64,000 nt of DNA, taken from positions 248,001 to 312,000 of the forward strand of contig SVIZ01000002.1 in NCBI GenBank assembly GCA_015069205.1, in the 5' to 3' direction. Positions 1 to 64,000 of this stretch are shown one piece after another; position 1 is the stretch's first letter; the number at the start of each line of letters is the position of its first letter. A model generated the notes under the pieces. That model was not told the DNA's origin. It did not search any database and saw nothing but the letters and a program-made list of their open reading frames with translations. Source of the DNA: Oscillospiraceae bacterium. Lineage in GTDB: Bacteria; Bacillota; Clostridia; Saccharofermentanales; Saccharofermentanaceae. The position numbers were made by a program, and so were the translations under genes.

Positions 1-1
1 G

Positions 2-2449
2 AGCATTGATACGGGAATAAACGGTCCCGACAAAAAGACACTGAAAACAGCGGACGATATCGTTGCACGCGCAGGCCTTCTGACATCCAGCTCCGACGAT
101 GAGATCAGGATTGCCAAAGCCCGTGTTGAAGACGGTCTTGTATCATGCGGTGACTATGTCATTTCGGTAATGACTTCGCCTGAATACCTTCTTACAGGAG
201 TTTCCGACGAGAGATTTGCGGAAGACTTAAGCTATGTCATATACGGTGAGACACGTCAGGATGAAGTACAGTACATACTCGATGATCTCAAAAGTACCAC
301 GAGAGCTGCTGCGATCGACAGAGCGCTCTCTTCTGAAAACAGCGATCTTAAAGCTTCATCGGCGCCGTCAAGAAAGGGCTCGGTAATCTCAAACGTCACC
401 CTTGCATCAACCATCGATTCTCCTGAACAGTACACTGTCGGAATAAGGGAAGCGGCAGGTTCATATTCGGCAACAGGAGATGAAGTCAGAACGGACTTTT
501 TCGTTGACGGTTCACTCTATTACGGATATCTGAAATTTAACGATAAAAACAGCGGCAATTCCGATTACCGCGAGTTTGTCCTGTCCTGGGATACTGCAGA
601 CTGCGCACCGGGAAGACATGAAGTTTATGCTCTCATCAGAAGTTCAGACGGACGTGGAACTGTGATCTCGGGAGGCGAGATAATGATCCCCGAGAAGGTT
701 ACCATCTATCCGAATTCCGTTGCCGAGGGCCTTATCCCCAGCGGAAACAACAACGCCTGGTATATGATCGACTGCGGTGATGATGACTGCTATATCGATT
801 TTGCGGGACTTTCCGATGACATCAGGGTATCTCTTTATGACCTTAAGGGAAACCTTATCGGAAGCAACGAAAATCCCGGCATCCCTTATGCAATGCTCAG
901 AGGCAAAAAGCAGGATACTGCGGCCGTTGCTGAAGAGACAGGCATTGCAGGAGTATCCAACTGCTATTATATCTGCGTAAGCAGAACCGGCTCCGGCAGC
1001 GACATCGAGAAAGACATTGACTTCACGATGATACAGTCCAGAGAGTGCGCATATTTTGACGGCAGTTATATGGCTGTTACAGGAGACGATGGCATCGGAA
1101 GGCTCAGACTGACAGACAAGGACATGGTCACTTATGAAGTCGAGAGAAAGAAAGCCGGGATCATTCCGATCAACGGAGCTTTATCCGGATGCTATATCAA
1201 CGATTCCGCACCTGACCAGTTCCTGGATATCTATCCGGATTTCGATTACCTTAACCGTAATTACGCTTATTACATGGACAGCTCAAAGGACATCGCGATC
1301 AGATGTACGCCTCTTGAGGGTTATTCCGCAAGCGTAACCATCAAGGCAAATTCCAATGGAATCGAGACGGTGTTGGACCAGGGCCAGCTCTACACCATTC
1401 CTTCGGGCGAGACTGTCATCACATGTACAGTTACGGGATTTGACGGTACTTCCGACAACTATAATTTCTTCCTGCTCAATGGTGACGATGAAGGTGATTT
1501 CAGAGAAAATACACTTACTAAATTCCCGACAAGTTACTTCAGCGGATTGTGGCTCATTCACTCTCTCAAGCCTAATTATGTACTTACCCCTTACTACACG
1601 AATCTTTCCTTTGATACGGCAGTGGTTGCAGAAGACAGCAAGGCAAGAAGCCTTATCCAGTATTCGTCTTATCCGGCTTTCGTTAAGCCTAACAGCGAAG
1701 TTTACGATAAGCCTGACTGGATGATGTGCAAAACGGATGTAGTAAGTTACTTTATGGATCCGAGAAACTTCCTTACACCTGAGAAGGTATTTGCATTCGA
1801 ACTTTTAGGTTTTGATCCCAATGTTCACACGGTAGACGGTGTAAGAGAGATCATCAGAGGTTCGTTCATGGACGGCGATCCTGATTACGATTATGCACAG
1901 ATCATTTATGAAGCCGGAGAAAGCGCGGGAGTATCGCCTTACTTCCTCGCGAGCAGGATCATACAGGAGATGGGATACTCCGGCGAATCTGCATTGTGCA
2001 GGGGTGATCTTACAGGTTATGAAGGCTATTACAACTTCTACAATATCGGTGCTTATGCTACGACCGAACCGGGCGGTGCGGTAATCAACGGCGCGAAATA
2101 CGCACAGTGGGGCAGGGACTGGGAAGCCCAGGAAATATCCGATACCGAAGCAACATATCTCCTGCCTTGGACATCTGTTGAAAGAGCGATCATGGGCGGT
2201 GCGGTCTGGATTGCAACAGGCTATATCGACAAGGGACAGAACACACTTTATTTCCAGAAGTTTGATGTTCTTGATGACGGTACGGAAAGATACAATCACC
2301 AGTATGCCCAGAATATCATGATGGCATATTCGGAAGGTATGAGATATTACAGAAGTTACGATTCGATAGGCATGACTGATGCAGGTTTTGAATTTGTCAT
2401 TCCTGTATACAACAACATGCCGGAGGCTTACGGGTATCTGCCGGAATGA
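2..2449 (+). CDS. Secreted/surface protein with C-terminal endo-beta-N-acetylglucosaminidase-like domain (5' truncated by window edge)
   Basis: The frame of ORF 170..2449 stays open back to base 2 (SIDTGINGPDKKTLKTADDIVARAGLL...), so the gene starts upstream of the window. C-terminus has glucosaminidase-type motifs: AGVSPYFLASRIIQEMGY, YNFYNIGAY, AIMGGAVWIATGYIDKGQNTLYFQKF. Confidence 0.8.
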   Translation, partial: SIDTGINGPDKKTLKTADDIVARAGLLTSSSDDEIRIAKARVEDGLVSCGDYVISVMTSPEYLLTGVSDERFAEDLSYVIYGETRQDEVQYILDDLKSTTRAAAIDRALSSENSDLKASSAPSRKGSVISNVTLASTIDSPEQYTVGIREAAGSYSATGDEVRTDFFVDGSLYYGYLKFNDKNSGNSDYREFVLSWDTADCAPGRHEVYALIRSSDGRGTVISGGEIMIPEKVTIYPNSVAEGLIPSGNNNAWYMIDCGDDDCYIDFAGLSDDIRVSLYDLKGNLIGSNENPGIPYAMLRGKKQDTAAVAEETGIAGVSNCYYICVSRTGSGSDIEKDIDFTMIQSRECAYFDGSYMAVTGDDGIGRLRLTDKDMVTYEVERKKAGIIPINGALSGCYINDSAPDQFLDIYPDFDYLNRNYAYYMDSSKDIAIRCTPLEGYSASVTIKANSNGIETVLDQGQLYTIPSGETVITCTVTGFDGTSDNYNFFLLNGDDEGDFRENTLTKFPTSYFSGLWLIHSLKPNYVLTPYYTNLSFDTAVVAEDSKARSLIQYSSYPAFVKPNSEVYDKPDWMMCKTDVVSYFMDPRNFLTPEKVFAFELLGFDPNVHTVDGVREIIRGSFMDGDPDYDYAQIIYEAGESAGVSPYFLASRIIQEMGYSGESALCRGDLTGYEGYYNFYNIGAYATTEPGGAVINGAKYAQWGRDWEAQEISDTEATYLLPWTSVERAIMGGAVWIATGYIDKGQNTLYFQKFDVLDDGTERYNHQYAQNIMMAYSEGMRYYRSYDSIGMTDAGFEFVIPVYNNMPEAYGYLPE

Positions 2450-3927
2450 GAAAGCTTTTTGACAGGAAAACAGGTGCATTGATCAAGAAGGCCGCAGCGT
2501 CTTTGTTTGCGTTCGTCTTTGCCGCTGTTTTCTGTCTTGCATATACGGACGGCGTGACAGTTAAAGCTGATTCGGAAGTCACCATTTCCGCTGTTACCAA
2601 AAGAACCGATGTAGGCCCGGGTGACATCATCATAGTAGATGTCGTTGCAAACCGTTTTCCTGATATTTCCGAATTTGGACCTGTCGAGTTTAATTTCGAT
2701 GCGGATAAAGCAGAGTATGTTTCTTTTGAACAGGGAAAAGATCTGTCAAATTACGTATTTACCGAGACACAGACAGTAGGCGTCTTGTCGGTCAGCGGTA
2801 TGGACCAGCTGATGAGCGTAACCACTGATGATAACGGTGATGAAATAGTATCAACATCGTTTTCTTCTGACAGCCAGGTTACTTTGTTTTCAATCGTCTT
2901 AAGACTTTATCCTGAAAGCAATGGTGAGGTTAATTGCTGGATAGGTAATACCGGCACGTTTACTTCAGTTAATGATACTGTTACGGCAAAGGTCGGAACC
3001 GGAGTTACACTCCCGATCATCAGAACAGGATTATCAAGCGATGCCACGCTCGCTTCTTTGAAAATCAGAGGAACGACTATTACTCCTGAGTTTAATCCCA
3101 ACATTACGGAATACAGCTGCTCCGTTGAGCGTTCTGTTACGGAAGTTCAGGTCTCGGTACTTGCAAACAATCTTTGGGCTGCGGTCATTATTGACGGCAA
3201 CCAGTATCTGAACATGGGCGACAATATCGTCAACGTAAATGTTACTGCCCAGGACGGAATCAGCCACATGCATTACACGATTCATGTATTGCGAAAAGAA
3301 AGTAACGTTCCTGAAGATGCATCGCTGGTCGATTTTGAAGGGAACACTTTCACTTTCCTTGATGCGCCGGATGACATTTCGATTCCAGAAGGCTTTACCC
3401 AGACTACAAGATATATCAACGGCTACAGTGTCCCTGCATATGTAAGAGACGGCGTTACCAGCGTTCTGCTATATCTGTTCGACGGTACGAAGTCACCCGG
3501 TTTCTATTTCTATAACAGTACCGAGAAAACGGTTCTCAGATACGATCCTGAAAATACGTTGATCGAAGCTTCGGCCATTCTGAAGGTCGTTGATGTTCCG
3601 AGTAGTTCGATGCTTCCGGATGAATTCAAACCTGCTGCCTTTGATACAGGAACGATAATCCTGCATGGCTATCAGAACGCTGACGGAGATTTCATCTGCT
3701 ACATGGCTGATGAAGGTGGCAATGCTGACTTCTACTACATTGATAAGACTACAGGTTCCATCAGTCTATACAGATTTGCGGATAAAAGAGCCGAGCTTTT
3801 GTATTCTTATCTGTTTGACGTTTTCCTTGTTATTGCTATTATTGAGGCGGTTATTATTACGATCACCGTATACATTGTAAGAAAGATGGTCTCCGAGAGA
3901 ACGAATCCGAGACCGAAGAGAGTTTAA
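2446..3927 (+). CDS. Surface protein: signal peptide, cohesin-like beta domain, cadherin-like beta-sandwich domain, C-terminal TM
   Basis: Signal peptide-like N-terminus; segment TLASLKIRGTTITPEFNPNITEYSCSV...YTIHVLR typical of the cadherin-like beta-sandwich family; TM near the C-terminus (LFDVFLVIAIIEAVIITITVYIV). 4-bp overlap with the upstream gene. Confidence 0.75.
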   Translation: MRKLFDRKTGALIKKAAASLFAFVFAAVFCLAYTDGVTVKADSEVTISAVTKRTDVGPGDIIIVDVVANRFPDISEFGPVEFNFDADKAEYVSFEQGKDLSNYVFTETQTVGVLSVSGMDQLMSVTTDDNGDEIVSTSFSSDSQVTLFSIVLRLYPESNGEVNCWIGNTGTFTSVNDTVTAKVGTGVTLPIIRTGLSSDATLASLKIRGTTITPEFNPNITEYSCSVERSVTEVQVSVLANNLWAAVIIDGNQYLNMGDNIVNVNVTAQDGISHMHYTIHVLRKESNVPEDASLVDFEGNTFTFLDAPDDISIPEGFTQTTRYINGYSVPAYVRDGVTSVLLYLFDGTKSPGFYFYNSTEKTVLRYDPENTLIEASAILKVVDVPSSSMLPDEFKPAAFDTGTIILHGYQNADGDFICYMADEGGNADFYYIDKTTGSISLYRFADKRAELLYSYLFDVFLVIAIIEAVIITITVYIVRKMVSERTNPRPKRV

Positions 3928-3932
3928 AGTAA

Positions 3933-4532
3933 ATGGATCTTAAGACGATAATTGTTGGCGGCAAGGATCTTACGGAAAAACAGGAAAAGATCCGTAAGCT
4001 TTTTATGTATCTCGTAAGCGGCGGACTTACGACTGTCGTTAACTGGGTTTGTTATATAGCCATTGATAAGCTCGTCCAGGTCGATATGACTGTCAATCTC
4101 TTCGGGAAACCGGTCTCACTTAAGTATATAATCAATCAGATCATATGCTGGATAATTGCGGTGCTGGTAGCATATTTCCTTAACAGGATCACTGTGTTCA
4201 GATCAAAGGGAAATATATTAAGAGAGCTTTTGTCTTTCACCGGTGCCAGGATAATCTCATTTCTTGTCCTTGAATTAGGCGTTTATTCGCTGATGATCTG
4301 GGGCTGTGTTGCAATCACCGGCCTGCCGATAGATACGCCCATGACTACTATCTTGATCTTCGGATTGTCTTTTGGATTTACATACGAATATCTTGTAAAG
4401 CTCATTAATTCCGTCTTTGTTGTAATTGCTAATTATGTAATGAGTAAGCTTATGGTCTTCAAAAAGAAGGACATGGTAGATTACAATTCGGAAGAAAAGA
4501 AAGAGCCTTCAGAGGATAAGGCAGATGTCTGA
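3933..4532 (+). CDS. GtrA-like family membrane protein
   Basis: Four-TM protein with LFMYLVSGGLTTVVNWVCYIAIDK and YFLNRITVFRSKG, typical of GtrA-like proteins. Confidence 0.85.
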   Translation: MDLKTIIVGGKDLTEKQEKIRKLFMYLVSGGLTTVVNWVCYIAIDKLVQVDMTVNLFGKPVSLKYIINQIICWIIAVLVAYFLNRITVFRSKGNILRELLSFTGARIISFLVLELGVYSLMIWGCVAITGLPIDTPMTTILIFGLSFGFTYEYLVKLINSVFVVIANYVMSKLMVFKKKDMVDYNSEEKKEPSEDKADV

Positions 4533-5916
4533 TCCGAATGTGCCGGACCTCTTACAGGGAGCCTTGAAATTCGGCATCAAACCCGGACTTGAACGCATTA
4601 CCAATCTCATGAACCTTCTGGGTAATCCCCAGGACAGCTTTAAGTCTGTCCATATTGCGGGAACAAACGGCAAGGGTTCCGTTGCGACTTTTATCTCATC
4701 GGTAATGGCGGATAATGACATGAAGGTGGGAGTTTTTACTTCACCTTACCTTGAGCGCTTTACCGAGAGGATCAGGATCCTTGACGGTAAAAAAGGTCTT
4801 ATGGATTTTATTGCTGATGACTCAACCGGTGAGATATCACAGGCAGATCTTGATAAGTATTCCGGCATGGTTAAAAAAGCCAGGGAGAAAATGGTATCAG
4901 AGGGCCTTTGTGATGAGCCTACTGAGTTCGAACTCATAACAGCCATCTGCTTCCTTTACTTTGCCGACATGAAGGTAGATGTTGCAGTACTCGAAGTCGG
5001 TCTTGGCGGAAGACTTGATTCAACCAATGTGATCAAAGATCCGATGGTAACAGTGGTTACAGCCATGGGACTTGATCACACGGGTGTTTTGGGAAATACC
5101 ATCTCTGAGATCACGGCCGAGAAGGCAGGAATCTTTAAGGAAGGCTCGCCTGCAGTGTGTTTTGATCCCGGCTTCATGATCCTTCCTGAGGAGATGAAGG
5201 GTGATGTCAGAAGCACTCTTATCTCCAAAGCCTCCGAAAAGAATATCGACATAACGTTTGCCGGAAATAAGGATAGCTTTAACAGCGCGCGTTTTACCAT
5301 GGACGGCATGATGGAATTTACCTATGACGGCATTACATACAAGACCGCTCTTAACGGCAGACACCAGATCGGCAATGCGGTAACTTCAATTGAAGCGTGC
5401 AGAAAATGCGGCATCCCGGAAGATGCGATAAAGGAAGGCATTGCTCTTGCAAGATGGAAGAGCAGAGCTGAGATCTTAAGCATCGAACCGACAATAATCA
5501 TAGACGGCGGCCACAATCCGCAGGGCGCACAGAGTCTTGGCGAGACAATGAATGAAATGCTCGGCGGATCTCTTAGAGGCAAACCTGTAAGACTTCTCAT
5601 GGGAGTCATGGCAGATAAGGATGTTTCGGGTATACTCGAAGCTTATAAAGCATGTGACCTTAACATTAGGAGTGCAGTAACGGTAATGCCTGATAACCCG
5701 AGGAGTGAGCCTGCTGATGTTCTCGCACAGAAAATTAATTATGTGTATAATATCAGCGACGATTTGACGGCCTGCCCAAATGCCTTGGAAGGCACGAAGC
5801 TGGCGTATGAGAAAACCGTCAAAGACGGATATGTACTTCTTGCGACAGGATCGCTTTATCTTACGGGTCAGATAAGAGCCACGCTGAAAGGATTGATCGA
5901 ATGCACGACTATTTAA
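4525..5916 (+). CDS. folC: Bifunctional folylpolyglutamate synthase/dihydrofolate synthase
   Basis: Mur ligase-type motifs HIAGTNGKGSVATFISSVM, FTSPYLERFTERI, VGLGGRLDSTNVI, IDGGHNPQGAQSL. Confidence 0.95.
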   Translation: MSDPNVPDLLQGALKFGIKPGLERITNLMNLLGNPQDSFKSVHIAGTNGKGSVATFISSVMADNDMKVGVFTSPYLERFTERIRILDGKKGLMDFIADDSTGEISQADLDKYSGMVKKAREKMVSEGLCDEPTEFELITAICFLYFADMKVDVAVLEVGLGGRLDSTNVIKDPMVTVVTAMGLDHTGVLGNTISEITAEKAGIFKEGSPAVCFDPGFMILPEEMKGDVRSTLISKASEKNIDITFAGNKDSFNSARFTMDGMMEFTYDGITYKTALNGRHQIGNAVTSIEACRKCGIPEDAIKEGIALARWKSRAEILSIEPTIIIDGGHNPQGAQSLGETMNEMLGGSLRGKPVRLLMGVMADKDVSGILEAYKACDLNIRSAVTVMPDNPRSEPADVLAQKINYVYNISDDLTACPNALEGTKLAYEKTVKDGYVLLATGSLYLTGQIRATLKGLIECTTI

Positions 5917-6887
5917 GCTTATGTATGATGATACAGCCTATAAATGAGTCGAGTCTCATTCTTTTCGATGTCAGCAATGAAGAGAAGGCCCGCATTGTCC
6001 GCCAGTATAACAGAGCTCTGCAGAACAGCCAGAGCGATGGCACTGACGTTGCACAGATATTCTTAAAACCTTTGATCTCACAGTATCAGAAGTGGGGCGA
6101 TCCCGCCTTGATCTTCGGTCTCTGCCTTGCAAGAGAAGGTCAGTTTAAAAGAGCTGAGGGAAGCCTCGCATTTGCTATCCAGGGAGTGCTCGGAACAGAG
6201 CAGTATCTGACTATCGCACAGGAAGCTTTGAGAATGGTAAGGGAGGACATCAAGAATCCGCCCGCAGACCTCCCACCGGCAGACATCGCAGGAAAGCTCA
6301 AGAATGCACAGATGGCATCAGGCTCATCTCCGGCTGCCAGGGCAAACTTCCAGGCACCGATCCTCACAAAGGCACAGAAGACTTCCGAAGCGCCTCAAAT
6401 GGCTTCAAGCAAAGAGCGCAGGGATATCCTTATGCGTTCAGGCGGAGTAGCTGATGAACTGCCCGATGATTCAATAGATATTGAGGATATCAAATCTCCG
6501 AGAGAGAAGATGAAAAGTTTAGTCGTTACAGGCGTTGTAATTCTGTCAATGTTACTAATGACGTTACTTATTATATTTGGTATTATTCCTCTGATAAAAC
6601 AGATCGAAGCAGGAGCATCTGCCCGTGACAAGATCGATTATCTTGAGGGCGAGTTCTACAAGAACAGATATGATCCTGAAGTATCGGCCATAATGAGTGC
6701 CTACGAATCAAGCTATGGTACGGTCTGGACGAAGAATCCTCTTGAAGAGGAGACAACGACCGAGACAACTACGGAAGCAACGACTACAACTACTGAGGAA
6801 ACTCAGCTTACGGCATACATTGTTGAGACTACGACATCTGAAGAGACGTCTGAAGAAGAAACGACGTACGAGGGAGAGGACGAATGA
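5901..6887 (+). CDS. Hypothetical single-pass membrane protein with Thr/Glu-rich C-terminal tail
   Basis: One TM (SLVVTGVVILSMLLMTLLIIFGIIPLI), then EEETTTETTTEATTTTTEET low complexity; overlaps folC and thrC by a few bases (coupled). Confidence 0.7.
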   Translation: MHDYLSLCMMIQPINESSLILFDVSNEEKARIVRQYNRALQNSQSDGTDVAQIFLKPLISQYQKWGDPALIFGLCLAREGQFKRAEGSLAFAIQGVLGTEQYLTIAQEALRMVREDIKNPPADLPPADIAGKLKNAQMASGSSPAARANFQAPILTKAQKTSEAPQMASSKERRDILMRSGGVADELPDDSIDIEDIKSPREKMKSLVVTGVVILSMLLMTLLIIFGIIPLIKQIEAGASARDKIDYLEGEFYKNRYDPEVSAIMSAYESSYGTVWTKNPLEEETTTETTTEATTTTTEETQLTAYIVETTTSEETSEEETTYEGEDE

Positions 6888-8389
6888 ACTATATAAGCAC
6901 CAGGGGATATGAAGGAAAGTTTTCTTCAAGCGAAGCGATCATCAGAGGTATCGCTCCCGACGGTGGTCTTTTCGTTCCTGAGTCAATTCCCCAGCTCACA
7001 AAAGAAGACCTCGAGAGAATGCAGACGATGCAGTTCTATGAACTGTCTGCTTTTGTGCTCTCCAAGTTCCTTACAGACTTTACTGAGGCTGAACTCCTCG
7101 AATATACAAGACAGGCTTATGCTGAAGAGAAGTGGGGTGAGAACCCTGTTCCTCTCGTTCAGATGAACGAATATAACGACAGAGAATACATTCTTGAACT
7201 CTGGCACGGACCTACGTGCGCATTCAAGGATGTTGCTCTCCAGCTCCTGCCTCACCTCATGACTGCTTCTGCAAAGAAGACAGGCACAAACAAGAAGATC
7301 TGCATCCTTACTGCTACTTCCGGTGATACGGGCAAGGCTGCTCTTGAAGGTTTCAAGGATCTTCCCGGAACAGAGATCATCGTATTCTATCCTACAGGCG
7401 GCGTATCTGAAGCTCAGAAGCTCCAGATGACGACAACAGGCGGTTCCAATACACATGTTATCGCAGTAAACGGCTGCTTCGATGATGCACAGACCGGTGT
7501 TAAGAGGATCTTCGGTGATATGGAATTTGCCATCACGCTTGATGAACGCGACGTAATGCTCTCATCTGCAAACTCCATCAACTGGGGAAGACTTGCGCCT
7601 CAGATCGCATACTACGTATATTCATATGTTGAATTAGTAAGAAAGGGAAAGATCGATCTTACCGAGTCGTTCAACATCGTTGTTCCGACAGGTAACTTCG
7701 GTAATATCCTTGCTGCATGGTTTGCCAAGCAGATGGGTATCCCTGTTCATAAGCTTATCTGCGCTTCCAACCGCAATAAGGTTTTGTGCGACTTCTTCTC
7801 CAGCGGTATATATGACCGTAACAGAGAGTTCTTCAAGACCACATCTCCTTCAATGGATATCCTTATCTCTTCAAACCTTGAGAGACTTCTTTTCGAGATC
7901 ACGGGCAAGGATCCCCAGAAGGTTACGGAATGGATGCGCCAGCTTAACAATGAGGGCAAATACAGTGTTGATAAAGATACACTGAAGTCCTTGCAGAGAC
8001 TGTTTGTCGGCGGATTTGCCGATGAGACAGGCGTATCCAAGACCATCCTTGAAGTATATGACCGCACGGATCATGTTATCGATCCGCATACGGCTGTCGG
8101 CTTCAATATCTACGGAAGATATCATCAGAGATCAGGCGACGAGAGCAAGACGGTATTCGCATCTACAGCTTCACCGTTTAAGTTTGCACCGGCTGTAATG
8201 GATGCTTTAAGAGGATCAGGTTACTCCGACAATAAGGAGACACCCGATATCATTGCCGAACTTGCTGAAGAGAGCGGGCTCGAACTCCCGCAGTCAATCG
8301 CCGAACTGCCGTCTCTTGAAGTAAGACACAAGGATGTTATCGAGAAAGAACAGATGATGAGCATGGTGCGCAAGATTCTTCTCGGATGA
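6884..8389 (+). CDS. thrC: Threonine synthase
   Basis: MNYISTRGYEGKFSSSEAIIRGIAPDGGLFVPESIP, HGPTCAFKDVALQLLP (PLP Lys), TSGDTGKAALEGF; ATGA overlap with the upstream ORF. Confidence 0.95.
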   Translation: MNYISTRGYEGKFSSSEAIIRGIAPDGGLFVPESIPQLTKEDLERMQTMQFYELSAFVLSKFLTDFTEAELLEYTRQAYAEEKWGENPVPLVQMNEYNDREYILELWHGPTCAFKDVALQLLPHLMTASAKKTGTNKKICILTATSGDTGKAALEGFKDLPGTEIIVFYPTGGVSEAQKLQMTTTGGSNTHVIAVNGCFDDAQTGVKRIFGDMEFAITLDERDVMLSSANSINWGRLAPQIAYYVYSYVELVRKGKIDLTESFNIVVPTGNFGNILAAWFAKQMGIPVHKLICASNRNKVLCDFFSSGIYDRNREFFKTTSPSMDILISSNLERLLFEITGKDPQKVTEWMRQLNNEGKYSVDKDTLKSLQRLFVGGFADETGVSKTILEVYDRTDHVIDPHTAVGFNIYGRYHQRSGDESKTVFASTASPFKFAPAVMDALRGSGYSDNKETPDIIAELAEESGLELPQSIAELPSLEVRHKDVIEKEQMMSMVRKILLG

Positions 8390-8399
8390 TTTGATTTTT

Positions 8400-8430
8400 A
8401 GGCTTTTCTCTTTCGGAAAAGCCTTTTTTA
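8400..8430 (+). terminator. Rho-independent terminator after thrC
   Basis: GGCTTTTC-TCTTTCG-GAAAAGCC followed by TTTTTTT. Confidence 0.8.
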
Positions 8431-8449
8431 TAAAAGGGGGACAACATAT

Positions 8450-9532
8450 ATGAAACGTTATCTTGTATTAGAGAACGGAAATGTTTACGAAGGCGAGGCA
8501 ATGGGTGCCGAAGGAAGCGTCATTTCAGAGATAGTTTTCACTACCGCCATGACAGCTTACCTTGAGACACTTACCGATCCGAGTTATAAAGGACAGGCAG
8601 TAGTTCAGACCTTCCCCCTGATAGGCAACTACGGAATAATCACTCCTGACATGGAGAGTGACAAGGTCAATGTATCAGGCTACATCGTAAGAGAAGTCTG
8701 TGACCTTCCTTCAAACTTCAGATGTGAGACTGATCTCGATTCATTCCTTAAGGAACAGGGCATTCCCGGAATCAAGGGAATCGACACGAGAGCTCTTACA
8801 AAGTGCTTAAGAGAATCAGGTACCATGAACGGCGCGATCTGCAGCAGCCCTGATGAGTTCTCATTAGATGAGATCAAGGCATATAAGATCGTTAACCCTG
8901 TTGAAGAGGTAACGACAAAAGAGGAACAGATCGTTCCTGCTAAGGACGAAGTGAAGTTCAAAGTCGCTATGTTTGACTTTGGAATCAAGTCGAATATCTC
9001 AAGAGAGCTCGCAAAGAGAGGCTGTGAGGTTCATCTCATTCCTGCAGATGCAAGCGCATCACAGGTAAAAGAGATCAACCCTGACGGAATCTTCCTTTCA
9101 AACGGCCCGGGTGACCCTGAGGACAATGTTAAAGCGATCGAGACTATGAAGGAGATCAAGGACTGGGGCACACCCATCATGGGCATCTGCTTAGGTCACC
9201 AGATCCTCGCCCTTGCACACGGATTTAAGACATCAAAGCTCAAGTACGGTCACAGAGGTGCAAATCACCCTGTTAAGAATCTTGAGACCGGCAGAGTTTA
9301 TATCACATCACAAAACCACGGTTACCAGGTATTGAGCGATTCAATCGACACGGCGGTCGCTAAAGAATACTTCGTTAACGTAAACGACGGAACCAACGAA
9401 GGAATCAAGTATCTTGATAAGCCCGCTTATTCAGTACAGTTCCACCCTGAAGCATGCGGAGGACCGAAGGATACAGAGTTCCTTTTCGATATGTTTATTA
9501 AGATGATGGAAGAGAAGAAGGGGGAGAACTAA
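8450..9532 (+). CDS. carA: Carbamoyl-phosphate synthase small (glutaminase) subunit
   Basis: LENGNVYEGEAMGAEGSVISEIVFTTAMTAYLETLTDPSYKGQ; glutaminase motif GICLGHQILALA; SD AGGGGG upstream. Confidence 0.96.
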   Translation: MKRYLVLENGNVYEGEAMGAEGSVISEIVFTTAMTAYLETLTDPSYKGQAVVQTFPLIGNYGIITPDMESDKVNVSGYIVREVCDLPSNFRCETDLDSFLKEQGIPGIKGIDTRALTKCLRESGTMNGAICSSPDEFSLDEIKAYKIVNPVEEVTTKEEQIVPAKDEVKFKVAMFDFGIKSNISRELAKRGCEVHLIPADASASQVKEINPDGIFLSNGPGDPEDNVKAIETMKEIKDWGTPIMGICLGHQILALAHGFKTSKLKYGHRGANHPVKNLETGRVYITSQNHGYQVLSDSIDTAVAKEYFVNVNDGTNEGIKYLDKPAYSVQFHPEACGGPKDTEFLFDMFIKMMEEKKGEN

Positions 9533-9533
9533 T

Positions 9534-12500
9534 ATGCCGCTTGATAAAACAATCAGAAAAGTTCTTGTTATCGGTTCAGGTCCTATCGTAATCGGACAGG
9601 CAGCCGAGTTTGACTACGCAGGTACGCAGGCCTGCAGAGCACTTCGTGAAGACGGCATCGAGATAGTTCTGTTGAACTCCAACCCGGCTACCATCATGAC
9701 TGATAAGTCTATGGCAGATAAGATCTACATCGAGCCTCTTACACTCACAACAGTTAAGAGAATAATCGAGACAGAAAAGCCTGACTCGATCCTCTCAGGT
9801 CTTGGCGGACAGACAGCGCTTACACTCTGCATGCAGCTCGCCAAGGAAGGTTTCCTTGAATCACACGGCGTTAAGCTCTTAGGCTCATCACCCGAGTGTA
9901 TCGACAAGGCCGAAGACCGCCAGATGTTCAAGGATACGATGGAAGCGATAGGCCAGCCCTGCATCCCTTCAAAGGTTGTAACGACAGTTGAAGATGCAAT
10001 TGATTTTGCAAAAGAGATAGGCTATCCGGTCATCGTAAGACCTGCGTTCACATTGGGCGGAACAGGCGGCGGTATTGCTAACGATGAAGCAGAGCTCCAC
10101 GAGATCGCTAGAAACGGTCTTGCTTTATCTCCTATCACGCAGGTGCTTATCGAGAGAGGTATCGCAGGATGGAAAGAGATCGAGTTCGAGGTTATCAGAG
10201 ATAAGGACGGCAACGTAATCACTGTCTGCTCAATGGAGAACCTTGACCCTGTCGGAGTTCACACAGGTGACTCCATCGTTATCGCTCCTGCAGTAACGCT
10301 TTCAGACAAAGAGTATCAGATGCTCAGAACGGCATCACTTAACATCATCGAAGCATTGGGCGTTGAAGGCGGTTGTAACTGCCAGTTTGCTCTTAACCCC
10401 AACTCATTTGAGTATGCGGTAATCGAGGTTAACCCCAGAGTTTCAAGATCATCTGCTCTTGCTTCAAAAGCAACAGGTTATCCGATCGCAAAGGTTGCTA
10501 CAAAGATCGCGATCGGTTACAGACTCCACGAGATCGTAAATGCCGTAACAGGTCACACATATGCTGCTTTCGAACCTGCACTGGACTATGTTGCAGTTAA
10601 GTATCCGAAGTGGCCTTTCGACAAGTTTGTTTATGCAAAGAGAAATCTCGGCACACAGATGAAGGCAACCGGCGAAGTCATGGCAATCTCTGATTCATTC
10701 GAGAGCGCGCTCATGAAGGCCGTAAGAGGCGCAGAGATCTCTGCCGACACGCTTCACCTTAAGAAGATGGAAGAAGTGGCAGACGAAGACCTTATGGAGC
10801 GCTGCGTAACTCCTACGGACGAGAGACTCTTCTATGTTGCTGAGGCGATCAGAAGAGGCATTGATATCTCCGAGATCAACAAAGAAACAAAGATTGATAT
10901 GTGGTTCCTCTCCAAGATCAGGAACCTCGTCGAATTCGAGAAAGAGATCACCGGCAGGGATATCTCGTTCGATGAATATGTAAAAGCAAAGAAACTCGGC
11001 TTCACAGACAAGGCTATCGCAAGGATCACCGGCAAGCCCGTTACATATGAGCTCAAGCCCACATTCAAGATGGTTGATACATGCGCAGGCGAGTTCGAAG
11101 CACACACGCCTTACTTCTACGCAACATTCAACAGACCTGAAGAAGGCGGCGAGAACGAAGCTGACTTCGAGAAGGCAGGCGATAAGGATAAGCAGACGGT
11201 AATCGTATTCGGTTCAGGCCCGATCAGGATCGGTCAGGGTATCGAGTTCGACTATGCTGCCGTTCACTGCGTACACGCATTAAGAGAACTGGGCTACAGA
11301 GTTGTCATCGTAAACAACAACCCTGAGACTGTATCTACTGACTTCGATACAGGTGACAGACTCTACTTTGAGCCTCTCACACCTGAAGACGTAATGAACA
11401 TCGTTCATCAGGAAAAGCCGTTCGGCGTAGTTGTTGCATTCGGCGGCCAGACAGCTATCAAGCTCACGAAAACTCTTTCAGAGAATAACATCAACATCAT
11501 CGGTACATCTGCAGATTCGATCGACATGGCAGAAGACCGTGAGAGATTTGATGAACTTCTTGAGAGACTCGGAATCGCAAGACCTAAGGGATTCTCCGTT
11601 CTCACACTGGACGAAGCCCTTAAGGCTGCAAACACGCTTGAATATCCTGTGCTCTTAAGACCTTCCTACGTGCTTGGCGGTCAGAACATGATCATCGCCT
11701 TCAACGATGAAGACGTTAACGAGTACATGAAGATCATCCTCGCACAGGGCATCGAAAATCCTGTCCTCATCGATAAGTACATCCAGGGTAAGGAGATCGA
11801 AGTAGATGCGATCTACGACGGTAAGGATGTACTTATCCCCGGTCTCATGGAGCACGTTGAGCGTGCAGGTATCCACTCAGGTGACTCCATCGCGATGTAT
11901 CCTGCAAAGCACATCTACGATGACATGTACAAGAAGCTTGCTGATACAACGATCGCACTCTGCGACGGACTTAAGTCAACAGGTATCGTAAATATCCAGT
12001 ACATCGTAAAGGACAACAGGATCTATGTAATCGAGGTCAACCCGAGAGCATCAAGAACCGTTCCTTACATGAGCAAGGTTACGGGCATCCCGATGGTAGA
12101 CGTTGCCATCGAAGTAAGCCTCGGAACAAAGCTCGCAGACATGGATTACGGCACGGGATTCTACAGACAGTCACCTTATACGGCAGTTAAGGTTCCTGTG
12201 TTCTCATTCGAGAAACTTACGGACGTTGATACACAGCTCGGACCTGAAATGAAGTCTACGGGTGAAGTTTTGGGGGTTGGCAGAAACCTCTCGGAAGCTC
12301 TTTATAAGGGCCTCGTAGCAGCAGGCTACAAGATGTATAAGCGCGGCGGTGTATTCATCACGGTAAGAAATTCCGACAAGATGGAGATCGTCGAGATCGC
12401 AAAGAAGTTCGATTCAATGGGCTTCAAGCTCTATGCTACAAAGGGCACGGCCGAGGCATTGAGGCTTGCAGGAATGGAAGTTTCCGAAGTATCCAAGATC

Positions 12501-13592
12501 CACGAGTCTGATGAGAACAACACGATGTCTCTTATCGAGAGCGGCAAGATCAATTACATCATCTCAACATCAGCTAAGGGAAGACTCCCTGCAAGAGACT
12601 CCGTTAAGCTCAGAAGAAGAGCAGTCATGCTCGGCATCCCTTGTCTTACGGCTATCGATACTGCAGATGCTCTCGCTGATTCACTCATGAGCCATTTCTC
12701 CGAGATCAACACAGAACTCGTTGACATCAACAACATGCGTGACAAGAGACGTAAGATCACATTTACAAAGATGCAGGGTGCAGGTAACGATTACATTTAC
12801 ATCGACTGCATGGAGAATATGGTATCTTCACCTGAATCTTTGTCAGTCTACATGAGTGACAGACACTTCGGTGTAGGCGGTGACGGTATCGTTCTCATCG
12901 CACCTTCAAAGGTTGCTGACTGCAGAATGATCATGTACAACCTCGACGGTTCTGAGGGCATGATGTGCGGTAACGCAATCAGATGCGTTGCCAAGTACAT
13001 GTACGATGAGCGCGGTCACAAGAAGAGACACATGAAGATCGAGACGAAGAGCGGAATCAAGTCTCTCGAACTTATGACATTGGGCGGCGTTGTCGCAAGA
13101 GTTAAGGTAGACATGGGCAAGGCAGAGCTTAATCCGCCGAAGATCCCCTGCACACTTCCCGGCGATACGGCGATCAACGTTCCGGTAAATATAGACGGCG
13201 ATGAATATAAGATCACTGCTGTGTCAATGGGTAACCCTCATGCAGTAGTATTCACTGATCTTGTAGACGTGCTTGATCTCAATGTGATCGGCCCCAAGTT
13301 CGAATACTCAACGGATATCTTCCCTGAGAGAGTAAATACAGAATTCGTCAAGATCATCGACGACCATACGCTCAAGATGAGAGTATGGGAGAGAGGTTCA
13401 GGCGAGACAATGGCCTGCGGAACAGGCGCGTGCGCAACTGTAGTTGCAGCCTGCGAGAACGGTTACTGTAAGAAGGGCGAAGACATCAGAGTTATCCTTA
13501 AGGGCGGTGACCTCATCATCAGGTACACAGATGATGCAGTATTCATGACAGGTAACTGTGCCAAGGTTTTCGAAGGTACGATGGAAGTCTGA
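9534..13592 (+). CDS. carB-dapF: Carbamoyl-phosphate synthase large subunit fused in frame to diaminopimelate epimerase (CarB-DapF)
   Basis: One open frame of 1352 codons. Residues 1-1067 form complete CarB (two ATP-grasp halves plus MGS-like domain ending LTAIDTADALADSL). Residues 1068-1352 (MRDKRRKITFTKMQGAGNDYIYIDC...) form complete DapF with both catalytic-Cys motifs (GMMCGNAIRC and MACGTGACA). No stop codon at the junction (about 12680-12780). Confidence 0.93.
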   Translation: MPLDKTIRKVLVIGSGPIVIGQAAEFDYAGTQACRALREDGIEIVLLNSNPATIMTDKSMADKIYIEPLTLTTVKRIIETEKPDSILSGLGGQTALTLCMQLAKEGFLESHGVKLLGSSPECIDKAEDRQMFKDTMEAIGQPCIPSKVVTTVEDAIDFAKEIGYPVIVRPAFTLGGTGGGIANDEAELHEIARNGLALSPITQVLIERGIAGWKEIEFEVIRDKDGNVITVCSMENLDPVGVHTGDSIVIAPAVTLSDKEYQMLRTASLNIIEALGVEGGCNCQFALNPNSFEYAVIEVNPRVSRSSALASKATGYPIAKVATKIAIGYRLHEIVNAVTGHTYAAFEPALDYVAVKYPKWPFDKFVYAKRNLGTQMKATGEVMAISDSFESALMKAVRGAEISADTLHLKKMEEVADEDLMERCVTPTDERLFYVAEAIRRGIDISEINKETKIDMWFLSKIRNLVEFEKEITGRDISFDEYVKAKKLGFTDKAIARITGKPVTYELKPTFKMVDTCAGEFEAHTPYFYATFNRPEEGGENEADFEKAGDKDKQTVIVFGSGPIRIGQGIEFDYAAVHCVHALRELGYRVVIVNNNPETVSTDFDTGDRLYFEPLTPEDVMNIVHQEKPFGVVVAFGGQTAIKLTKTLSENNINIIGTSADSIDMAEDRERFDELLERLGIARPKGFSVLTLDEALKAANTLEYPVLLRPSYVLGGQNMIIAFNDEDVNEYMKIILAQGIENPVLIDKYIQGKEIEVDAIYDGKDVLIPGLMEHVERAGIHSGDSIAMYPAKHIYDDMYKKLADTTIALCDGLKSTGIVNIQYIVKDNRIYVIEVNPRASRTVPYMSKVTGIPMVDVAIEVSLGTKLADMDYGTGFYRQSPYTAVKVPVFSFEKLTDVDTQLGPEMKSTGEVLGVGRNLSEALYKGLVAAGYKMYKRGGVFITVRNSDKMEIVEIAKKFDSMGFKLYATKGTAEALRLAGMEVSEVSKIHESDENNTMSLIESGKINYIISTSAKGRLPARDSVKLRRRAVMLGIPCLTAIDTADALADSLMSHFSEINTELVDINNMRDKRRKITFTKMQGAGNDYIYIDCMENMVSSPESLSVYMSDRHFGVGGDGIVLIAPSKVADCRMIMYNLDGSEGMMCGNAIRCVAKYMYDERGHKKRHMKIETKSGIKSLELMTLGGVVARVKVDMGKAELNPPKIPCTLPGDTAINVPVNIDGDEYKITAVSMGNPHAVVFTDLVDVLDLNVIGPKFEYSTDIFPERVNTEFVKIIDDHTLKMRVWERGSGETMACGTGACATVVAACENGYCKKGEDIRVILKGGDLIIRYTDDAVFMTGNCAKVFEGTMEV

Positions 13593-14254
13593 TGGAGACC
13601 ATTAACAGGAAGTTTAAAGCGGCTATTTTCGACATGGACGGACTGATCCTCGATTCAGAGAGGACAGTCCTGAAATGCTGGGAAATAATAGGCGAAAAGT
13701 ACGGCTTTAAGGACATCGTCACTTACGGCATCAGCGTTATAGGCAAGAATAAAAAGGCTACCGTTGAAGAGTTCGAGAGGGTCTACGGCGAGCCCGGCAA
13801 CCGCTATGAGCGCGAGCTCCGTGAGATCTATAACGGACTGGCGGAGAAGGGCAAAGTGCCGCTCAAGCCGCACACGATCAAACTTTTGAGTGCAATGAAA
13901 AATGCCGGCATGAAGATAGCCATCGCATCTTCTTCCACAAGGGAAGAGGTTACTTCCCAGATGGCAACGTTAGGTGCGCTGCCGTATTTTGATACATGTG
14001 TCTGTGGAGACCAGGTAACTAAGTCCAAACCTGATCCCGAGATATTCCTTCTTGCGTGTGATGCCCTTGGCGTTAAGCCTGAAGAGGGTGTCGGACTTGA
14101 AGATTCATTTAACGGCGTAAGGGCCTGCAAAGCTTCAGGGCTTTATACGGTAATGGTTCCGGACATCATCCAGCCTGATGATGAGATGAAGGGCCTTGCT
14201 GACATTATCCTGCCGTCCCTGAAAGACGTTCAGGATTTCTTAAACCTCAGATAA
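13592..14254 (+). CDS. HAD-superfamily hydrolase (beta-phosphoglucomutase-like)
   Basis: FDMDGLILDSE, ASSSTREEV, KSKPDPEIFLLACDALGV, GLEDSFNGVRA; TGATG overlap with the upstream gene. Confidence 0.9.
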   Translation: METINRKFKAAIFDMDGLILDSERTVLKCWEIIGEKYGFKDIVTYGISVIGKNKKATVEEFERVYGEPGNRYERELREIYNGLAEKGKVPLKPHTIKLLSAMKNAGMKIAIASSSTREEVTSQMATLGALPYFDTCVCGDQVTKSKPDPEIFLLACDALGVKPEEGVGLEDSFNGVRACKASGLYTVMVPDIIQPDDEMKGLADIILPSLKDVQDFLNLR

Positions 14255-15261
14255 TTATTGTTATAAAGGTAGTTCAGAACGGATGCGCCGATAATGATGG
14301 CGTATCCAATTATGCTCAGGAAATCAGGAACCTCACCTAAAACAATAAGTCCCAGAAGAGCCGTGAATATAACGGTTGAATAATCGTAGATCGATATCTC
14401 CTTTGCAGGACATGCGGCGTAAGCAGATGTTATGAAGATCTGCCCGAAGCAGGCGGATACACCAGTCATGACGCAGAAGAAGAACTGCAAAAGGGTGATA
14501 GGCTGATAAGTAAAGATGATAAACGGGATGAGGGCAATGCATGAGAAAGTAGAGAAGAAAGCTACTACTACGATCCCGCGCTCTCCTTTAAGTGTCGCCT
14601 TGCGTAAGAATGCATAAGCGATACCGGCGCATATCCCTCCGATGAGCGCTATGACAAGCGGAAAAACGGAGTCGCTGCTGATCCCGAAAGTGCCGAATAA
14701 AAACGAAGGCTTAACTACAAAGACAGCTCCTACGATCGCCGTAAGTATTGCTGCCCACTGAAAACCGTCAGCCGATTCTTTTAATACGATTATGGAAGTC
14801 AGCATTGCAAAGAACGGTGACAGTTTGTTGAGCATCATGGCATCCGACATATTCGTATTCGAGATCGCGTAGAAATTTGCGATAACACCTATCGTTCCGA
14901 ACCCGGCGCGCATGAAGAGGCTCGGAAGAGACCCCTTCTTGATCTTGAATTTCTCGGGACTTCTGGCAAGCATTATGTAGGACATAACGATAGCTACGAG
15001 ATTTCTGAAGAATGCCTTTTGGAAAACGGGCATGTCTCCTGCGAGGTTAATGAACAACGCCATGCATGCAAATGAGAATGACGATAAAAGAAGATATACT
15101 ATGCCTCTCTTGCGGGGCGATAATTTGTCCAGAAACTTTACGGTCACACTAACCCTCTTAACTGATATCTTTGCAATAAAATAAAGCAACAGACTGCGAT
15201 TGTCCATATTAAACGGCTTGTTCAAAACATAGATTGACACAATGTAAAGCGCCAAATACAA
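14230..15261 (-). CDS. DMT/EamA family transporter
   Basis: About ten TM helices with two EamA-like halves; start codon uncertain (an internal start around 15207 or later is possible). Overlaps the convergent HAD gene by about 25 bp. Confidence 0.8.
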   Translation of the reverse strand: MYLALYIVSIYVLNKPFNMDNRSLLLYFIAKISVKRVSVTVKFLDKLSPRKRGIVYLLLSSFSFACMALFINLAGDMPVFQKAFFRNLVAIVMSYIMLARSPEKFKIKKGSLPSLFMRAGFGTIGVIANFYAISNTNMSDAMMLNKLSPFFAMLTSIIVLKESADGFQWAAILTAIVGAVFVVKPSFLFGTFGISSDSVFPLVIALIGGICAGIAYAFLRKATLKGERGIVVVAFFSTFSCIALIPFIIFTYQPITLLQFFFCVMTGVSACFGQIFITSAYAACPAKEISIYDYSTVIFTALLGLIVLGEVPDFLSIIGYAIIIGASVLNYLYNNNYLRFKKS

Positions 15262-15305
15262 TTAGAGAGTTGCATTTTATATAAATAATAAAGAGGTTTG
15301 AAAAT

Positions 15306-16265
15306 ATGCTCAGAGTCGGTATTCTCGGCTGCGGAACCATTGCAGCTAAAATTGCAGACAGTTTAAAAGGCAATAAGAAGGCAGTAATCGCAGGCGTTGC
15401 TTCCAGAGAAAGAAACAAGGCGAAGAAGTTCGCTGCTGCACACTGTCCTGATGCCAAAGTCTTTACCGGTTATGAGAAGCTTGCAGCTTCAGATGAGATC
15501 GACCTCGTTTATATCGCAACACCGAACACCTATCACTATGAACATGCGATCCTGTGCATCAAGGAATACAAGAACATTCTTGTTGAAAAGCCTTTTGCCA
15601 TGAGCAAGGCTGAAGCTGACAGCATCTTTTTCGAGGCAAAGAACAGAGGCATTTTCGTAGCTGAAGCAATGTGGACTTCCTATCAGCCCCTCCATCTTAA
15701 GGCTCTCGAATGGATCGAGAAAGGCAGGATCGGAGCAGTTAAATATGTATCCGCAAACCTGGGATATGACATTGCCTCCGTACCCAGACTTAACAGCCCT
15801 GTTTTAGGCGGCGGAAGCTATCTTGATCTCGGAGTTTATACAACAAACTTTGCACTCTCGTTTATGGGTAATGACATAAAAGTATCCAGGGTCTTCGCAA
15901 GAAGAGTCTCTTCCGGAATCGACAGGGATACATCCTATTGTCTGGAATCTGAAGACGGCAGCATTCTGGGTAATTTCTACGTTACGATGTGCGCAGATAC
16001 TGACAAGGACGGCGTTGTCGTAGGAGAGAGGGGAAAGATCAAGTTTACCAACATCAACAATTACCGTAAGATCGCCATTTATTCCAATGACGATACGCTT
16101 CTTGAAGAAGTTGACGGTGATAAGGAATTTCTCCGCGGATATGTTTATGAATTCGAGAGTTGTGCCAATGCCATCTCCAAGGGTCTTATCCAGGCACCCG
16201 AGATGCCCTGGTCGAAAACTGTAAGGATAGCGCAGATCAATGACACGATCCGCTCAATGATGTGA
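15306..16265 (+). CDS. Gfo/Idh/MocA family oxidoreductase
   Basis: LRVGILGCGTIAAKIADSL Rossmann motif; VEKPFAMSKAEAD; AEAMWTSYQPLH. Confidence 0.9.
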   Translation: MLRVGILGCGTIAAKIADSLKGNKKAVIAGVASRERNKAKKFAAAHCPDAKVFTGYEKLAASDEIDLVYIATPNTYHYEHAILCIKEYKNILVEKPFAMSKAEADSIFFEAKNRGIFVAEAMWTSYQPLHLKALEWIEKGRIGAVKYVSANLGYDIASVPRLNSPVLGGGSYLDLGVYTTNFALSFMGNDIKVSRVFARRVSSGIDRDTSYCLESEDGSILGNFYVTMCADTDKDGVVVGERGKIKFTNINNYRKIAIYSNDDTLLEEVDGDKEFLRGYVYEFESCANAISKGLIQAPEMPWSKTVRIAQINDTIRSMM

Positions 16266-16798
16266 TTATGACAGAGTCAGGCCAGTCAAAGAACAGAATA
16301 CGTATTAAGTTCGTTGTTTTCAACGGAATCGTTGCAGCACTATATGTTGTCTTTACGGCACCGTTTGCAAATATCGCATACGGTCCGATCCAGGTAAGGA
16401 TCGCAGAGGTAATGACTGTATTCCCGATCTTTTCATGGGGAATGATACCGGGAGTTACTCTCGGATGCTTTATTGCAAATCTGATCAATCCGGGCAATCT
16501 GGGTCCGGTGGATATTATCGGAGGAACACTCGCGACACTTATCGCGGGAATCCTCTCTTACTTCATCGGTAAGAAAAACAAGTGGCTCGGACTTATCCCG
16601 CCTGTATTGGTCAACGGACTTATCGTCGGCGGATATCTTCCGTTCCTTCTGGTCGACAGCTCAAGCACGGTTACGCTTGAGGCTGTCCTGATAAGTATGC
16701 TTTCCGTTGCAGGAAGTGAAGCAGTGTTGCTAATAGTTTTAGGCATCCCGCTTATGCTCGTAATGGAAAAGACAGGTTTAAAGAACAGGTTACCATGA
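16262..16798 (+). CDS. QueT-type queuosine precursor transporter family protein
   Basis: FNGIVAALYVVFTAPFANIAYGPIQVRIAEVMTVFPIF...GCFIANL...DIIGGTLATLIAG, characteristic of the QueT family. Confidence 0.8.
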   Translation: MIMTESGQSKNRIRIKFVVFNGIVAALYVVFTAPFANIAYGPIQVRIAEVMTVFPIFSWGMIPGVTLGCFIANLINPGNLGPVDIIGGTLATLIAGILSYFIGKKNKWLGLIPPVLVNGLIVGGYLPFLLVDSSSTVTLEAVLISMLSVAGSEAVLLIVLGIPLMLVMEKTGLKNRLP

Positions 16799-17406
16799 CA
16801 CAGTATTTTGATCCCAATCCGACAACTCCTTCAGACCGTAAGATGATCCCGTACAGAATGAACGGTATCAACTTTGAGTTCTTTACGGACACATCTGTAT
16901 TCTCGAGAAAGGAAGTTGACTTCGGCACCAATCTTCTCATCGACACACTCGTAAAAGACATCAAGGCAAGAGGTCCAAAGATGGAACGTTTTGTAGACCT
17001 TGGCTGCGGTGTCGGCATCGTCGGAATAGTCATCAAGTCATGCTTCATGGCTTTTGACGTAACCGGCGTGGACATCAATTCAAGAGCAGTTGCGCTCGCA
17101 AGAGAGAATTGCGTTCAAAACGGTGTTAACTGCAGATTCATGTCCAGCGACATTTTGTTTGGCGTAAGAGATGAGCATTTCGACATCATCGCTACTAATC
17201 CTCCGGTAAGAGCAGGAAAGAAGACGGTGTTCGGTTTTTACGAGCAGTCTTTTGAAGTCCTTAATCCCGGCGGATATCTCTATGTAGTGCTCCAACGCAA
17301 GCAGGGTGCACCTTCAACGATGGATAAGCTTAATGAGCTGTTCGGTAACTGCGAGACACTTGCTATCGATGGCGGCTACAGAGTAATGAGGGCCAGAAAA
17401 GAATGA
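16795..17406 (+). CDS. Class I SAM-dependent methyltransferase (RsmC-like small domain)
   Basis: VDLGCGVGIVGIVIKSCF, GVDINSRAVALARENC, ATNPPVRAGKK. Confidence 0.8.
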   Translation: MTQYFDPNPTTPSDRKMIPYRMNGINFEFFTDTSVFSRKEVDFGTNLLIDTLVKDIKARGPKMERFVDLGCGVGIVGIVIKSCFMAFDVTGVDINSRAVALARENCVQNGVNCRFMSSDILFGVRDEHFDIIATNPPVRAGKKTVFGFYEQSFEVLNPGGYLYVVLQRKQGAPSTMDKLNELFGNCETLAIDGGYRVMRARKE

Positions 17407-18377
17407 CACTTCCGTATCCTTTCATAGAATCATATCTGATGTTCTTTATATACAGCTTCGTGGGATGGGTGATCGAAGTTATCTATTACGGCATCACCGA
17501 AGGCAAGTTCATCAACAGAGGATTCCTTGCAGGTCCTTTGTGTCCCGTTTACGGACTGGGTTTTTATGCAGCCATATGGATATTCGAACCGTTCAAGGAT
17601 AACTTCCTTATCCTGTTCTTCGGTATGGCTACTGCATGTACGATAGTCGAGCTTATCGCAGGCTTTATCCTCTATCACGCATTCCATATGCGCTGGTGGG
17701 ATTATTCTGATTACAAGCTCAATCTCGGAGGCTATATCTGCTTAAGATTCTTCATCTACTGGGGTATTGCCGCATCACTCGGTATGTATGTTCTGCATCC
17801 CACGGTAAAGTGGCTCATCGCGCACATCAACTATCCTGTCAGGATAGGTATACTGATCTTCTTTACCATTATCCTTCTTGCTGACCTCATTACGACCATC
17901 ATCACGATTATCGGATTCAAGAAGAAGTTCGCGGCTATGGAGAAAGTCGTTACGGGAACAAGAGCCGTATCCGACAAGATCGGTTCCCAGATCTATGGCG
18001 CGGTCGATACGATCGTTACCTTAAGCGAGCCAACAAGGAACCATTATGAACAATACAGGAAGCTGATCTCCGAAAACCGCCGGCAGGAAAAGGAACTTGC
18101 TGCGCAGCACAGGGCAGAGGAAAAAGCTTTTGCGAACCAGTTTACCGAAGTCGAGAAAGAAAGTCTCAAGCGTGCAAAAGAGTCTGCTTCAAATGCCGTG
18201 GGTTCCATGGTTGCATCGTTCAAGAAAAACGAGCAGCGTCTCGTACGTGTTGTCTGGGTCAGATCTACTGATGCAGGTGCTGCCGTCATGAGATTTATCA
18301 AGAGAAAGACCGAGACCGGAAATGACGAGATCTTCGAGATCGAAGATGATAATGAAGGCTCATCTGATTCAAATTGA
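17403..18377 (+). CDS. Putative ABC-transporter type IV family membrane protein
   Basis: FFIYSFVGWVIEVIYYGITEGKFINRGFLAGPLCPVYGLG, typical of this family; long charged C-terminus. Confidence 0.75.
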   Translation: MTLPYPFIESYLMFFIYSFVGWVIEVIYYGITEGKFINRGFLAGPLCPVYGLGFYAAIWIFEPFKDNFLILFFGMATACTIVELIAGFILYHAFHMRWWDYSDYKLNLGGYICLRFFIYWGIAASLGMYVLHPTVKWLIAHINYPVRIGILIFFTIILLADLITTIITIIGFKKKFAAMEKVVTGTRAVSDKIGSQIYGAVDTIVTLSEPTRNHYEQYRKLISENRRQEKELAAQHRAEEKAFANQFTEVEKESLKRAKESASNAVGSMVASFKKNEQRLVRVVWVRSTDAGAAVMRFIKRKTETGNDEIFEIEDDNEGSSDSN

Positions 18378-18434
18378 AAAAGGTATAGGCATTACTTATA
18401 ATAGTCGAGTTATATATTTAAAGGAGGCATATAT

Positions 18435-19283
18435 ATGTCATCAGCATGTGATTCATGCCCTTCAAAGAGCGGTTGCACATCCCAGGATTCATGTCCTTCT
18501 GCAAACGGCATCACAAAAGATCCCCTCGCAGCAGGTTCATCCATAAAGACAGTTATCGGTGTTGCAAGCGGTAAGGGCGGAGTAGGAAAATCATTCGTTA
18601 CCTCAGTTCTCGCAGTCCAGCTTGCGAGAAAAGGATATAAGGTCGGCATCATGGACGCCGATATCACAGGCCCTTCGATTCCCCAGTCTTTTGGTCTTAC
18701 AGAGAACCTCAGAGCTACAGATGACCAGCTCATCGTTCCTGCCGAGACTGCTACCGGAATCAAGGCTGTCAGCGTAAATCTCGTTCTTGAGGATAAAGAG
18801 GCACCCGTAATCTGGAGAGGCCCTGTCTTAAGCTCACTCCTTAAGCAGTTCTGGGGCCAGACAAACTGGGAAACACTCGATGTTCTCCTTATCGACATGC
18901 CTCCGGGAACAGGTGATGTGCCGCTTACTCTGTTCCAGTCTTTCCCTGTGGACGGTATCATTCTTGTAGCTACAAGCCAGGATCTCGTATCCATGATCGT
19001 AAATAAGGCCCGCAACATGGCTTCCATGATGAAGGTTCCGGTTCTCGGTATGGTCGAGAATATGAGCTTCATCAAGTGTCCTCACTGCGGTGATGAGATA
19101 AGGCTCTACGGCGATGGTTCTTCCATTGAGAAGTCTGCTGCTGAGATCGGCTCCAAGGTTACTGACAAACTTCCGCTCGATCCCGAAGTTACAAAGCTCG
19201 TTGACTCCGGTAATGCCGAGAAGGTCTCTGAAGACCTCCTTTCCGGCACAACCGATATGATCATCAAACTTATCGAAAAGTGA
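18435..19283 (+). CDS. Mrp/NBP35 family ATP-binding protein
   Basis: GVASGKGGVGKSFVTSVLAVQLARKG deviant Walker A; CPHCGDE; Cys-rich N-terminus SACDSCPSKSGCTSQDSC. Confidence 0.9.
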   Translation: MSSACDSCPSKSGCTSQDSCPSANGITKDPLAAGSSIKTVIGVASGKGGVGKSFVTSVLAVQLARKGYKVGIMDADITGPSIPQSFGLTENLRATDDQLIVPAETATGIKAVSVNLVLEDKEAPVIWRGPVLSSLLKQFWGQTNWETLDVLLIDMPPGTGDVPLTLFQSFPVDGIILVATSQDLVSMIVNKARNMASMMKVPVLGMVENMSFIKCPHCGDEIRLYGDGSSIEKSAAEIGSKVTDKLPLDPEVTKLVDSGNAEKVSEDLLSGTTDMIIKLIEK

Positions 19284-19813
19284 GACTAAGATTAATTCCG
19301 GCAATAATGGCCACAGCACTATCTCTGGTCATGCTCAGCTCATGTTCTTCAAAACAGCAGCAGAGCACAGGCAACAGCCTGGACGGCTATCTCGGTGATT
19401 ACTCATACAGTGAGAATGCCGTATGCATGGTCTATGAGGCGGTCGAAGATGAAGTCGATGACAACGGCAATCCGTATTACGGCATCCAGTACCGCGAGAT
19501 AACTGACCTTAATGGTCTTCTTGCATCCGGCAATACGCTTGTGATCTATTTCTACAGCTCAATGGATACAAGAAGTGCCGAGATCACCGCGGCAGTCGAA
19601 GACATGGCTCAGTACTATTCCGGCAAATTTCATGTCATCATGCTTGATTCGGTCGATCACCGTGAACTTCTTGAAAAGTATGATATTAATGCCGTTCCTG
19701 AATTCGTTCTGATAAGAGCAGGCCAGCCTGACCAGGTGTTTGGCAGCGGTTCTTATGAATATTGGACCATGAATGATGTGATATTATGGCTTCAGGAAAA
19801 CGGAATAAATTGA
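19280..19813 (+). CDS. Lipoprotein with thioredoxin-like fold lacking the CxxC motif
   Basis: Lipobox LVMLSSCSS; thioredoxin-like TLVIYFYSSMDTRSAEI...YDINAVPEFVLIRAGQ, with SSMDTRS in place of WCxxC. Confidence 0.65.
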   Translation: MRLRLIPAIMATALSLVMLSSCSSKQQQSTGNSLDGYLGDYSYSENAVCMVYEAVEDEVDDNGNPYYGIQYREITDLNGLLASGNTLVIYFYSSMDTRSAEITAAVEDMAQYYSGKFHVIMLDSVDHRELLEKYDINAVPEFVLIRAGQPDQVFGSGSYEYWTMNDVILWLQENGIN

Positions 19814-19823
19814 GGTATTAACT

Positions 19824-20318
19824 ATGGGCAATATCGTATCTATAAGCACTATCGGACAGGACAGCCACAGATTCGGAGAACCTGCCGGCGATACAACGAT
19901 AAAACTCGGAGGAATAGACATTCCCTTCGATAAGCCCATACTTGCAAACAGCGATGGTGACGTGGTCTATCACGCCATAACAAATGCCATTTCCGGATTT
20001 ACAGGCGTAAATATCCTTGGTGGAGAGGCAGACAAGATCTGTCTTGAAAAGGGGATCAAAGACAGCGCCGTTTACCTCAACAAAGCTCTTGAATATCTTA
20101 AAGACGGCAAGATCATTCACTGCTCGGTCACGATCGAGTGTCTCCGCCCGAAGCTCATGCCTCACATTCCGGCCATGAAAGAATCCATCGGAAACATCCT
20201 GGGAATACCTGTATCTTCAGTCGGCATCACGGCAACGACCGGTGAAGGCCTCACGGGATTCGGACGCGGTGAAGGAATTCAGGTATTCGTAATCCTTACT
20301 TTCACAAAAGAGATCTGA
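19824..20318 (+). CDS. Divergent 2-C-methyl-D-erythritol 2,4-cyclodiphosphate synthase (IspF-like)
   Basis: IGQDSHRF, LANSDGDVVYHAITNAI, RPKLMPHIPAMKESI, TATTGEGLTGFGRGEGI. The canonical GDIG.HFPDTDP segment is replaced by VNILGGEADKICLEKG. Confidence 0.8.
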   Translation: MGNIVSISTIGQDSHRFGEPAGDTTIKLGGIDIPFDKPILANSDGDVVYHAITNAISGFTGVNILGGEADKICLEKGIKDSAVYLNKALEYLKDGKIIHCSVTIECLRPKLMPHIPAMKESIGNILGIPVSSVGITATTGEGLTGFGRGEGIQVFVILTFTKEI

Positions 20319-20320
20319 TC

Positions 20321-21070
20321 TTAATCGCGGAACGGTTCACTCTCGCCGCGTGATCTTACTATCTCGGAAGCTATCGCTATATCTTCCGGGGTTGTTATCT
20401 TCAGATTTGAATAGAGTCCTTTTGTCAGATAAACATCAAGGTTTAAAAGCTCTGCAAGTGCAGTGTCATCTGTTGCCGTGATCTCTTCTTCGATTGCCTT
20501 TGCGTAGCATGCTTTTATGTCTTTGTATTTAAAACCCTGGGGTGTGAGTATCTCATAGAATCTGGATCTGTCGGGAGTGCCCGTAACTTTGACACCGCCG
20601 TCCTTATCGATCTCAACTTCTTTCAGAGTGTTTTTAACGGGAACAGCAGATGCGCAGACGTCGTGTTCTTTCAGTCCGTCGATGCACGCTTTGATCTCTT
20701 CTGAAGTAACAAGACAGCGCGCGCCGTCATGGACAAGAACGGTGTCATCGGGCATTGCATCAGTGATCATGTTAAGTCCCAAAGATACTGATTCGGTCCT
20801 TGTATTTCCTCCCAATGTATAGACGATGTCGATGTCAGGGAAATATTCCTTGCACATGGCTTTGAGAGTTCCCATGAGATCAGGTGTTGTAACGAGTATG
20901 ATCATATATTCGAGATTGCCGTATCTGCTTCTGCATATCTCTGCCACGGCACCGAGTGTTCTTAAGATGACAGGGCTGCCTTCGACATTTCTCATAAGCT
21001 TAGGCTGGCCAGCGCCCATACGCGTTCCGCTTCCGGCTGCCGGTATCAGAAAATAACAATTGCGGTTCAT
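20321..21070 (-). CDS. ispD: 2-C-methyl-D-erythritol 4-phosphate cytidylyltransferase
   Basis: FLIPAAGSGTRMGAGQPKLMRNVEG, VLVHDGARCLVT, TPQGFKYKDI, TDDTALAELL. Start placed at MNRNCYF because of SD AAGGAGGTGTTCTT-ATG. Confidence 0.92.
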   Translation of the reverse strand: MNRNCYFLIPAAGSGTRMGAGQPKLMRNVEGSPVILRTLGAVAEICRSRYGNLEYMIILVTTPDLMGTLKAMCKEYFPDIDIVYTLGGNTRTESVSLGLNMITDAMPDDTVLVHDGARCLVTSEEIKACIDGLKEHDVCASAVPVKNTLKEVEIDKDGGVKVTGTPDRSRFYEILTPQGFKYKDIKACYAKAIEEEITATDDTALAELLNLDVYLTKGLYSNLKITTPEDIAIASEIVRSRGESEPFRD

Positions 21071-21090
21071 AAGAACACCTCCTTGACTTG

Positions 21091-22509
21091 TCATGAGAAC
21101 AGTATGTCTACTGCTTCCTTCAGGTTGTCCGCGTATATGAATTCAGGAGCGGAATTTCCGCCAAACGAATCCTTTGAAATGTTTGCGAGTTCTTTCTCGA
21201 GAGCGTCTTTGGAACTGCCGGGAAGAACGACGGTGGTGATGCCGAGTCTTGTTGCGGCAAGGCATCTTTTTAATATCCTTGTGACAGGTCTTATCTCTCC
21301 TGATAATCCGACTTCGCCAAGTATAAGTGTATTGGGTCTTACGCTGACGCCTCTTGCGGAAGAAACGGTAGCAATGCAAACCGCAAGGTCCGTTGCAGGA
21401 TCACTTACCTTAAGACCGCCGATGACATTGATAAAACAATCCATAGACGTGAGACCGAGATTCAAAAGCTTCTCGCACACTGCGAGGAGCATGAGAACAC
21501 GGGCTCTTTCAGGACCTGATGTCATTCGCTGCGGGTTAGCATAAACAGTCTGGGTGCAGAGTGCCTGGACTTCGATCGTTAATGCATCGTTGCCTTCAAG
21601 TGTAGATGTGAGGACTGATCCCGGACTGTTGAGAGGTCTTCCTGCAACAAGCAGCGCCTTGGAACTGTCGACTGGTATGAGCCCTGCTTCGCCCATCTCG
21701 AAAAAGCATATCTCATTTGATCTTCCGAAACGGTTCTTGGCAGAACGGATGATCCTGTAACCGCCGGTGCTGTCTCCCTCAAATCCGAGAACCGTATCAA
21801 CCATGTGCTCGATGGTCTTAGGACCTGCTATGGAACCGTCCTTTGCTATGTGACCTACCATTATGATGGTGATGTTATTTGTCTTCGCTATCCTGATAAG
21901 TCCGGCAGCGACCTCTCTGATCTGTGCCACGCCGCCCGGTGTTCCTGCGACCTGTTCTGAATAAAGAGTCTGGATCGAATCGATGATGGCAAGACAGGGC
22001 TTATGTGTTTTTAACTGTTCTGCTATTGCTTCGAACCTGGTCTCGCCGCAGATAAGGATATCTCTTTTGATCTTGAGTCTTGAAGCTCGCATGCCGATCT
22101 GCGCAGGTGATTCTTCGCCTGAGATATAGAGGACGTCGCCTTCTGCCTGATATGAATCGGCAAGCTGCATGAGTATCGTGGATTTGCCGATGCCGGGTTC
22201 GCCTGCAACAAGTGTTACCGAACCTTCGGTAATCCCGCCGCCGAAGAGCCTGTCCAGACTTTCCATACCCGTGGAATGCCTTTTGTAATTTTCTTTGCCT
22301 GCATCTTTAAGTCTTACCGTAACGGCGGAGTCTGTCCATGAATACTGGTTGGCGGTAAAAGCGGGCGAATCTGTCTTGGCCTTGACGGGAGCCTTCTCGG
22401 AAGGGGCCTCGACAAATGTGTTGAACATACCGCAAGCAGGACATTTGCCCATCCATCCGGATGTCTCATATCCGCATTCCTTACAGAAAAAAGTAGTCTT
22501 CTTAGCCAT
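21091..22509 (-). CDS. radA: DNA repair protein RadA
   Basis: N-terminal zinc finger FFCKECGYETSGWMGKCPACGMFNT; Walker A GEPGIGKST; KNRFG motif; Lon-like C-terminal domain. Confidence 0.96.
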   Translation of the reverse strand: MAKKTTFFCKECGYETSGWMGKCPACGMFNTFVEAPSEKAPVKAKTDSPAFTANQYSWTDSAVTVRLKDAGKENYKRHSTGMESLDRLFGGGITEGSVTLVAGEPGIGKSTILMQLADSYQAEGDVLYISGEESPAQIGMRASRLKIKRDILICGETRFEAIAEQLKTHKPCLAIIDSIQTLYSEQVAGTPGGVAQIREVAAGLIRIAKTNNITIIMVGHIAKDGSIAGPKTIEHMVDTVLGFEGDSTGGYRIIRSAKNRFGRSNEICFFEMGEAGLIPVDSSKALLVAGRPLNSPGSVLTSTLEGNDALTIEVQALCTQTVYANPQRMTSGPERARVLMLLAVCEKLLNLGLTSMDCFINVIGGLKVSDPATDLAVCIATVSSARGVSVRPNTLILGEVGLSGEIRPVTRILKRCLAATRLGITTVVLPGSSKDALEKELANISKDSFGGNSAPEFIYADNLKEAVDILFS

Positions 22510-22574
22510 GTTAATATCCGTCCGAATCTTTTATTACCTGAATTATAACAAAGGTTTATTTCGATTATTGGGAC

Positions 22575-22598
22575 AAAAAAAGCTGCCCGCTCGGGCAG
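22575..22598 (-). terminator. Rho-independent terminator downstream of dapL
   Basis: On the minus strand: CTGCCCGAGCGGGCAG followed by CTTTTTTT. Confidence 0.85.
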
Positions 22599-22623
22599 AC
22601 TGTAAATGAAACGTTTTTTGCTG

Positions 22624-23808
22624 TTACAGAGTTTTGAAGAACTCACATGCCTTGAGTGTATTCTCGTAAGAACCGAATGCGGTGAGACGGAAATAGTCTG
22701 CACCGTTTTCTCCGAATCCTTCACCCGGAGTGCCGACGATTCCGAATCTGTTAAGAATGGAGTCGAAGAATTCCCAGCCGCCCATGTTGTCAGGACACTT
22801 GAGCCAGATGTAAGGTGAGTTTACGCCGCCTGTGAAATAGATTCCCTTGGCTGTGAAAACTTCTGCAAGTGCAGCAGCGTTGCGCTTGTAGTAAGCGATG
22901 TTTGCTTTGCAGTCTTCAAGGCCCTTGCCTGAGAGTGAAGCAGCAGCGCCCTTCTGGGTTACATAAGAGACACCATTGAACTTTGTGGCCTGACGTCTCG
23001 CCCAGAACTTAGACAGCTTGATGCCGCCTGCTTCAAGTCCGTCCGGAACGACCGTCCATCCGCATCTTACGCCGGTAAAGCCTGCGAACTTGGAAAATGA
23101 AGAGATCTCGATGGCACATGTATCGGCACCGGGGATCTCATAGATCGTGTGAGGCTTATCTTCTGTGATGAATGCTTCGTAAGCTGCATCGAAAATGATG
23201 AGTGAACCTGTCCTGAGAGCGAAGTTTACCCATTCCGTAAGACCTTCGTAGTTGTAAACCGCACCTGTCGGGTTGTTGGGTGAGCAGATATAGATTACGG
23301 AAGGTTCAATGTTTGTATCAGCAGGAGGGAGAGGAAGGAAGTCATTCTCCTTGTTGCCTGCAACGAAAGAGACCTTCCTGCCGTTCATGAGGTTAGAGTC
23401 GACATAAACTGGATATACGGGATCCGGAATGATTACCTGGTTGTCACCCAAAATGTCGGGAAGATTGCCGAGATCACTCTTGGCACCGTCTGATACATAG
23501 ATGACGTTCGATGTAATGGCCGGTGCTCCGATCTCTTTATAATGCGAAGCGATGGCATCTCTTAAGAAATCGTAACCATATTCCGGCGGATAACCGTGGA
23601 ACGTCTCTTTGCTTGACATCTCTTTAACTGCTTCTTCCATAGCTGAAGTAACGGAAGCGGGAAGTGGAAGGGTAACGTCGCCGATTCCCATTCTGATGAT
23701 CTCCCTGTCAGGGTTCTCTTCCTGGAATTTCTTTACTCTTTTTGCAATGTCGGAGAACAGATAAGTCTCTTTTACATCAAGAAAGTGATCGTTAAGTTTG
23801 ATGTCCAT
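22624..23808 (-). CDS. dapL: LL-diaminopimelate aminotransferase
   Basis: LNDHFLDVKETYLFSDIAKRVKKFQEENPDREIIRMGIGDVTLPLP, FHGYPPEYGYDFLRDAIASHY, SSFSKFAGFTGVRCGW. Confidence 0.93.
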   Translation of the reverse strand: MDIKLNDHFLDVKETYLFSDIAKRVKKFQEENPDREIIRMGIGDVTLPLPASVTSAMEEAVKEMSSKETFHGYPPEYGYDFLRDAIASHYKEIGAPAITSNVIYVSDGAKSDLGNLPDILGDNQVIIPDPVYPVYVDSNLMNGRKVSFVAGNKENDFLPLPPADTNIEPSVIYICSPNNPTGAVYNYEGLTEWVNFALRTGSLIIFDAAYEAFITEDKPHTIYEIPGADTCAIEISSFSKFAGFTGVRCGWTVVPDGLEAGGIKLSKFWARRQATKFNGVSYVTQKGAAASLSGKGLEDCKANIAYYKRNAAALAEVFTAKGIYFTGGVNSPYIWLKCPDNMGGWEFFDSILNRFGIVGTPGEGFGENGADYFRLTAFGSYENTLKACEFFKTL

Positions 23809-24002
23809 GGTTTGTCACCTCTAACTCAAATTTGCGAACATTTTAACACGCAGAAAAAAGAGGGAAATAAAAAAGTTTTCGTACACATGCACAAAAGATT
23901 GTTCGCAAACTTTGGGCTGATGTTAAAAGTTTTTGATAAGCGTATAATAAACGCGATTGGATAAGAAGTATTTTGCCTTTTTTGAATTAATGGAGAATTG
24001 TT

Positions 24003-25772
24003 TTGGAAAGCCTTTGGAGCGTGTTCTATCCTGAGAAATATGCGAATCCCGAGACGGATACCACAGATACGCTTTATGTGCGTATCAGGAGAGTCAGCTC
24101 CAAATATCCGTACAGGACTGCTCTTGAATACGGATCTCGTAAGTTTACATATGCAGCGCTTATCGCTAAGATCGACGAGACAGCTGTGGCCTGGAAGAAT
24201 CTCGGTGTCAAAGAAGGCGACAGGGTAATACTTCTTATGGGCCACAACCCCATGAATGTAATAAGTGTGTATGCGCTTGATAAGATCGGTGCTTCCGCAG
24301 CTCTTTGCGTTCCTAATCTGTCGACTGAACATTTCGAGATGTTCGCAAATTCAGTCGGCGCAAAATATTGCGTAATGAGCTGCAACCAGTATCTGAACTA
24401 TGCTCCCGTTCTGAAGAATACTAAGATCGGCACTGTCATTATCGGCAAATACAAGTTCATGATCGGGGGAAAAGACAGACTTGCATTTCCGTTCTATCCC
24501 CTGGCAGGTTATGACAAGCCCAAACCGAATGCCGTTCCGGAAGGAATACGGCTCTTGTACTGGAAAGACGTAATGGATCTTCCCGACATAAACCCGGATG
24601 TCCGTAATGATGTTTTTGACAGGGACAATACAAGACAGGCGCTTTTCCTCTTCCCGAGTGAGCCGGATGCCAATACCAAAGTGGCACCGTTTACGGCGAA
24701 GAGTTTAAACGTCTCTGCAAACATAACTGAGATGGTCTTTAAAGCAAATGAGGATCTTACGGGAAGACCCGCAAGGATGCTCTGCCTTAATGAGAGCTGC
24801 TTCGCTTTCGGATTTTTAGCCGGTATCCATAATGTTCTTTCAGCCGGACAAACTGTACTTTTGTTTACATGGTATGACTCAGAGAAGATCTTTTATGCAA
24901 TAAAGCGATATAAACCTGATGTTCTCATCGGATACAACAGTATGGTTGCATTGCTCAACAAAGCCGTCAATACGATGGGTGTTCTTAAGACTGTGGACAG
25001 GATCATCGTCGGCGGAGGACTTCTTACAAGCAGCCAGAAAGCTACGCTGTTTGAGATTGCCAGAACATCCGGAAGAAAACTTTCCGTATGTTCGATCACG
25101 GGATGCGATGAACTTCTGACTTACGCATACGGACCTTCCGATCTTCAAAGTGACAGACTGCTCGGATTCCCGCTGCCGGGAGTAATAATGAGGATAGCTG
25201 ACAGTACGACCGGTCTTGACGTTCCGGAAGGAGCCGAAGGCGAGATTGCCGTGTGTTCTCCGATATCTTCCAGTTTTGTTGAAGGAGAGAGCAAGCAGGA
25301 CAAACCCGGTTACAGAAAGCTTCCTGACGGAAGGATCTGGTATTTTACCGGAAATATCGGAAAACAGGACGGCAACAGGATGTTTTATGTTGTCGGTTCC
25401 AAATCAAGAGAAGCCAGGATCAACAGTTATCCGGTTTATCCCGACAAGGTCGATGATGCTGTCCAGATGGCCGAAGGCGTTATTGAGTCATGCTCGGTAA
25501 TTATCGAAAAGCCTGAAGGTCCGGTCCTGATATCTGCCGTCGTGCCCAAAGAGGAGTATTTTTACGACAATTCCATGATGGAAGATCTCAGGGACAGGAT
25601 CAAGTCTGAATGTGAGATGACACTGCACGAGGCTATGAGGCCTTCCGAGATATCGTTCCTTGTATCTCTGCCAAGAGATTCAAAGGGTGTAATCGATTAT
25701 GAGGCAGTAAAAGAAAAGCTCGAAATGGTCCTGGAAGACGATATAAATGACGATGCTCCGGCTGACCAGTAA
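24003..25772 (+). CDS. AMP-dependent synthetase/ligase (acyl-CoA synthetase-like), TTG start
   Basis: Adenylate-forming enzyme architecture (KFTYAALIAKIDETAVAWKNLGVKEGDRVILLMGHNPMNV; SITGCDELLTYAYGPSD; WYFTGNIGKQDGNRMFYVVGSKSREARINSYPVYPDKVDDAV). The TGD and GRxK motifs are degenerate. Confidence 0.75.
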   Translation: MESLWSVFYPEKYANPETDTTDTLYVRIRRVSSKYPYRTALEYGSRKFTYAALIAKIDETAVAWKNLGVKEGDRVILLMGHNPMNVISVYALDKIGASAALCVPNLSTEHFEMFANSVGAKYCVMSCNQYLNYAPVLKNTKIGTVIIGKYKFMIGGKDRLAFPFYPLAGYDKPKPNAVPEGIRLLYWKDVMDLPDINPDVRNDVFDRDNTRQALFLFPSEPDANTKVAPFTAKSLNVSANITEMVFKANEDLTGRPARMLCLNESCFAFGFLAGIHNVLSAGQTVLLFTWYDSEKIFYAIKRYKPDVLIGYNSMVALLNKAVNTMGVLKTVDRIIVGGGLLTSSQKATLFEIARTSGRKLSVCSITGCDELLTYAYGPSDLQSDRLLGFPLPGVIMRIADSTTGLDVPEGAEGEIAVCSPISSSFVEGESKQDKPGYRKLPDGRIWYFTGNIGKQDGNRMFYVVGSKSREARINSYPVYPDKVDDAVQMAEGVIESCSVIIEKPEGPVLISAVVPKEEYFYDNSMMEDLRDRIKSECEMTLHEAMRPSEISFLVSLPRDSKGVIDYEAVKEKLEMVLEDDINDDAPADQ

Positions 25773-25831
25773 CTGCCTGAATAAGCAAATATTATTATTT
25801 CGTGGTATTATCATTTAGCATCCTTTTTAAG

Positions 25832-25858
25832 GGATAAAGGATGATATGGATAAAGGAT
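25832..25858. repeat. Direct repeat GGATAAAGGAT x2, 16-bp period, upstream of the DUF885 lipoprotein gene
   Basis: GGATAAAGGAT at 25832-25842 and 25848-25858; the first copy overlaps an inverted repeat CATCCTTT/AAAGGATG (25819-25843). Confidence 0.7.
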
Positions 25859-25875
25859 AAAAAGGAGATGATTTA

Positions 25876-27864
25876 ATGAAGAAGCTATCTGTTAAGATTA
25901 TTGCGCTTGCATGCTGCACATCATTATTGCTGTCTGTTGCAGGCTGCTCAACAAAATCTAATGGCGGCGGAAGACGGCACGATGACGAGACAAAGCCTGA
26001 AGGCGGCCGTGTGACGGATCCTACTTATGTAACCGATCCCACTGATCCGACAGACCCGACATCAGATCCCACTTCGCCTACTCAGAATCCCGGCAACTAC
26101 GGTGATTTCATTCCGACATCTGATGATCTCACATATCCGGATCACGTAGCATCATTTGAAGAAGTGCATCCCGTTCACCAGAGAGGTACCGTAACAGGTA
26201 AGGACGCAACCGATCTTTTGAGTCAGGTTGAGTATGACATCATGCATCATGAAATAAACTGCTATGCCGATGTTGAGATCTATTTCGAACATCCGGAAAA
26301 TTTCGGTTTTGATATCCAGGAAGCAACTTGGGGTGATTTCACCGGAATCGATGATTACGATGAGGAGAAGGCATACTACCAGTCACAGCTCGACAAATTG
26401 CTTACGATCGATATCGAATCGCTTAAGGGCGATGATCTTCTCTGCTATGAGAAGCTTGTTTACGATTGTGAAGAGTCAGTTTATGCATACTCATACACGG
26501 CTTTTGAATACTACAAAATGGTATTCAATTACCTTGTAGGCCCCCAGTCAGACATTCTGTTCATTCTCGACGTATATTCTTTCGATAATGTTAAAGATGC
26601 CGAGAATTACATCGACCTTGTAAAGGACCTCGACAGATATTTTGACCAGCTTTGCAATTTCGAAGAGGAAAGAGTTTATTACGGATTTATCGCTTCGGAT
26701 AACAGCTACGAGGAAGCTGCAAAATCATTCGATAATCTTGTTGAGCAGAAGGATGACTGCTTCCTTTATGCATCTTTTGAAGAAAGACTTGATAATATCC
26801 AGGACCTTTCCGATTCTGACAGAACAAGACTTATTTCCGAGCACGAGAAGGCAATGAAGGAAGTAATGTTCCCTGAATTTGAAGAGTGCGCAAGCCGCAT
26901 GAGAGCTCTTAAGGGTTCCGGCGGAGAAGATGCCGGACTTTGCAGATACAGAGGCGGTGACGCTTACTATGCAATGCTTACAAGAGCGATCACAAACAGC
27001 GATGCAACCGTTGAAGAGAGCATCAAGGCACTCGATGATAAGCTTGACAGCGTTTACGATGATATGATGACTATCGCAAGCACCGGTGTTGACTGGTATG
27101 ATGAATACACGAATCATGTTTATTCAAAGGGTTCATTAACCGACAATCTTGATTTCCTTAATGAAGCTGTAAAGCCTGATTTCCCTGATATTCCGGCACA
27201 CGGATACTACACGATGGATGTACCTGAGGTATTTGAGGAGAATTTCTCACCTGCAGCTTATCTCGGATACCATCTCGATAACTTCAATGACAATCTTCTT
27301 ATCGTAAATAACAGTGGCGTAGATGATGATTTCGGAGTTACCGTAGCTCATGAGGCATATCCGGGACACATGTTCCAGTCACTTTATACCCGTGCACATA
27401 CAACCCATCCTTATATGTATCTGATGTATTCCACAGGTTATGCAGAAGGCTGGGCTACATATGTTGAGAACTATTCAATGAAGTATTTCACTGAAGGCGG
27501 CCAGAGAACAAATGCAATGCAGCTTATTCAGGATGAGTCAGTCCTGGGTCTTATTGCAAGTACAAGAGCGGATTACGGCATCAACTATGAGAACTGGTCT
27601 CTGACAGACTGCGTTGATTACTTCAACGAACTTGGATTCCCGGTAACTGAAGATGATTTCAGGGATTTCTACACGCTTCTCATCATGGATCCCGGTTACT
27701 ACGCAAAGTACGGAATGGGTTATCTCTGGACACAGAAGACCATGGATGACATGCATGCAAAGTACCCGAATGCAACGGATGAGCAGATCCATACGGCATA
27801 TCTTGATTCCCTTACAGGAACCTTCGATATGATCAACAGAAATATGGACAGGATCCTCGGCTGA
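25876..27864 (+). CDS. DUF885-family lipoprotein (putative metallopeptidase)
   Basis: Lipobox LLSVAGCST; DPT-repeat linker; VAHEAYPGHMFQSLY motif typical of DUF885; SD AAAAAGGAG. Confidence 0.88.
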   Translation: MKKLSVKIIALACCTSLLLSVAGCSTKSNGGGRRHDDETKPEGGRVTDPTYVTDPTDPTDPTSDPTSPTQNPGNYGDFIPTSDDLTYPDHVASFEEVHPVHQRGTVTGKDATDLLSQVEYDIMHHEINCYADVEIYFEHPENFGFDIQEATWGDFTGIDDYDEEKAYYQSQLDKLLTIDIESLKGDDLLCYEKLVYDCEESVYAYSYTAFEYYKMVFNYLVGPQSDILFILDVYSFDNVKDAENYIDLVKDLDRYFDQLCNFEEERVYYGFIASDNSYEEAAKSFDNLVEQKDDCFLYASFEERLDNIQDLSDSDRTRLISEHEKAMKEVMFPEFEECASRMRALKGSGGEDAGLCRYRGGDAYYAMLTRAITNSDATVEESIKALDDKLDSVYDDMMTIASTGVDWYDEYTNHVYSKGSLTDNLDFLNEAVKPDFPDIPAHGYYTMDVPEVFEENFSPAAYLGYHLDNFNDNLLIVNNSGVDDDFGVTVAHEAYPGHMFQSLYTRAHTTHPYMYLMYSTGYAEGWATYVENYSMKYFTEGGQRTNAMQLIQDESVLGLIASTRADYGINYENWSLTDCVDYFNELGFPVTEDDFRDFYTLLIMDPGYYAKYGMGYLWTQKTMDDMHAKYPNATDEQIHTAYLDSLTGTFDMINRNMDRILG

Positions 27865-27886
27865 TAAGCTGCCACAAAATTACACC

Positions 27887-27926
27887 AAAGAGCCTCGTGG
27901 GCAATATGCCTGCGGGGTCTTTTATT
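27887..27926 (+). terminator. Probable Rho-independent terminator
   Basis: AAAGAGCCTCGTGGGCA-ATA-TGCCTGCGGGGTCTTT with G.U wobbles and one bulge, followed by a T-rich run. Confidence 0.65.
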
Positions 27927-28035
27927 TGCGGCATTTTGCATAAAATTACTGTTATATTAATTTTTATAAAAATAGATTGAGATAAAAAACCTTGTGTTAT
28001 AATTATCATGAATATTTATACGGAGGATGGGCTTC

Positions 28036-31000
28036 ATGGCTACCTTAACAAGGCTTGCTAGCACGCTGACTGCGCGCTATTTTCCTTCCAGCACGCTGAC
28101 AGACGCATTCTATCTTGACGGCAGACTCTGTGGTAAAAGAGAGACCAGACAGGCCGATATCACTATCGACAAAGATGAGAGAGGTTTTTTCTTCTCGCTT
28201 TTCACACATCCCGCTATAGAAGGTTTTGAACCCGGTACTATCCCGCCGTTTGAACCCCAGCTTCGCGGACTTTGCAACGAAGTAAAGAACGGTCATAAAG
28301 AGATCGACGCAATGATCGAGAAGTTCCTGTCAACTGCGGTAGAGGTTGCCGGAACCACCAAGCTCATAGACAACGAGAGCCGTGACCCTTATTTCACCGG
28401 TGTTATCGTAAGAGATTCCGAGGCATTCGCAGTTACAATCGGCGGCGGTCTCGCATTCCTTTACAGAGACGACACTTTGTTCCCGCTTACCGACGCAGGC
28501 ATTCCCATGGAACCCATCGATGCATATGGCAACAGAGTAGGTGACTTCCAGTATTATTGTTCATCCAAGACGGCCAATGCACTTTGGTCAAACTTCTTTA
28601 CGCTTACACCTGACGACTGCATCATCCTTTGCAACAAGTCCATCTACGATGCACTCGGACAGAGAGAAATATTGAGGATCCTCACAGACGCTGAAGACCA
28701 GTGTGATGCTGCAGGACTCATCCTTACACAGGCTTCCGCAAGAATGCCGAACACTCCTATGCAGATTTCCATCTCTTTCGTAGAGAACGTCACAAAAGAG
28801 GAGAAGAAAGGTCTTTTCGGCAAGAAGAAAAAGGCTAAGGATTATGAGAGCGAGAGCCATGAGCTCTTAGAGTCTACAGTCGAAGGCGGCGAAGTCGGTG
28901 CAGCAGCAAAGGCTATAGCCGATGCAGGATTCGTAAGTCTTACTCCTGAAGAGCCTGTGGCAGTTCCTGTAACCGAAGGTACTGCTCCGGCAGACGGAAG
29001 CGTCCAGTTCGGTGATATGGCAGGTCAGCCTGAAGCACAGAAGATTCCCGATGCAGCTCCCGAGTTCCCTGATAATTCAGAAAAACCCGAGGAGATCTCT
29101 GCTGAAGAAGCCATGAGAAGGATCTTTGGCGAGATGAAGGAATCCGCTCAGAGTGATTCTGAAGCAGTTGCAAAAGCTGAAGAAGCTGCAGTTGCTTCTT
29201 CTCCTTTCGTATTCAATCTTGATTCCGTTGACGCAGCTCCTGCGCCGGTACAGAAAGAGCAGAGCGCAGCTCCTGCAATGGAGACGATCTCCACAACAGA
29301 GTTTGCACCTGATGCTGACGATTCTCCGACGAAGCCTGTAACGGATATCAATTCGATTTTCTTTGGATCATCTGCCGGTTCCGGCATCCTGGCACAGGCC
29401 ATGGCAGACAAGGAACAGTCTGCTGCAAAGGAAACCAATTTCGCAGATCTTAAGGAAGAGCCTGTTATTCCGGTTATTCCTGCTGAACCTGCAGCTCCCG
29501 TTATTCCCGTAATGGGTGAAGCTCCGGTAGTTATTCCTCCGGCACCTGCAGTTGTAAACAAGCCCGAGGAGATCGTTTTCGCACCCGGCGAGGTCAAGGC
29601 CGATTCAGGTGATTCCGACATATCCGCTGACGCTGCAGATACTTTTGATCCTTACGGCAACACAAGCGCACAGGAACTTAAGAATACTCCTCCGCTCGTA
29701 TTTGGCGAGGATGTTATGACTCCCAAAGCAGAACCTGTTCCTTCTGAAGAGGTTTCTTCGATTCCCGTACCCGAGTATGAGATCAATGAAGAGAAGCCTG
29801 AATTGAAGGATGAAGATAAGCTCAACGTCGATTTCCCTGAGACAGAAAAGCCTGCTGAAGTTATCGAGCAGCCTGCACCTGTTGTTCCCGTAGCGGAAGA
29901 AGCTCCGGAGGAGATCGCTCAGGTTCCCGCACAGGATGATGTGATCCTTCCGTTCGGCAACAATGTATATGTTACCGGTGCAGAAGAAGCAGCTCCTTCC
30001 AAGGCAGATGATATTCCTCAGATGCCTCTTTATGATTCAGACAATTACAATAACCCGGTCAACGCTGTAGGTTCAGAACAGATTGTTTCCCAGCCGTTTG
30101 ACAATGCTTCGGTATATGGCGATTATGCCGGCGGCGAAGCTCAGGGAACAGCAGAAGTTCCTCCGTATCAGCCTTATGGCGCAGAGTCTTTCTCCGCCGC
30201 TGATCAGAGCAGCTTCGGAACATATGGTGATCAGACTCCAAATATGCAGGGAGGTATACCTATGGATAATGACGGATATACCGATTATGGCGCTGGTGAC
30301 AACGGATATGCTCCCGGCTATGATCAGGCTCCGCAGGGAGGCTTCGGTGAATATCAGGATCCCAACGGCTATCAGCAGGAAGGTTATACTGATCTTTCAC
30401 AGCAGGCTCAGGAAGGTTTCGGCGATGAATATGCACAGCCTCAGGCTTCTGCTTCCTCATCAGCATCTCTCGATGACGAATGGTTTAACAACATTCTCGG
30501 AGTAGATGAGAGCGGACAGGCATATACAGGTGACCAGGGTTACGGATATAACCCGGCAGGCGCTGATGCACAGGGCTTCGCACCTGAAGCACAGCAGTCT
30601 CAGGCCCCTAATCCCGGACAGACTTCTTACAGACCATCCGGTTCCGGACCGAATAACAACGCCAGACCTACGGGCAGTGCTCCCCGCACGAGTTCTTCAG
30701 CAGGTAAGGGCGGCAACGGTGGCGGAAAGAAGATGAAGCTTAACCGCAACGGCTACATGTTCATAGCATTCCTTGCTATCCTCCTCATCTGCATCGTCAT
30801 CGTAATCGCATTGATCGCTAGAGGCTGCAGCAAAAAGACAAAGCCGACGGAGACAGTACCTTCACTCTCTTCTGAAGAGATGACAACAGAGACAACGATG
30901 CCGACAACACAGGCTACACTGCCTGATGCATCTGCTCCTATCGGTTACTTCGTATTCTCCGACTATACCGGATACAGAACATGGTGGGATCTCTTCCATA

Positions 31001-31242
31001 CTGTATACAACATTGATATCGAGAACTGCAGTGACCCGAGAATCGCTACGATCATTACATACAACAAGCTCGATCCTGCTACATACACAGGACCTAACAG
31101 CGGAGACAAGCTCTTGCTGCCTCCTCAGGGCGTATTGACAGGCGAGATCCCGATCACATTTAATGCCGGCGGATCATCCACTGCCGAGACTACAGGCGAG
31201 ACAAATCCGGGTGAGATCACAAGCTCGATCCACATCACCTGA
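28036..31242 (+). CDS. Degenerate PP2C-like domain, long low-complexity region, TM helix, C-terminal LysM-like domain
   Basis: N-terminal PP2C-like fold signature (FTGVIVRDSEAFAVTIGGGLAFLYRDDTLFPLTDAG) without recognisable metal-binding DG motifs; Pro/Glu/Ala-rich then Gly/Gln/Tyr-rich region; TM YMFIAFLAILLICIVIVIALIARG; C-terminal TWWDLFHTVYNI...DPRIATIITYNKLDPATYTGPNSGDKLLLPP. Start at 28036 preferred from SD spacing (ORF track start 28027). Confidence 0.7.
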   Translation: MATLTRLASTLTARYFPSSTLTDAFYLDGRLCGKRETRQADITIDKDERGFFFSLFTHPAIEGFEPGTIPPFEPQLRGLCNEVKNGHKEIDAMIEKFLSTAVEVAGTTKLIDNESRDPYFTGVIVRDSEAFAVTIGGGLAFLYRDDTLFPLTDAGIPMEPIDAYGNRVGDFQYYCSSKTANALWSNFFTLTPDDCIILCNKSIYDALGQREILRILTDAEDQCDAAGLILTQASARMPNTPMQISISFVENVTKEEKKGLFGKKKKAKDYESESHELLESTVEGGEVGAAAKAIADAGFVSLTPEEPVAVPVTEGTAPADGSVQFGDMAGQPEAQKIPDAAPEFPDNSEKPEEISAEEAMRRIFGEMKESAQSDSEAVAKAEEAAVASSPFVFNLDSVDAAPAPVQKEQSAAPAMETISTTEFAPDADDSPTKPVTDINSIFFGSSAGSGILAQAMADKEQSAAKETNFADLKEEPVIPVIPAEPAAPVIPVMGEAPVVIPPAPAVVNKPEEIVFAPGEVKADSGDSDISADAADTFDPYGNTSAQELKNTPPLVFGEDVMTPKAEPVPSEEVSSIPVPEYEINEEKPELKDEDKLNVDFPETEKPAEVIEQPAPVVPVAEEAPEEIAQVPAQDDVILPFGNNVYVTGAEEAAPSKADDIPQMPLYDSDNYNNPVNAVGSEQIVSQPFDNASVYGDYAGGEAQGTAEVPPYQPYGAESFSAADQSSFGTYGDQTPNMQGGIPMDNDGYTDYGAGDNGYAPGYDQAPQGGFGEYQDPNGYQQEGYTDLSQQAQEGFGDEYAQPQASASSSASLDDEWFNNILGVDESGQAYTGDQGYGYNPAGADAQGFAPEAQQSQAPNPGQTSYRPSGSGPNNNARPTGSAPRTSSSAGKGGNGGGKKMKLNRNGYMFIAFLAILLICIVIVIALIARGCSKKTKPTETVPSLSSEEMTTETTMPTTQATLPDASAPIGYFVFSDYTGYRTWWDLFHTVYNIDIENCSDPRIATIITYNKLDPATYTGPNSGDKLLLPPQGVLTGEIPITFNAGGSSTAETTGETNPGEITSSIHIT

Positions 31243-31274
31243 GCCGTAAGCGAAAATCATTAAAAATTTATATG

Positions 31275-31314
31275 ACCGCCTGCTGTGAATTCCACTGCAG
31301 GCGGTTTGTTTTTT
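31275..31314 (+). terminator. Rho-independent terminator
   Basis: ACCGCCTGC ... GCAGGCGGT followed by TTGTTTTTT. Confidence 0.85.
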
Positions 31315-31410
31315 GGCTATTTAGTCAACTTATTTTGTAACAAAAAAGTAAGATTCAAGTATATAATTCTATTGCTCTAAAAATACGCGCGCGGAAAGAG
31401 GTAAAAAAAC

Positions 31411-32496
31411 ATGCATAAGAAACTGTTTATACCCGGTCCTATCGAGGTTTCACAGGATGTTCTTGATAAGATGGCTACGCCCATGATCGGACACAGAACA
31501 AAGGATATGTCCGCTCTTCAGCAGTCAATCTCAGAAAAGCTCCAGAAGGTAATGATGACAAATAACACTATCGTTTTATCAACGTCATCAGGCAGTGGTC
31601 TTATGGAAGGTGCGGTAAGAAGTTTTACAAAGACACGTGCCGCAGTATTCTCAATCGGTGCATTCGGTAAGAGATGGCACAAGATGTGCACATCCAACGG
31701 CATCGCTGCAGATCTTTTCGAGTCAGAGCTCGGACAGCCTACAACACCCGAGATGATTGAGGCTGCTCTTTCAACAGGTAAGTACGACCTTATCACAATT
31801 ACACAGAACGAGACTTCTACAGGTATCCACAATCCCATGGATAAGCTTGCTGAAGTTTACAAGAAATATCCCGATGTTATCGTATGCGTTGACGCTGTTT
31901 CATCCATGGCAGGCGATTATATCCCTGTAGATGAGCTCGGAATCGATGTGTGTATCACATCAACACAGAAGTGTTTAGGCCTGCCTCCGGGAATGGCTAT
32001 CGCTTCCGTATCAGAGAAGGCTATCAAGAAGGCTGAGACAGTTGAGAACAGAGGTCTTTACTTCGACTATCTCGAACTCGTTAAGTTCGTTAAGGAAAAG
32101 CCTTATCAGTATCCTTCAACACCTTCAGAGTCACACATGTTCGCTCTTGATTACCAGCTCGACAAGATCCTTGAAGAAGGCGTTGAGAACAGATATCAGA
32201 GGCATTGCAAGCTCGCAAAGATCGCTCAGGACTGGGCAAGAGAGAATTGCGAACTTTATTCCAATCCTGACCATCTTTCCGTTACAGTTACATGCGTAAC
32301 AAACACAACGGGAATTCCTACATCAGACCTTATCAAGGCTATGGGTGAGAAGGGTTATCTCATGAGCAACGGCTACGGCCCGCTCAAGGATAAGACATTC
32401 AGAATCGCTCACATGGGTGATCTCACTGAAGAAGGTCTTAGAGAATACCTCAATGATCTCAAGCAGACCATTGATGAACTTAAAGCAAAAGCTTGA
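31411..32496 (+). CDS. Class V PLP aminotransferase (phosphoserine/alanine-glyoxylate aminotransferase family), probably the serC function
   Basis: KLFIPGPIEVSQDVLDKMATPMIGHRTKDM; TSTQKCLGLPPGMAIASVS; directly upstream of serA. Confidence 0.88.
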   Translation: MHKKLFIPGPIEVSQDVLDKMATPMIGHRTKDMSALQQSISEKLQKVMMTNNTIVLSTSSGSGLMEGAVRSFTKTRAAVFSIGAFGKRWHKMCTSNGIAADLFESELGQPTTPEMIEAALSTGKYDLITITQNETSTGIHNPMDKLAEVYKKYPDVIVCVDAVSSMAGDYIPVDELGIDVCITSTQKCLGLPPGMAIASVSEKAIKKAETVENRGLYFDYLELVKFVKEKPYQYPSTPSESHMFALDYQLDKILEEGVENRYQRHCKLAKIAQDWARENCELYSNPDHLSVTVTCVTNTTGIPTSDLIKAMGEKGYLMSNGYGPLKDKTFRIAHMGDLTEEGLREYLNDLKQTIDELKAKA

Positions 32497-32532
32497 TCAG
32501 ATTTAGTTATTAATTTACGGGGGAACATAAAT

Positions 32533-34155
32533 ATGAAGATTCTTATTACCGAGAGCATTGCAGAAGAAAGCGTTCAGTACTTAAGAGACAGAGGATACGA
32601 GGTAGAAGAGTACCTTGGTCATTCCCAGGAAGAGATCGAACAGTACATCAAGGGCTTTGATGCCATCATCGTAAGATCAGCAACAAAGATCAATGAAACC
32701 CTTCTTAACAATGCTGATTGTCTTAAGGCTGTCGGCAGAGCCGGAACAGGAATCGATAACATCGATGTTAAGGCATGCACAGAGCATGGCGTTATCGCAC
32801 TTAATACTCCTACTGCTAACAACATGGCTGCAGGTGAGCTTGCCGTAGGTCACGCATTCTCCATCTTCCGTAATCTTTGCACAGCAAACGAAGGCGTACA
32901 CCATGGCGACTTCAGACGCGGCAACTGGACAGGTGTTGAGCTCGAAGGCAAGACAGTAGGTATCATCGGTCTCGGCCGTATCGGTTCGATCGTATCCAGA
33001 AAGCTCAAGGGCGTGGGCATGAACGCAATCGCTTACGATCCTTATATTCCCCAGGAGAAGTTTGATAAGCTCGGCGTTACAAGATGCCAGACTCTTGATG
33101 AGCTCCTCGCACAGGCGGACCTTATCACACTCCACACTCCTAAGACAAAAGAAACATACAACATGATCGCTAAGGAGCAGCTCTACAAGTGCAAGAGAGG
33201 CGTCAGGATCGTTAACGCTGCAAGAGGAGGACTCGTAAACGAGCAGGATCTTGCAGATGCTTTGGCTGAAGGCCAGGTTGCTGCAGCTGCAATCGATGTC
33301 TTCGATAAGGAGCCTTCTTACAACAAGGCACCCGGCGAGCAGGATTTCGACAACGTTCTCCTTCACGCTCCTCACTGCTACATCACACCCCACCTCGGTG
33401 CTTCTACAGTTGAAGCTACAGCTAAGGTAGGTCAGGGAATTGTTGAACTTATCGACGGCGCTCTGAAGGGTGAGCTCGTTGCAGCGATCAACATGCCCCA
33501 GTTCTCCGGCAGCATCGAAGAGATCAAGCCTTACTGCTCACTCGCTGAGAAGATCGGCCGTATGTACTATCAGGCAGAAGCAACACCTATCAAGAAGGTT
33601 GAAGTAAGATACAGAGGCGAGCTCGCTGAAAGTTCCGGAACAGGCATCATCACACTCTCACTCATGATGGGTCTTTTGGAAGGTATGGGCAACGATCACG
33701 TATCTTACGTAAATGCACAGGAGTGCATGGATGAGTGCGGAATCGAAGTCGTTGAGACAAAGACAGAATCCATCCAGAAGTACAACAACCTCATCAATGT
33801 TAAGTTCTGCACAGAGGACGGCAGAGAACTCAAGATCAATGGTACGGTATTCGGACCTGACACAGAGGTTATCGTCTCATTCTTCGGTTATGAGATGAAC
33901 TGCCCTCTCTCAAATACAGTTCTTGCTCTTAAGAACAACGATGTTCCGGGCGTTATCGGAAGAATCGCTACGATCCTCGGAAAGCACAACATCAACATCG
34001 CTTCCATGCATTGGGGAAGAAAGAACCAGGATGGTTCTGACAACCCGCACGCACAGGCTTTCGTTGCTATCGACCAGCCTGTATCACAGGAGATCATCGA
34101 CGAACTTTCTGCTGCTGAAGGCGTACTCCGTGTATCTCTTCTTGAGCTTGCTTAA
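32533..34155 (+). CDS. serA: D-3-phosphoglycerate dehydrogenase
   Basis: KAVGRAGTGIDNIDVKACTEHGV, GKTVGIIGLGRIGSIVSRKLKG, RIVNAARGGLVNE, TPHLGASTVEA; C-terminal ACT domain DVPGVIGRIATILGKHNINIASMHWGR. Confidence 0.96.
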   Translation: MKILITESIAEESVQYLRDRGYEVEEYLGHSQEEIEQYIKGFDAIIVRSATKINETLLNNADCLKAVGRAGTGIDNIDVKACTEHGVIALNTPTANNMAAGELAVGHAFSIFRNLCTANEGVHHGDFRRGNWTGVELEGKTVGIIGLGRIGSIVSRKLKGVGMNAIAYDPYIPQEKFDKLGVTRCQTLDELLAQADLITLHTPKTKETYNMIAKEQLYKCKRGVRIVNAARGGLVNEQDLADALAEGQVAAAAIDVFDKEPSYNKAPGEQDFDNVLLHAPHCYITPHLGASTVEATAKVGQGIVELIDGALKGELVAAINMPQFSGSIEEIKPYCSLAEKIGRMYYQAEATPIKKVEVRYRGELAESSGTGIITLSLMMGLLEGMGNDHVSYVNAQECMDECGIEVVETKTESIQKYNNLINVKFCTEDGRELKINGTVFGPDTEVIVSFFGYEMNCPLSNTVLALKNNDVPGVIGRIATILGKHNINIASMHWGRKNQDGSDNPHAQAFVAIDQPVSQEIIDELSAAEGVLRVSLLELA

Positions 34156-34205
34156 GAGACAGTACAATTAAACAAAAAATCTAAGACCGCAGAGGTTAGT
34201 GCCCC

Positions 34206-35255
34206 GTGAAATACCATTATTCGAGAAAAGAAGGTTGGCTGGGTAATCCCTGCGGTCTTGTTTATTTCAAAGGAAGATACCATCTGTTTTTTCAGTTGAA
34301 TCCCGACTCTCCGCGTTATGGAAGAATGCATTGGGGACACGCAGTATCAGATGATCTCATCACCTGGGAAGATCTTCCGGTTGCGATATTTCCTGACTCG
34401 GAAATGAGCTGTAATTCAGGCTCTGCGATCATTCATGAAGGAAAGATATGGCTGTTCTACACATCAGTATCGGAAGACTATAAAGAGACCGTATGCGCAG
34501 CATATTCTGAAGACGGAACCGGTTTTGTAAAGTGCGCTGAAAACCCCATAGTTACAGTGCCTTTGGACGGTAATGTCAAGTTCAGGGATCCGTTTGTAAT
34601 GAAGTGCGGGAACGGATTCCGGATGCTTATGGGTGCTGGTCAGAACGGCATCGGCAAAGTGCTCCAGTTTGAATCGGAAGATCTCATTAATTGGAACTAT
34701 AAAGGCGAGTTGTTATCTGACGGAAAATTCGGCAGTGTAATAGAATCACCGCACCTTGCAGAAGTGGATGGCAAGTGGGTATTCATCATTCAGAGCGAAA
34801 AGCACGTACCGACAAAAGTTCTGTTTGCGACCGGTGAATACGATGGAGACAGATTTGTTTTTGACGATGAAAACAATCCGTTTAAATCAGTGGACAGCGG
34901 AGATGATTTCTTTAATCCCGTTACGGCTGAAGATGAAAACGGCAGCATTGTGTTGATGGCATGGATGTTCTCCATGAGAATGAATTCTTCTGCCATAAGC
35001 TGCCCCAGAGAGATAACCGTATCAAGAAAGGGAGAAGTATGCCTGATCCCTTATGCAGGACTTAGGAACAGACAGGTTATCGAAAGCAGTTTTGTAAGCT
35101 ATGGTTCCGGAAGATTAAGAGTGCGTTTTGAAGGCCGTACACTTTTCGATAAAGCATACAGGGAATGCCCTGATATCGGGGTCATTGAGGATGTCGGAAC
35201 AGTCGAAGTATTCATTGACGGAGGACGTGAGACGATCACTTTGTTCGTTTGTTAA
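34206..35255 (+). CDS. GH32-like (beta-fructosidase superfamily) protein with non-canonical nucleophile motif, GTG start
   Basis: GWLGNPCGLVYFKGRYHLFFQLNP, MHWGHAVSDDLITWEDLPVAI, SGSAIIHEGKIWLFYT, FRDPFV, ESPHLAEVDGKWV. Confidence 0.85.
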   Translation: MKYHYSRKEGWLGNPCGLVYFKGRYHLFFQLNPDSPRYGRMHWGHAVSDDLITWEDLPVAIFPDSEMSCNSGSAIIHEGKIWLFYTSVSEDYKETVCAAYSEDGTGFVKCAENPIVTVPLDGNVKFRDPFVMKCGNGFRMLMGAGQNGIGKVLQFESEDLINWNYKGELLSDGKFGSVIESPHLAEVDGKWVFIIQSEKHVPTKVLFATGEYDGDRFVFDDENNPFKSVDSGDDFFNPVTAEDENGSIVLMAWMFSMRMNSSAISCPREITVSRKGEVCLIPYAGLRNRQVIESSFVSYGSGRLRVRFEGRTLFDKAYRECPDIGVIEDVGTVEVFIDGGRETITLFVC

Positions 35256-35261
35256 AAGCAT

Positions 35262-35825
35262 ATGCCGAAGATACTCGCAAAAGGTGTTGGATATCAGATC
35301 CTGTATAAAGAAAGGGGAGAAGACAGCGAGAAGATCGCGCCTTCCGGTCTTAATGTCTTATCGAGATTAGATCTCCCGGTTCCGGGCATAATTGCTGTTG
35401 CAGATTCCGGAAAAAGGATAAGGATATTAAGCAAGAAATATTATCTTGTCTGCCAGGGAAAACTTGAAGAAGACGAAGGTGTGATGGAGGATCTTCTTTT
35501 CCACGATTCGCGAAGCAACAGGACTTTCCCCGTAAAGAGAATGAGAAAAGGCGTGAAGGAAGCAAGACTTACATATAAAGTCCTGTCATATAATTCGGAA
35601 AAAGATATCTCATATGTTGAAGCCGTTCTGGATACGGGCCGCACACATCAGATCAGAACGCAGTTCAGTTCAAGAAAGCATCCTCTTGCAGGTGACGGGA
35701 AATACGGAAGCAGGATAAAGTGCCCGATTGCACTTGTCTGCGGTGAGCTGACATACGATGAAGGTGAGGGAACGGCTCCAGTAACCGTTAAGGCAGATCC
35801 TAAAGAAGAACTTCCTGAAGTCTGA
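35262..35825 (+). CDS. Short RluA-family pseudouridine synthase-like protein
   Basis: LSRLDLPVPGI (catalytic RLD), KKYYLVCQGK, VEAVLDTGRTHQIRTQFSSRKHPLAGDGKYG. Confidence 0.8.
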   Translation: MPKILAKGVGYQILYKERGEDSEKIAPSGLNVLSRLDLPVPGIIAVADSGKRIRILSKKYYLVCQGKLEEDEGVMEDLLFHDSRSNRTFPVKRMRKGVKEARLTYKVLSYNSEKDISYVEAVLDTGRTHQIRTQFSSRKHPLAGDGKYGSRIKCPIALVCGELTYDEGEGTAPVTVKADPKEELPEV

Positions 35826-35827
35826 TA

Positions 35828-38485
35828 TCAGATTGACGAAACTGAAGGTGTAACTTTATACACCATGAGATCTTCGTATTGGAATATAACATTGCCGAGC
35901 TGTGCGAAAACGGGTGAATTATCGTAGCCGTATTTGTGACGCTCGAGATCACCGACAATGATATATTCGATCTGGTATTTGTCGACAATTCCCTGAACAT
36001 CAGAAGGATTGCTGCTCAGATAAAGGACATCGACGTCATTATGTCTCGGTGTGATATAAAGCTTCCAGACATCCTTCTCGGGGTCTGATTCCAAAAGATC
36101 GGTCTCTTTGTTAACAACACCATGGAAACGCCACAGCCATTCGTGTGTCTGCCATCCGAAGACAGTAGGAAGACCTGTATATGCAGAGATGATGCAGTAG
36201 TCGGTGTAGCTGTCTCCGTAAGATTCACAGATAACGGGACTGCCTTTAACATTTTCGTTGAACCAGTCAACACAAACCATGTAAGGAACAAGATTGCCTG
36301 AATAGTAATCGTCTACGTAAAGACTTGCGTGTTTTTCGATATATGCCGTGCCGTCGAGTGTCTTGTAGTTTTCACGCTTAAGCTCTCCGGAACGCTGCTT
36401 AAGGGCGAGCATTGTGTAGTGTGCGGGGATGAAGAGATTGATTGCAAAACCGATGGCAACACAGAATAAGACGATGTTCTTTTTGCCGTCCTTTTTGATA
36501 AACCAGAAGAGTCTTATGACCGAATAGATCATTGTCGTCGAGAGGATTATGAACGCAGCAAATGCGAATTTGAACATTGTATTCGAACGCAGATAACCGC
36601 CTGTGTAAATGTCTCTTACATAGAAGATCTCAGGCGCGATAAGAAGCATGATTCCGACGACAGTCATGCCGCAGCAGTAGATATCAATGATGTTGCGCTG
36701 TGCAAAGAACGCCTGGATCGGATTGGTATAAGTATGTTCTTCTCCGATAATGCCCGGAGTATTTTTAAGCTTTCTGTTCTTTTTAGAACTGTCAGTAGAA
36801 ATGGCTCTGTAATTCTTGTTCGCGAAAACGATGACCATGAAGACGACACTTATCAACACGTGAATTCCGTAAAGGATAAATAACTGGAAAAGTGAAGAGT
36901 GATTTTTGCACTTGCCCAGAGAGTTTGAGATCATGTCAAAATTAAGGTTGAACGGCAGAGCAACAAATGATGCGATAGTGAAGAGGAAACTCATCTGGAA
37001 TGAAGTTCTCGGAAGCGCAGTCGGACTTACCACGCAGAACAGGAAAGACGCTATCATGAGTAATGCTTCAAGCGCAAAAAGAACAGCCGGACTGCTGCCT
37101 TTTGCAAGGTAGATCATGAGGATCCCTCCGACATTTACAAGAAATACGATAGCACCTGGAATGTTCGTGAATTTGGGAGATCTTATCGTGTTGCAGATCA
37201 GTACTCCCATTGAGCAGAATACGAAGTAGATAAGGAAATCCCAATAGTTTGTCATCTGTGCGCAACCGAGAAGAACGGCGCACAAAACAAGGTGAAGAGT
37301 GATCGTCGATTCAAACTCCGGAAGAAGTCTTGAGTTATTGTCGCCTCCGAGATTATCAAGGCTGTGTACCAGTTCGATCTCTTCTTTTGAAGGGAGCTTT
37401 ACGGCACAGATCATGGAGAGGATTATTGCCGAGATGAGGAGGACTATTATCATCGAGATTACATGCGCATGCAAGTCTCCTACGATATAAGAATAGAAAG
37501 GAAATTCCTCTATAGTGTAATCGACTCCGAGATCAGGATTCCATCCGATGAATCTGGTGCTGTCAGGATAGAAGAAACGGTCGGTTCTTCCGACATCGAT
37601 CCCCATGTTTTTGAATACTTCGAGGAGGCTGTTTCCGACACTATTTTCATCGTAATAAAACGAGTGCGAATTACCCCAGAGAGATACTGCGCATCCCGTG
37701 AAAAATCCTGCAATGTACTTGATGATCTTGTTGTCTTTGAATCCTCTTTTCGATGCTGCTTCGATCATGAATTTGCCGATCGAAAAACTCATCGCAAAAG
37801 GTAAAGCAGTGGCAGAACACATGGCCAGATTGTAGCCGACTCCCGAAGGAATATTAGTAGCCTTGATGACTACTGCCCAGATGTACTGTCCGAAGTAATA
37901 GTAGTTAATGGAATAGCCTGCAAGCCACATGTCATTTGCAGGAAGGCTTCCGTTTCTAAGCATCGACATGATGAAGCCGTAATCCATGAATTTCTCCTGG
38001 CCGTTGATGTCGGGAAGGAAGCCCTTGAAATAGCACATCAGGAATAATACGACGAGGAACGCTGTCTCTTCGACAACTGCCGCTTCAACAAAGCCTTTGC
38101 TCTTTATCTTCTTTATAAGTGATTCTCTTAATGTCTTCGGAACATAACAGCAGACTCCGATTACAAGCGCGCATAAAATAATGCAAAGGATATTTATCTT
38201 GCATATCTTAAGATGCGTAAGAGTCCACAGCAAAAGACATGTGAAGATGAGTCCCATCGGCTGCGACAGGAGAAATCCACCGGATGAAAATTCACGCCAG
38301 AGTTTTGCAGAAAGAGGCAGCGTGACAAATCCGGTAAGCATAAGGAAAACCGACCACCACAAACACATTGAGGTATCAGAGACACCCATCGTGGCAAAGC
38401 CGATAGCGCCGGCGATAAAGAAAGGAACCAATAAAAAGATAAATCGTAAAGGAGAAGACTCAACAAGTGAAGAATTCCTGCTCAT
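35828..38485 (-). CDS. DUF2298-type (Chlor_Arch_YYY-like) multi-pass membrane protein
   Basis: Many TM helices; SINYYYFGQYIWAVVIKATNIPSGVGYNLA and YSYIVGDLHAHVISM motifs. Confidence 0.75.
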   Translation of the reverse strand: MSRNSSLVESSPLRFIFLLVPFFIAGAIGFATMGVSDTSMCLWWSVFLMLTGFVTLPLSAKLWREFSSGGFLLSQPMGLIFTCLLLWTLTHLKICKINILCIILCALVIGVCCYVPKTLRESLIKKIKSKGFVEAAVVEETAFLVVLFLMCYFKGFLPDINGQEKFMDYGFIMSMLRNGSLPANDMWLAGYSINYYYFGQYIWAVVIKATNIPSGVGYNLAMCSATALPFAMSFSIGKFMIEAASKRGFKDNKIIKYIAGFFTGCAVSLWGNSHSFYYDENSVGNSLLEVFKNMGIDVGRTDRFFYPDSTRFIGWNPDLGVDYTIEEFPFYSYIVGDLHAHVISMIIVLLISAIILSMICAVKLPSKEEIELVHSLDNLGGDNNSRLLPEFESTITLHLVLCAVLLGCAQMTNYWDFLIYFVFCSMGVLICNTIRSPKFTNIPGAIVFLVNVGGILMIYLAKGSSPAVLFALEALLMIASFLFCVVSPTALPRTSFQMSFLFTIASFVALPFNLNFDMISNSLGKCKNHSSLFQLFILYGIHVLISVVFMVIVFANKNYRAISTDSSKKNRKLKNTPGIIGEEHTYTNPIQAFFAQRNIIDIYCCGMTVVGIMLLIAPEIFYVRDIYTGGYLRSNTMFKFAFAAFIILSTTMIYSVIRLFWFIKKDGKKNIVLFCVAIGFAINLFIPAHYTMLALKQRSGELKRENYKTLDGTAYIEKHASLYVDDYYSGNLVPYMVCVDWFNENVKGSPVICESYGDSYTDYCIISAYTGLPTVFGWQTHEWLWRFHGVVNKETDLLESDPEKDVWKLYITPRHNDVDVLYLSSNPSDVQGIVDKYQIEYIIVGDLERHKYGYDNSPVFAQLGNVIFQYEDLMVYKVTPSVSSI

Positions 38486-39636
38486 GAAAGAACTCCTTCG
38501 ACAGAATCCTTGTTAAGATTCTCCTGGATATTAAGTTCGGTTACGGTTGACTCTGAATTTCTCGTCATGGAAGCCTCATAAGATCTGATGATCTCCGAGC
38601 TGATCTTTCCTGCGAGACTTACGACTGAATCCATGTGGTTTTCCGGAGTGTCGTTCGTAGCATATTTGGTAAGACCAGTTGAGCAAACGAAAAGGTTCTC
38701 ACAAGGGTTTGAAAGATCGATCTCAGGATACTTGGAAGTCAGTGCATATCTTGTTTTGGTAAGACGCCATGATTTAACGTCTGACTTGCGCAGAGACGGA
38801 TAGAGCTTACGGAGTCCGGCGAAATATTTGAGCATGATGTTTGCATCGTCGTCGATCCAGAGAGCATCTGTAATAGAGCATGAACCGACAAGGTAAACGA
38901 CTGCTCCGCCGTAACCTCTCTCGCCAAATGCGCTTGTGTGATTGATTATCGCTTTGAAGGGCAGTCCGGAATCTTTCGGAGGCACCTGATAGAACATCTG
39001 TGAGACCTCGTGCTTCATTACCATCATGGCAGTGATCTTGGCACTGTATGTGACGTTCATAAGGATATCCCTGTCATCCATTGCGATAGGGAGACCGTGG
39101 CTTACGTTTACGAATGTTCTGCATGAACCCGTGAAGATGACATAAGCGCTGTCGATTACAACCCTCGTTGAATTTGAGAGGATGCAGCTCGTACGGTACA
39201 TACCGCTTCCGAGTCTTGCGATCTCGGCAACTGTGGTGGAATAACAGATATGTCCGCCGTTATCCGTAATTGCCTGCATGAGGCTTGAGATAAGGCATGC
39301 AAAACCGCCGTCGTAATATCCGACTTTGCGGTGGGATGCTTTTCCGGACCATGCGGAATCAAACCAGTTGATCTTATCGTCGACACCCATCTCCTTGGAT
39401 AAGGCAAGCAAAGCCTTGTCGCTCTTTCTGAGGTGGTGGGGGAGGAGCTCTAAATATTCTCTTCCGATCCTTGTATAAGCGAGGAGACCTCCGGGAGATG
39501 CAAGCTCTTCCACGACAGTAACATTGAAGCCTGCTTTTGCAAGCTTCATACCGCATGTCAGACCTGAAAGGCCGGAGCCGATAATGCAGACAGTTTTGCT
39601 GTCGTCTTTAAAGATCTCGTTATCGGAATCCATCAT
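38482..39636 (-). CDS. FAD/NAD(P)-binding oxidoreductase (amine oxidase/protoporphyrinogen oxidase-like)
   Basis: VCIIGSGLSGLTCGMKLAKAGFNVTVVEELASPGGLLAY dinucleotide-binding motif; 4-bp overlaps with both neighbours. Confidence 0.8.
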   Translation of the reverse strand: MMDSDNEIFKDDSKTVCIIGSGLSGLTCGMKLAKAGFNVTVVEELASPGGLLAYTRIGREYLELLPHHLRKSDKALLALSKEMGVDDKINWFDSAWSGKASHRKVGYYDGGFACLISSLMQAITDNGGHICYSTTVAEIARLGSGMYRTSCILSNSTRVVIDSAYVIFTGSCRTFVNVSHGLPIAMDDRDILMNVTYSAKITAMMVMKHEVSQMFYQVPPKDSGLPFKAIINHTSAFGERGYGGAVVYLVGSCSITDALWIDDDANIMLKYFAGLRKLYPSLRKSDVKSWRLTKTRYALTSKYPEIDLSNPCENLFVCSTGLTKYATNDTPENHMDSVVSLAGKISSEIIRSYEASMTRNSESTVTELNIQENLNKDSVEGVLS

Positions 39637-40895
39637 TCGATTATCTTAGCCTCAAGATAAAATCTCTTCTCGAAAGCTTCACCCATGGAGAATGTCTTTC
39701 TGGGGAAAACGCCTTCTTTTTCTACGGTTCCGAAGAATGTATCTTTGCTGATCGCAGGAACGAGGATACCTGTGTTTCCTGATGTGGAAAGCTTTCTTAC
39801 GGAATCCTCACCGTGAATGTAGTCGCATTCAAGTCCCAATGCATCGATCATCATCTGTACCGATCCGACTGCAAGTGTGTGCGGCGGATTGGCAAGAGAT
39901 ACCTTAACGTCTTCCTGACCTTCGGTAACGACGGTGAATGTCTGCTTACCTTCATCAGAACCATTAAGTTCAATGCCGGAATCCTTGAAATATTCTTTTG
40001 CTTTTGCAATGAATTCCTCACCGCTGATATTGAATACGACTCTGTGAATGGGCTCGAAATCAAGTCCCTTGTCGTGAATGTTTACGATCTCTGCAAGAGC
40101 ATATCTTGCGGGGTGGGAGAGCTTTTCTTCATCAGAAAGATTCTCTCTGATGTTTTCCCAGTGAGCCTTTGCTGAAGCGAGGGAATGGTTGCCGTCGCCT
40201 ACAAGGAACAGGAGTCCGTCGGAGTTAGCTGCCTTGAGGGAAGCAAGTCCGTTTACGATGGACTCCGCGATGGCAGAACCGTCGGGAATGAATGTGCCCT
40301 TGATGTGACCTGAACCGAGCATGAGATCTGTATCGTACAGCGGTGCGATGCCTTCCTTCTCAGCCATGTCGAAAGCCTTCTCGATAGTAAGGCCCTTAGG
40401 GTCATCGATGAGGATCATGATATGGGGAAGTTCCAAAGGGGAATTTGCCCTGATCCTTACTCTGGGAGGAATTCTGGAAAGAACAGTTCCTTCCGTTGCC
40501 CTGCAGATGTTCTTGTTGCCGGGTTCAAAGCTGTATCCTTCAAGGTCGATCGCTGCCATGAGGCCCTTTCTTGAAGGGTGAAGGGATGTTGATCTGTCTG
40601 TCAGGATGAATCCCGTTCCAAGACCCTGAAGGATTCCTTCATCAAGATAAGCTCTGGCTGTCTTAGCGATGGAACCGAGCTTTTCAGTCTCTTTATCGGT
40701 ATTAAGATACACTTCGGGAAGAACGAGATTAAGTGTTGAAGGAGCATCTCCTGCCTCATCTTCAACGTTCTTCCAGTATTCAGGTTCCGATGTATATTGG
40801 TCGCAGGCGATTACTGCCCATTTCTTAAGGTCTGTACCATTCTGCGGAATAAGGATATCCGGCACCGCAAAGCCGAGATCATTGATAGTTCTCAC
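39633..40895 (-). CDS. DUF1015 family protein
   Basis: WAVIACDQYTSEPEYWKNVE and FLVGDGNHSLASAKAHWENI are typical of this family. Confidence 0.85.
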   Translation of the reverse strand: MRTINDLGFAVPDILIPQNGTDLKKWAVIACDQYTSEPEYWKNVEDEAGDAPSTLNLVLPEVYLNTDKETEKLGSIAKTARAYLDEGILQGLGTGFILTDRSTSLHPSRKGLMAAIDLEGYSFEPGNKNICRATEGTVLSRIPPRVRIRANSPLELPHIMILIDDPKGLTIEKAFDMAEKEGIAPLYDTDLMLGSGHIKGTFIPDGSAIAESIVNGLASLKAANSDGLLFLVGDGNHSLASAKAHWENIRENLSDEEKLSHPARYALAEIVNIHDKGLDFEPIHRVVFNISGEEFIAKAKEYFKDSGIELNGSDEGKQTFTVVTEGQEDVKVSLANPPHTLAVGSVQMMIDALGLECDYIHGEDSVRKLSTSGNTGILVPAISKDTFFGTVEKEGVFPRKTFSMGEAFEKRFYLEAKIIE

Positions 40896-41057
40896 CTCTA
40901 ATTACCCCTGTGAAACGATTAAAGTGCCTATCATTCTATCACGGTCAGAGGTCGTTTTGGGGATAAAATCAGGTATTTTTATTTTTTCGACAACTAAGTA
41001 AAACGAAGTCCTGAATAATTGTGAAAATCGAAGTATTGTAAGGCATTTCGCTTAACT

Positions 41058-41081
41058 AATAGTACTGTTAATGGTACTATT
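41058..41081. promoter_or_regulatory. Inverted repeat upstream of WYL regulator (possible operator)
   Basis: AATAGTAC-TGTTAATG-GTACTATT; 8-bp perfect arms ending 31 bp before the predicted start codon. Confidence 0.5.
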
Positions 41082-41112
41082 GTTTTATCGAAAAAATCCC
41101 GGAGGCAGACTT

Positions 41113-42204
41113 ATGGCAAACAGCGAATTATCCAAACTCAAGATCTTGTTTATCTACGATTATTTCAAGCACCAGGTAAGTGCCATGGGCGGCCGGGAAT
41201 CAGTGTCAGTCAGCGATCTCATCAAGTATCTTGAGGATTGTACGGGCACGACCTTTGAACGTAAATCGATCTATGCGGACATCAATAAGATCAACGAATA
41301 TGTTATGAAGTCCGGACAGACGCCGGACGATGCCTGGATCTTTACTGAAGGTAAAAAATACAGAAGAACTGAGCTTACTGACGAGATCCTCATAGACGAG
41401 GCAAGGCTTATCGTTGATGCGATCAGTACCACTACTTTCGTCGATTCCGATCTTTGCGATAAGATCATCAAGATGTTTCCGACTTATTTCCCTGACGGAT
41501 ACCAGAAAAGAGCCCTTTATCCCCACTACGAGAAGATGGATAAGAGAAGCATCTTTAAGCTCAACTGCATAAGGAACGGCATAGAAGAGAAACGTTCACT
41601 CAAGATCGTTTACGGATACATGCTGGGAAGCGAACTTACGGAGAAGACCGACAAGATCGTATCTCCGATGGCGCTCGACTGGGAGAACAACTGTTATTAC
41701 CTTATAGCCATTGATAATGCGGAAGCAAAAGGTCTTGAGAATGACCAGAATCTTTCCGCGGCATTAAGGAGATACAGGGTCGACAGAATGGCGAGCGTAT
41801 CACTTCTTGACTGCAAATCCTATGTGGATTACAAGAACGACAAGTTAAGAGATCAGGAACTTAAGAGCTTTATCGGCAATTCGCTTTCTGCCTTTTCGAG
41901 CGGCAGACCCACACACATCGGCATTACGATCAATGGCAAGACACGCAAGGATGCGCTCAAGGCATATGGCGCCTTCGCTTCAAAGGTAAGTGACAAGGTC
42001 CGGATAGCAGACGATACCAAACTTGATAAGGGCATCCTGAAGATCAGTGTTACCACGGGATCTGCGCCGACACTTTATACGGATCTGTTTGAATTATCTA
42101 CATTTGAGAATGTCGATATCGAGATCGATAATGACGAAGTATGCCGTGAGTACGGGGCTTTCATAAAGAAGGCGGCCAGGGCGGCAAAACTTAAGAACCT
42201 CTGA
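41113..42204 (+). CDS. WYL-domain transcriptional regulator
   Basis: Winged-helix-like N-terminus (TTFERKSIYADINKINEY), WYL-type region (LKIVYGYMLG...VSPMALDWENNCYYLIAID...RRYRVDRM). Start at 41113 preferred (SD GGAGG) over ORF track start 41071. Confidence 0.85.
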   Translation: MANSELSKLKILFIYDYFKHQVSAMGGRESVSVSDLIKYLEDCTGTTFERKSIYADINKINEYVMKSGQTPDDAWIFTEGKKYRRTELTDEILIDEARLIVDAISTTTFVDSDLCDKIIKMFPTYFPDGYQKRALYPHYEKMDKRSIFKLNCIRNGIEEKRSLKIVYGYMLGSELTEKTDKIVSPMALDWENNCYYLIAIDNAEAKGLENDQNLSAALRRYRVDRMASVSLLDCKSYVDYKNDKLRDQELKSFIGNSLSAFSSGRPTHIGITINGKTRKDALKAYGAFASKVSDKVRIADDTKLDKGILKISVTTGSAPTLYTDLFELSTFENVDIEIDNDEVCREYGAFIKKAARAAKLKNL

Positions 42205-42269
42205 TTGCAAAGAGATATTAAACGATTTATAATTTCTAAGTTTTATTTTTATATAGGAGCATCACCGTA

Positions 42270-44960
42270 ATGAGACAATTTACTTCAAAAGAGCTAAGAA
42301 AGACCTGGAAAGAATTCTATATCGAGAGAGGTCACGTAGATGTAGGTGCCGTATCTTTGGTATCTGACGGTTCGACCGGAGTATTATTCAACGTTGCGGG
42401 AATGCAGCCTCTGATGCCTTATCTCCTCGGCGAGAAGCATCCCATGGGAACAAGACTTTGCAATGTTCAGGGCTGTGTCCGTACAAACGATATCGATTCA
42501 GTAGGCGACAGAAGCCACGTCACATTCTTTGAGATGATGGGAAGCTGGAGCCTTGGTGACTATTTCAAGGAAGAAAGATGCAAGTGGAGCTACGAGCTTC
42601 TCACTCAGGTATTCGGATTCGATAACGACCACCTCGCTGCTACTGTTTTCGCAGGCGACGAAAATGCACCCAGAGATGAGGAAGGCGCAAAGTTCAGGAT
42701 CGCTTCCGGATTCAAGCCCGAGAACATCTACTATCTCGGTGCAGACGACAACTGGTGGGGACTTGAGTATGGTCCCTGCGGTCCTGACAGCGAGATGTTC
42801 TATATCGCAGACATTCCCGACTGCGGCCCTAACTGCGGTCCCGGATGCAGCTGCGGCAAGTATACCGAGATCGGTAACGACGTATTCATGCAGTACGAGA
42901 AGCACCAGGACGGACATCTCACACCCCTTAAGCAGAAGAACGTAGATACAGGCTGGGGTCTTGAGAGAATCCTCGCTTTCCTCAACGGCACAAAGGACGT
43001 ATACAAGACTGACCTTTTCACAGAGGCAATTGCTTATATCGAGAAGGCTTCAGGCGTTAAGTACGATTCTGACGAGAAGCTTACAAGGTCAATGAGGATC
43101 CTTGCTGACCATATCCGTACAAGCGTAATGCTCATTGGTGATGCAGCAAAGCTCGTTCCTTCAAATGCAGGCGCAGGCTACGTATTAAGACGTCTCATCA
43201 GACGTGCCGTAAGACATGCAAGAACACTTGGTATGTCCACTGAGCAGATCCTCGGCCTTGCAAAGATCTATATCGACAGCGTTTACGATGACAGCTATCC
43301 GCTTCTTGCAAAGAACCGTGAGTTCATCCTTAATGAGCTCGACAAGGAGATCGCAAGATTCGAGAGCACACTCGAGAACGGAATCAAGGAATTCAAGAAG
43401 ATCTTAGACGACAAGAAGAAGGCCGGCTCTTCCGAGATAGACGGTGATTCAGCTTTCTATCTCTACGATACATTTGGATTCCCTATAGAACTTACTATTG
43501 AGATGGCTTCAGAAGAAGGCCTCAAGGTAGATGAGGAAGGCTTCAAGGCAGCCATGGAAAAGCAGAAGGAAACTGCAAGAGCTGCTACAAAGGCAAAGGA
43601 AGACCTTGCTTTAAGCGTAAGCGAGATCCCTGAAGAAGTTTCCAAGGATTCCAATGCTACCGTTTACGACGGTTACGATAACCTGAAGTGTGATGCAAAG
43701 GTCATCTATATCCTGAAGGCTGATGCCGACGGCAAGCTCAGTACAGTTGACAGTGCTTCAGCAGGTGATGACATCATCGCAGTTTTTGATAAGACAGTTC
43801 TTTACGCTACGATGGGTGGTCAGATCCACGACGAAGGTAAGATCTACACAGCAGATTTTGAGGCTGAAGTTCTTTCAGTTGATAAGGATGCTGCAGGCAA
43901 GTATCTCCATACGCTCAAGGTTGTAAAGGGTACTCTTGCTAAGGGCGCTTCAGTCAGCATCGAAGTTGATAAGAAGAACAGAATGTCTATTGCCAGAAAC
44001 CACACTGCTACACACATTCTTCTTTCTGCACTCCAGAAGACACTCGGAAGCCATGTTGAGCAGGCAGGTTCTTATGTAGGAAGCGACCGCTTAAGATTCG
44101 ACTTCAACCACTCACAGGCAATGACAGCAGAAGATATCTCCAAGGTTGAGGAGATGGTAAATGACGTTATCCTGCAGGCTCTCCCTGTAGAGACTAAGGT
44201 ATTGAATATCGAAGAAGCAAAGAAGCTCGGCGCAACGGCTATCTTCGGTGAGAAGTATGGTGAAGTGGTAAGAGTCGTATCTGTAGGCGATTTCAGCGAT
44301 CCTTTCGATCTTGAGTTCTGCGGCGGTACACACCTTACCAACAGCAGCCAGGTAGGACAGTTCAGAATCGTTTCCGAGTCAGGTATCGCTGCCGGCGTAA
44401 GAAGAATCGAAGCTGTTACAGGCGCTAAGTGCTATGAGATGAACAAGGCTGACAGAAGCCTCATCGACAGCGCAGCTGCGAGCCTCAAGACTCCCAAGGA
44501 TAAGATCGTTGAGAGGATCGATGCTCTTCATGCAGAAGTCAAGACTCTCGAAAAAGAGCTCGCAGATATCGAGAAGGCAAAGGCAGGTTCATTTGCTGAT
44601 AGCGCAATTTCCGGTGCAAAGGATATCGGAGGCGTTAAGGCAGTTATCGCTTCCTGCGATGCTGCTGATGCTGCAGCATTGAGAGATACGGCTGATAAGA
44701 TCCGCGACAAGCTCGACTGCGGTGTTGTATTCCTTGCCGCAAACGGCGGAGACAAGCTCCTCTTCACTGCTATGGCTACAAAGTCAGCTAACGAGAAGGG
44801 TGCTCACTGCGGAAACATCATCAAGGAAGCTGCAAAGGTTGCAGGTGGTGGCGGCGGCGGACGTCCCGACATGGCTCAGGCAGGCGGTAAGAATGTATCC
44901 AAGCTTGCTGATGCACTTGCAAAGGCAGAGGAAGTCCTCGCTTCACAGGTTAACGGTTAA
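42270..44960 (+). CDS. alaS: Alanyl-tRNA synthetase (divergent N-terminal type)
   Basis: GDRSHVTFFEMMGSWSLGDYFKEE, HTATHILLSALQKTLG, CGGTHLTNSSQVGQFRI, GGGGGGRPDMAQAGGKN. Confidence 0.94.
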   Translation: MRQFTSKELRKTWKEFYIERGHVDVGAVSLVSDGSTGVLFNVAGMQPLMPYLLGEKHPMGTRLCNVQGCVRTNDIDSVGDRSHVTFFEMMGSWSLGDYFKEERCKWSYELLTQVFGFDNDHLAATVFAGDENAPRDEEGAKFRIASGFKPENIYYLGADDNWWGLEYGPCGPDSEMFYIADIPDCGPNCGPGCSCGKYTEIGNDVFMQYEKHQDGHLTPLKQKNVDTGWGLERILAFLNGTKDVYKTDLFTEAIAYIEKASGVKYDSDEKLTRSMRILADHIRTSVMLIGDAAKLVPSNAGAGYVLRRLIRRAVRHARTLGMSTEQILGLAKIYIDSVYDDSYPLLAKNREFILNELDKEIARFESTLENGIKEFKKILDDKKKAGSSEIDGDSAFYLYDTFGFPIELTIEMASEEGLKVDEEGFKAAMEKQKETARAATKAKEDLALSVSEIPEEVSKDSNATVYDGYDNLKCDAKVIYILKADADGKLSTVDSASAGDDIIAVFDKTVLYATMGGQIHDEGKIYTADFEAEVLSVDKDAAGKYLHTLKVVKGTLAKGASVSIEVDKKNRMSIARNHTATHILLSALQKTLGSHVEQAGSYVGSDRLRFDFNHSQAMTAEDISKVEEMVNDVILQALPVETKVLNIEEAKKLGATAIFGEKYGEVVRVVSVGDFSDPFDLEFCGGTHLTNSSQVGQFRIVSESGIAAGVRRIEAVTGAKCYEMNKADRSLIDSAAASLKTPKDKIVERIDALHAEVKTLEKELADIEKAKAGSFADSAISGAKDIGGVKAVIASCDAADAAALRDTADKIRDKLDCGVVFLAANGGDKLLFTAMATKSANEKGAHCGNIIKEAAKVAGGGGGGRPDMAQAGGKNVSKLADALAKAEEVLASQVNG

Positions 44961-44971
44961 GGAGAAATACC

Positions 44972-45313
44972 ATGTGCTTATTTTGCGATATCGTAGAGGG
45001 TAAGATCCCTTCAACAAAAGTATATGAGAACGATTACGTTCTTTGCTTCAATGATATTAATCCCGTTGCTCCGGTACACGTTCTCGTTGTTCCGAAGAAG
45101 CATTTCGCAGACATGAATGAGCTGGCCTCAGATCCTGAGGGTGCTCTTTATGCGGGCGAGATCACAAAGGCTGTTGCTGAAGTAGCTAAGATCAAGGGTA
45201 TCAGCGGCGCTTACAGAACGATCAACAACTGTGGTGAAGGCGCTGGACAGACAGTAATGCACGTTCACTTCCACGTTATCGGCGGCGTAGAACTTACGGA
45301 GAAGCTTATCTGA
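44972..45313 (+). CDS. HIT family nucleotide-binding protein
   Basis: CLFCDIVEGKIPSTKVYENDYVLCFNDINPVAPVHVLVVPKKH; HVHFHVIGG. Confidence 0.94.
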   Translation: MCLFCDIVEGKIPSTKVYENDYVLCFNDINPVAPVHVLVVPKKHFADMNELASDPEGALYAGEITKAVAEVAKIKGISGAYRTINNCGEGAGQTVMHVHFHVIGGVELTEKLI

Positions 45314-45317
45314 TCTT

Positions 45318-45965
45318 ATGGCAAGAATGAGAACTAAGCGCAATATTCCTGCGCGCATGGAGAAGTGTCATGAGCGCTGGTTTGACGCGCCCATGCTTAA
45401 TAAAGGCAAGTGGAGAGAAGCATGCGGCTTTCCCGAAGACATTCCGGTATGGCTTGAGATCGGCTGCGGCAAGGGCAAATTCTGCACCGAGATGGCTTTA
45501 AGACATCCTGAAGTCTTATATATCGCAATGGAAAGAGATGCTTCGGTTACTCTTGCTGCCATAGAGAAAGCACATGAGCTTGAGATCCCGAATCTCTTCT
45601 TCATCAGAGGTGATGCAGGCATCATCGAGAACTATTTCGCAGAAGGTGAAGTTAACCGCATATTCCTTAATTTCTCAGATCCCTGGACGAGACAGAACAA
45701 GCCAAAGCGACGCTTAACTTACAGGGATTTCCTGAATAAGTATAAGGTCATGATGAGAGAAGGCGGAGCCATCGAATTCAAGACTGATAACGATGATCTT
45801 TTCGACTTCTCGCTGAACGAATTTAAAGAGACCGGATTTACTCTTGAAGACGTTACAAGAGATCTTCACAACAGCGAGTGGAATGAAGAGAACATCCGCA
45901 CGGAATTCGAGCAGAAATTCGCCGATCAGGGAATTACGATAAAGAGAGTAGTCGCTAAAATGTGA
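45318..45965 (+). CDS. trmB: tRNA (guanine-N7-)-methyltransferase
   Basis: LEIGCGKGKFCTEMA, NFSDPWTRQNKPKRRLTYRDFL, EFKTDNDDLFDFSL. Confidence 0.94.
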   Translation: MARMRTKRNIPARMEKCHERWFDAPMLNKGKWREACGFPEDIPVWLEIGCGKGKFCTEMALRHPEVLYIAMERDASVTLAAIEKAHELEIPNLFFIRGDAGIIENYFAEGEVNRIFLNFSDPWTRQNKPKRRLTYRDFLNKYKVMMREGGAIEFKTDNDDLFDFSLNEFKETGFTLEDVTRDLHNSEWNEENIRTEFEQKFADQGITIKRVVAKM

Positions 45966-45971
45966 TAAATG

Positions 45972-45999
45972 AAAAAGCCGTTCGATCTGAACGGCTTTT
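45972..45999. terminator. Bidirectional Rho-independent terminator
   Basis: AAAAGCCGTTC-GATCT-GAACGGCTTTT between convergent genes. Confidence 0.85.
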
Positions 46000-46002
46000 G
46001 CT

Positions 46003-47511
46003 TTATTCAGCGGTTTTTCTGACAAACAGATTAACATCATAAGACCAGTATACAATCTCAAAGTCTTCGTCATGGATGAGAGCGTTGTATAAGGTACAGT
46101 CAGTATTCGAGTGTATGATCAAATAATTGAAATCATATTTGTCGATGAAATCACGGTAATAAATTCCTCCGTCAAACATGGATGCATACTCATAGAAGTA
46201 GTCATATTCTTTATTATTTGATTTTAGGAAAACTTCTGCTCTTCCGTCTATATACGGATGGTAGCCGTTGAATTCGAGATACTGACCATCGTTAAAGTTG
46301 GTGTAGAGAATAACGGGTCCCTCCACTTTGTCGAGAATCTCTATCGCATCGTCCAAATGGGAAAGGTGATCTTCTTGAAAAAACTTGATGTCGTTTGTAA
46401 TAAAGAATCTTGCCTCACAGACATAGATGAAACAGATGCTGAAAAAGATAATGCTAAGCACTTTGGCTGTTTTGGTCATTATTTTTTTGATGGGTTTAGC
46501 AAGATTAAGGATGCTTAAATCTCTTAAGACGTAAGTAAATGCCGGAACTCCGAAGAACATGAAATAAGGGATTCCTTTTAATTGCAGCAAGCCTAAGACC
46601 AGTGTTCCGAAGAACAAAAGGAAGAAGCGGATCGTTGGCACCTTTTTTCTGATAAAGCAAAGAATGACTATTGTAATGCCGAGTGTAATGAAGAGGAGAT
46701 TTCCTTCGCTTCCATGCAGACTTGTGGGCTTCATTTCCATGATGATCGTAAAACTGTCCTCGCCGTAGGAAGAGAACAGATAAAGCATGTTATCTATGCC
46801 ATATGGATTAAGAAGACCTGCAACTCCGCTGACAGCAGCTACTGCGATAAGGTACAGGAAATTTCCCTGAGCTTCCTTCTTGAAGTTTTCGATCTTGAGC
46901 GGTATGGCCGAGAGGAGATAAGGAAGCATAAATACAAAGAGCATGAGCCACATTGCGGCGTGAAGATTTATCAGAAGAAGCGATAAAACGGGAATACCGA
47001 TGAGGTATTTAGATTTCTTTGTCTGGACGTGCATTTCAAGCAGGTAGATCTCGACCATCAGGATCGTATATGTGAATATCTGAGGCCTCGTTACCATGAA
47101 CGCATCGAAAATGAAGAAGTTCGTAAGTGCCGCAACGGCAACAGCAATCACATCGTTCTTGGAGATCAGGACTGTAATGCGGTATGTAAAGTAGCAGATT
47201 ACAGTATTGCAGATATATACCAGCGAGATAACTCCGTATTTACCCAGGAAAGTGTAAACATAATAGAAAATGACGGAGCTGAGCCACTGCTGTACCACGA
47301 TCCTCATTGACGAGTGCATCGACAGGACATCGGTAAACGGGAATCCGTGATGAACGATATAATCACCGATCGAATAAAGAAAATAGAAGTCGCAGTCAAG
47401 TACTCTTACCTGGAAAAACGATATGATGATAGGGAGAGCAAGGATTATAGCCTTAACCCGTTTTGACAGTTTATCTGTATTAGCTTGGAGGGAGATGGTA
47501 TTCTCAGTCAT
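46003..47511 (-). CDS. Multi-pass membrane protein (GT-C-like, unknown function)
   Basis: Multiple TM helices with D/E-containing first loop (VRVLDCDFYFLYSIGDYIVHHGFPFTDVLSMHSS) and C-terminal soluble domain; start MTENTISL preferred over the ORF track start 47532. Confidence 0.7.
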   Translation of the reverse strand: MTENTISLQANTDKLSKRVKAIILALPIIISFFQVRVLDCDFYFLYSIGDYIVHHGFPFTDVLSMHSSMRIVVQQWLSSVIFYYVYTFLGKYGVISLVYICNTVICYFTYRITVLISKNDVIAVAVAALTNFFIFDAFMVTRPQIFTYTILMVEIYLLEMHVQTKKSKYLIGIPVLSLLLINLHAAMWLMLFVFMLPYLLSAIPLKIENFKKEAQGNFLYLIAVAAVSGVAGLLNPYGIDNMLYLFSSYGEDSFTIIMEMKPTSLHGSEGNLLFITLGITIVILCFIRKKVPTIRFFLLFFGTLVLGLLQLKGIPYFMFFGVPAFTYVLRDLSILNLAKPIKKIMTKTAKVLSIIFFSICFIYVCEARFFITNDIKFFQEDHLSHLDDAIEILDKVEGPVILYTNFNDGQYLEFNGYHPYIDGRAEVFLKSNNKEYDYFYEYASMFDGGIYYRDFIDKYDFNYLIIHSNTDCTLYNALIHDEDFEIVYWSYDVNLFVRKTAE

Positions 47512-47634
47512 TTTAATTGCTCCGTTCAACAAATTAATTAATTATATCATTATCGCAGGTGCGGGAAATTTTACAAAAATAAGAAATAGGTTAAAATACT
47601 GTGAGTAGTAAATACAGAATAGGAGAAGTGGACG

Positions 47635-48693
47635 ATGATCTACGTTGACGAACAGATTAAAAACACATACCGTGTACCCCAGCCCGAGGGAAGAGGCGCA
47701 TATATAAGACTTGACCAGAATGAGAATCCGGACGGAGTTCCTCAGTGGTTATTCGATTCCGTAATGGAGAAGGTAACTCCCCAATTCCTCGCTATCTATC
47801 CTGAAGAGACTATCCCTACCGAGAAATATGCTCATCTCTTAGGCCTTGAGAAAGAGAATGTAACACTTACGGCAGGAAGCTCAGTTGGTATGGGCTATGT
47901 CATCAAGACATTCGGTGAGCCCGGCAAGAACATCATCACGGTTACACCTTCATTTGCAATGTACGAAGTATATGCCGAGATGATCGGCATGAAGGTCGTA
48001 AACATGCAGTATGAGAGCGATTTCTCCTACAAAGTTGAGAATACTCTTGCTGCTATAAACGAAGATACGAGCATCGTAGTCCTTGTTAACCCCAACATGC
48101 CTGTAGGTAATGTTTACGCTAAGGAAGACATCAAGGCTATCGTTGAGAAGGCTAAGGAATTCAATGCTTTGGTCATCATCGATGAGGCTTACTACTATTT
48201 CTACGATCAGACATCGGTAGATCTCGTTAAGGAATACGACAACGTTGTTGTACTCAGAACATTCTCCAAGATGCTCTCCATTCCTTCGATGAGAGTCGGT
48301 GCTATCATCTCCAATGCGCAGAACATCCGTTACATGGATAACTACAAGCCTCACTACACAGTAAACTCAATAGGTCTGCTCTTCGTAGAGGCAATCGTTG
48401 ATAATCACGACAAGCTCATGGCTGAACTCAACGCATCCTATCTTGAAGGTAAGGAATACATCCTGAAGGCTCTTGCTGACAACGGTTATGAGACTCTTCC
48501 TTCAGAAGGCTGTTATGTCTGCATCAAGCCTAAGTACAAGACATCAAGAGAGATCACGGATCTTCTCCAGGAAAACGGCATCCTCATCCTTTGCGGTAAG
48601 CAGGGACTCACAGGATGGCTCAGACTTACCATTGCTCATAAGCAGTACATGGAAAAGTTCATGGAAACCCTTCTTAAGATCGACAAGGAATAA
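47635..48693 (+). CDS. HisC-like PLP aminotransferase
   Basis: IRLDQNENPDGVPQWLFDSVMEKV, LTAGSSVGMGYVIKTF, IIDEAYYYFYDQTSVDLV, RTFSKMLSIPSMRVGAIIS. First gene of the LicD-associated cluster. Confidence 0.85.
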   Translation: MIYVDEQIKNTYRVPQPEGRGAYIRLDQNENPDGVPQWLFDSVMEKVTPQFLAIYPEETIPTEKYAHLLGLEKENVTLTAGSSVGMGYVIKTFGEPGKNIITVTPSFAMYEVYAEMIGMKVVNMQYESDFSYKVENTLAAINEDTSIVVLVNPNMPVGNVYAKEDIKAIVEKAKEFNALVIIDEAYYYFYDQTSVDLVKEYDNVVVLRTFSKMLSIPSMRVGAIISNAQNIRYMDNYKPHYTVNSIGLLFVEAIVDNHDKLMAELNASYLEGKEYILKALADNGYETLPSEGCYVCIKPKYKTSREITDLLQENGILILCGKQGLTGWLRLTIAHKQYMEKFMETLLKIDKE

Positions 48694-48699
48694 GAAGAC

Positions 48700-49413
48700 A
48701 TGAAGAATTATGTGATCCTGCTTGCAGGCGGAGTCGGCAAAAGAATGGGAACGGACATCCCGAAGCAGTTTCTCGAAGTTGACGGGAAGCCCATCATTGT
48801 CTACTCAATAGAGAATTTCCAGAGAAATCCCCAGATCGAAAAGATCGTTGTCGTATGTGTTAAGGACTGGATCGACAAGACCTGGGAACTCATCAGAAAG
48901 TATTCTCTTACAAAGGTTGAATGGATCATCGAAGGCGGTAATACCGGTCACGATTCAATAAGAAATGGCGTTTTCTTCCTGAAGGATAAGATCGATCCGG
49001 ATGACCACATCATCGTTCACGATGCCGTAAGGCCCGTGCTGCCTCAGAAGGCAATCGATGAGGTTATCAGAGTTTCTCACGAGAAGGGGAATGCATCCTC
49101 CTCCATCGAGTGTCATCCGCCTATCGTTTATACAGAAGATCACGAATCCGGGATCACTGATGTCGACAGAGAGCATGTCATGCTGACTGCATCTCCACAG
49201 GCATTCAGATTCTCTCTTGCCCTTAAGTGCTATGAGATGGCTGAGGAAGAGAACTATCACACATCGACATTTACAAGTTCGCTGCTGATACATTGCCACG
49301 AACGTGTATACTTCGCTAAGGGAACATCCTGTAATATAAAGATAACCAGGAAAGAAGACCTGGCATTGTTCGAAGCTCTTTTGAAGATCCCTGAAGAACA
49401 CTTATACAACTAA
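48700..49413 (+). CDS. IspD/TarI-like cytidylyltransferase
   Basis: VILLAGGVGKRMGTDIPKQFLEVDGKPIIVYSIENF, HDSIRNGVFFL, IIVHDAVRPVLP. Second IspD-superfamily gene in the window. Confidence 0.85.
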   Translation: MKNYVILLAGGVGKRMGTDIPKQFLEVDGKPIIVYSIENFQRNPQIEKIVVVCVKDWIDKTWELIRKYSLTKVEWIIEGGNTGHDSIRNGVFFLKDKIDPDDHIIVHDAVRPVLPQKAIDEVIRVSHEKGNASSSIECHPPIVYTEDHESGITDVDREHVMLTASPQAFRFSLALKCYEMAEEENYHTSTFTSSLLIHCHERVYFAKGTSCNIKITRKEDLALFEALLKIPEEHLYN

Positions 49414-49425
49414 AGGAATAAGCTA

Positions 49426-49959
49426 ATGAATTGTTCAGAATACTTGGTCGATTTTCTGATTAAGAAAGGCATTACCGACGTGTTCGGATACGCGGGCGGT
49501 TACATCGTGCCTTTCATGGATGCGCTTTATAAGCGCCGTGACGAGATCACTACACATGTCTGCTATAACGAGCAGGGATGCGCGCTTGCAGCCGACGGCT
49601 TTGCCAGAACATCAGGCAAGCTCGGCGTTTATTTCACGACATCAGGCCCCGGTGCCGTCAACGGACTTTCCGGTCTTGCAGACTGCTGGTTCGACGGTTT
49701 CCCGATAATGGGCATCTCAGGCAACGTTCCCACACACGAGATGAAGGGTTTCTCGGGAATCCGCCAGAACGGTTTCCAGGAGATGGACCTCGTCTCAATG
49801 ACAAGGAGCGTATCCAAGTATTCGGTTACTGCAAACAGCGGGGCAGACTTCCCCGAGATCGTTTCAAGAGCCTACAACATGGCTTTACTCGGAAGGAAAG
49901 GAGGGGTTGTAATTGATTTTCCGCTCGACATACAGCAAGCCGATATTATTGGCGGGTAA
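49426..49959 (+). CDS. ThDP-dependent enzyme, N-terminal PYR domain only (acetolactate synthase-like, split)
   Basis: DVFGYAGGYIVPFMDAL, CYNEQGCALAADGFARTSGKLGVYFTTSGPGAVNGLSGLADCWFDGFPIMGISGNVP, GGVVIDFPLDIQ; ends at TAA where the fold would normally continue. Confidence 0.85.
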   Translation: MNCSEYLVDFLIKKGITDVFGYAGGYIVPFMDALYKRRDEITTHVCYNEQGCALAADGFARTSGKLGVYFTTSGPGAVNGLSGLADCWFDGFPIMGISGNVPTHEMKGFSGIRQNGFQEMDLVSMTRSVSKYSVTANSGADFPEIVSRAYNMALLGRKGGVVIDFPLDIQQADIIGG

Positions 49960-51025
49960 CGGCATACGCACATCAGGCGCCGTTAAGCTTTTACATGAAT
50001 TTGCAAAGAAGACCAACATCCCTGTCCTTACCACGATGAACGCTGTCGATCTGGCTCAGGACGACCTTCATATCGGATTTATCGGCACACACGGCAACCG
50101 TGTTGCCAACATGATAATCAAGGAATGCGACGTCATCATCTCCATCGGTGCAAGACTCGGCATCAGACAGGCAGGAAAGGATACGAGAAACTTTGCCCCC
50201 CAGGCAGATCTCATCCGCTGTGACATCGATGAATACGAGCTCGCAAGAACGATAAAGGAAGATGAGAGAAAGTATCACTCTGATGCAAGAGACTTCCTCC
50301 AGATGCTCCTTAACGAAGATATTCCGGATTATTCAGAGTGGAAGAATAAGTGCCTTGAAGCCAAAAAAATTCTCGAATCTTACGATAAGCAGCCCGGCAA
50401 CATAGCTGTAGAGAAGATCTCATCACTTCTTCCTGAGAGCCCTGTCGTATCAGTAGACGTGGGAATGAACCAGTGCTGGTGCGCGCAGTCACTTCATCTG
50501 AAGGGCTATGAGGGCAGGATCCATATAAGCGGCGGATACGGCACGATGGGCTGCGGACTTCCGTTTGCCATCGGTTCGTCCATCGCACAGGGAAAAGCAA
50601 AGTCATTCTGCGTAACGGGTGATGGCGGATTCCAGATGAATATCCAGGAATTGGAGACGGTTCACAGAGAGCAGCTCCCCATCAAGATCTTCATCCTGAA
50701 CAACCATGTACTGGGTAAGATCTCTGAGACACAGTATTTCGAGCACGAGGGAAGATATGCCGCTACGGCTATCTCAGGCGGCTACACCGTTCCTTCATTC
50801 CAAAAGATCTCAGAAGCATACGGCATCAAGGCCGCTACGCTTGCATCATACGAGGAACTCGATAACTACAAGGAATGGATCGAAGATGACGAGCCTTGTC
50901 TTTTCGACATTCAGTTGCCTGAGGCATCTTTCCTTACGCCGAAGATCAAGTTTGAGACCGGCAAGATGAGACCTGAACTCGATGATGCTATAATCTCACA
51001 GGTCGAAAATGTTTTGAGAGGTTGA
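49913..51025 (+). CDS. ThDP-dependent enzyme, TH3 and ThDP-binding (PP) domains (acetolactate synthase-like, split), TTG start
   Basis: SKPILLAGNGIRTSGAVKLLHEFAKKTNIPVLTTMNAVD; GDGGFQMNIQELETVHREQLPIKIFILNN ThDP motif. SD AAAGGAGG 8 nt before TTG; overlaps the upstream ORF by 47 bp in another frame. Confidence 0.82.
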   Translation: MIFRSTYSKPILLAGNGIRTSGAVKLLHEFAKKTNIPVLTTMNAVDLAQDDLHIGFIGTHGNRVANMIIKECDVIISIGARLGIRQAGKDTRNFAPQADLIRCDIDEYELARTIKEDERKYHSDARDFLQMLLNEDIPDYSEWKNKCLEAKKILESYDKQPGNIAVEKISSLLPESPVVSVDVGMNQCWCAQSLHLKGYEGRIHISGGYGTMGCGLPFAIGSSIAQGKAKSFCVTGDGGFQMNIQELETVHREQLPIKIFILNNHVLGKISETQYFEHEGRYAATAISGGYTVPSFQKISEAYGIKAATLASYEELDNYKEWIEDDEPCLFDIQLPEASFLTPKIKFETGKMRPELDDAIISQVENVLRG

Positions 51026-51031
51026 TCCGGT

Positions 51032-51913
51032 TTGCTCGACAGTAAGAGAATGTATTCAACATATTTCAAGGAGTATATCCTGGACGATGCCATGTTAAAG
51101 CGTCTTCAGGAAGAACTTTTCAAGATCCTCCTTGATATCGATTATGTGTGCAAGAAGCACGACATCAAGTATATGCTTTGCGGCGGTACCCTGATCGGTG
51201 CCATCAGACACAAGGGTTTTATTCCGTGGGATGACGACATTGATCTCATGATGATCAGAAGCGAAGCTGAAAAGCTCGTTGTTGCCATGCGCGAGGAATT
51301 CCCTGAGAAATATATGGTCGGCGTTCCTTTGTGCGATGAACAGTATGTGGTCAAATCGATCAAGATCTTCAAGCGCGGAACGAAGTATGTCGAGATCCCT
51401 TTCGCAGGGCTCAGCAAATTCGACATGCTGTTCGTTGACGTTCTCGTAATCGAGAATGTTCCGGCAAATAAACTTGCTAGAATGATCCACAGCAAGTACT
51501 ACAATTTCATATACAAGGCAGCCAGTGTCTGCGTTGACTATAAGTATCCGTCTCCCGTAATCGAGGAGAAGGCAAAGGATAATCCGGAGCTTGCAAAATA
51601 CTGGAAGACACGTAAGAGACTCGGAAGCTTTTTCTCACACATCGGCGGAATGAAGTTCTATCTCAAGCAATGCGAAAAGGTAGGCAACATGAAAAAGCAC
51701 ACAGGCTGGCTTGGCATTCCTTCAGGCGGATGTGTTGTCGAGAATTTCCCCGAGAAGATGTATCTTGAACTTACAACGGCCGAATTCTGCGGACGGCAGT
51801 TCCCGGTACCGAAGGATTACGATGAGAACTTAAGAGTGGTATTCGGTGACTATATGCAGATCCCGGAGCCTTCAAAGCGCGACTGTCATGTCGCATATAA
51901 GATCGAATTCTGA
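51032..51913 (+). CDS. LicD family phosphotransferase-like protein
   Basis: YMLCGGTLIGAIRHKGFIPWDDDIDLMMIRSEAEKL; KDYDENLRVVFGDYMQIP. Start TTG 51032 or ATG 51050. Confidence 0.92.
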   Translation: MLDSKRMYSTYFKEYILDDAMLKRLQEELFKILLDIDYVCKKHDIKYMLCGGTLIGAIRHKGFIPWDDDIDLMMIRSEAEKLVVAMREEFPEKYMVGVPLCDEQYVVKSIKIFKRGTKYVEIPFAGLSKFDMLFVDVLVIENVPANKLARMIHSKYYNFIYKAASVCVDYKYPSPVIEEKAKDNPELAKYWKTRKRLGSFFSHIGGMKFYLKQCEKVGNMKKHTGWLGIPSGGCVVENFPEKMYLELTTAEFCGRQFPVPKDYDENLRVVFGDYMQIPEPSKRDCHVAYKIEF

Positions 51914-52732
51914 TCAGTCCTTATATCTTGAGCAGATGGAGTGAGTCATTCTGTCTTCTTCGGCGGGCAGCTGCATGTAATCTCCGTACTGCAAAGTAAG
52001 ATATTTATCCGCATTGCGGGGAATGTAGAACTCGGCATCCTCAAAAGGCGCAAGAACAGGGTTTTCGACATCCTCACGGCTCATTATCTGCTTTTCAAAA
52101 GGCGGTTCCTCTTCGCAGAGAACACAGACCGTATCCGAGTTTTCATATTTGCTCCACGCACAGAGATTTGAAAGCTTTCTCTCGTATCTGTGGTTCTTGT
52201 TGGGGAAGACCTTGATTATGGATTTGCGCACGAAAGCCTTTGCGCCGCTCTCTTCTTCCTGAATGTACATGGTGGCGTTCATCATCTTCAGATAAAAGAT
52301 TCTTAAAGGTTTCTGGAAGATGAGCTTTGATTTGATGTAACCGTCCATGGGGAAGATATCGACCCAGACACCCATATCATCGATCATTTCCCTTAAATAA
52401 GTGGGCTGGACGATGGTTTTCGTATTGCAGGCACGGACGATGGGGTAGTGGTAGTTGGCATCTGTCGTATAGTGGAAGAGCCTGACATTTTTGCCGATGG
52501 GATCTTTTTTATTGATCTCGACGAGCTTTTCGACATCTTCTCTGGGCATGATGACATCCATATCGTTGTCCCACGGAATAAAGCCTTTGTGACGGATTGC
52601 GCCGAGCAGGGTGCCGTAAGCAAGGATATATCTGAGGCCGTGCTTCACGCAGAATGCGTGCAGTTCCTTCATTACCTCAAGTTCAGCCTGCTGTTCCTCG
52701 GCTATTGAGAGAAATCCGTCAGATCCGTTCAT
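51914..52732 (-). CDS. LicD family phosphotransferase-like protein
   Basis: YILAYGTLLGAIRHKGFIPWDNDMDVIMPREDVEKL; NADKYLTLQYGDYMQLP. Confidence 0.92.
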   Translation of the reverse strand: MNGSDGFLSIAEEQQAELEVMKELHAFCVKHGLRYILAYGTLLGAIRHKGFIPWDNDMDVIMPREDVEKLVEINKKDPIGKNVRLFHYTTDANYHYPIVRACNTKTIVQPTYLREMIDDMGVWVDIFPMDGYIKSKLIFQKPLRIFYLKMMNATMYIQEEESGAKAFVRKSIIKVFPNKNHRYERKLSNLCAWSKYENSDTVCVLCEEEPPFEKQIMSREDVENPVLAPFEDAEFYIPRNADKYLTLQYGDYMQLPAEEDRMTHSICSRYKD

Positions 52733-53030
52733 ATCCAGCCCCCGCTAATTCACATATGCCGAGATTATAGCATTTAGATCAATTCCCACCAAATGAATGC
52801 TCTTCCGGGCCGGTTCCGTGAGGGCATTCGAAAATGTATTTGAAAGCAAACAAAAATCGTTTGAGGGAAAAAAGGGGCAATCGGCCTTTTTTTTATTAAA
52901 ATTTACAATATTATGACAATTATTCTGTGGAAAACAGATTATCAGTGGAGTAGAATTCTTACGGTGCAGATCAAAGAGCACTATTTTAAGTTTAATAATC
53001 CCGGTTAAGGGAATTTAGGAGGAATTCAAT

Positions 53031-54065
53031 ATGGCAGTAAAAGTTGCGATTAACGGTTTCGGTCGTATCGGTCGTCTTGCTTTCAGACAGATGTTCGGTG
53101 CTGAGGGTTATGAGGTAGTTGCTATCAACGATCTTACAAAGCCTTCTATGCTCGCTCACCTTCTCAAGTATGACACAGCACAGGGTGGTTACGCTGGTGT
53201 AATCGGCGAGAACAAGCACACTGTATCCGCTGATGACGAAGCTAACACAATCACAGTAGACGGTAAGACACTCAAGATCTACAAGGAATCCGATGCTAAC
53301 AATTGCCCTTGGGGTGAGCTCGGTGTAGACGTTGTTCTCGAGTGCACAGGTTTCTATACATCTAAGGAAAAGTCTCAGGCACACATCAATGCTGGTGCTA
53401 AGAAGGTTGTTATCTCTGCTCCTGCAGGAAACGATCTCCCTACAATCGTTTACAACGTTAACCACACAACATTGACAAAGGATGACAAGATCATCTCTGC
53501 TGCTTCTTGCACAACAAACTGCCTTGCTCCTATGACAAAGGCTCTCAATGATTATGCTGCAATCCAGAGCGGTATCATGACAACAGTTCACGCTTACACA
53601 GGCGACCAGATGATCCTCGACGGTCCTCAGAGAAAGGGTGACCTCCAGAGAGCAAGAGCTGGTGCTGCTAACATCGTACCTAACTCTACAGGTGCTGCTA
53701 AGGCTATCGGCCTCGTAATCCCTGAGCTCAATGGTAAGCTCATCGGTGCTGCTCAGAGAGTTCCTACACCTACAGGTTCTACAACAATCCTTCACGCTGT
53801 TGTTAAGGGTGAAGCTACAGTTGAGGGCATCAACGCTGCTATGAAGGCTGCTGCTAACGAGTCATTCGGTTACACAGAGGAGAAGCTCGTTTCTTCCGAC
53901 ATCATCGGTATGAGATATGGTTCACTCTTCGATGCTAACCAGACAATGGTTTCCAAGATGGATGACGGTAACTCACTCGTTCAGGTTGTTTCCTGGTACG
54001 ACAACGAGAATTCTTACACATCTCAGATGGTAAGAACAATCAAGTACTTCGCAGAGCTCGGCTAA
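53031..54065 (+). CDS. gap: Glyceraldehyde-3-phosphate dehydrogenase, type I
   Basis: [66 protein letters not shown]. Confidence 0.97.
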
Positions 54066-54093
54066 TAACTGACTTTAAGTACAGATTTTTCAA

Positions 54094-54128
54094 AGAGGGT
54101 ATCTCAGAAATGAGATACCCTCTTTTTT
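54094..54128 (+). terminator. Rho-independent terminator after gap
   Basis: AGAGGGTATCTCA-GAAA-TGAGATACCCTCT then TTTTT; 13-bp perfect stem with GAAA tetraloop. Confidence 0.93.
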
Positions 54129-54157
54129 GTGTGCTGTAAAAAAAGATTAAGTGGTGA

Positions 54158-55051
54158 TCAGAGATTTATCTCGACAACGGTTACTTCAGGTACGGAGAGG
54201 AATCGGAACGGCATAACGCCGCATCCAAGTCCTCTTGAGATAAAGACGGTTGTACCGCCGATGTTGTATACACCTTGTACGGCGCCCATGTTAGGGAGCT
54301 TGTCATGTCTTCTTAATACGCAGAATTCAATTCTGAACGGGAACTTCATCTGCCCGCCGTGAAGATGGCCTGAGAGCATGAAATCAGGTCTTGTAGCAGG
54401 ATCAAAATGCAAGATGGCATCCGGATCATGAACAACAAGCATAATGGGTTCATTGCCGTCTAACACAGGCATCTTGTGCCATACACGGTTTTTCCTTCCG
54501 GTATCAGACAGACCGGCAAGGACGGCCTTAGAGCCGCTTGTACGTGAAACAAGAGTGATATGTGTATCATCAAGGCTGACAAAACCGGCCTGTTCGGGAA
54601 TGTTGTCGACAAATATATCGTGATTTCCGGATACACCATAGAATGGGATACCCAGTTCCTTGCAGCAATTGGAAACAGCAGTCAGATATTTAAAGCCTTT
54701 GGCGGCTCCATGCTTATATGAACTCATGTCGCCGCCGAAAATAACTCCATCCAAAGGTGAAGTTTCATGAGCTTTTCTGATCGAATCACAGATCCTTTTG
54801 GAAGATACAGGACACCATTCGGCATGTGTATCAGAGAAGAAAACAAATCTGAAATCGGGAACATTCTCAGCGTCACTTTGGACCATTGGAAGCTTTTTTA
54901 TCGTGATAGAACCGGCAGGAGATGCATCATCATGAGTTTTTTTTAGTGTAGCCCTGTCCTGATCGAGAAAGAATGGTTCAATGAAACACCATAAGATATA
55001 GAGCAGTACGAGTGCTGAGACAGCAATTAAAACCACATATATCTTATCCAT
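54158..55051 (-). CDS. Membrane-anchored metallophosphoesterase
   Basis: VFFSDTHAEW, VIFGGDMSSY, GVSGNHDIF, VVHDPD, LSGHLHGGQM; N-terminal TM. Confidence 0.92.
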   Translation of the reverse strand: MDKIYVVLIAVSALVLLYILWCFIEPFFLDQDRATLKKTHDDASPAGSITIKKLPMVQSDAENVPDFRFVFFSDTHAEWCPVSSKRICDSIRKAHETSPLDGVIFGGDMSSYKHGAAKGFKYLTAVSNCCKELGIPFYGVSGNHDIFVDNIPEQAGFVSLDDTHITLVSRTSGSKAVLAGLSDTGRKNRVWHKMPVLDGNEPIMLVVHDPDAILHFDPATRPDFMLSGHLHGGQMKFPFRIEFCVLRRHDKLPNMGAVQGVYNIGGTTVFISRGLGCGVMPFRFLSVPEVTVVEINL

Positions 55052-55154
55052 TATTAGGACAGTTCTCCTTTTTTCTTAATTATATAATATGCAGGTGCCA
55101 ATCGTGTGATATAATTCATACAATGAAATTGATTTTTTGAGGAGGAATTTTAGG

Positions 55155-55397
55155 ATGCCTAAGACAGAAATCACATACGAGATCGTCCAGCAGATCGGTA
55201 TTCTCAAGGAGAATAAGTCCGGTTGGCAGCGTGAGCTTAATATCGTTAAGTGGAATAACGGTAAGCCGAAGCTCGACATCCGTGATTGGGGCCCGAACCA
55301 TGAGAAGGTAGGCAAGGGTATTTCTCTCGATTTCGAAGAATACAATACTCTCAAGGCTTATCTTGAAGATGGCGACTTCACTTCTCTCGACGAGTAA
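55155..55397 (+). CDS. YdbC/PC4-like single-strand nucleic-acid-binding protein
   Basis: KNKSGWQRELNIVKWNNGKPKLDIRDWGPNHEKVGKGISLDFEEYNTLKAYL; start at 55155 preferred (SD GGAGGAATTTTAGG) over ORF track start 55137. Confidence 0.85.
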   Translation: MPKTEITYEIVQQIGILKENKSGWQRELNIVKWNNGKPKLDIRDWGPNHEKVGKGISLDFEEYNTLKAYLEDGDFTSLDE

Positions 55398-55468
55398 TAT
55401 TTCGTTATAATTTCAGGTTATTTGTTTTTGATATATATATGGCGCGTGTCAATGCGTCATGATTAAGT

Positions 55469-56098
55469 ATGAGAAGCGAAGAACGAGCGGGTATTATTTC
55501 AGTAGTAATGCTTTTTTTGTGGGGGACTCTGATTGCAGAGCCCTTCCATATTTTTGCGCGGTATATTGCGAAGGCCATAGGGTATGCGACTAAAGGTTTG
55601 GGTGACCACAGCATACTTGCCGCCCTTATTACATATGTCGTCGTGGTTGCTGCAATTGTTCTTTTGCAGTTGTTGTCACAGACAAAGTTAAGGAACTTTA
55701 TGCCCTGTATCTTATCGGCAGGCTGTATTGCCATGCTCGTCATAAGGGGCATCTTCAGATCTTATGTGGATTACGGTGAGGCCATCAGCCTTGCGGTTCC
55801 GGCTATCGCGGCGATCATTTTTTATCTGACCAAGTTTGAGAAGGGCCTTAAGTGGTATACGGATGTATACACCTATTCGCTTAGCATTGCGCTCATCAAT
55901 TCGCTTCTGTTTGTTCCGGTTGCAAAGCTCAACGGCATAGTTGATAAGATTCTTTATATTACTAATTATAATGATATTAATATAACTGCTCCTTTTGCCG
56001 GACTTGCAGGAATACCCGAATTTGTCTGGGGCTTGTTTTTAACTGCGTTTGCAGTGCTTCCGATAATCTATTTTGCTACTTCGAACAAAAGGAAATGA
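55469..56098 (+). CDS. Hypothetical multi-pass membrane protein
   Basis: About six predicted TM segments; no family recognised. Confidence 0.65.
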   Translation: MRSEERAGIISVVMLFLWGTLIAEPFHIFARYIAKAIGYATKGLGDHSILAALITYVVVVAAIVLLQLLSQTKLRNFMPCILSAGCIAMLVIRGIFRSYVDYGEAISLAVPAIAAIIFYLTKFEKGLKWYTDVYTYSLSIALINSLLFVPVAKLNGIVDKILYITNYNDINITAPFAGLAGIPEFVWGLFLTAFAVLPIIYFATSNKRK

Positions 56099-56099
56099 T

Positions 56100-58139
56100 A
56101 TGGAACAGTTAGATTTATTCGCTGCTTTGCAGGGTGAAGATCAGGAGAGAAATGAATATCTGGAGCTCGTAAAGAAGCTCAACCACTTCGCTGAGCTTTA
56201 CTATTCCAAAGATGAGCCTGAGATATCGGACTACGAGTACGATACCATGAATAACAGGCTCAAGGAGATCGAGAAGGAACATCCCGACTGGATCGTTCCC
56301 GAATCACCTTCAAAGAGAGTCGGCTGGAAGGCAGAGAAGGGCGTTCTCGTTAAGCATAATGTTCCGATGTTATCACTCCAGGATGTTTTCGAGAAAGAAG
56401 AAGTATATGAATTCGTAAACTCCATGATCGAAGAATTCGGCGACGAGGCTGAGTTCCTTGTAGAGACAAAGATTGACGGTCTTTCCATGGCTCTCCGTTA
56501 TGAGGAAGGCGAGCTCAAGCTTGCTGTTACCAGAGGTGACGGAATAACCGAAGGCGAAGACGTCACAATGAACGCAAAGCAGATCCCTGACGTTGTCCTG
56601 AAGATGAAAGAGCCTGTTCCCTATATCGAGATCAGAGGCGAAGTCTACATGACCAGAAAGGCCTTTGAGAGCGTTAACGCCAAAGCAGAGGAAGAGGGAA
56701 AGAAGACTTTTGCAAATCCCAGAAACTGTGCGGCAGGAACGTTAAGACAGATCGACACCAGGATCACCAAAGAAAGAGGATTGTCCCTCTTCATATTCAA
56801 CGTCCAGGAGACGAAGGGCGTTACATTCAATACTCACCTTGAAGGATATGAATACCTTAAGCGCAACGGCGTCAAGGTAATCGAGAACTGCTATAAGTGC
56901 AAGACCGCTGACGAGGTCTGGGATGCAATCCAGAAGATAGGCGATATGAGAGGCGAACTCGAATACGATATCGACGGCGCGGTAGTTAAGCTCAATAATC
57001 TTTCCGAAAGAAGCAAACTCGGAAACACGATCAAGTTCCCCAGATGGGCTGTCGCATATAAGTATCCGCCGGAAGTAAAAGAGACGCGTCTTCTTGACGT
57101 TGAAGTCAACACGGGCAGAACGGGAAGGGTAACGCCTGTTGCCGTTTTCGAGCCCATCAGTCTTTGCGGAACAATGGTATCCCGTGCGACTCTCCATAAC
57201 CAGGATTTCATCGACCAGTTAGGACTTGGCATCGGTGATACCATTCTCGTATATAAATCAGGCGAGATCATCCCCAAAGTAAAGGACGTAAATAAAGCTA
57301 AGAGACCTTCGGACTGGCAGCCTTATAAGATGCCTGAGAATTGTCCGGTGTGCGGCCACAAGCTCGCAAGAGATGAGGGCGGCGTTGATCTGAAGTGCAT
57401 GAACTTAATGTGCCCCGGAACGCTTGTAAACCGCATCGTTAATTTTGTCTCGCGTGACTGCATGGACATTAAGGGATTTGGTTCCGAGTACATTAGAAAA
57501 CTTACTGAAGAAAAGTATCTTAAAGACATAGCTGATGTTTTCGAGCTGAAAGATAAGAGAAATGCGCTTATCGAAGGCAAGCTTTTAGGCCTTGAGAAGA
57601 ATACCGACAAGCTCCTTAATGCCATCGAGACAGCGAAAACAGAGACACCGGCCGACAAGGTTCTGGCAGGTCTCGGTATTCCGGGAGTAGGCAAAGCAAC
57701 AGCCAAGGAGCTGATAAGGACATTCGGTTCGATAGATGCAATCGCTGAAGCTGATAAGGACGCACTGTCTGCGGTTCAGGATATCGGAGAGATCTCAGCT
57801 GAAGGAATCTACAATTTCTTCCGTGACGAAGGCAACATAGAACTTCTTAAAAGGCTTAAAGATCTCGGCTTAAACTTTGCAAAAGCAGAAAATGAGGTTC
57901 AGGGATCTTCTCTTGCAGGACTTACATTCTGCATTACCGGAACTTTGGAAGGAATGTCCAGAAGCGAAGCGGAGGCTCTTATCGAGAGCAACGGCGGCAA
58001 GCCTGTATCTTCTGTATCGAAGAAGACGTCATATCTTCTCATGGGTGCTGATGCAGGTTCCAAGGAACGTAAGGCCAGAGAGCTAGGCGTTCCGATAATC
58101 GGGATCGATGAGCTTAAGGATATGATCGCTAAAGGGTGA
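56100..58139 (+). CDS. ligA: NAD-dependent DNA ligase
   Basis: EISDYEYDTMNNRLKEIEKEHPDW, ETKIDGLSMALRYEEGEL (catalytic KIDG), zinc finger CPVCGHKLARDEGGVDLKCMNLMCPG, C-terminal BRCT. Start MEQLDLF preferred over ORF track start 56073. Confidence 0.97.
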   Translation: MEQLDLFAALQGEDQERNEYLELVKKLNHFAELYYSKDEPEISDYEYDTMNNRLKEIEKEHPDWIVPESPSKRVGWKAEKGVLVKHNVPMLSLQDVFEKEEVYEFVNSMIEEFGDEAEFLVETKIDGLSMALRYEEGELKLAVTRGDGITEGEDVTMNAKQIPDVVLKMKEPVPYIEIRGEVYMTRKAFESVNAKAEEEGKKTFANPRNCAAGTLRQIDTRITKERGLSLFIFNVQETKGVTFNTHLEGYEYLKRNGVKVIENCYKCKTADEVWDAIQKIGDMRGELEYDIDGAVVKLNNLSERSKLGNTIKFPRWAVAYKYPPEVKETRLLDVEVNTGRTGRVTPVAVFEPISLCGTMVSRATLHNQDFIDQLGLGIGDTILVYKSGEIIPKVKDVNKAKRPSDWQPYKMPENCPVCGHKLARDEGGVDLKCMNLMCPGTLVNRIVNFVSRDCMDIKGFGSEYIRKLTEEKYLKDIADVFELKDKRNALIEGKLLGLEKNTDKLLNAIETAKTETPADKVLAGLGIPGVGKATAKELIRTFGSIDAIAEADKDALSAVQDIGEISAEGIYNFFRDEGNIELLKRLKDLGLNFAKAENEVQGSSLAGLTFCITGTLEGMSRSEAEALIESNGGKPVSSVSKKTSYLLMGADAGSKERKARELGVPIIGIDELKDMIAKG

Positions 58140-58145
58140 TATGCC

Positions 58146-58745
58146 ATGAATGTTAATGAAGAGAAAGCAAGGATAAGAAAAGAGATCAGGAGAAGAAGAG
58201 AACAGTTATCTTCTTCCGTCTTATCAGACATTGAGAAGTCTCTTCCGGACTTCATTTCCGCTATCGATGACAGCGAGCTTAAGAAAGAACTTAAGAATGC
58301 AAAAAGGGTCGCGCTCTACAGATCGATCAACGGGGAAGTTCCCGTTGACGGACTTGCAGGATTCTTTATGTCACAGGGTAAAAAATGCTGTTTTCCGAGA
58401 ATCGAAAACGACACCATGGTCTTCTGTGACTGCGACAGTCTTGAAGACGGTGAATTCGACCAGTCGTCCATAGGAATAAAAGAACCAGTCAGCACAAAGC
58501 ACGTGGTCGATCCTAAAGACATTGATGTTGTAGTGCTGCCTGCGGTTGCATATAATGAAGAAGGTACAAGGCTTGGAATGGGCGGAGGATTTTACGACCG
58601 TTACATCGGAGATTTAGGTTCTGACAGACCTTATCTTTTGGGGATCTGTTATGAGTTCCAGATCTGTTCTGATGTACCGGGAACGGATAATGACATAAGC
58701 GCTGATTTTATTGCCGTGATACCGGAAGAAGAATACGGGGAGTAA
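58146..58745 (+). CDS. 5-formyltetrahydrofolate cyclo-ligase
   Basis: ARIRKEIRRRREQLS; VVLPAVAYNEEGTRLGMGGGFYDRYI. Confidence 0.93.
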   Translation: MNVNEEKARIRKEIRRRREQLSSSVLSDIEKSLPDFISAIDDSELKKELKNAKRVALYRSINGEVPVDGLAGFFMSQGKKCCFPRIENDTMVFCDCDSLEDGEFDQSSIGIKEPVSTKHVVDPKDIDVVVLPAVAYNEEGTRLGMGGGFYDRYIGDLGSDRPYLLGICYEFQICSDVPGTDNDISADFIAVIPEEEYGE

Positions 58746-58755
58746 ATAGCAGGGA

Positions 58756-59193
58756 ATGCGTTATTTTATTGTTAATCTGGCTGTTCATTTGTTGGTTACG
58801 ATACTGTTTGTCGTGCTGACATGCATACGCGCCGGATATAACAGAAGGAAGAAGACCAAGCATGTCGTTACTTACTTTTTCCCCATTGCATTTGCGCTAG
58901 TTGCCATAGTCGACATCGTATTGTATACGGCCCCCAGACTCATGGACATCAACAGCCTTATCAACAACAATTACTATTACCATACAGGTGCAGTCGAGGA
59001 TATCGGATTTATGAAAAATTACTTCGTCATTGACGGAGATTATTACTATATCAATCCGCTTCGTAACAAGCTTACCGAAGGTGATGTCGTCAGAGTAAAG
59101 CACACACCTTATTCATTATTCACGGTCGATATCACGACCATAACCGAAGCTGAAGAACCTGAAGAGAGTGACTCTGTTACGGAAACCGTGTGA
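58756..59193 (+). CDS. Hypothetical membrane protein
   Basis: Two TM segments; good coding context; no family recognised. Confidence 0.6.
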   Translation: MRYFIVNLAVHLLVTILFVVLTCIRAGYNRRKKTKHVVTYFFPIAFALVAIVDIVLYTAPRLMDINSLINNNYYYHTGAVEDIGFMKNYFVIDGDYYYINPLRNKLTEGDVVRVKHTPYSLFTVDITTITEAEEPEESDSVTETV

Positions 59194-59194
59194 T

Positions 59195-59220
59195 AAAAAT
59201 TGATACCAGTCTCAATTTTT
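59195..59220. terminator. Possible AT-rich terminator
   Basis: AAAAATTGA-TACCAGTC-TCAATTTTT immediately after the stop at 59193. Confidence 0.45.
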
Positions 59221-59332
59221 GCGCAAAAGTCTCAAATACGGGCCTGTTTTTTCAATTTGCGGCACTTTGTCCCCACAACTTAATGTTAAGGTCGTAAACT
59301 CTCCTTAAATCAAAACCGGAGGTGAGTGACCT

Positions 59333-59872
59333 ATGGAGAACAGAAATTGGAATCAGGGTTCAGTGGAGATGTCGGTTGTATGCAGCGACTTAAGTCTTCT
59401 CGAGAACATCAATTTACTATTAAAGCAAAAAGGCGTTATTGCAGTTGAAGATGAGATGGGAGTTCTGCATTACATCGTTGACGGAAGAAGCGACAGAGGT
59501 TCCGTCGCAGGCAGGGTCACCGCGATAAATCCGGCTAAGACTGCAGGGCAGGAAAAACAGGAAGCCTATCTCGATCTGTGCATTAAGACAGTGCTTAGAG
59601 AGTACGGCTTTGACATGTCTCTCATGGGAACTATGCTGATATACAAATCGGTATATAAATCCGTCAAAAGATGCGTACCCGCACCGGCCACCATGAAGAG
59701 CATGTACATTGATACAGGCAAAGAGCTTGGATTGACCATTGAGCAGTCCGAGAGAAACGTACGGTATGCCATCACGAAGAGCAGTCTTAAGAGCATGAGG
59801 AGCAGGGCAGTAGTAAAGTGCATACAGACCAGGACTGAAAGGCGGTTGGGATTAAGAGATCCTCTGGACTGA
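59333..59872 (+). CDS. Spo0A_C-like DNA-binding protein without a canonical receiver domain
   Basis: C-terminal half (LDLCIKTVLREYGFDMSLMGTMLIYKSVYKSVKRCVPAPATMKSMYIDTGKELGLTIEQSERNVRYAITKS) resembles the Spo0A C-terminal effector fold; SD CGGAGGTGAG. Confidence 0.65.
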   Translation: MENRNWNQGSVEMSVVCSDLSLLENINLLLKQKGVIAVEDEMGVLHYIVDGRSDRGSVAGRVTAINPAKTAGQEKQEAYLDLCIKTVLREYGFDMSLMGTMLIYKSVYKSVKRCVPAPATMKSMYIDTGKELGLTIEQSERNVRYAITKSSLKSMRSRAVVKCIQTRTERRLGLRDPLD

Positions 59873-59878
59873 CATAAA

Positions 59879-59903
59879 AAAGGCTCCGTTGAACGGAGCC
59901 TTT
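59879..59903 (-). terminator. Rho-independent terminator (hup side; may act bidirectionally)
   Basis: AAAGGCTCCGT-TGA-ACGGAGCCTTT; on the minus strand followed by a T run. Confidence 0.8.
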
Positions 59904-59925
59904 GGAAATCAGATGTACGTAAGAA

Positions 59926-60219
59926 TTACTTCTTCTTGCCCTTCTTAGCGTTAACCTTATCCTTAAGTGACTTACCAGCCTTGAATGTAGGAACTGTGGA
60001 AGCCGGAATCTTAAGAGCAGCGCCTGTAGCAGGATTGCGGCCGCTTCTAGCTGCGAGCTTCTTTGTCTTGAATGTACCGAAGCCTACGAGAACGACTTTG
60101 TCATTCTTTACGAGTGCGCCTTCGATAGCACCGAGTGTTGCCTTAAGAGCTGCTTCTGCATCCTTCTTGCTGAGGCCGGCATCAGCTGCGATCTTGTCAA
60201 TAAGCTGTGACTTGTTCAT
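59926..60219 (-). CDS. hup: HU family DNA-binding protein
   Basis: MNKSQLIDKIAADAGLSKKDAEAALKATLGAIEGAL; VGFGTFKTKKLAARSGRNPATGAALKIPAS. Confidence 0.96.
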   Translation of the reverse strand: MNKSQLIDKIAADAGLSKKDAEAALKATLGAIEGALVKNDKVVLVGFGTFKTKKLAARSGRNPATGAALKIPASTVPTFKAGKSLKDKVNAKKGKKK

Positions 60220-60499
60220 GTGGTATCCTCCTGTTATTTAGCCGCTGAAAGGCTTATTTTTCGTAGTTTCATTATTGATTTATTACAAATATATGTCAAT
60301 AGTTTTCGGACATAAAATACAAGAAATGATTATATTTATTGCCTATATTTCGGGCGTTTCAGACTGGTGGGCAGTCGAAATGACAGGTTAGATAACGGAA
60401 TAGTCAGGTAATAGGAAATAAATATCGTTTTTATTACAAGATTTATTCGTTCTGATAGTGTATGATTTGAGTTGCGAAAAACTAATCGGAGGTAACAAG

Positions 60500-60703
60500 A
60501 TGATAGTTACAAAAGATACGATTATCGGAGATGTTGTAATGCAGGATGAAGGCATTGCACCTATCCTTATGGCTTCCGGACTTCACTGCCTCGGCTGTGT
60601 AATGGCTTCCGGTGAGACAATTGAAGAGGCTTGCATGGTTCACGGTATGGATTGCGATGCTCTCGTAGAAGAGATCAACAATTATTTCCAGTCATTGGGC
60701 TGA
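60500..60703 (+). CDS. DUF1858 domain protein (hybrid-cluster-associated redox disulfide type)
   Basis: MIVTKDTIIGDVVMQDEGIAPILMASGLHCLGCVMASGETIEEACMVHGMD; start at 60500 chosen from SD CGGAGG. Confidence 0.9.
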   Translation: MIVTKDTIIGDVVMQDEGIAPILMASGLHCLGCVMASGETIEEACMVHGMDCDALVEEINNYFQSLG

Positions 60704-60731
60704 TTCTGCGGATATAAACTTATCTGATAAT

Positions 60732-60764
60732 AAGGTCATCTCGATTGAGATGACCTTTTCTATT
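60732..60764. terminator. Rho-independent terminator between convergent genes
   Basis: AAGGTCATCTC-GATT-GAGATGACCTT followed by TTCTATTT. Confidence 0.85.
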
Positions 60765-60778
60765 TGCAATAATGGATA

Positions 60779-63034
60779 TTAATATGAAGCCGACATTATT
60801 ACTTCGAACTTTGTGCCTTTTCCGAGTGTACTCGTTACGTTGATCTCTGCATCGTGCTTGTCGCAGATGAGCTTTACGATCGCAAGGCCCAGACCGGTTC
60901 CCTTGATGTTTACTCCTGAGTTGTGAGCTCTGTAGAAACGGTCGAAGATTCTCGGAAGGTCCTGCTCAGGAATGCCGATTCCGTTATCTTCAACTGTTAT
61001 ATGGATCTTCTGCGTTGCTATATGCGATTCGTCACCGCTGCGCCATGCCCTTATCACGATCTCTGCCTGAGGTCCCGTGTAGTTGATTGCATTTGATATG
61101 AGGTTCTCGAAAATACGTGAAAGCTTAGCAGGATCCGCTTTAACTATAAGCGAGTCACGTGAAGGGATGTCCAGGGACAGATGTTTTTCGCTGTCTTCAA
61201 GATCCATGGAATACATGACCACCAGTTCGTCCAGCATCTCGGCGATAGATACGGAAGTGAAGTGGAAGTCTGAATCGCTCGATTCCATTCTGGTAAGCTC
61301 CATGATGTCAGAAACGATCCTTTCCATCTGCTCTGAACGGCGGACGATGTTGTTCAGATATGAATTGCGTTGTTCGGGTGTAAAGTTATCCTGTGCGTTG
61401 AGGAGAAGTTCGGCATATCCTCTGATCGCGGTAATAGGTGTTCTTAAGTCGTGGGATACGTTGCTTAAGACGTTTTTACGTGCTACCTCACCTTCAAGAA
61501 GCCTCTTGTTTGTAAGGACGAGGTCGCGGTTGATCTCTGAAATGAATATGGTCTTTTCTCTTACCTGACGCTTAAGTACCGCAGCATTTCTCTGGATCTC
61601 GCGCTGCTGGTTTATATACGTCGATACGAGCGTTACCTCTGCTATGAGCGAGAAGATAACGAAGATGTTGCTGTATGTCGGAATCGTGTAGACGATCATG
61701 CTGTCCATGAGGATCGTCAGATAGAGTACCAGGAACATAAGGCAGAAGAGCAACGCCCAGAGGAGGACCCTCTGATTCTCTTTGTTATAGAAGAAAAGGT
61801 CAATAAAGATGGAGAGCGTGACTGTCGCAAGAGCAAACATCAGCGCAATGAATTCAGGCAAAAGTATTCCCGTAAAGATATCAAAGATGTAGTAAATGAC
61901 TATCATTGTCAGACCGACAACAAATACAAAGTAATGCGCTTTCCTGAGCAAAGCAAATTTGCTTTGTGTCTTTGAACCTGCGAAGTATTGTGAGTTCTCA
62001 AGGAAAGATGCGGAAGCAGCCAGTATCAGGAACAGGAATCTCAGATCAGCCCTTAAATGGCTGTCGACGGAGATGAAGCGGCAGTCTGTCAGATAGTATA
62101 AAAGGATGGCTGAGAAACTGATGAAGAACGAGACAAACAGCCATCTGTTTTTGGTGAAGCTCAAGATGAGGTTGGATCCTGCGATGAGGGCAACAAAGAA
62201 GATCAGCGTAACGATTGAGAAGTGACCTGCAGTGATGACCGTGCGGACGTCATTTGCGGTACCGGTCTCTATGATGGGCTCTGAAAGGATACCGGGGTTT
62301 GAGACCTTCGGTGTGCATGCGACAACGATCACTATGTCAAGTTTTCCGTTTTCGGGAATGACAGTACAGTAATCCGCAAATGCATTAAGGTTAAAGACGG
62401 GTGTTCTTGCGCCGATCCTGTCGATGTATTTTCCATTGCAGAAGATCCATGCAATACCGTTGAATTTATGGAAGATCAAAGATAAAGATTTAATATCCTT
62501 GTTGCAGTCGAAATGTCCGACATAAGCTGCACAGATACAATCAATATCATCTATTTCAAAATGCTGGTAGTTGATATCACCGTTCGAGTTGTGCCAGTTG
62601 GCAGAATAGTTGTAGTCGAACCAGCCGCGCCATGTATCACGGATCCTTACGTTATCCGCATAAGATCTGTGACTGTACAGGGCAGAAGAAGGCCAGTAAT
62701 CCGGGATGGACATGTCGTCTGAAGTATGATCGAGAATGGCTTTTGTCATGTCGGGAGAAACGTTAGGGACAAAAGTCCAGCCTGAATTAACGTGGCTGCT
62801 GTAAGGACCGTCGAGCGCAAGTGCATCGCTTAATTCGAGCGTGCCTTTTTCGGTATTGATCTTCGGCGTTGAATCTGTGGTGAATGTAATACCGATGCTG
62901 ATTATTCCGGCAGCAACAAGCATAAGCAGCATCGCGAAAATAAAGGCGATCATCGTTCCTCCGAATGATCTGCCGTGAGCATCAGAGCCCTTAAGCTTGA
63001 ACTTAGCTAATCTGCTGTGCTTGTATTGTGCCAT
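60779..63034 (-). CDS. Sensor histidine kinase with large extracytoplasmic and 7TM-like sensor region
   Basis: H box NVSHDLRTPITAIRGYAELL; N/G boxes NAINYTG, VEDNGIGIPEQDLPRIFDRFYRAHNSGVNIKGTGLGLAIVKLI; multiple TM segments upstream. Confidence 0.93.
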   Translation of the reverse strand: MAQYKHSRLAKFKLKGSDAHGRSFGGTMIAFIFAMLLMLVAAGIISIGITFTTDSTPKINTEKGTLELSDALALDGPYSSHVNSGWTFVPNVSPDMTKAILDHTSDDMSIPDYWPSSALYSHRSYADNVRIRDTWRGWFDYNYSANWHNSNGDINYQHFEIDDIDCICAAYVGHFDCNKDIKSLSLIFHKFNGIAWIFCNGKYIDRIGARTPVFNLNAFADYCTVIPENGKLDIVIVVACTPKVSNPGILSEPIIETGTANDVRTVITAGHFSIVTLIFFVALIAGSNLILSFTKNRWLFVSFFISFSAILLYYLTDCRFISVDSHLRADLRFLFLILAASASFLENSQYFAGSKTQSKFALLRKAHYFVFVVGLTMIVIYYIFDIFTGILLPEFIALMFALATVTLSIFIDLFFYNKENQRVLLWALLFCLMFLVLYLTILMDSMIVYTIPTYSNIFVIFSLIAEVTLVSTYINQQREIQRNAAVLKRQVREKTIFISEINRDLVLTNKRLLEGEVARKNVLSNVSHDLRTPITAIRGYAELLLNAQDNFTPEQRNSYLNNIVRRSEQMERIVSDIMELTRMESSDSDFHFTSVSIAEMLDELVVMYSMDLEDSEKHLSLDIPSRDSLIVKADPAKLSRIFENLISNAINYTGPQAEIVIRAWRSGDESHIATQKIHITVEDNGIGIPEQDLPRIFDRFYRAHNSGVNIKGTGLGLAIVKLICDKHDAEINVTSTLGKGTKFEVIMSASY

Positions 63035-63052
63035 TTAATCTCCGGTGTTTTC

Positions 63053-63088
63053 ACAAAAAGACAAGCGGGACTAATATTCTAGTCCCGC
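63053..63088 (-). terminator. Hairpin between response regulator and kinase genes (attenuator or terminator)
   Basis: GCGGGACTA-ATATTC-TAGTCCCGC, on the minus strand followed by TTGTCTTTTT. Confidence 0.6.
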
Positions 63089-63113
63089 ATTGATCCTTCG
63101 CAATTGTGTTAAA

Positions 63114-63824
63114 TCAGAACTGTGTGTTCATGCTGTTCTTGACCGGCGGATAAGCGAATGAATATCCGATACCCCACTCAGTCTTAACGAAAGTAATCTC
63201 AGGTGCGATCTTTTCCATCTTCTTACGGAGGTAAGATATGTTAACCATTACGAGGTGGTTGTCGCACGGAGAATCATCGCCCCAAACATGAGAATAGATT
63301 CTTGTGAAAGGAACGATAACGTTAGGTGTCTCAGCCAAGAGGCAGAGAATATCGAACTCACGGTTTGTAAGATGTAAAGGCTTCTCCTTGAGAGTAACCT
63401 CACGTGTCTTGATGTTGATGCGGAGCGGAGGATACTCTACGAGGAATCCCTCGCTCTTCATATTACGCTTGATGTGAACGTTGATACGAAGGCTCAACTC
63501 AGGGAGTGAGTAAGGCTTTGTGATGTAGTCATCAGCGCCAACCTTAAATCCGTTGATTACGTCTTCCTGCTGATCCTTTGCGGTGAGGAAGATGATAGGA
63601 CAATCTGTGAACTCCTTGATTTTGGGAGCAAGATCAAAAGCGCTTCCGTCAGGGAGCATTACGTCCAATACGATACATGAGAAGCTGTGAAGCTTGATCT
63701 TTTCGAGCGCCTCAGCACAATTTGTTGCTGTTACGACATCGTAGCCCTCGCTCTCGAGAAAATCACGGTTCAAGACCAGGATATCGCTGTCATCATCTAC
63801 AAGAAATACTTTCTGCTTAGCCAT
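63114..63824 (-). CDS. OmpR-family response regulator
   Basis: KVFLVDDDSDILVLNRDFLESEGY, IVLDVMLPDG, FLTAKD, DDYITKPYSLPEL; winged-helix LTNREFDILCLLAE...VWGDD. Confidence 0.94.
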   Translation of the reverse strand: MAKQKVFLVDDDSDILVLNRDFLESEGYDVVTATNCAEALEKIKLHSFSCIVLDVMLPDGSAFDLAPKIKEFTDCPIIFLTAKDQQEDVINGFKVGADDYITKPYSLPELSLRINVHIKRNMKSEGFLVEYPPLRINIKTREVTLKEKPLHLTNREFDILCLLAETPNVIVPFTRIYSHVWGDDSPCDNHLVMVNISYLRKKMEKIAPEITFVKTEWGIGYSFAYPPVKNSMNTQF

Positions 63825-64000
63825 TAATATACCTCCTGTTAACTTAAATAATGCTTAATCAGTTATTTCCCCAAATGGCGTCACGTATTCCGCGTGACGG
63901 TGTTTTATATGATTGTGATTTTTTGATAATTCACAACGATAGTATACAACACGTCAAAGTGTTTTTATATAGTTAAATGCAATAAGTTATAAATAATTTA

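Follow-up and report, generated by a model that had tools for sequence, protein, structure and literature searches.

The locus lies in a 64,000-nt stretch of contig SVIZ01000002.1 from an Oscillospiraceae bacterium (the window), where two adjacent open reading frames (ORFs) share the domains of a thiamine diphosphate (ThDP)-dependent enzyme (Table 1). The domains PF02776, PF00205 and PF02775 are present in the order typical of the superfamily and are spread over the pair: ORF1 matches PF02776 across the full profile, and ORF2 matches positions 12-137 of the 137 in PF00205, so that the first 11 profile positions of TH3 are missing, followed by the whole of PF02775. Both halves match acetolactate synthase (AHAS) models and structures, in consecutive parts. 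A reading made earlier from the sequence alone (hereafter the sequence-only reading) had assigned the catalytic Glu to ORF1 and a GDG...NN ThDP motif to ORF2, and both were found. The former is Glu49 in CYNEQG, which is invariant in 27 loci; the latter comprises residues 236-238 and 263-264 of ORF2 and is kept as GDG...(N/D)N in all full-length loci. What the pair lacks is the superfamily trait of a single polypeptide with a PYR-TH3 linker. In decarboxylase- and AHAS-type ThDP enzymes, the active site is normally built by two chains, one contributing its PYR domain and the other its PP domain. Because the cofactor sits between domains of different chains, severing PYR from TH3 would not necessarily damage the active site. 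An AlphaFold2 model of ORF2 (pLDDT 82.7, least confident in loops that surround the expected active site) found its best PDB folds in the carboligase JanthE (8rph) and AHAS (6lpi). The model of ORF1 alone was poor (pLDDT 46, from a shallow alignment) and was set aside as structural support.

Table 1. Coordinates of the split ThDP enzyme genes, their junction and their neighbors in the window.
Feature	Position	Strand	Evidence
HisC-like aminotransferase, 352 aa	47635..48693	+	TIGR01141, 235 bits (cutoff of 276.55 not reached); conserved neighbor
IspD/TarI-like cytidylyltransferase, 237 aa	48700..49413	+	NF001183 (D-ribitol-5-phosphate cytidylyltransferase), 168.4 bits (cutoff, 166)
ORF1, PYR-domain subunit, 177 aa	49426..49959	+	PF02776, E=1.8e-33
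AAAGGAGG, Shine-Dalgarno-like site within ORF1, coding K-G-G, 8 nt before the TTG	49897..49904	+	
TAA in the ORF2 frame, immediately before the TTG	49910..49912	+	Direct reading; nearest relatives have 0 extra upstream codons
Dual-coding overlap, 47 nt: last 14 codons and TAA stop of ORF1 / start of ORF2	49913..49959	+	27/27 overlapping loci
ORF2, TH3+PP-domain subunit, 370 aa, TTG start	49913..51025	+	PF00205, E=2.8e-28; PF02775, E=1.6e-35
LicD-family protein, 293 aa, probably transfers the CDP-activated unit	51032..51913	+	PF04991, E=2.2e-37
Second LicD-family protein, 272 aa	51914..52732	-	PF04991, E=3.9e-46

The ORF coordinates, the length of the overlap and the position of AAAGGAGG relative to the TTG were all present as the sequence-only reading had claimed. 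ORF2 is read in the +1 frame relative to ORF1, and since an in-frame TAA abuts its TTG, no upstream extension of that frame is possible. The Shine-Dalgarno (SD)-like site has an exact anti-SD match of at least 5 nt in 21 of the 27 overlapping loci; the remaining six carry G-rich variants with a 4-nt exact match. This site, together with the internal start codon, suggests that production of ORF1 and ORF2 is probably translationally coupled. The use of a rare TTG start follows from the codons of ORF1, read directly: its Ile/Leu-Asp codons leave no place for an ATG. At three loci (L014, L044 and L063), ORF1 is apparently also TTG-initiated (LNCSEYL...).

The break coincides with a loss of sequence. 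In the window pair, ORF1 continues for 7 residues after DIQ and ORF2 has 8 residues before KPI, while single-chain relatives have a linker of 33-44 residues from “...DIQ/DIF” to “RPVILAG” (33-34 in the nearest ones). The pair is therefore without most of this linker, as the sequence-only reading had noted, although its estimate of 40-50 residues for the linker was somewhat too large. Predicted RNA folds of the junction were only weakly better than shuffles (z from -0.7 to -1.7), and dual coding (below) accounts for the pattern, so we rejected the idea that RNA structure conserves the junction. Some of these folds pair the SD region with the UUUUCC just 3’ of the TTG (window positions 49890-49935 and equivalents), a candidate coupling hairpin.

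The neighborhood of the pair points to a surface polymer. Nearly every locus with sequence available upstream of the pair has a related nucleotidyltransferase gene there, and most loci have a HisC-like aminotransferase near the pair; a short SDR is found in L044 and L051, and an RmlB-like SDR in L055, L060 and L063. Further surroundings include LicD proteins, CDP-glycerol-type glycerophosphotransferases, glycosyltransferases and polysaccharide export proteins. At one locus (L065:3460-5517), a 685-aa fusion of an NTP_transf_3 nucleotidyltransferase and a HisC-like aminotransferase lies directly upstream of the pair, which suggests consecutive steps. A hisC scoring above the cutoff (300.5 bits) is located elsewhere in the genome, on contig C25. 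The genome also has other IspD-like genes, one of which, near 20.3-21.1 kb of the window, was considered as part of a sister cluster, an idea then rejected: it adjoins radA and looks like a housekeeping IspD. Beyond the aminotransferase gene, window positions 46003-47532 (minus strand) encode a protein with multiple membrane spans and no Pfam or NCBIfam family. It is a hypervariable neighbor, with 50-62% identity between genomes where the genes flanking it are mostly 85-100% identical, and L035 and L036 have a second copy beyond the licD pair. Elsewhere, contig C8 of the same genome (G000) carries an apparent canonical phosphonate locus (L072:3002-6593), with a transaminase, a PEP mutase whose N-terminal part resembles a cytidylyltransferase, and a single-chain phosphonopyruvate decarboxylase.

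These neighbors bear on whether the pair could be an ordinary AHAS or phosphonopyruvate decarboxylase that has merely been split. AHAS large subunits provide the best family-level similarity, and the combination of LicD and nucleotidyltransferase neighbors recalls phosphonate tailoring loci (PMC6697681). However, C36 of this genome encodes another AHAS-like enzyme, a single chain of 561 aa. The two halves, each scored separately, reach 153.3 and 230.5 bits against a TIGR00118 cutoff of 538. The substrate-side motif also differs: ORF2 has LGKISETQ, with an invariant Lys269, where the AHAS-like enzyme of the genome has LGMVRQWQ and the nearest single-chain relatives LGMIRHFQ. We conjecture that Lys269 would suit an anionic substrate. 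As for phosphonates, the genome’s only PEP mutase match is the one on C8, beside its own transaminase and single-chain decarboxylase, and there is none at the split-pair locus, which makes a phosphonate pathway unlikely here. The neighbors of the pair are instead a polyol-phosphate cytidylyltransferase and an aminotransferase or SDR. Taken together, these features leave a merely split AHAS or phosphonopyruvate decarboxylase as an unlikely identity for the pair.

We searched for the same split in other genomes. It was present in nine other genomes of the same genus, with ORF2 at 73-98% identity and junction DNA nearly unchanged. A scan of genome contigs yielded 31 loci. Over Bacillota, Spirochaetota and Bacteroidota, the split was seen in 27 overlapping and 4 separate loci. 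The 27 overlapping loci (Bacillota plus one Spirochaetota, counting those with readable junction DNA and including the window) all have the same TTG and the same 47-nt overlap. An identical junction in every overlapping locus sampled is far from chance. Identity was 79-100% for ORF1 across 26 relatives and 66-98% for ORF2 across 27 relatives. Isolates with the split include [Clostridium] symbiosum ATCC 14940, Eubacterium uniforme ATCC 35992 and Lachnospiraceae bacterium XPB1003; because isolates carry the junction, metagenome assembly is not its cause. The split pair is rare and patchily distributed: no further close ORF1 homolog turned up in 399 genomes drawn evenly from the phylum, and a plasmid search gave distant matches only (<60% identity). 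The same pair in a Treponema metagenome-assembled genome (MAG; L042) and in Bacteroidota MAGs (L050, L051, L053 and L056), with ORF2 at 66-75% identity, suggests transfer among gut and rumen bacteria, and the split pair has probably moved horizontally.

Both halves are under strong purifying selection. Outside the overlap, dN/dS measured against eight near relatives was 0.00-0.08 for each half. Within the overlap, synonymous change in the ORF1 frame collapses: pS was 0.021, compared with 0.544 in the rest of ORF1, among 10 near genomes, and 0.158 compared with 0.752 outside across all analyzed Bacillota and Spirochaetota loci. The lowest 15-codon synonymous window of the whole of ORF1 is exactly the overlap. 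Bacteroidota, in which the genes do not overlap, serve as a control, and there the homologous codons differ freely (0.98). Since synonymous change is suppressed where the frames overlap and free where the genes are separate, we conclude that the overlap sequence is held by two reading frames.

The Bacteroidota loci are also informative about the products. In all four, the halves are non-overlapping genes with a spacer of 10-18 nt: ORF1 has acquired a new tail (e.g., one ending in DIQQVQYVTPVY before the stop), which is followed by the spacer and then by the ORF2 start, an ATG in the position homologous to that of the TTG. ORF2 keeps its M(I/V)F N-terminus there, though this segment is no longer dual-coding, and ORF1 retains G-G (preceded by K, R or C) without an SD at that site. 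These separate cistrons establish, by independent evidence, where ORF2 starts, and they show that two polypeptides are produced at these loci.

The +1 relation of the frames and the almost invariant sequence of the 47-nt overlap would also be expected of a programmed +1 ribosomal frameshift within the overlap, yielding one fused chain, either alone or beside the two separate products. A shift near the ORF1 stop would still produce a plausible strand (QADIIGG-NGIR). Such a frameshift is not required, however, since Bacteroidota encode the halves as fully separate cistrons, with a spacer and an ATG. Moreover, the final ORF1 codon before the TAA varies (GGG, AGG, CGG or TGG), so that no slippery site is conserved; the invariance of the overlap is explained by dual coding and is gone where the genes separate; and an SD and TTG start are retained. 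The main text of the GeneTack frameshift survey (PMC3711429) makes no mention of thiamine or acetolactate enzymes. We rejected an obligatory frameshift fusion, given the separate cistrons and the absence of a slip codon that stays constant. Low-level frameshifting may occur at the junction, but we regard a programmed frameshift as a quite improbable account of the gene arrangement.

Split enzymes can subfunctionalise, and one subunit might by now be catalytic alone, with the other recruited for regulation or structure. The invariant catalytic Glu of ORF1, the conserved ThDP motif of ORF2 and the strong constraint on both halves make this very unlikely. Least credible, to the point of being negligible, is the alternative that the sequence-only reading had offered, a deletion plus frameshift, here taken as recent and as leaving either a pseudogene in decay or a collapsed MAG assembly: the linker is absent right at the frame change, as after a deletion, and most relatives are MAGs, but assemblies made independently, named isolates and members of several phyla all show an identical junction, dN/dS is at most 0.08 in both halves, and the overlap is under dual-coding constraint. 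The other possibility raised by that reading, a genuine two-subunit enzyme, is supported by the occurrence of the split in isolates and across three phyla, by its selection, and by the separate cistrons of Bacteroidota.

In a maximum-likelihood tree, the split enzymes formed one clade (100/100) apart from their single-chain relatives. The four Bacteroidota members formed one clade (97/90) that grouped with the overlapping member L014 (99/93), in a tree whose basal forks are open and some of whose stems are long, so that finer branching is unsure. By parsimony, a single fission arose first in the overlapping form and was later resolved to separate genes in Bacteroidota. The split was probably made by an ancient deletion and frame change, fixed as one event, and not by a recent lesion. 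Continuous ORFs with a linker were found only in clearly different relatives, the nearest being single-chain homologs of the Saccharofermentans group (L015-L020, ~559 aa), which have ~40% identity over the fused length and an unrelated neighborhood. At the position of the SD-like site, single-chain relatives code G-R-(K/P/R)-G-P-V (20/20 read; K-G-P in L015-L020) and the split enzymes G-R-K-G-G-V. The P-to-G change in ORF1 creates GGAGG, from which we infer selection for an ORF2 ribosome site.

We conclude that the pair is very probably a genuine heteromeric ThDP-dependent 2-oxoacid decarboxylase or carboligase of the AHAS/JanthE-like (PYR-TH3-PP) family, born by gene fission. An ancestral single polypeptide would have been broken once at the PYR-TH3 boundary, in an event that changed the frame and removed most of the linker. 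ORF1 would give the PYR half of the active site, with the catalytic Glu, and ORF2 the PP half, with the motif for the ThDP diphosphate and Mg2+, plus TH3. Initiation of ORF2 at the TTG inside ORF1, from AAAGGAGG, would allow the subunits to be made together, probably in a coupled manner.

Known systems resemble this heteromeric enzyme in part. The AHAS large subunit (TIGR00118; PDB 6lpi, 5ahk) shares PYR, TH3, PP, the catalytic Glu and GDG...NN, and is the best sequence match of both halves; it is, however, one chain (at least 548 aa among the PDB homologs listed) with a full PYR-TH3 linker, where the split pair has two chains, most of the linker gone and a different substrate-side motif. The JanthE-type carboligase (PDB 8rph-8rpj; PMC12188165) comes closest in fold to the ORF2 model (E 2e-28, TMq 0.87), though it is a single chain of ~600 aa with 28% identity over ORF2. 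No split homolog occurred among the PDB matches listed, all of which were single chains of at least 548 aa, and our search of a literature collection found no described split of the PYR-TH3-PP ThDP family. Two-subunit ThDP decarboxylases have been called rare, with examples in the biosynthesis of coenzyme M and of rhizocticin and, most recently, in riboflavin catabolism (PMC12746152). In these systems (ComDE, RhiEF and LumKL; PMC12141560, PMC12746152), PYR and PP are encoded by separate adjacent genes and form one enzyme, and the split pair, known here from its genes, likewise separates PYR from PP. They lack TH3 (LumK and LumL are 20 and 23 kDa), whereas the 370-aa ORF2 carries TH3 (PF00205) together with PP. 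ComDE and RhiEF are regarded as ancestral to fused forms, with TH3 added later, and the reason for their separate genes has been called enigmatic (PMC12141560); the split pair, by contrast, derives from a fused ancestor.

The gene neighborhood suggests a pathway in which the carbonyl product of the ThDP pair is aminated or reduced, activated with CTP and placed on a surface polymer, a class of pathway to which we give a little better than an even chance. The ThDP pair would convert a 2-oxoacid to a carbonyl compound, perhaps phosphorylated, which would then be aminated by the HisC-like enzyme or reduced by an SDR. Activation of this product with CTP by the IspD/TarI-like enzyme would give a CDP-activated (amino)polyol-phosphate, and LicD or CDP-glycerol-type transferases would transfer the unit to the polymer. 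More tentatively still, we propose that the pair may be an obligately heteromeric, fission-born ThDP carboligase with a dual-coding 47-nt junction, in which the K-G-P to K-G-G change in ORF1 was fixed as the ribosome site of ORF2, and that it may make a new phospho-ketose or aldehyde precursor of CDP-activated (amino)alditol phosphates for the surface polymers of gut bacteria. If so, this route would parallel the logic by which DXS, DXR and IspD act in the MEP pathway.

We are confident of the split and of the selection that acts on it, and moderately confident of the pathway class. The split family runs opposite to the usual story, in which separate genes become fused: here a fused enzyme that already had TH3 underwent a single break, and its halves spread over three phyla. 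Its fused, overlapping and separate forms make up a natural series for testing what enzyme fission costs, what it gains and how it happens, as well as how a dual-coding junction is born. In rumen and gut bacteria, the split pair marks an uncharacterized biosynthetic step in surface-polymer loci.
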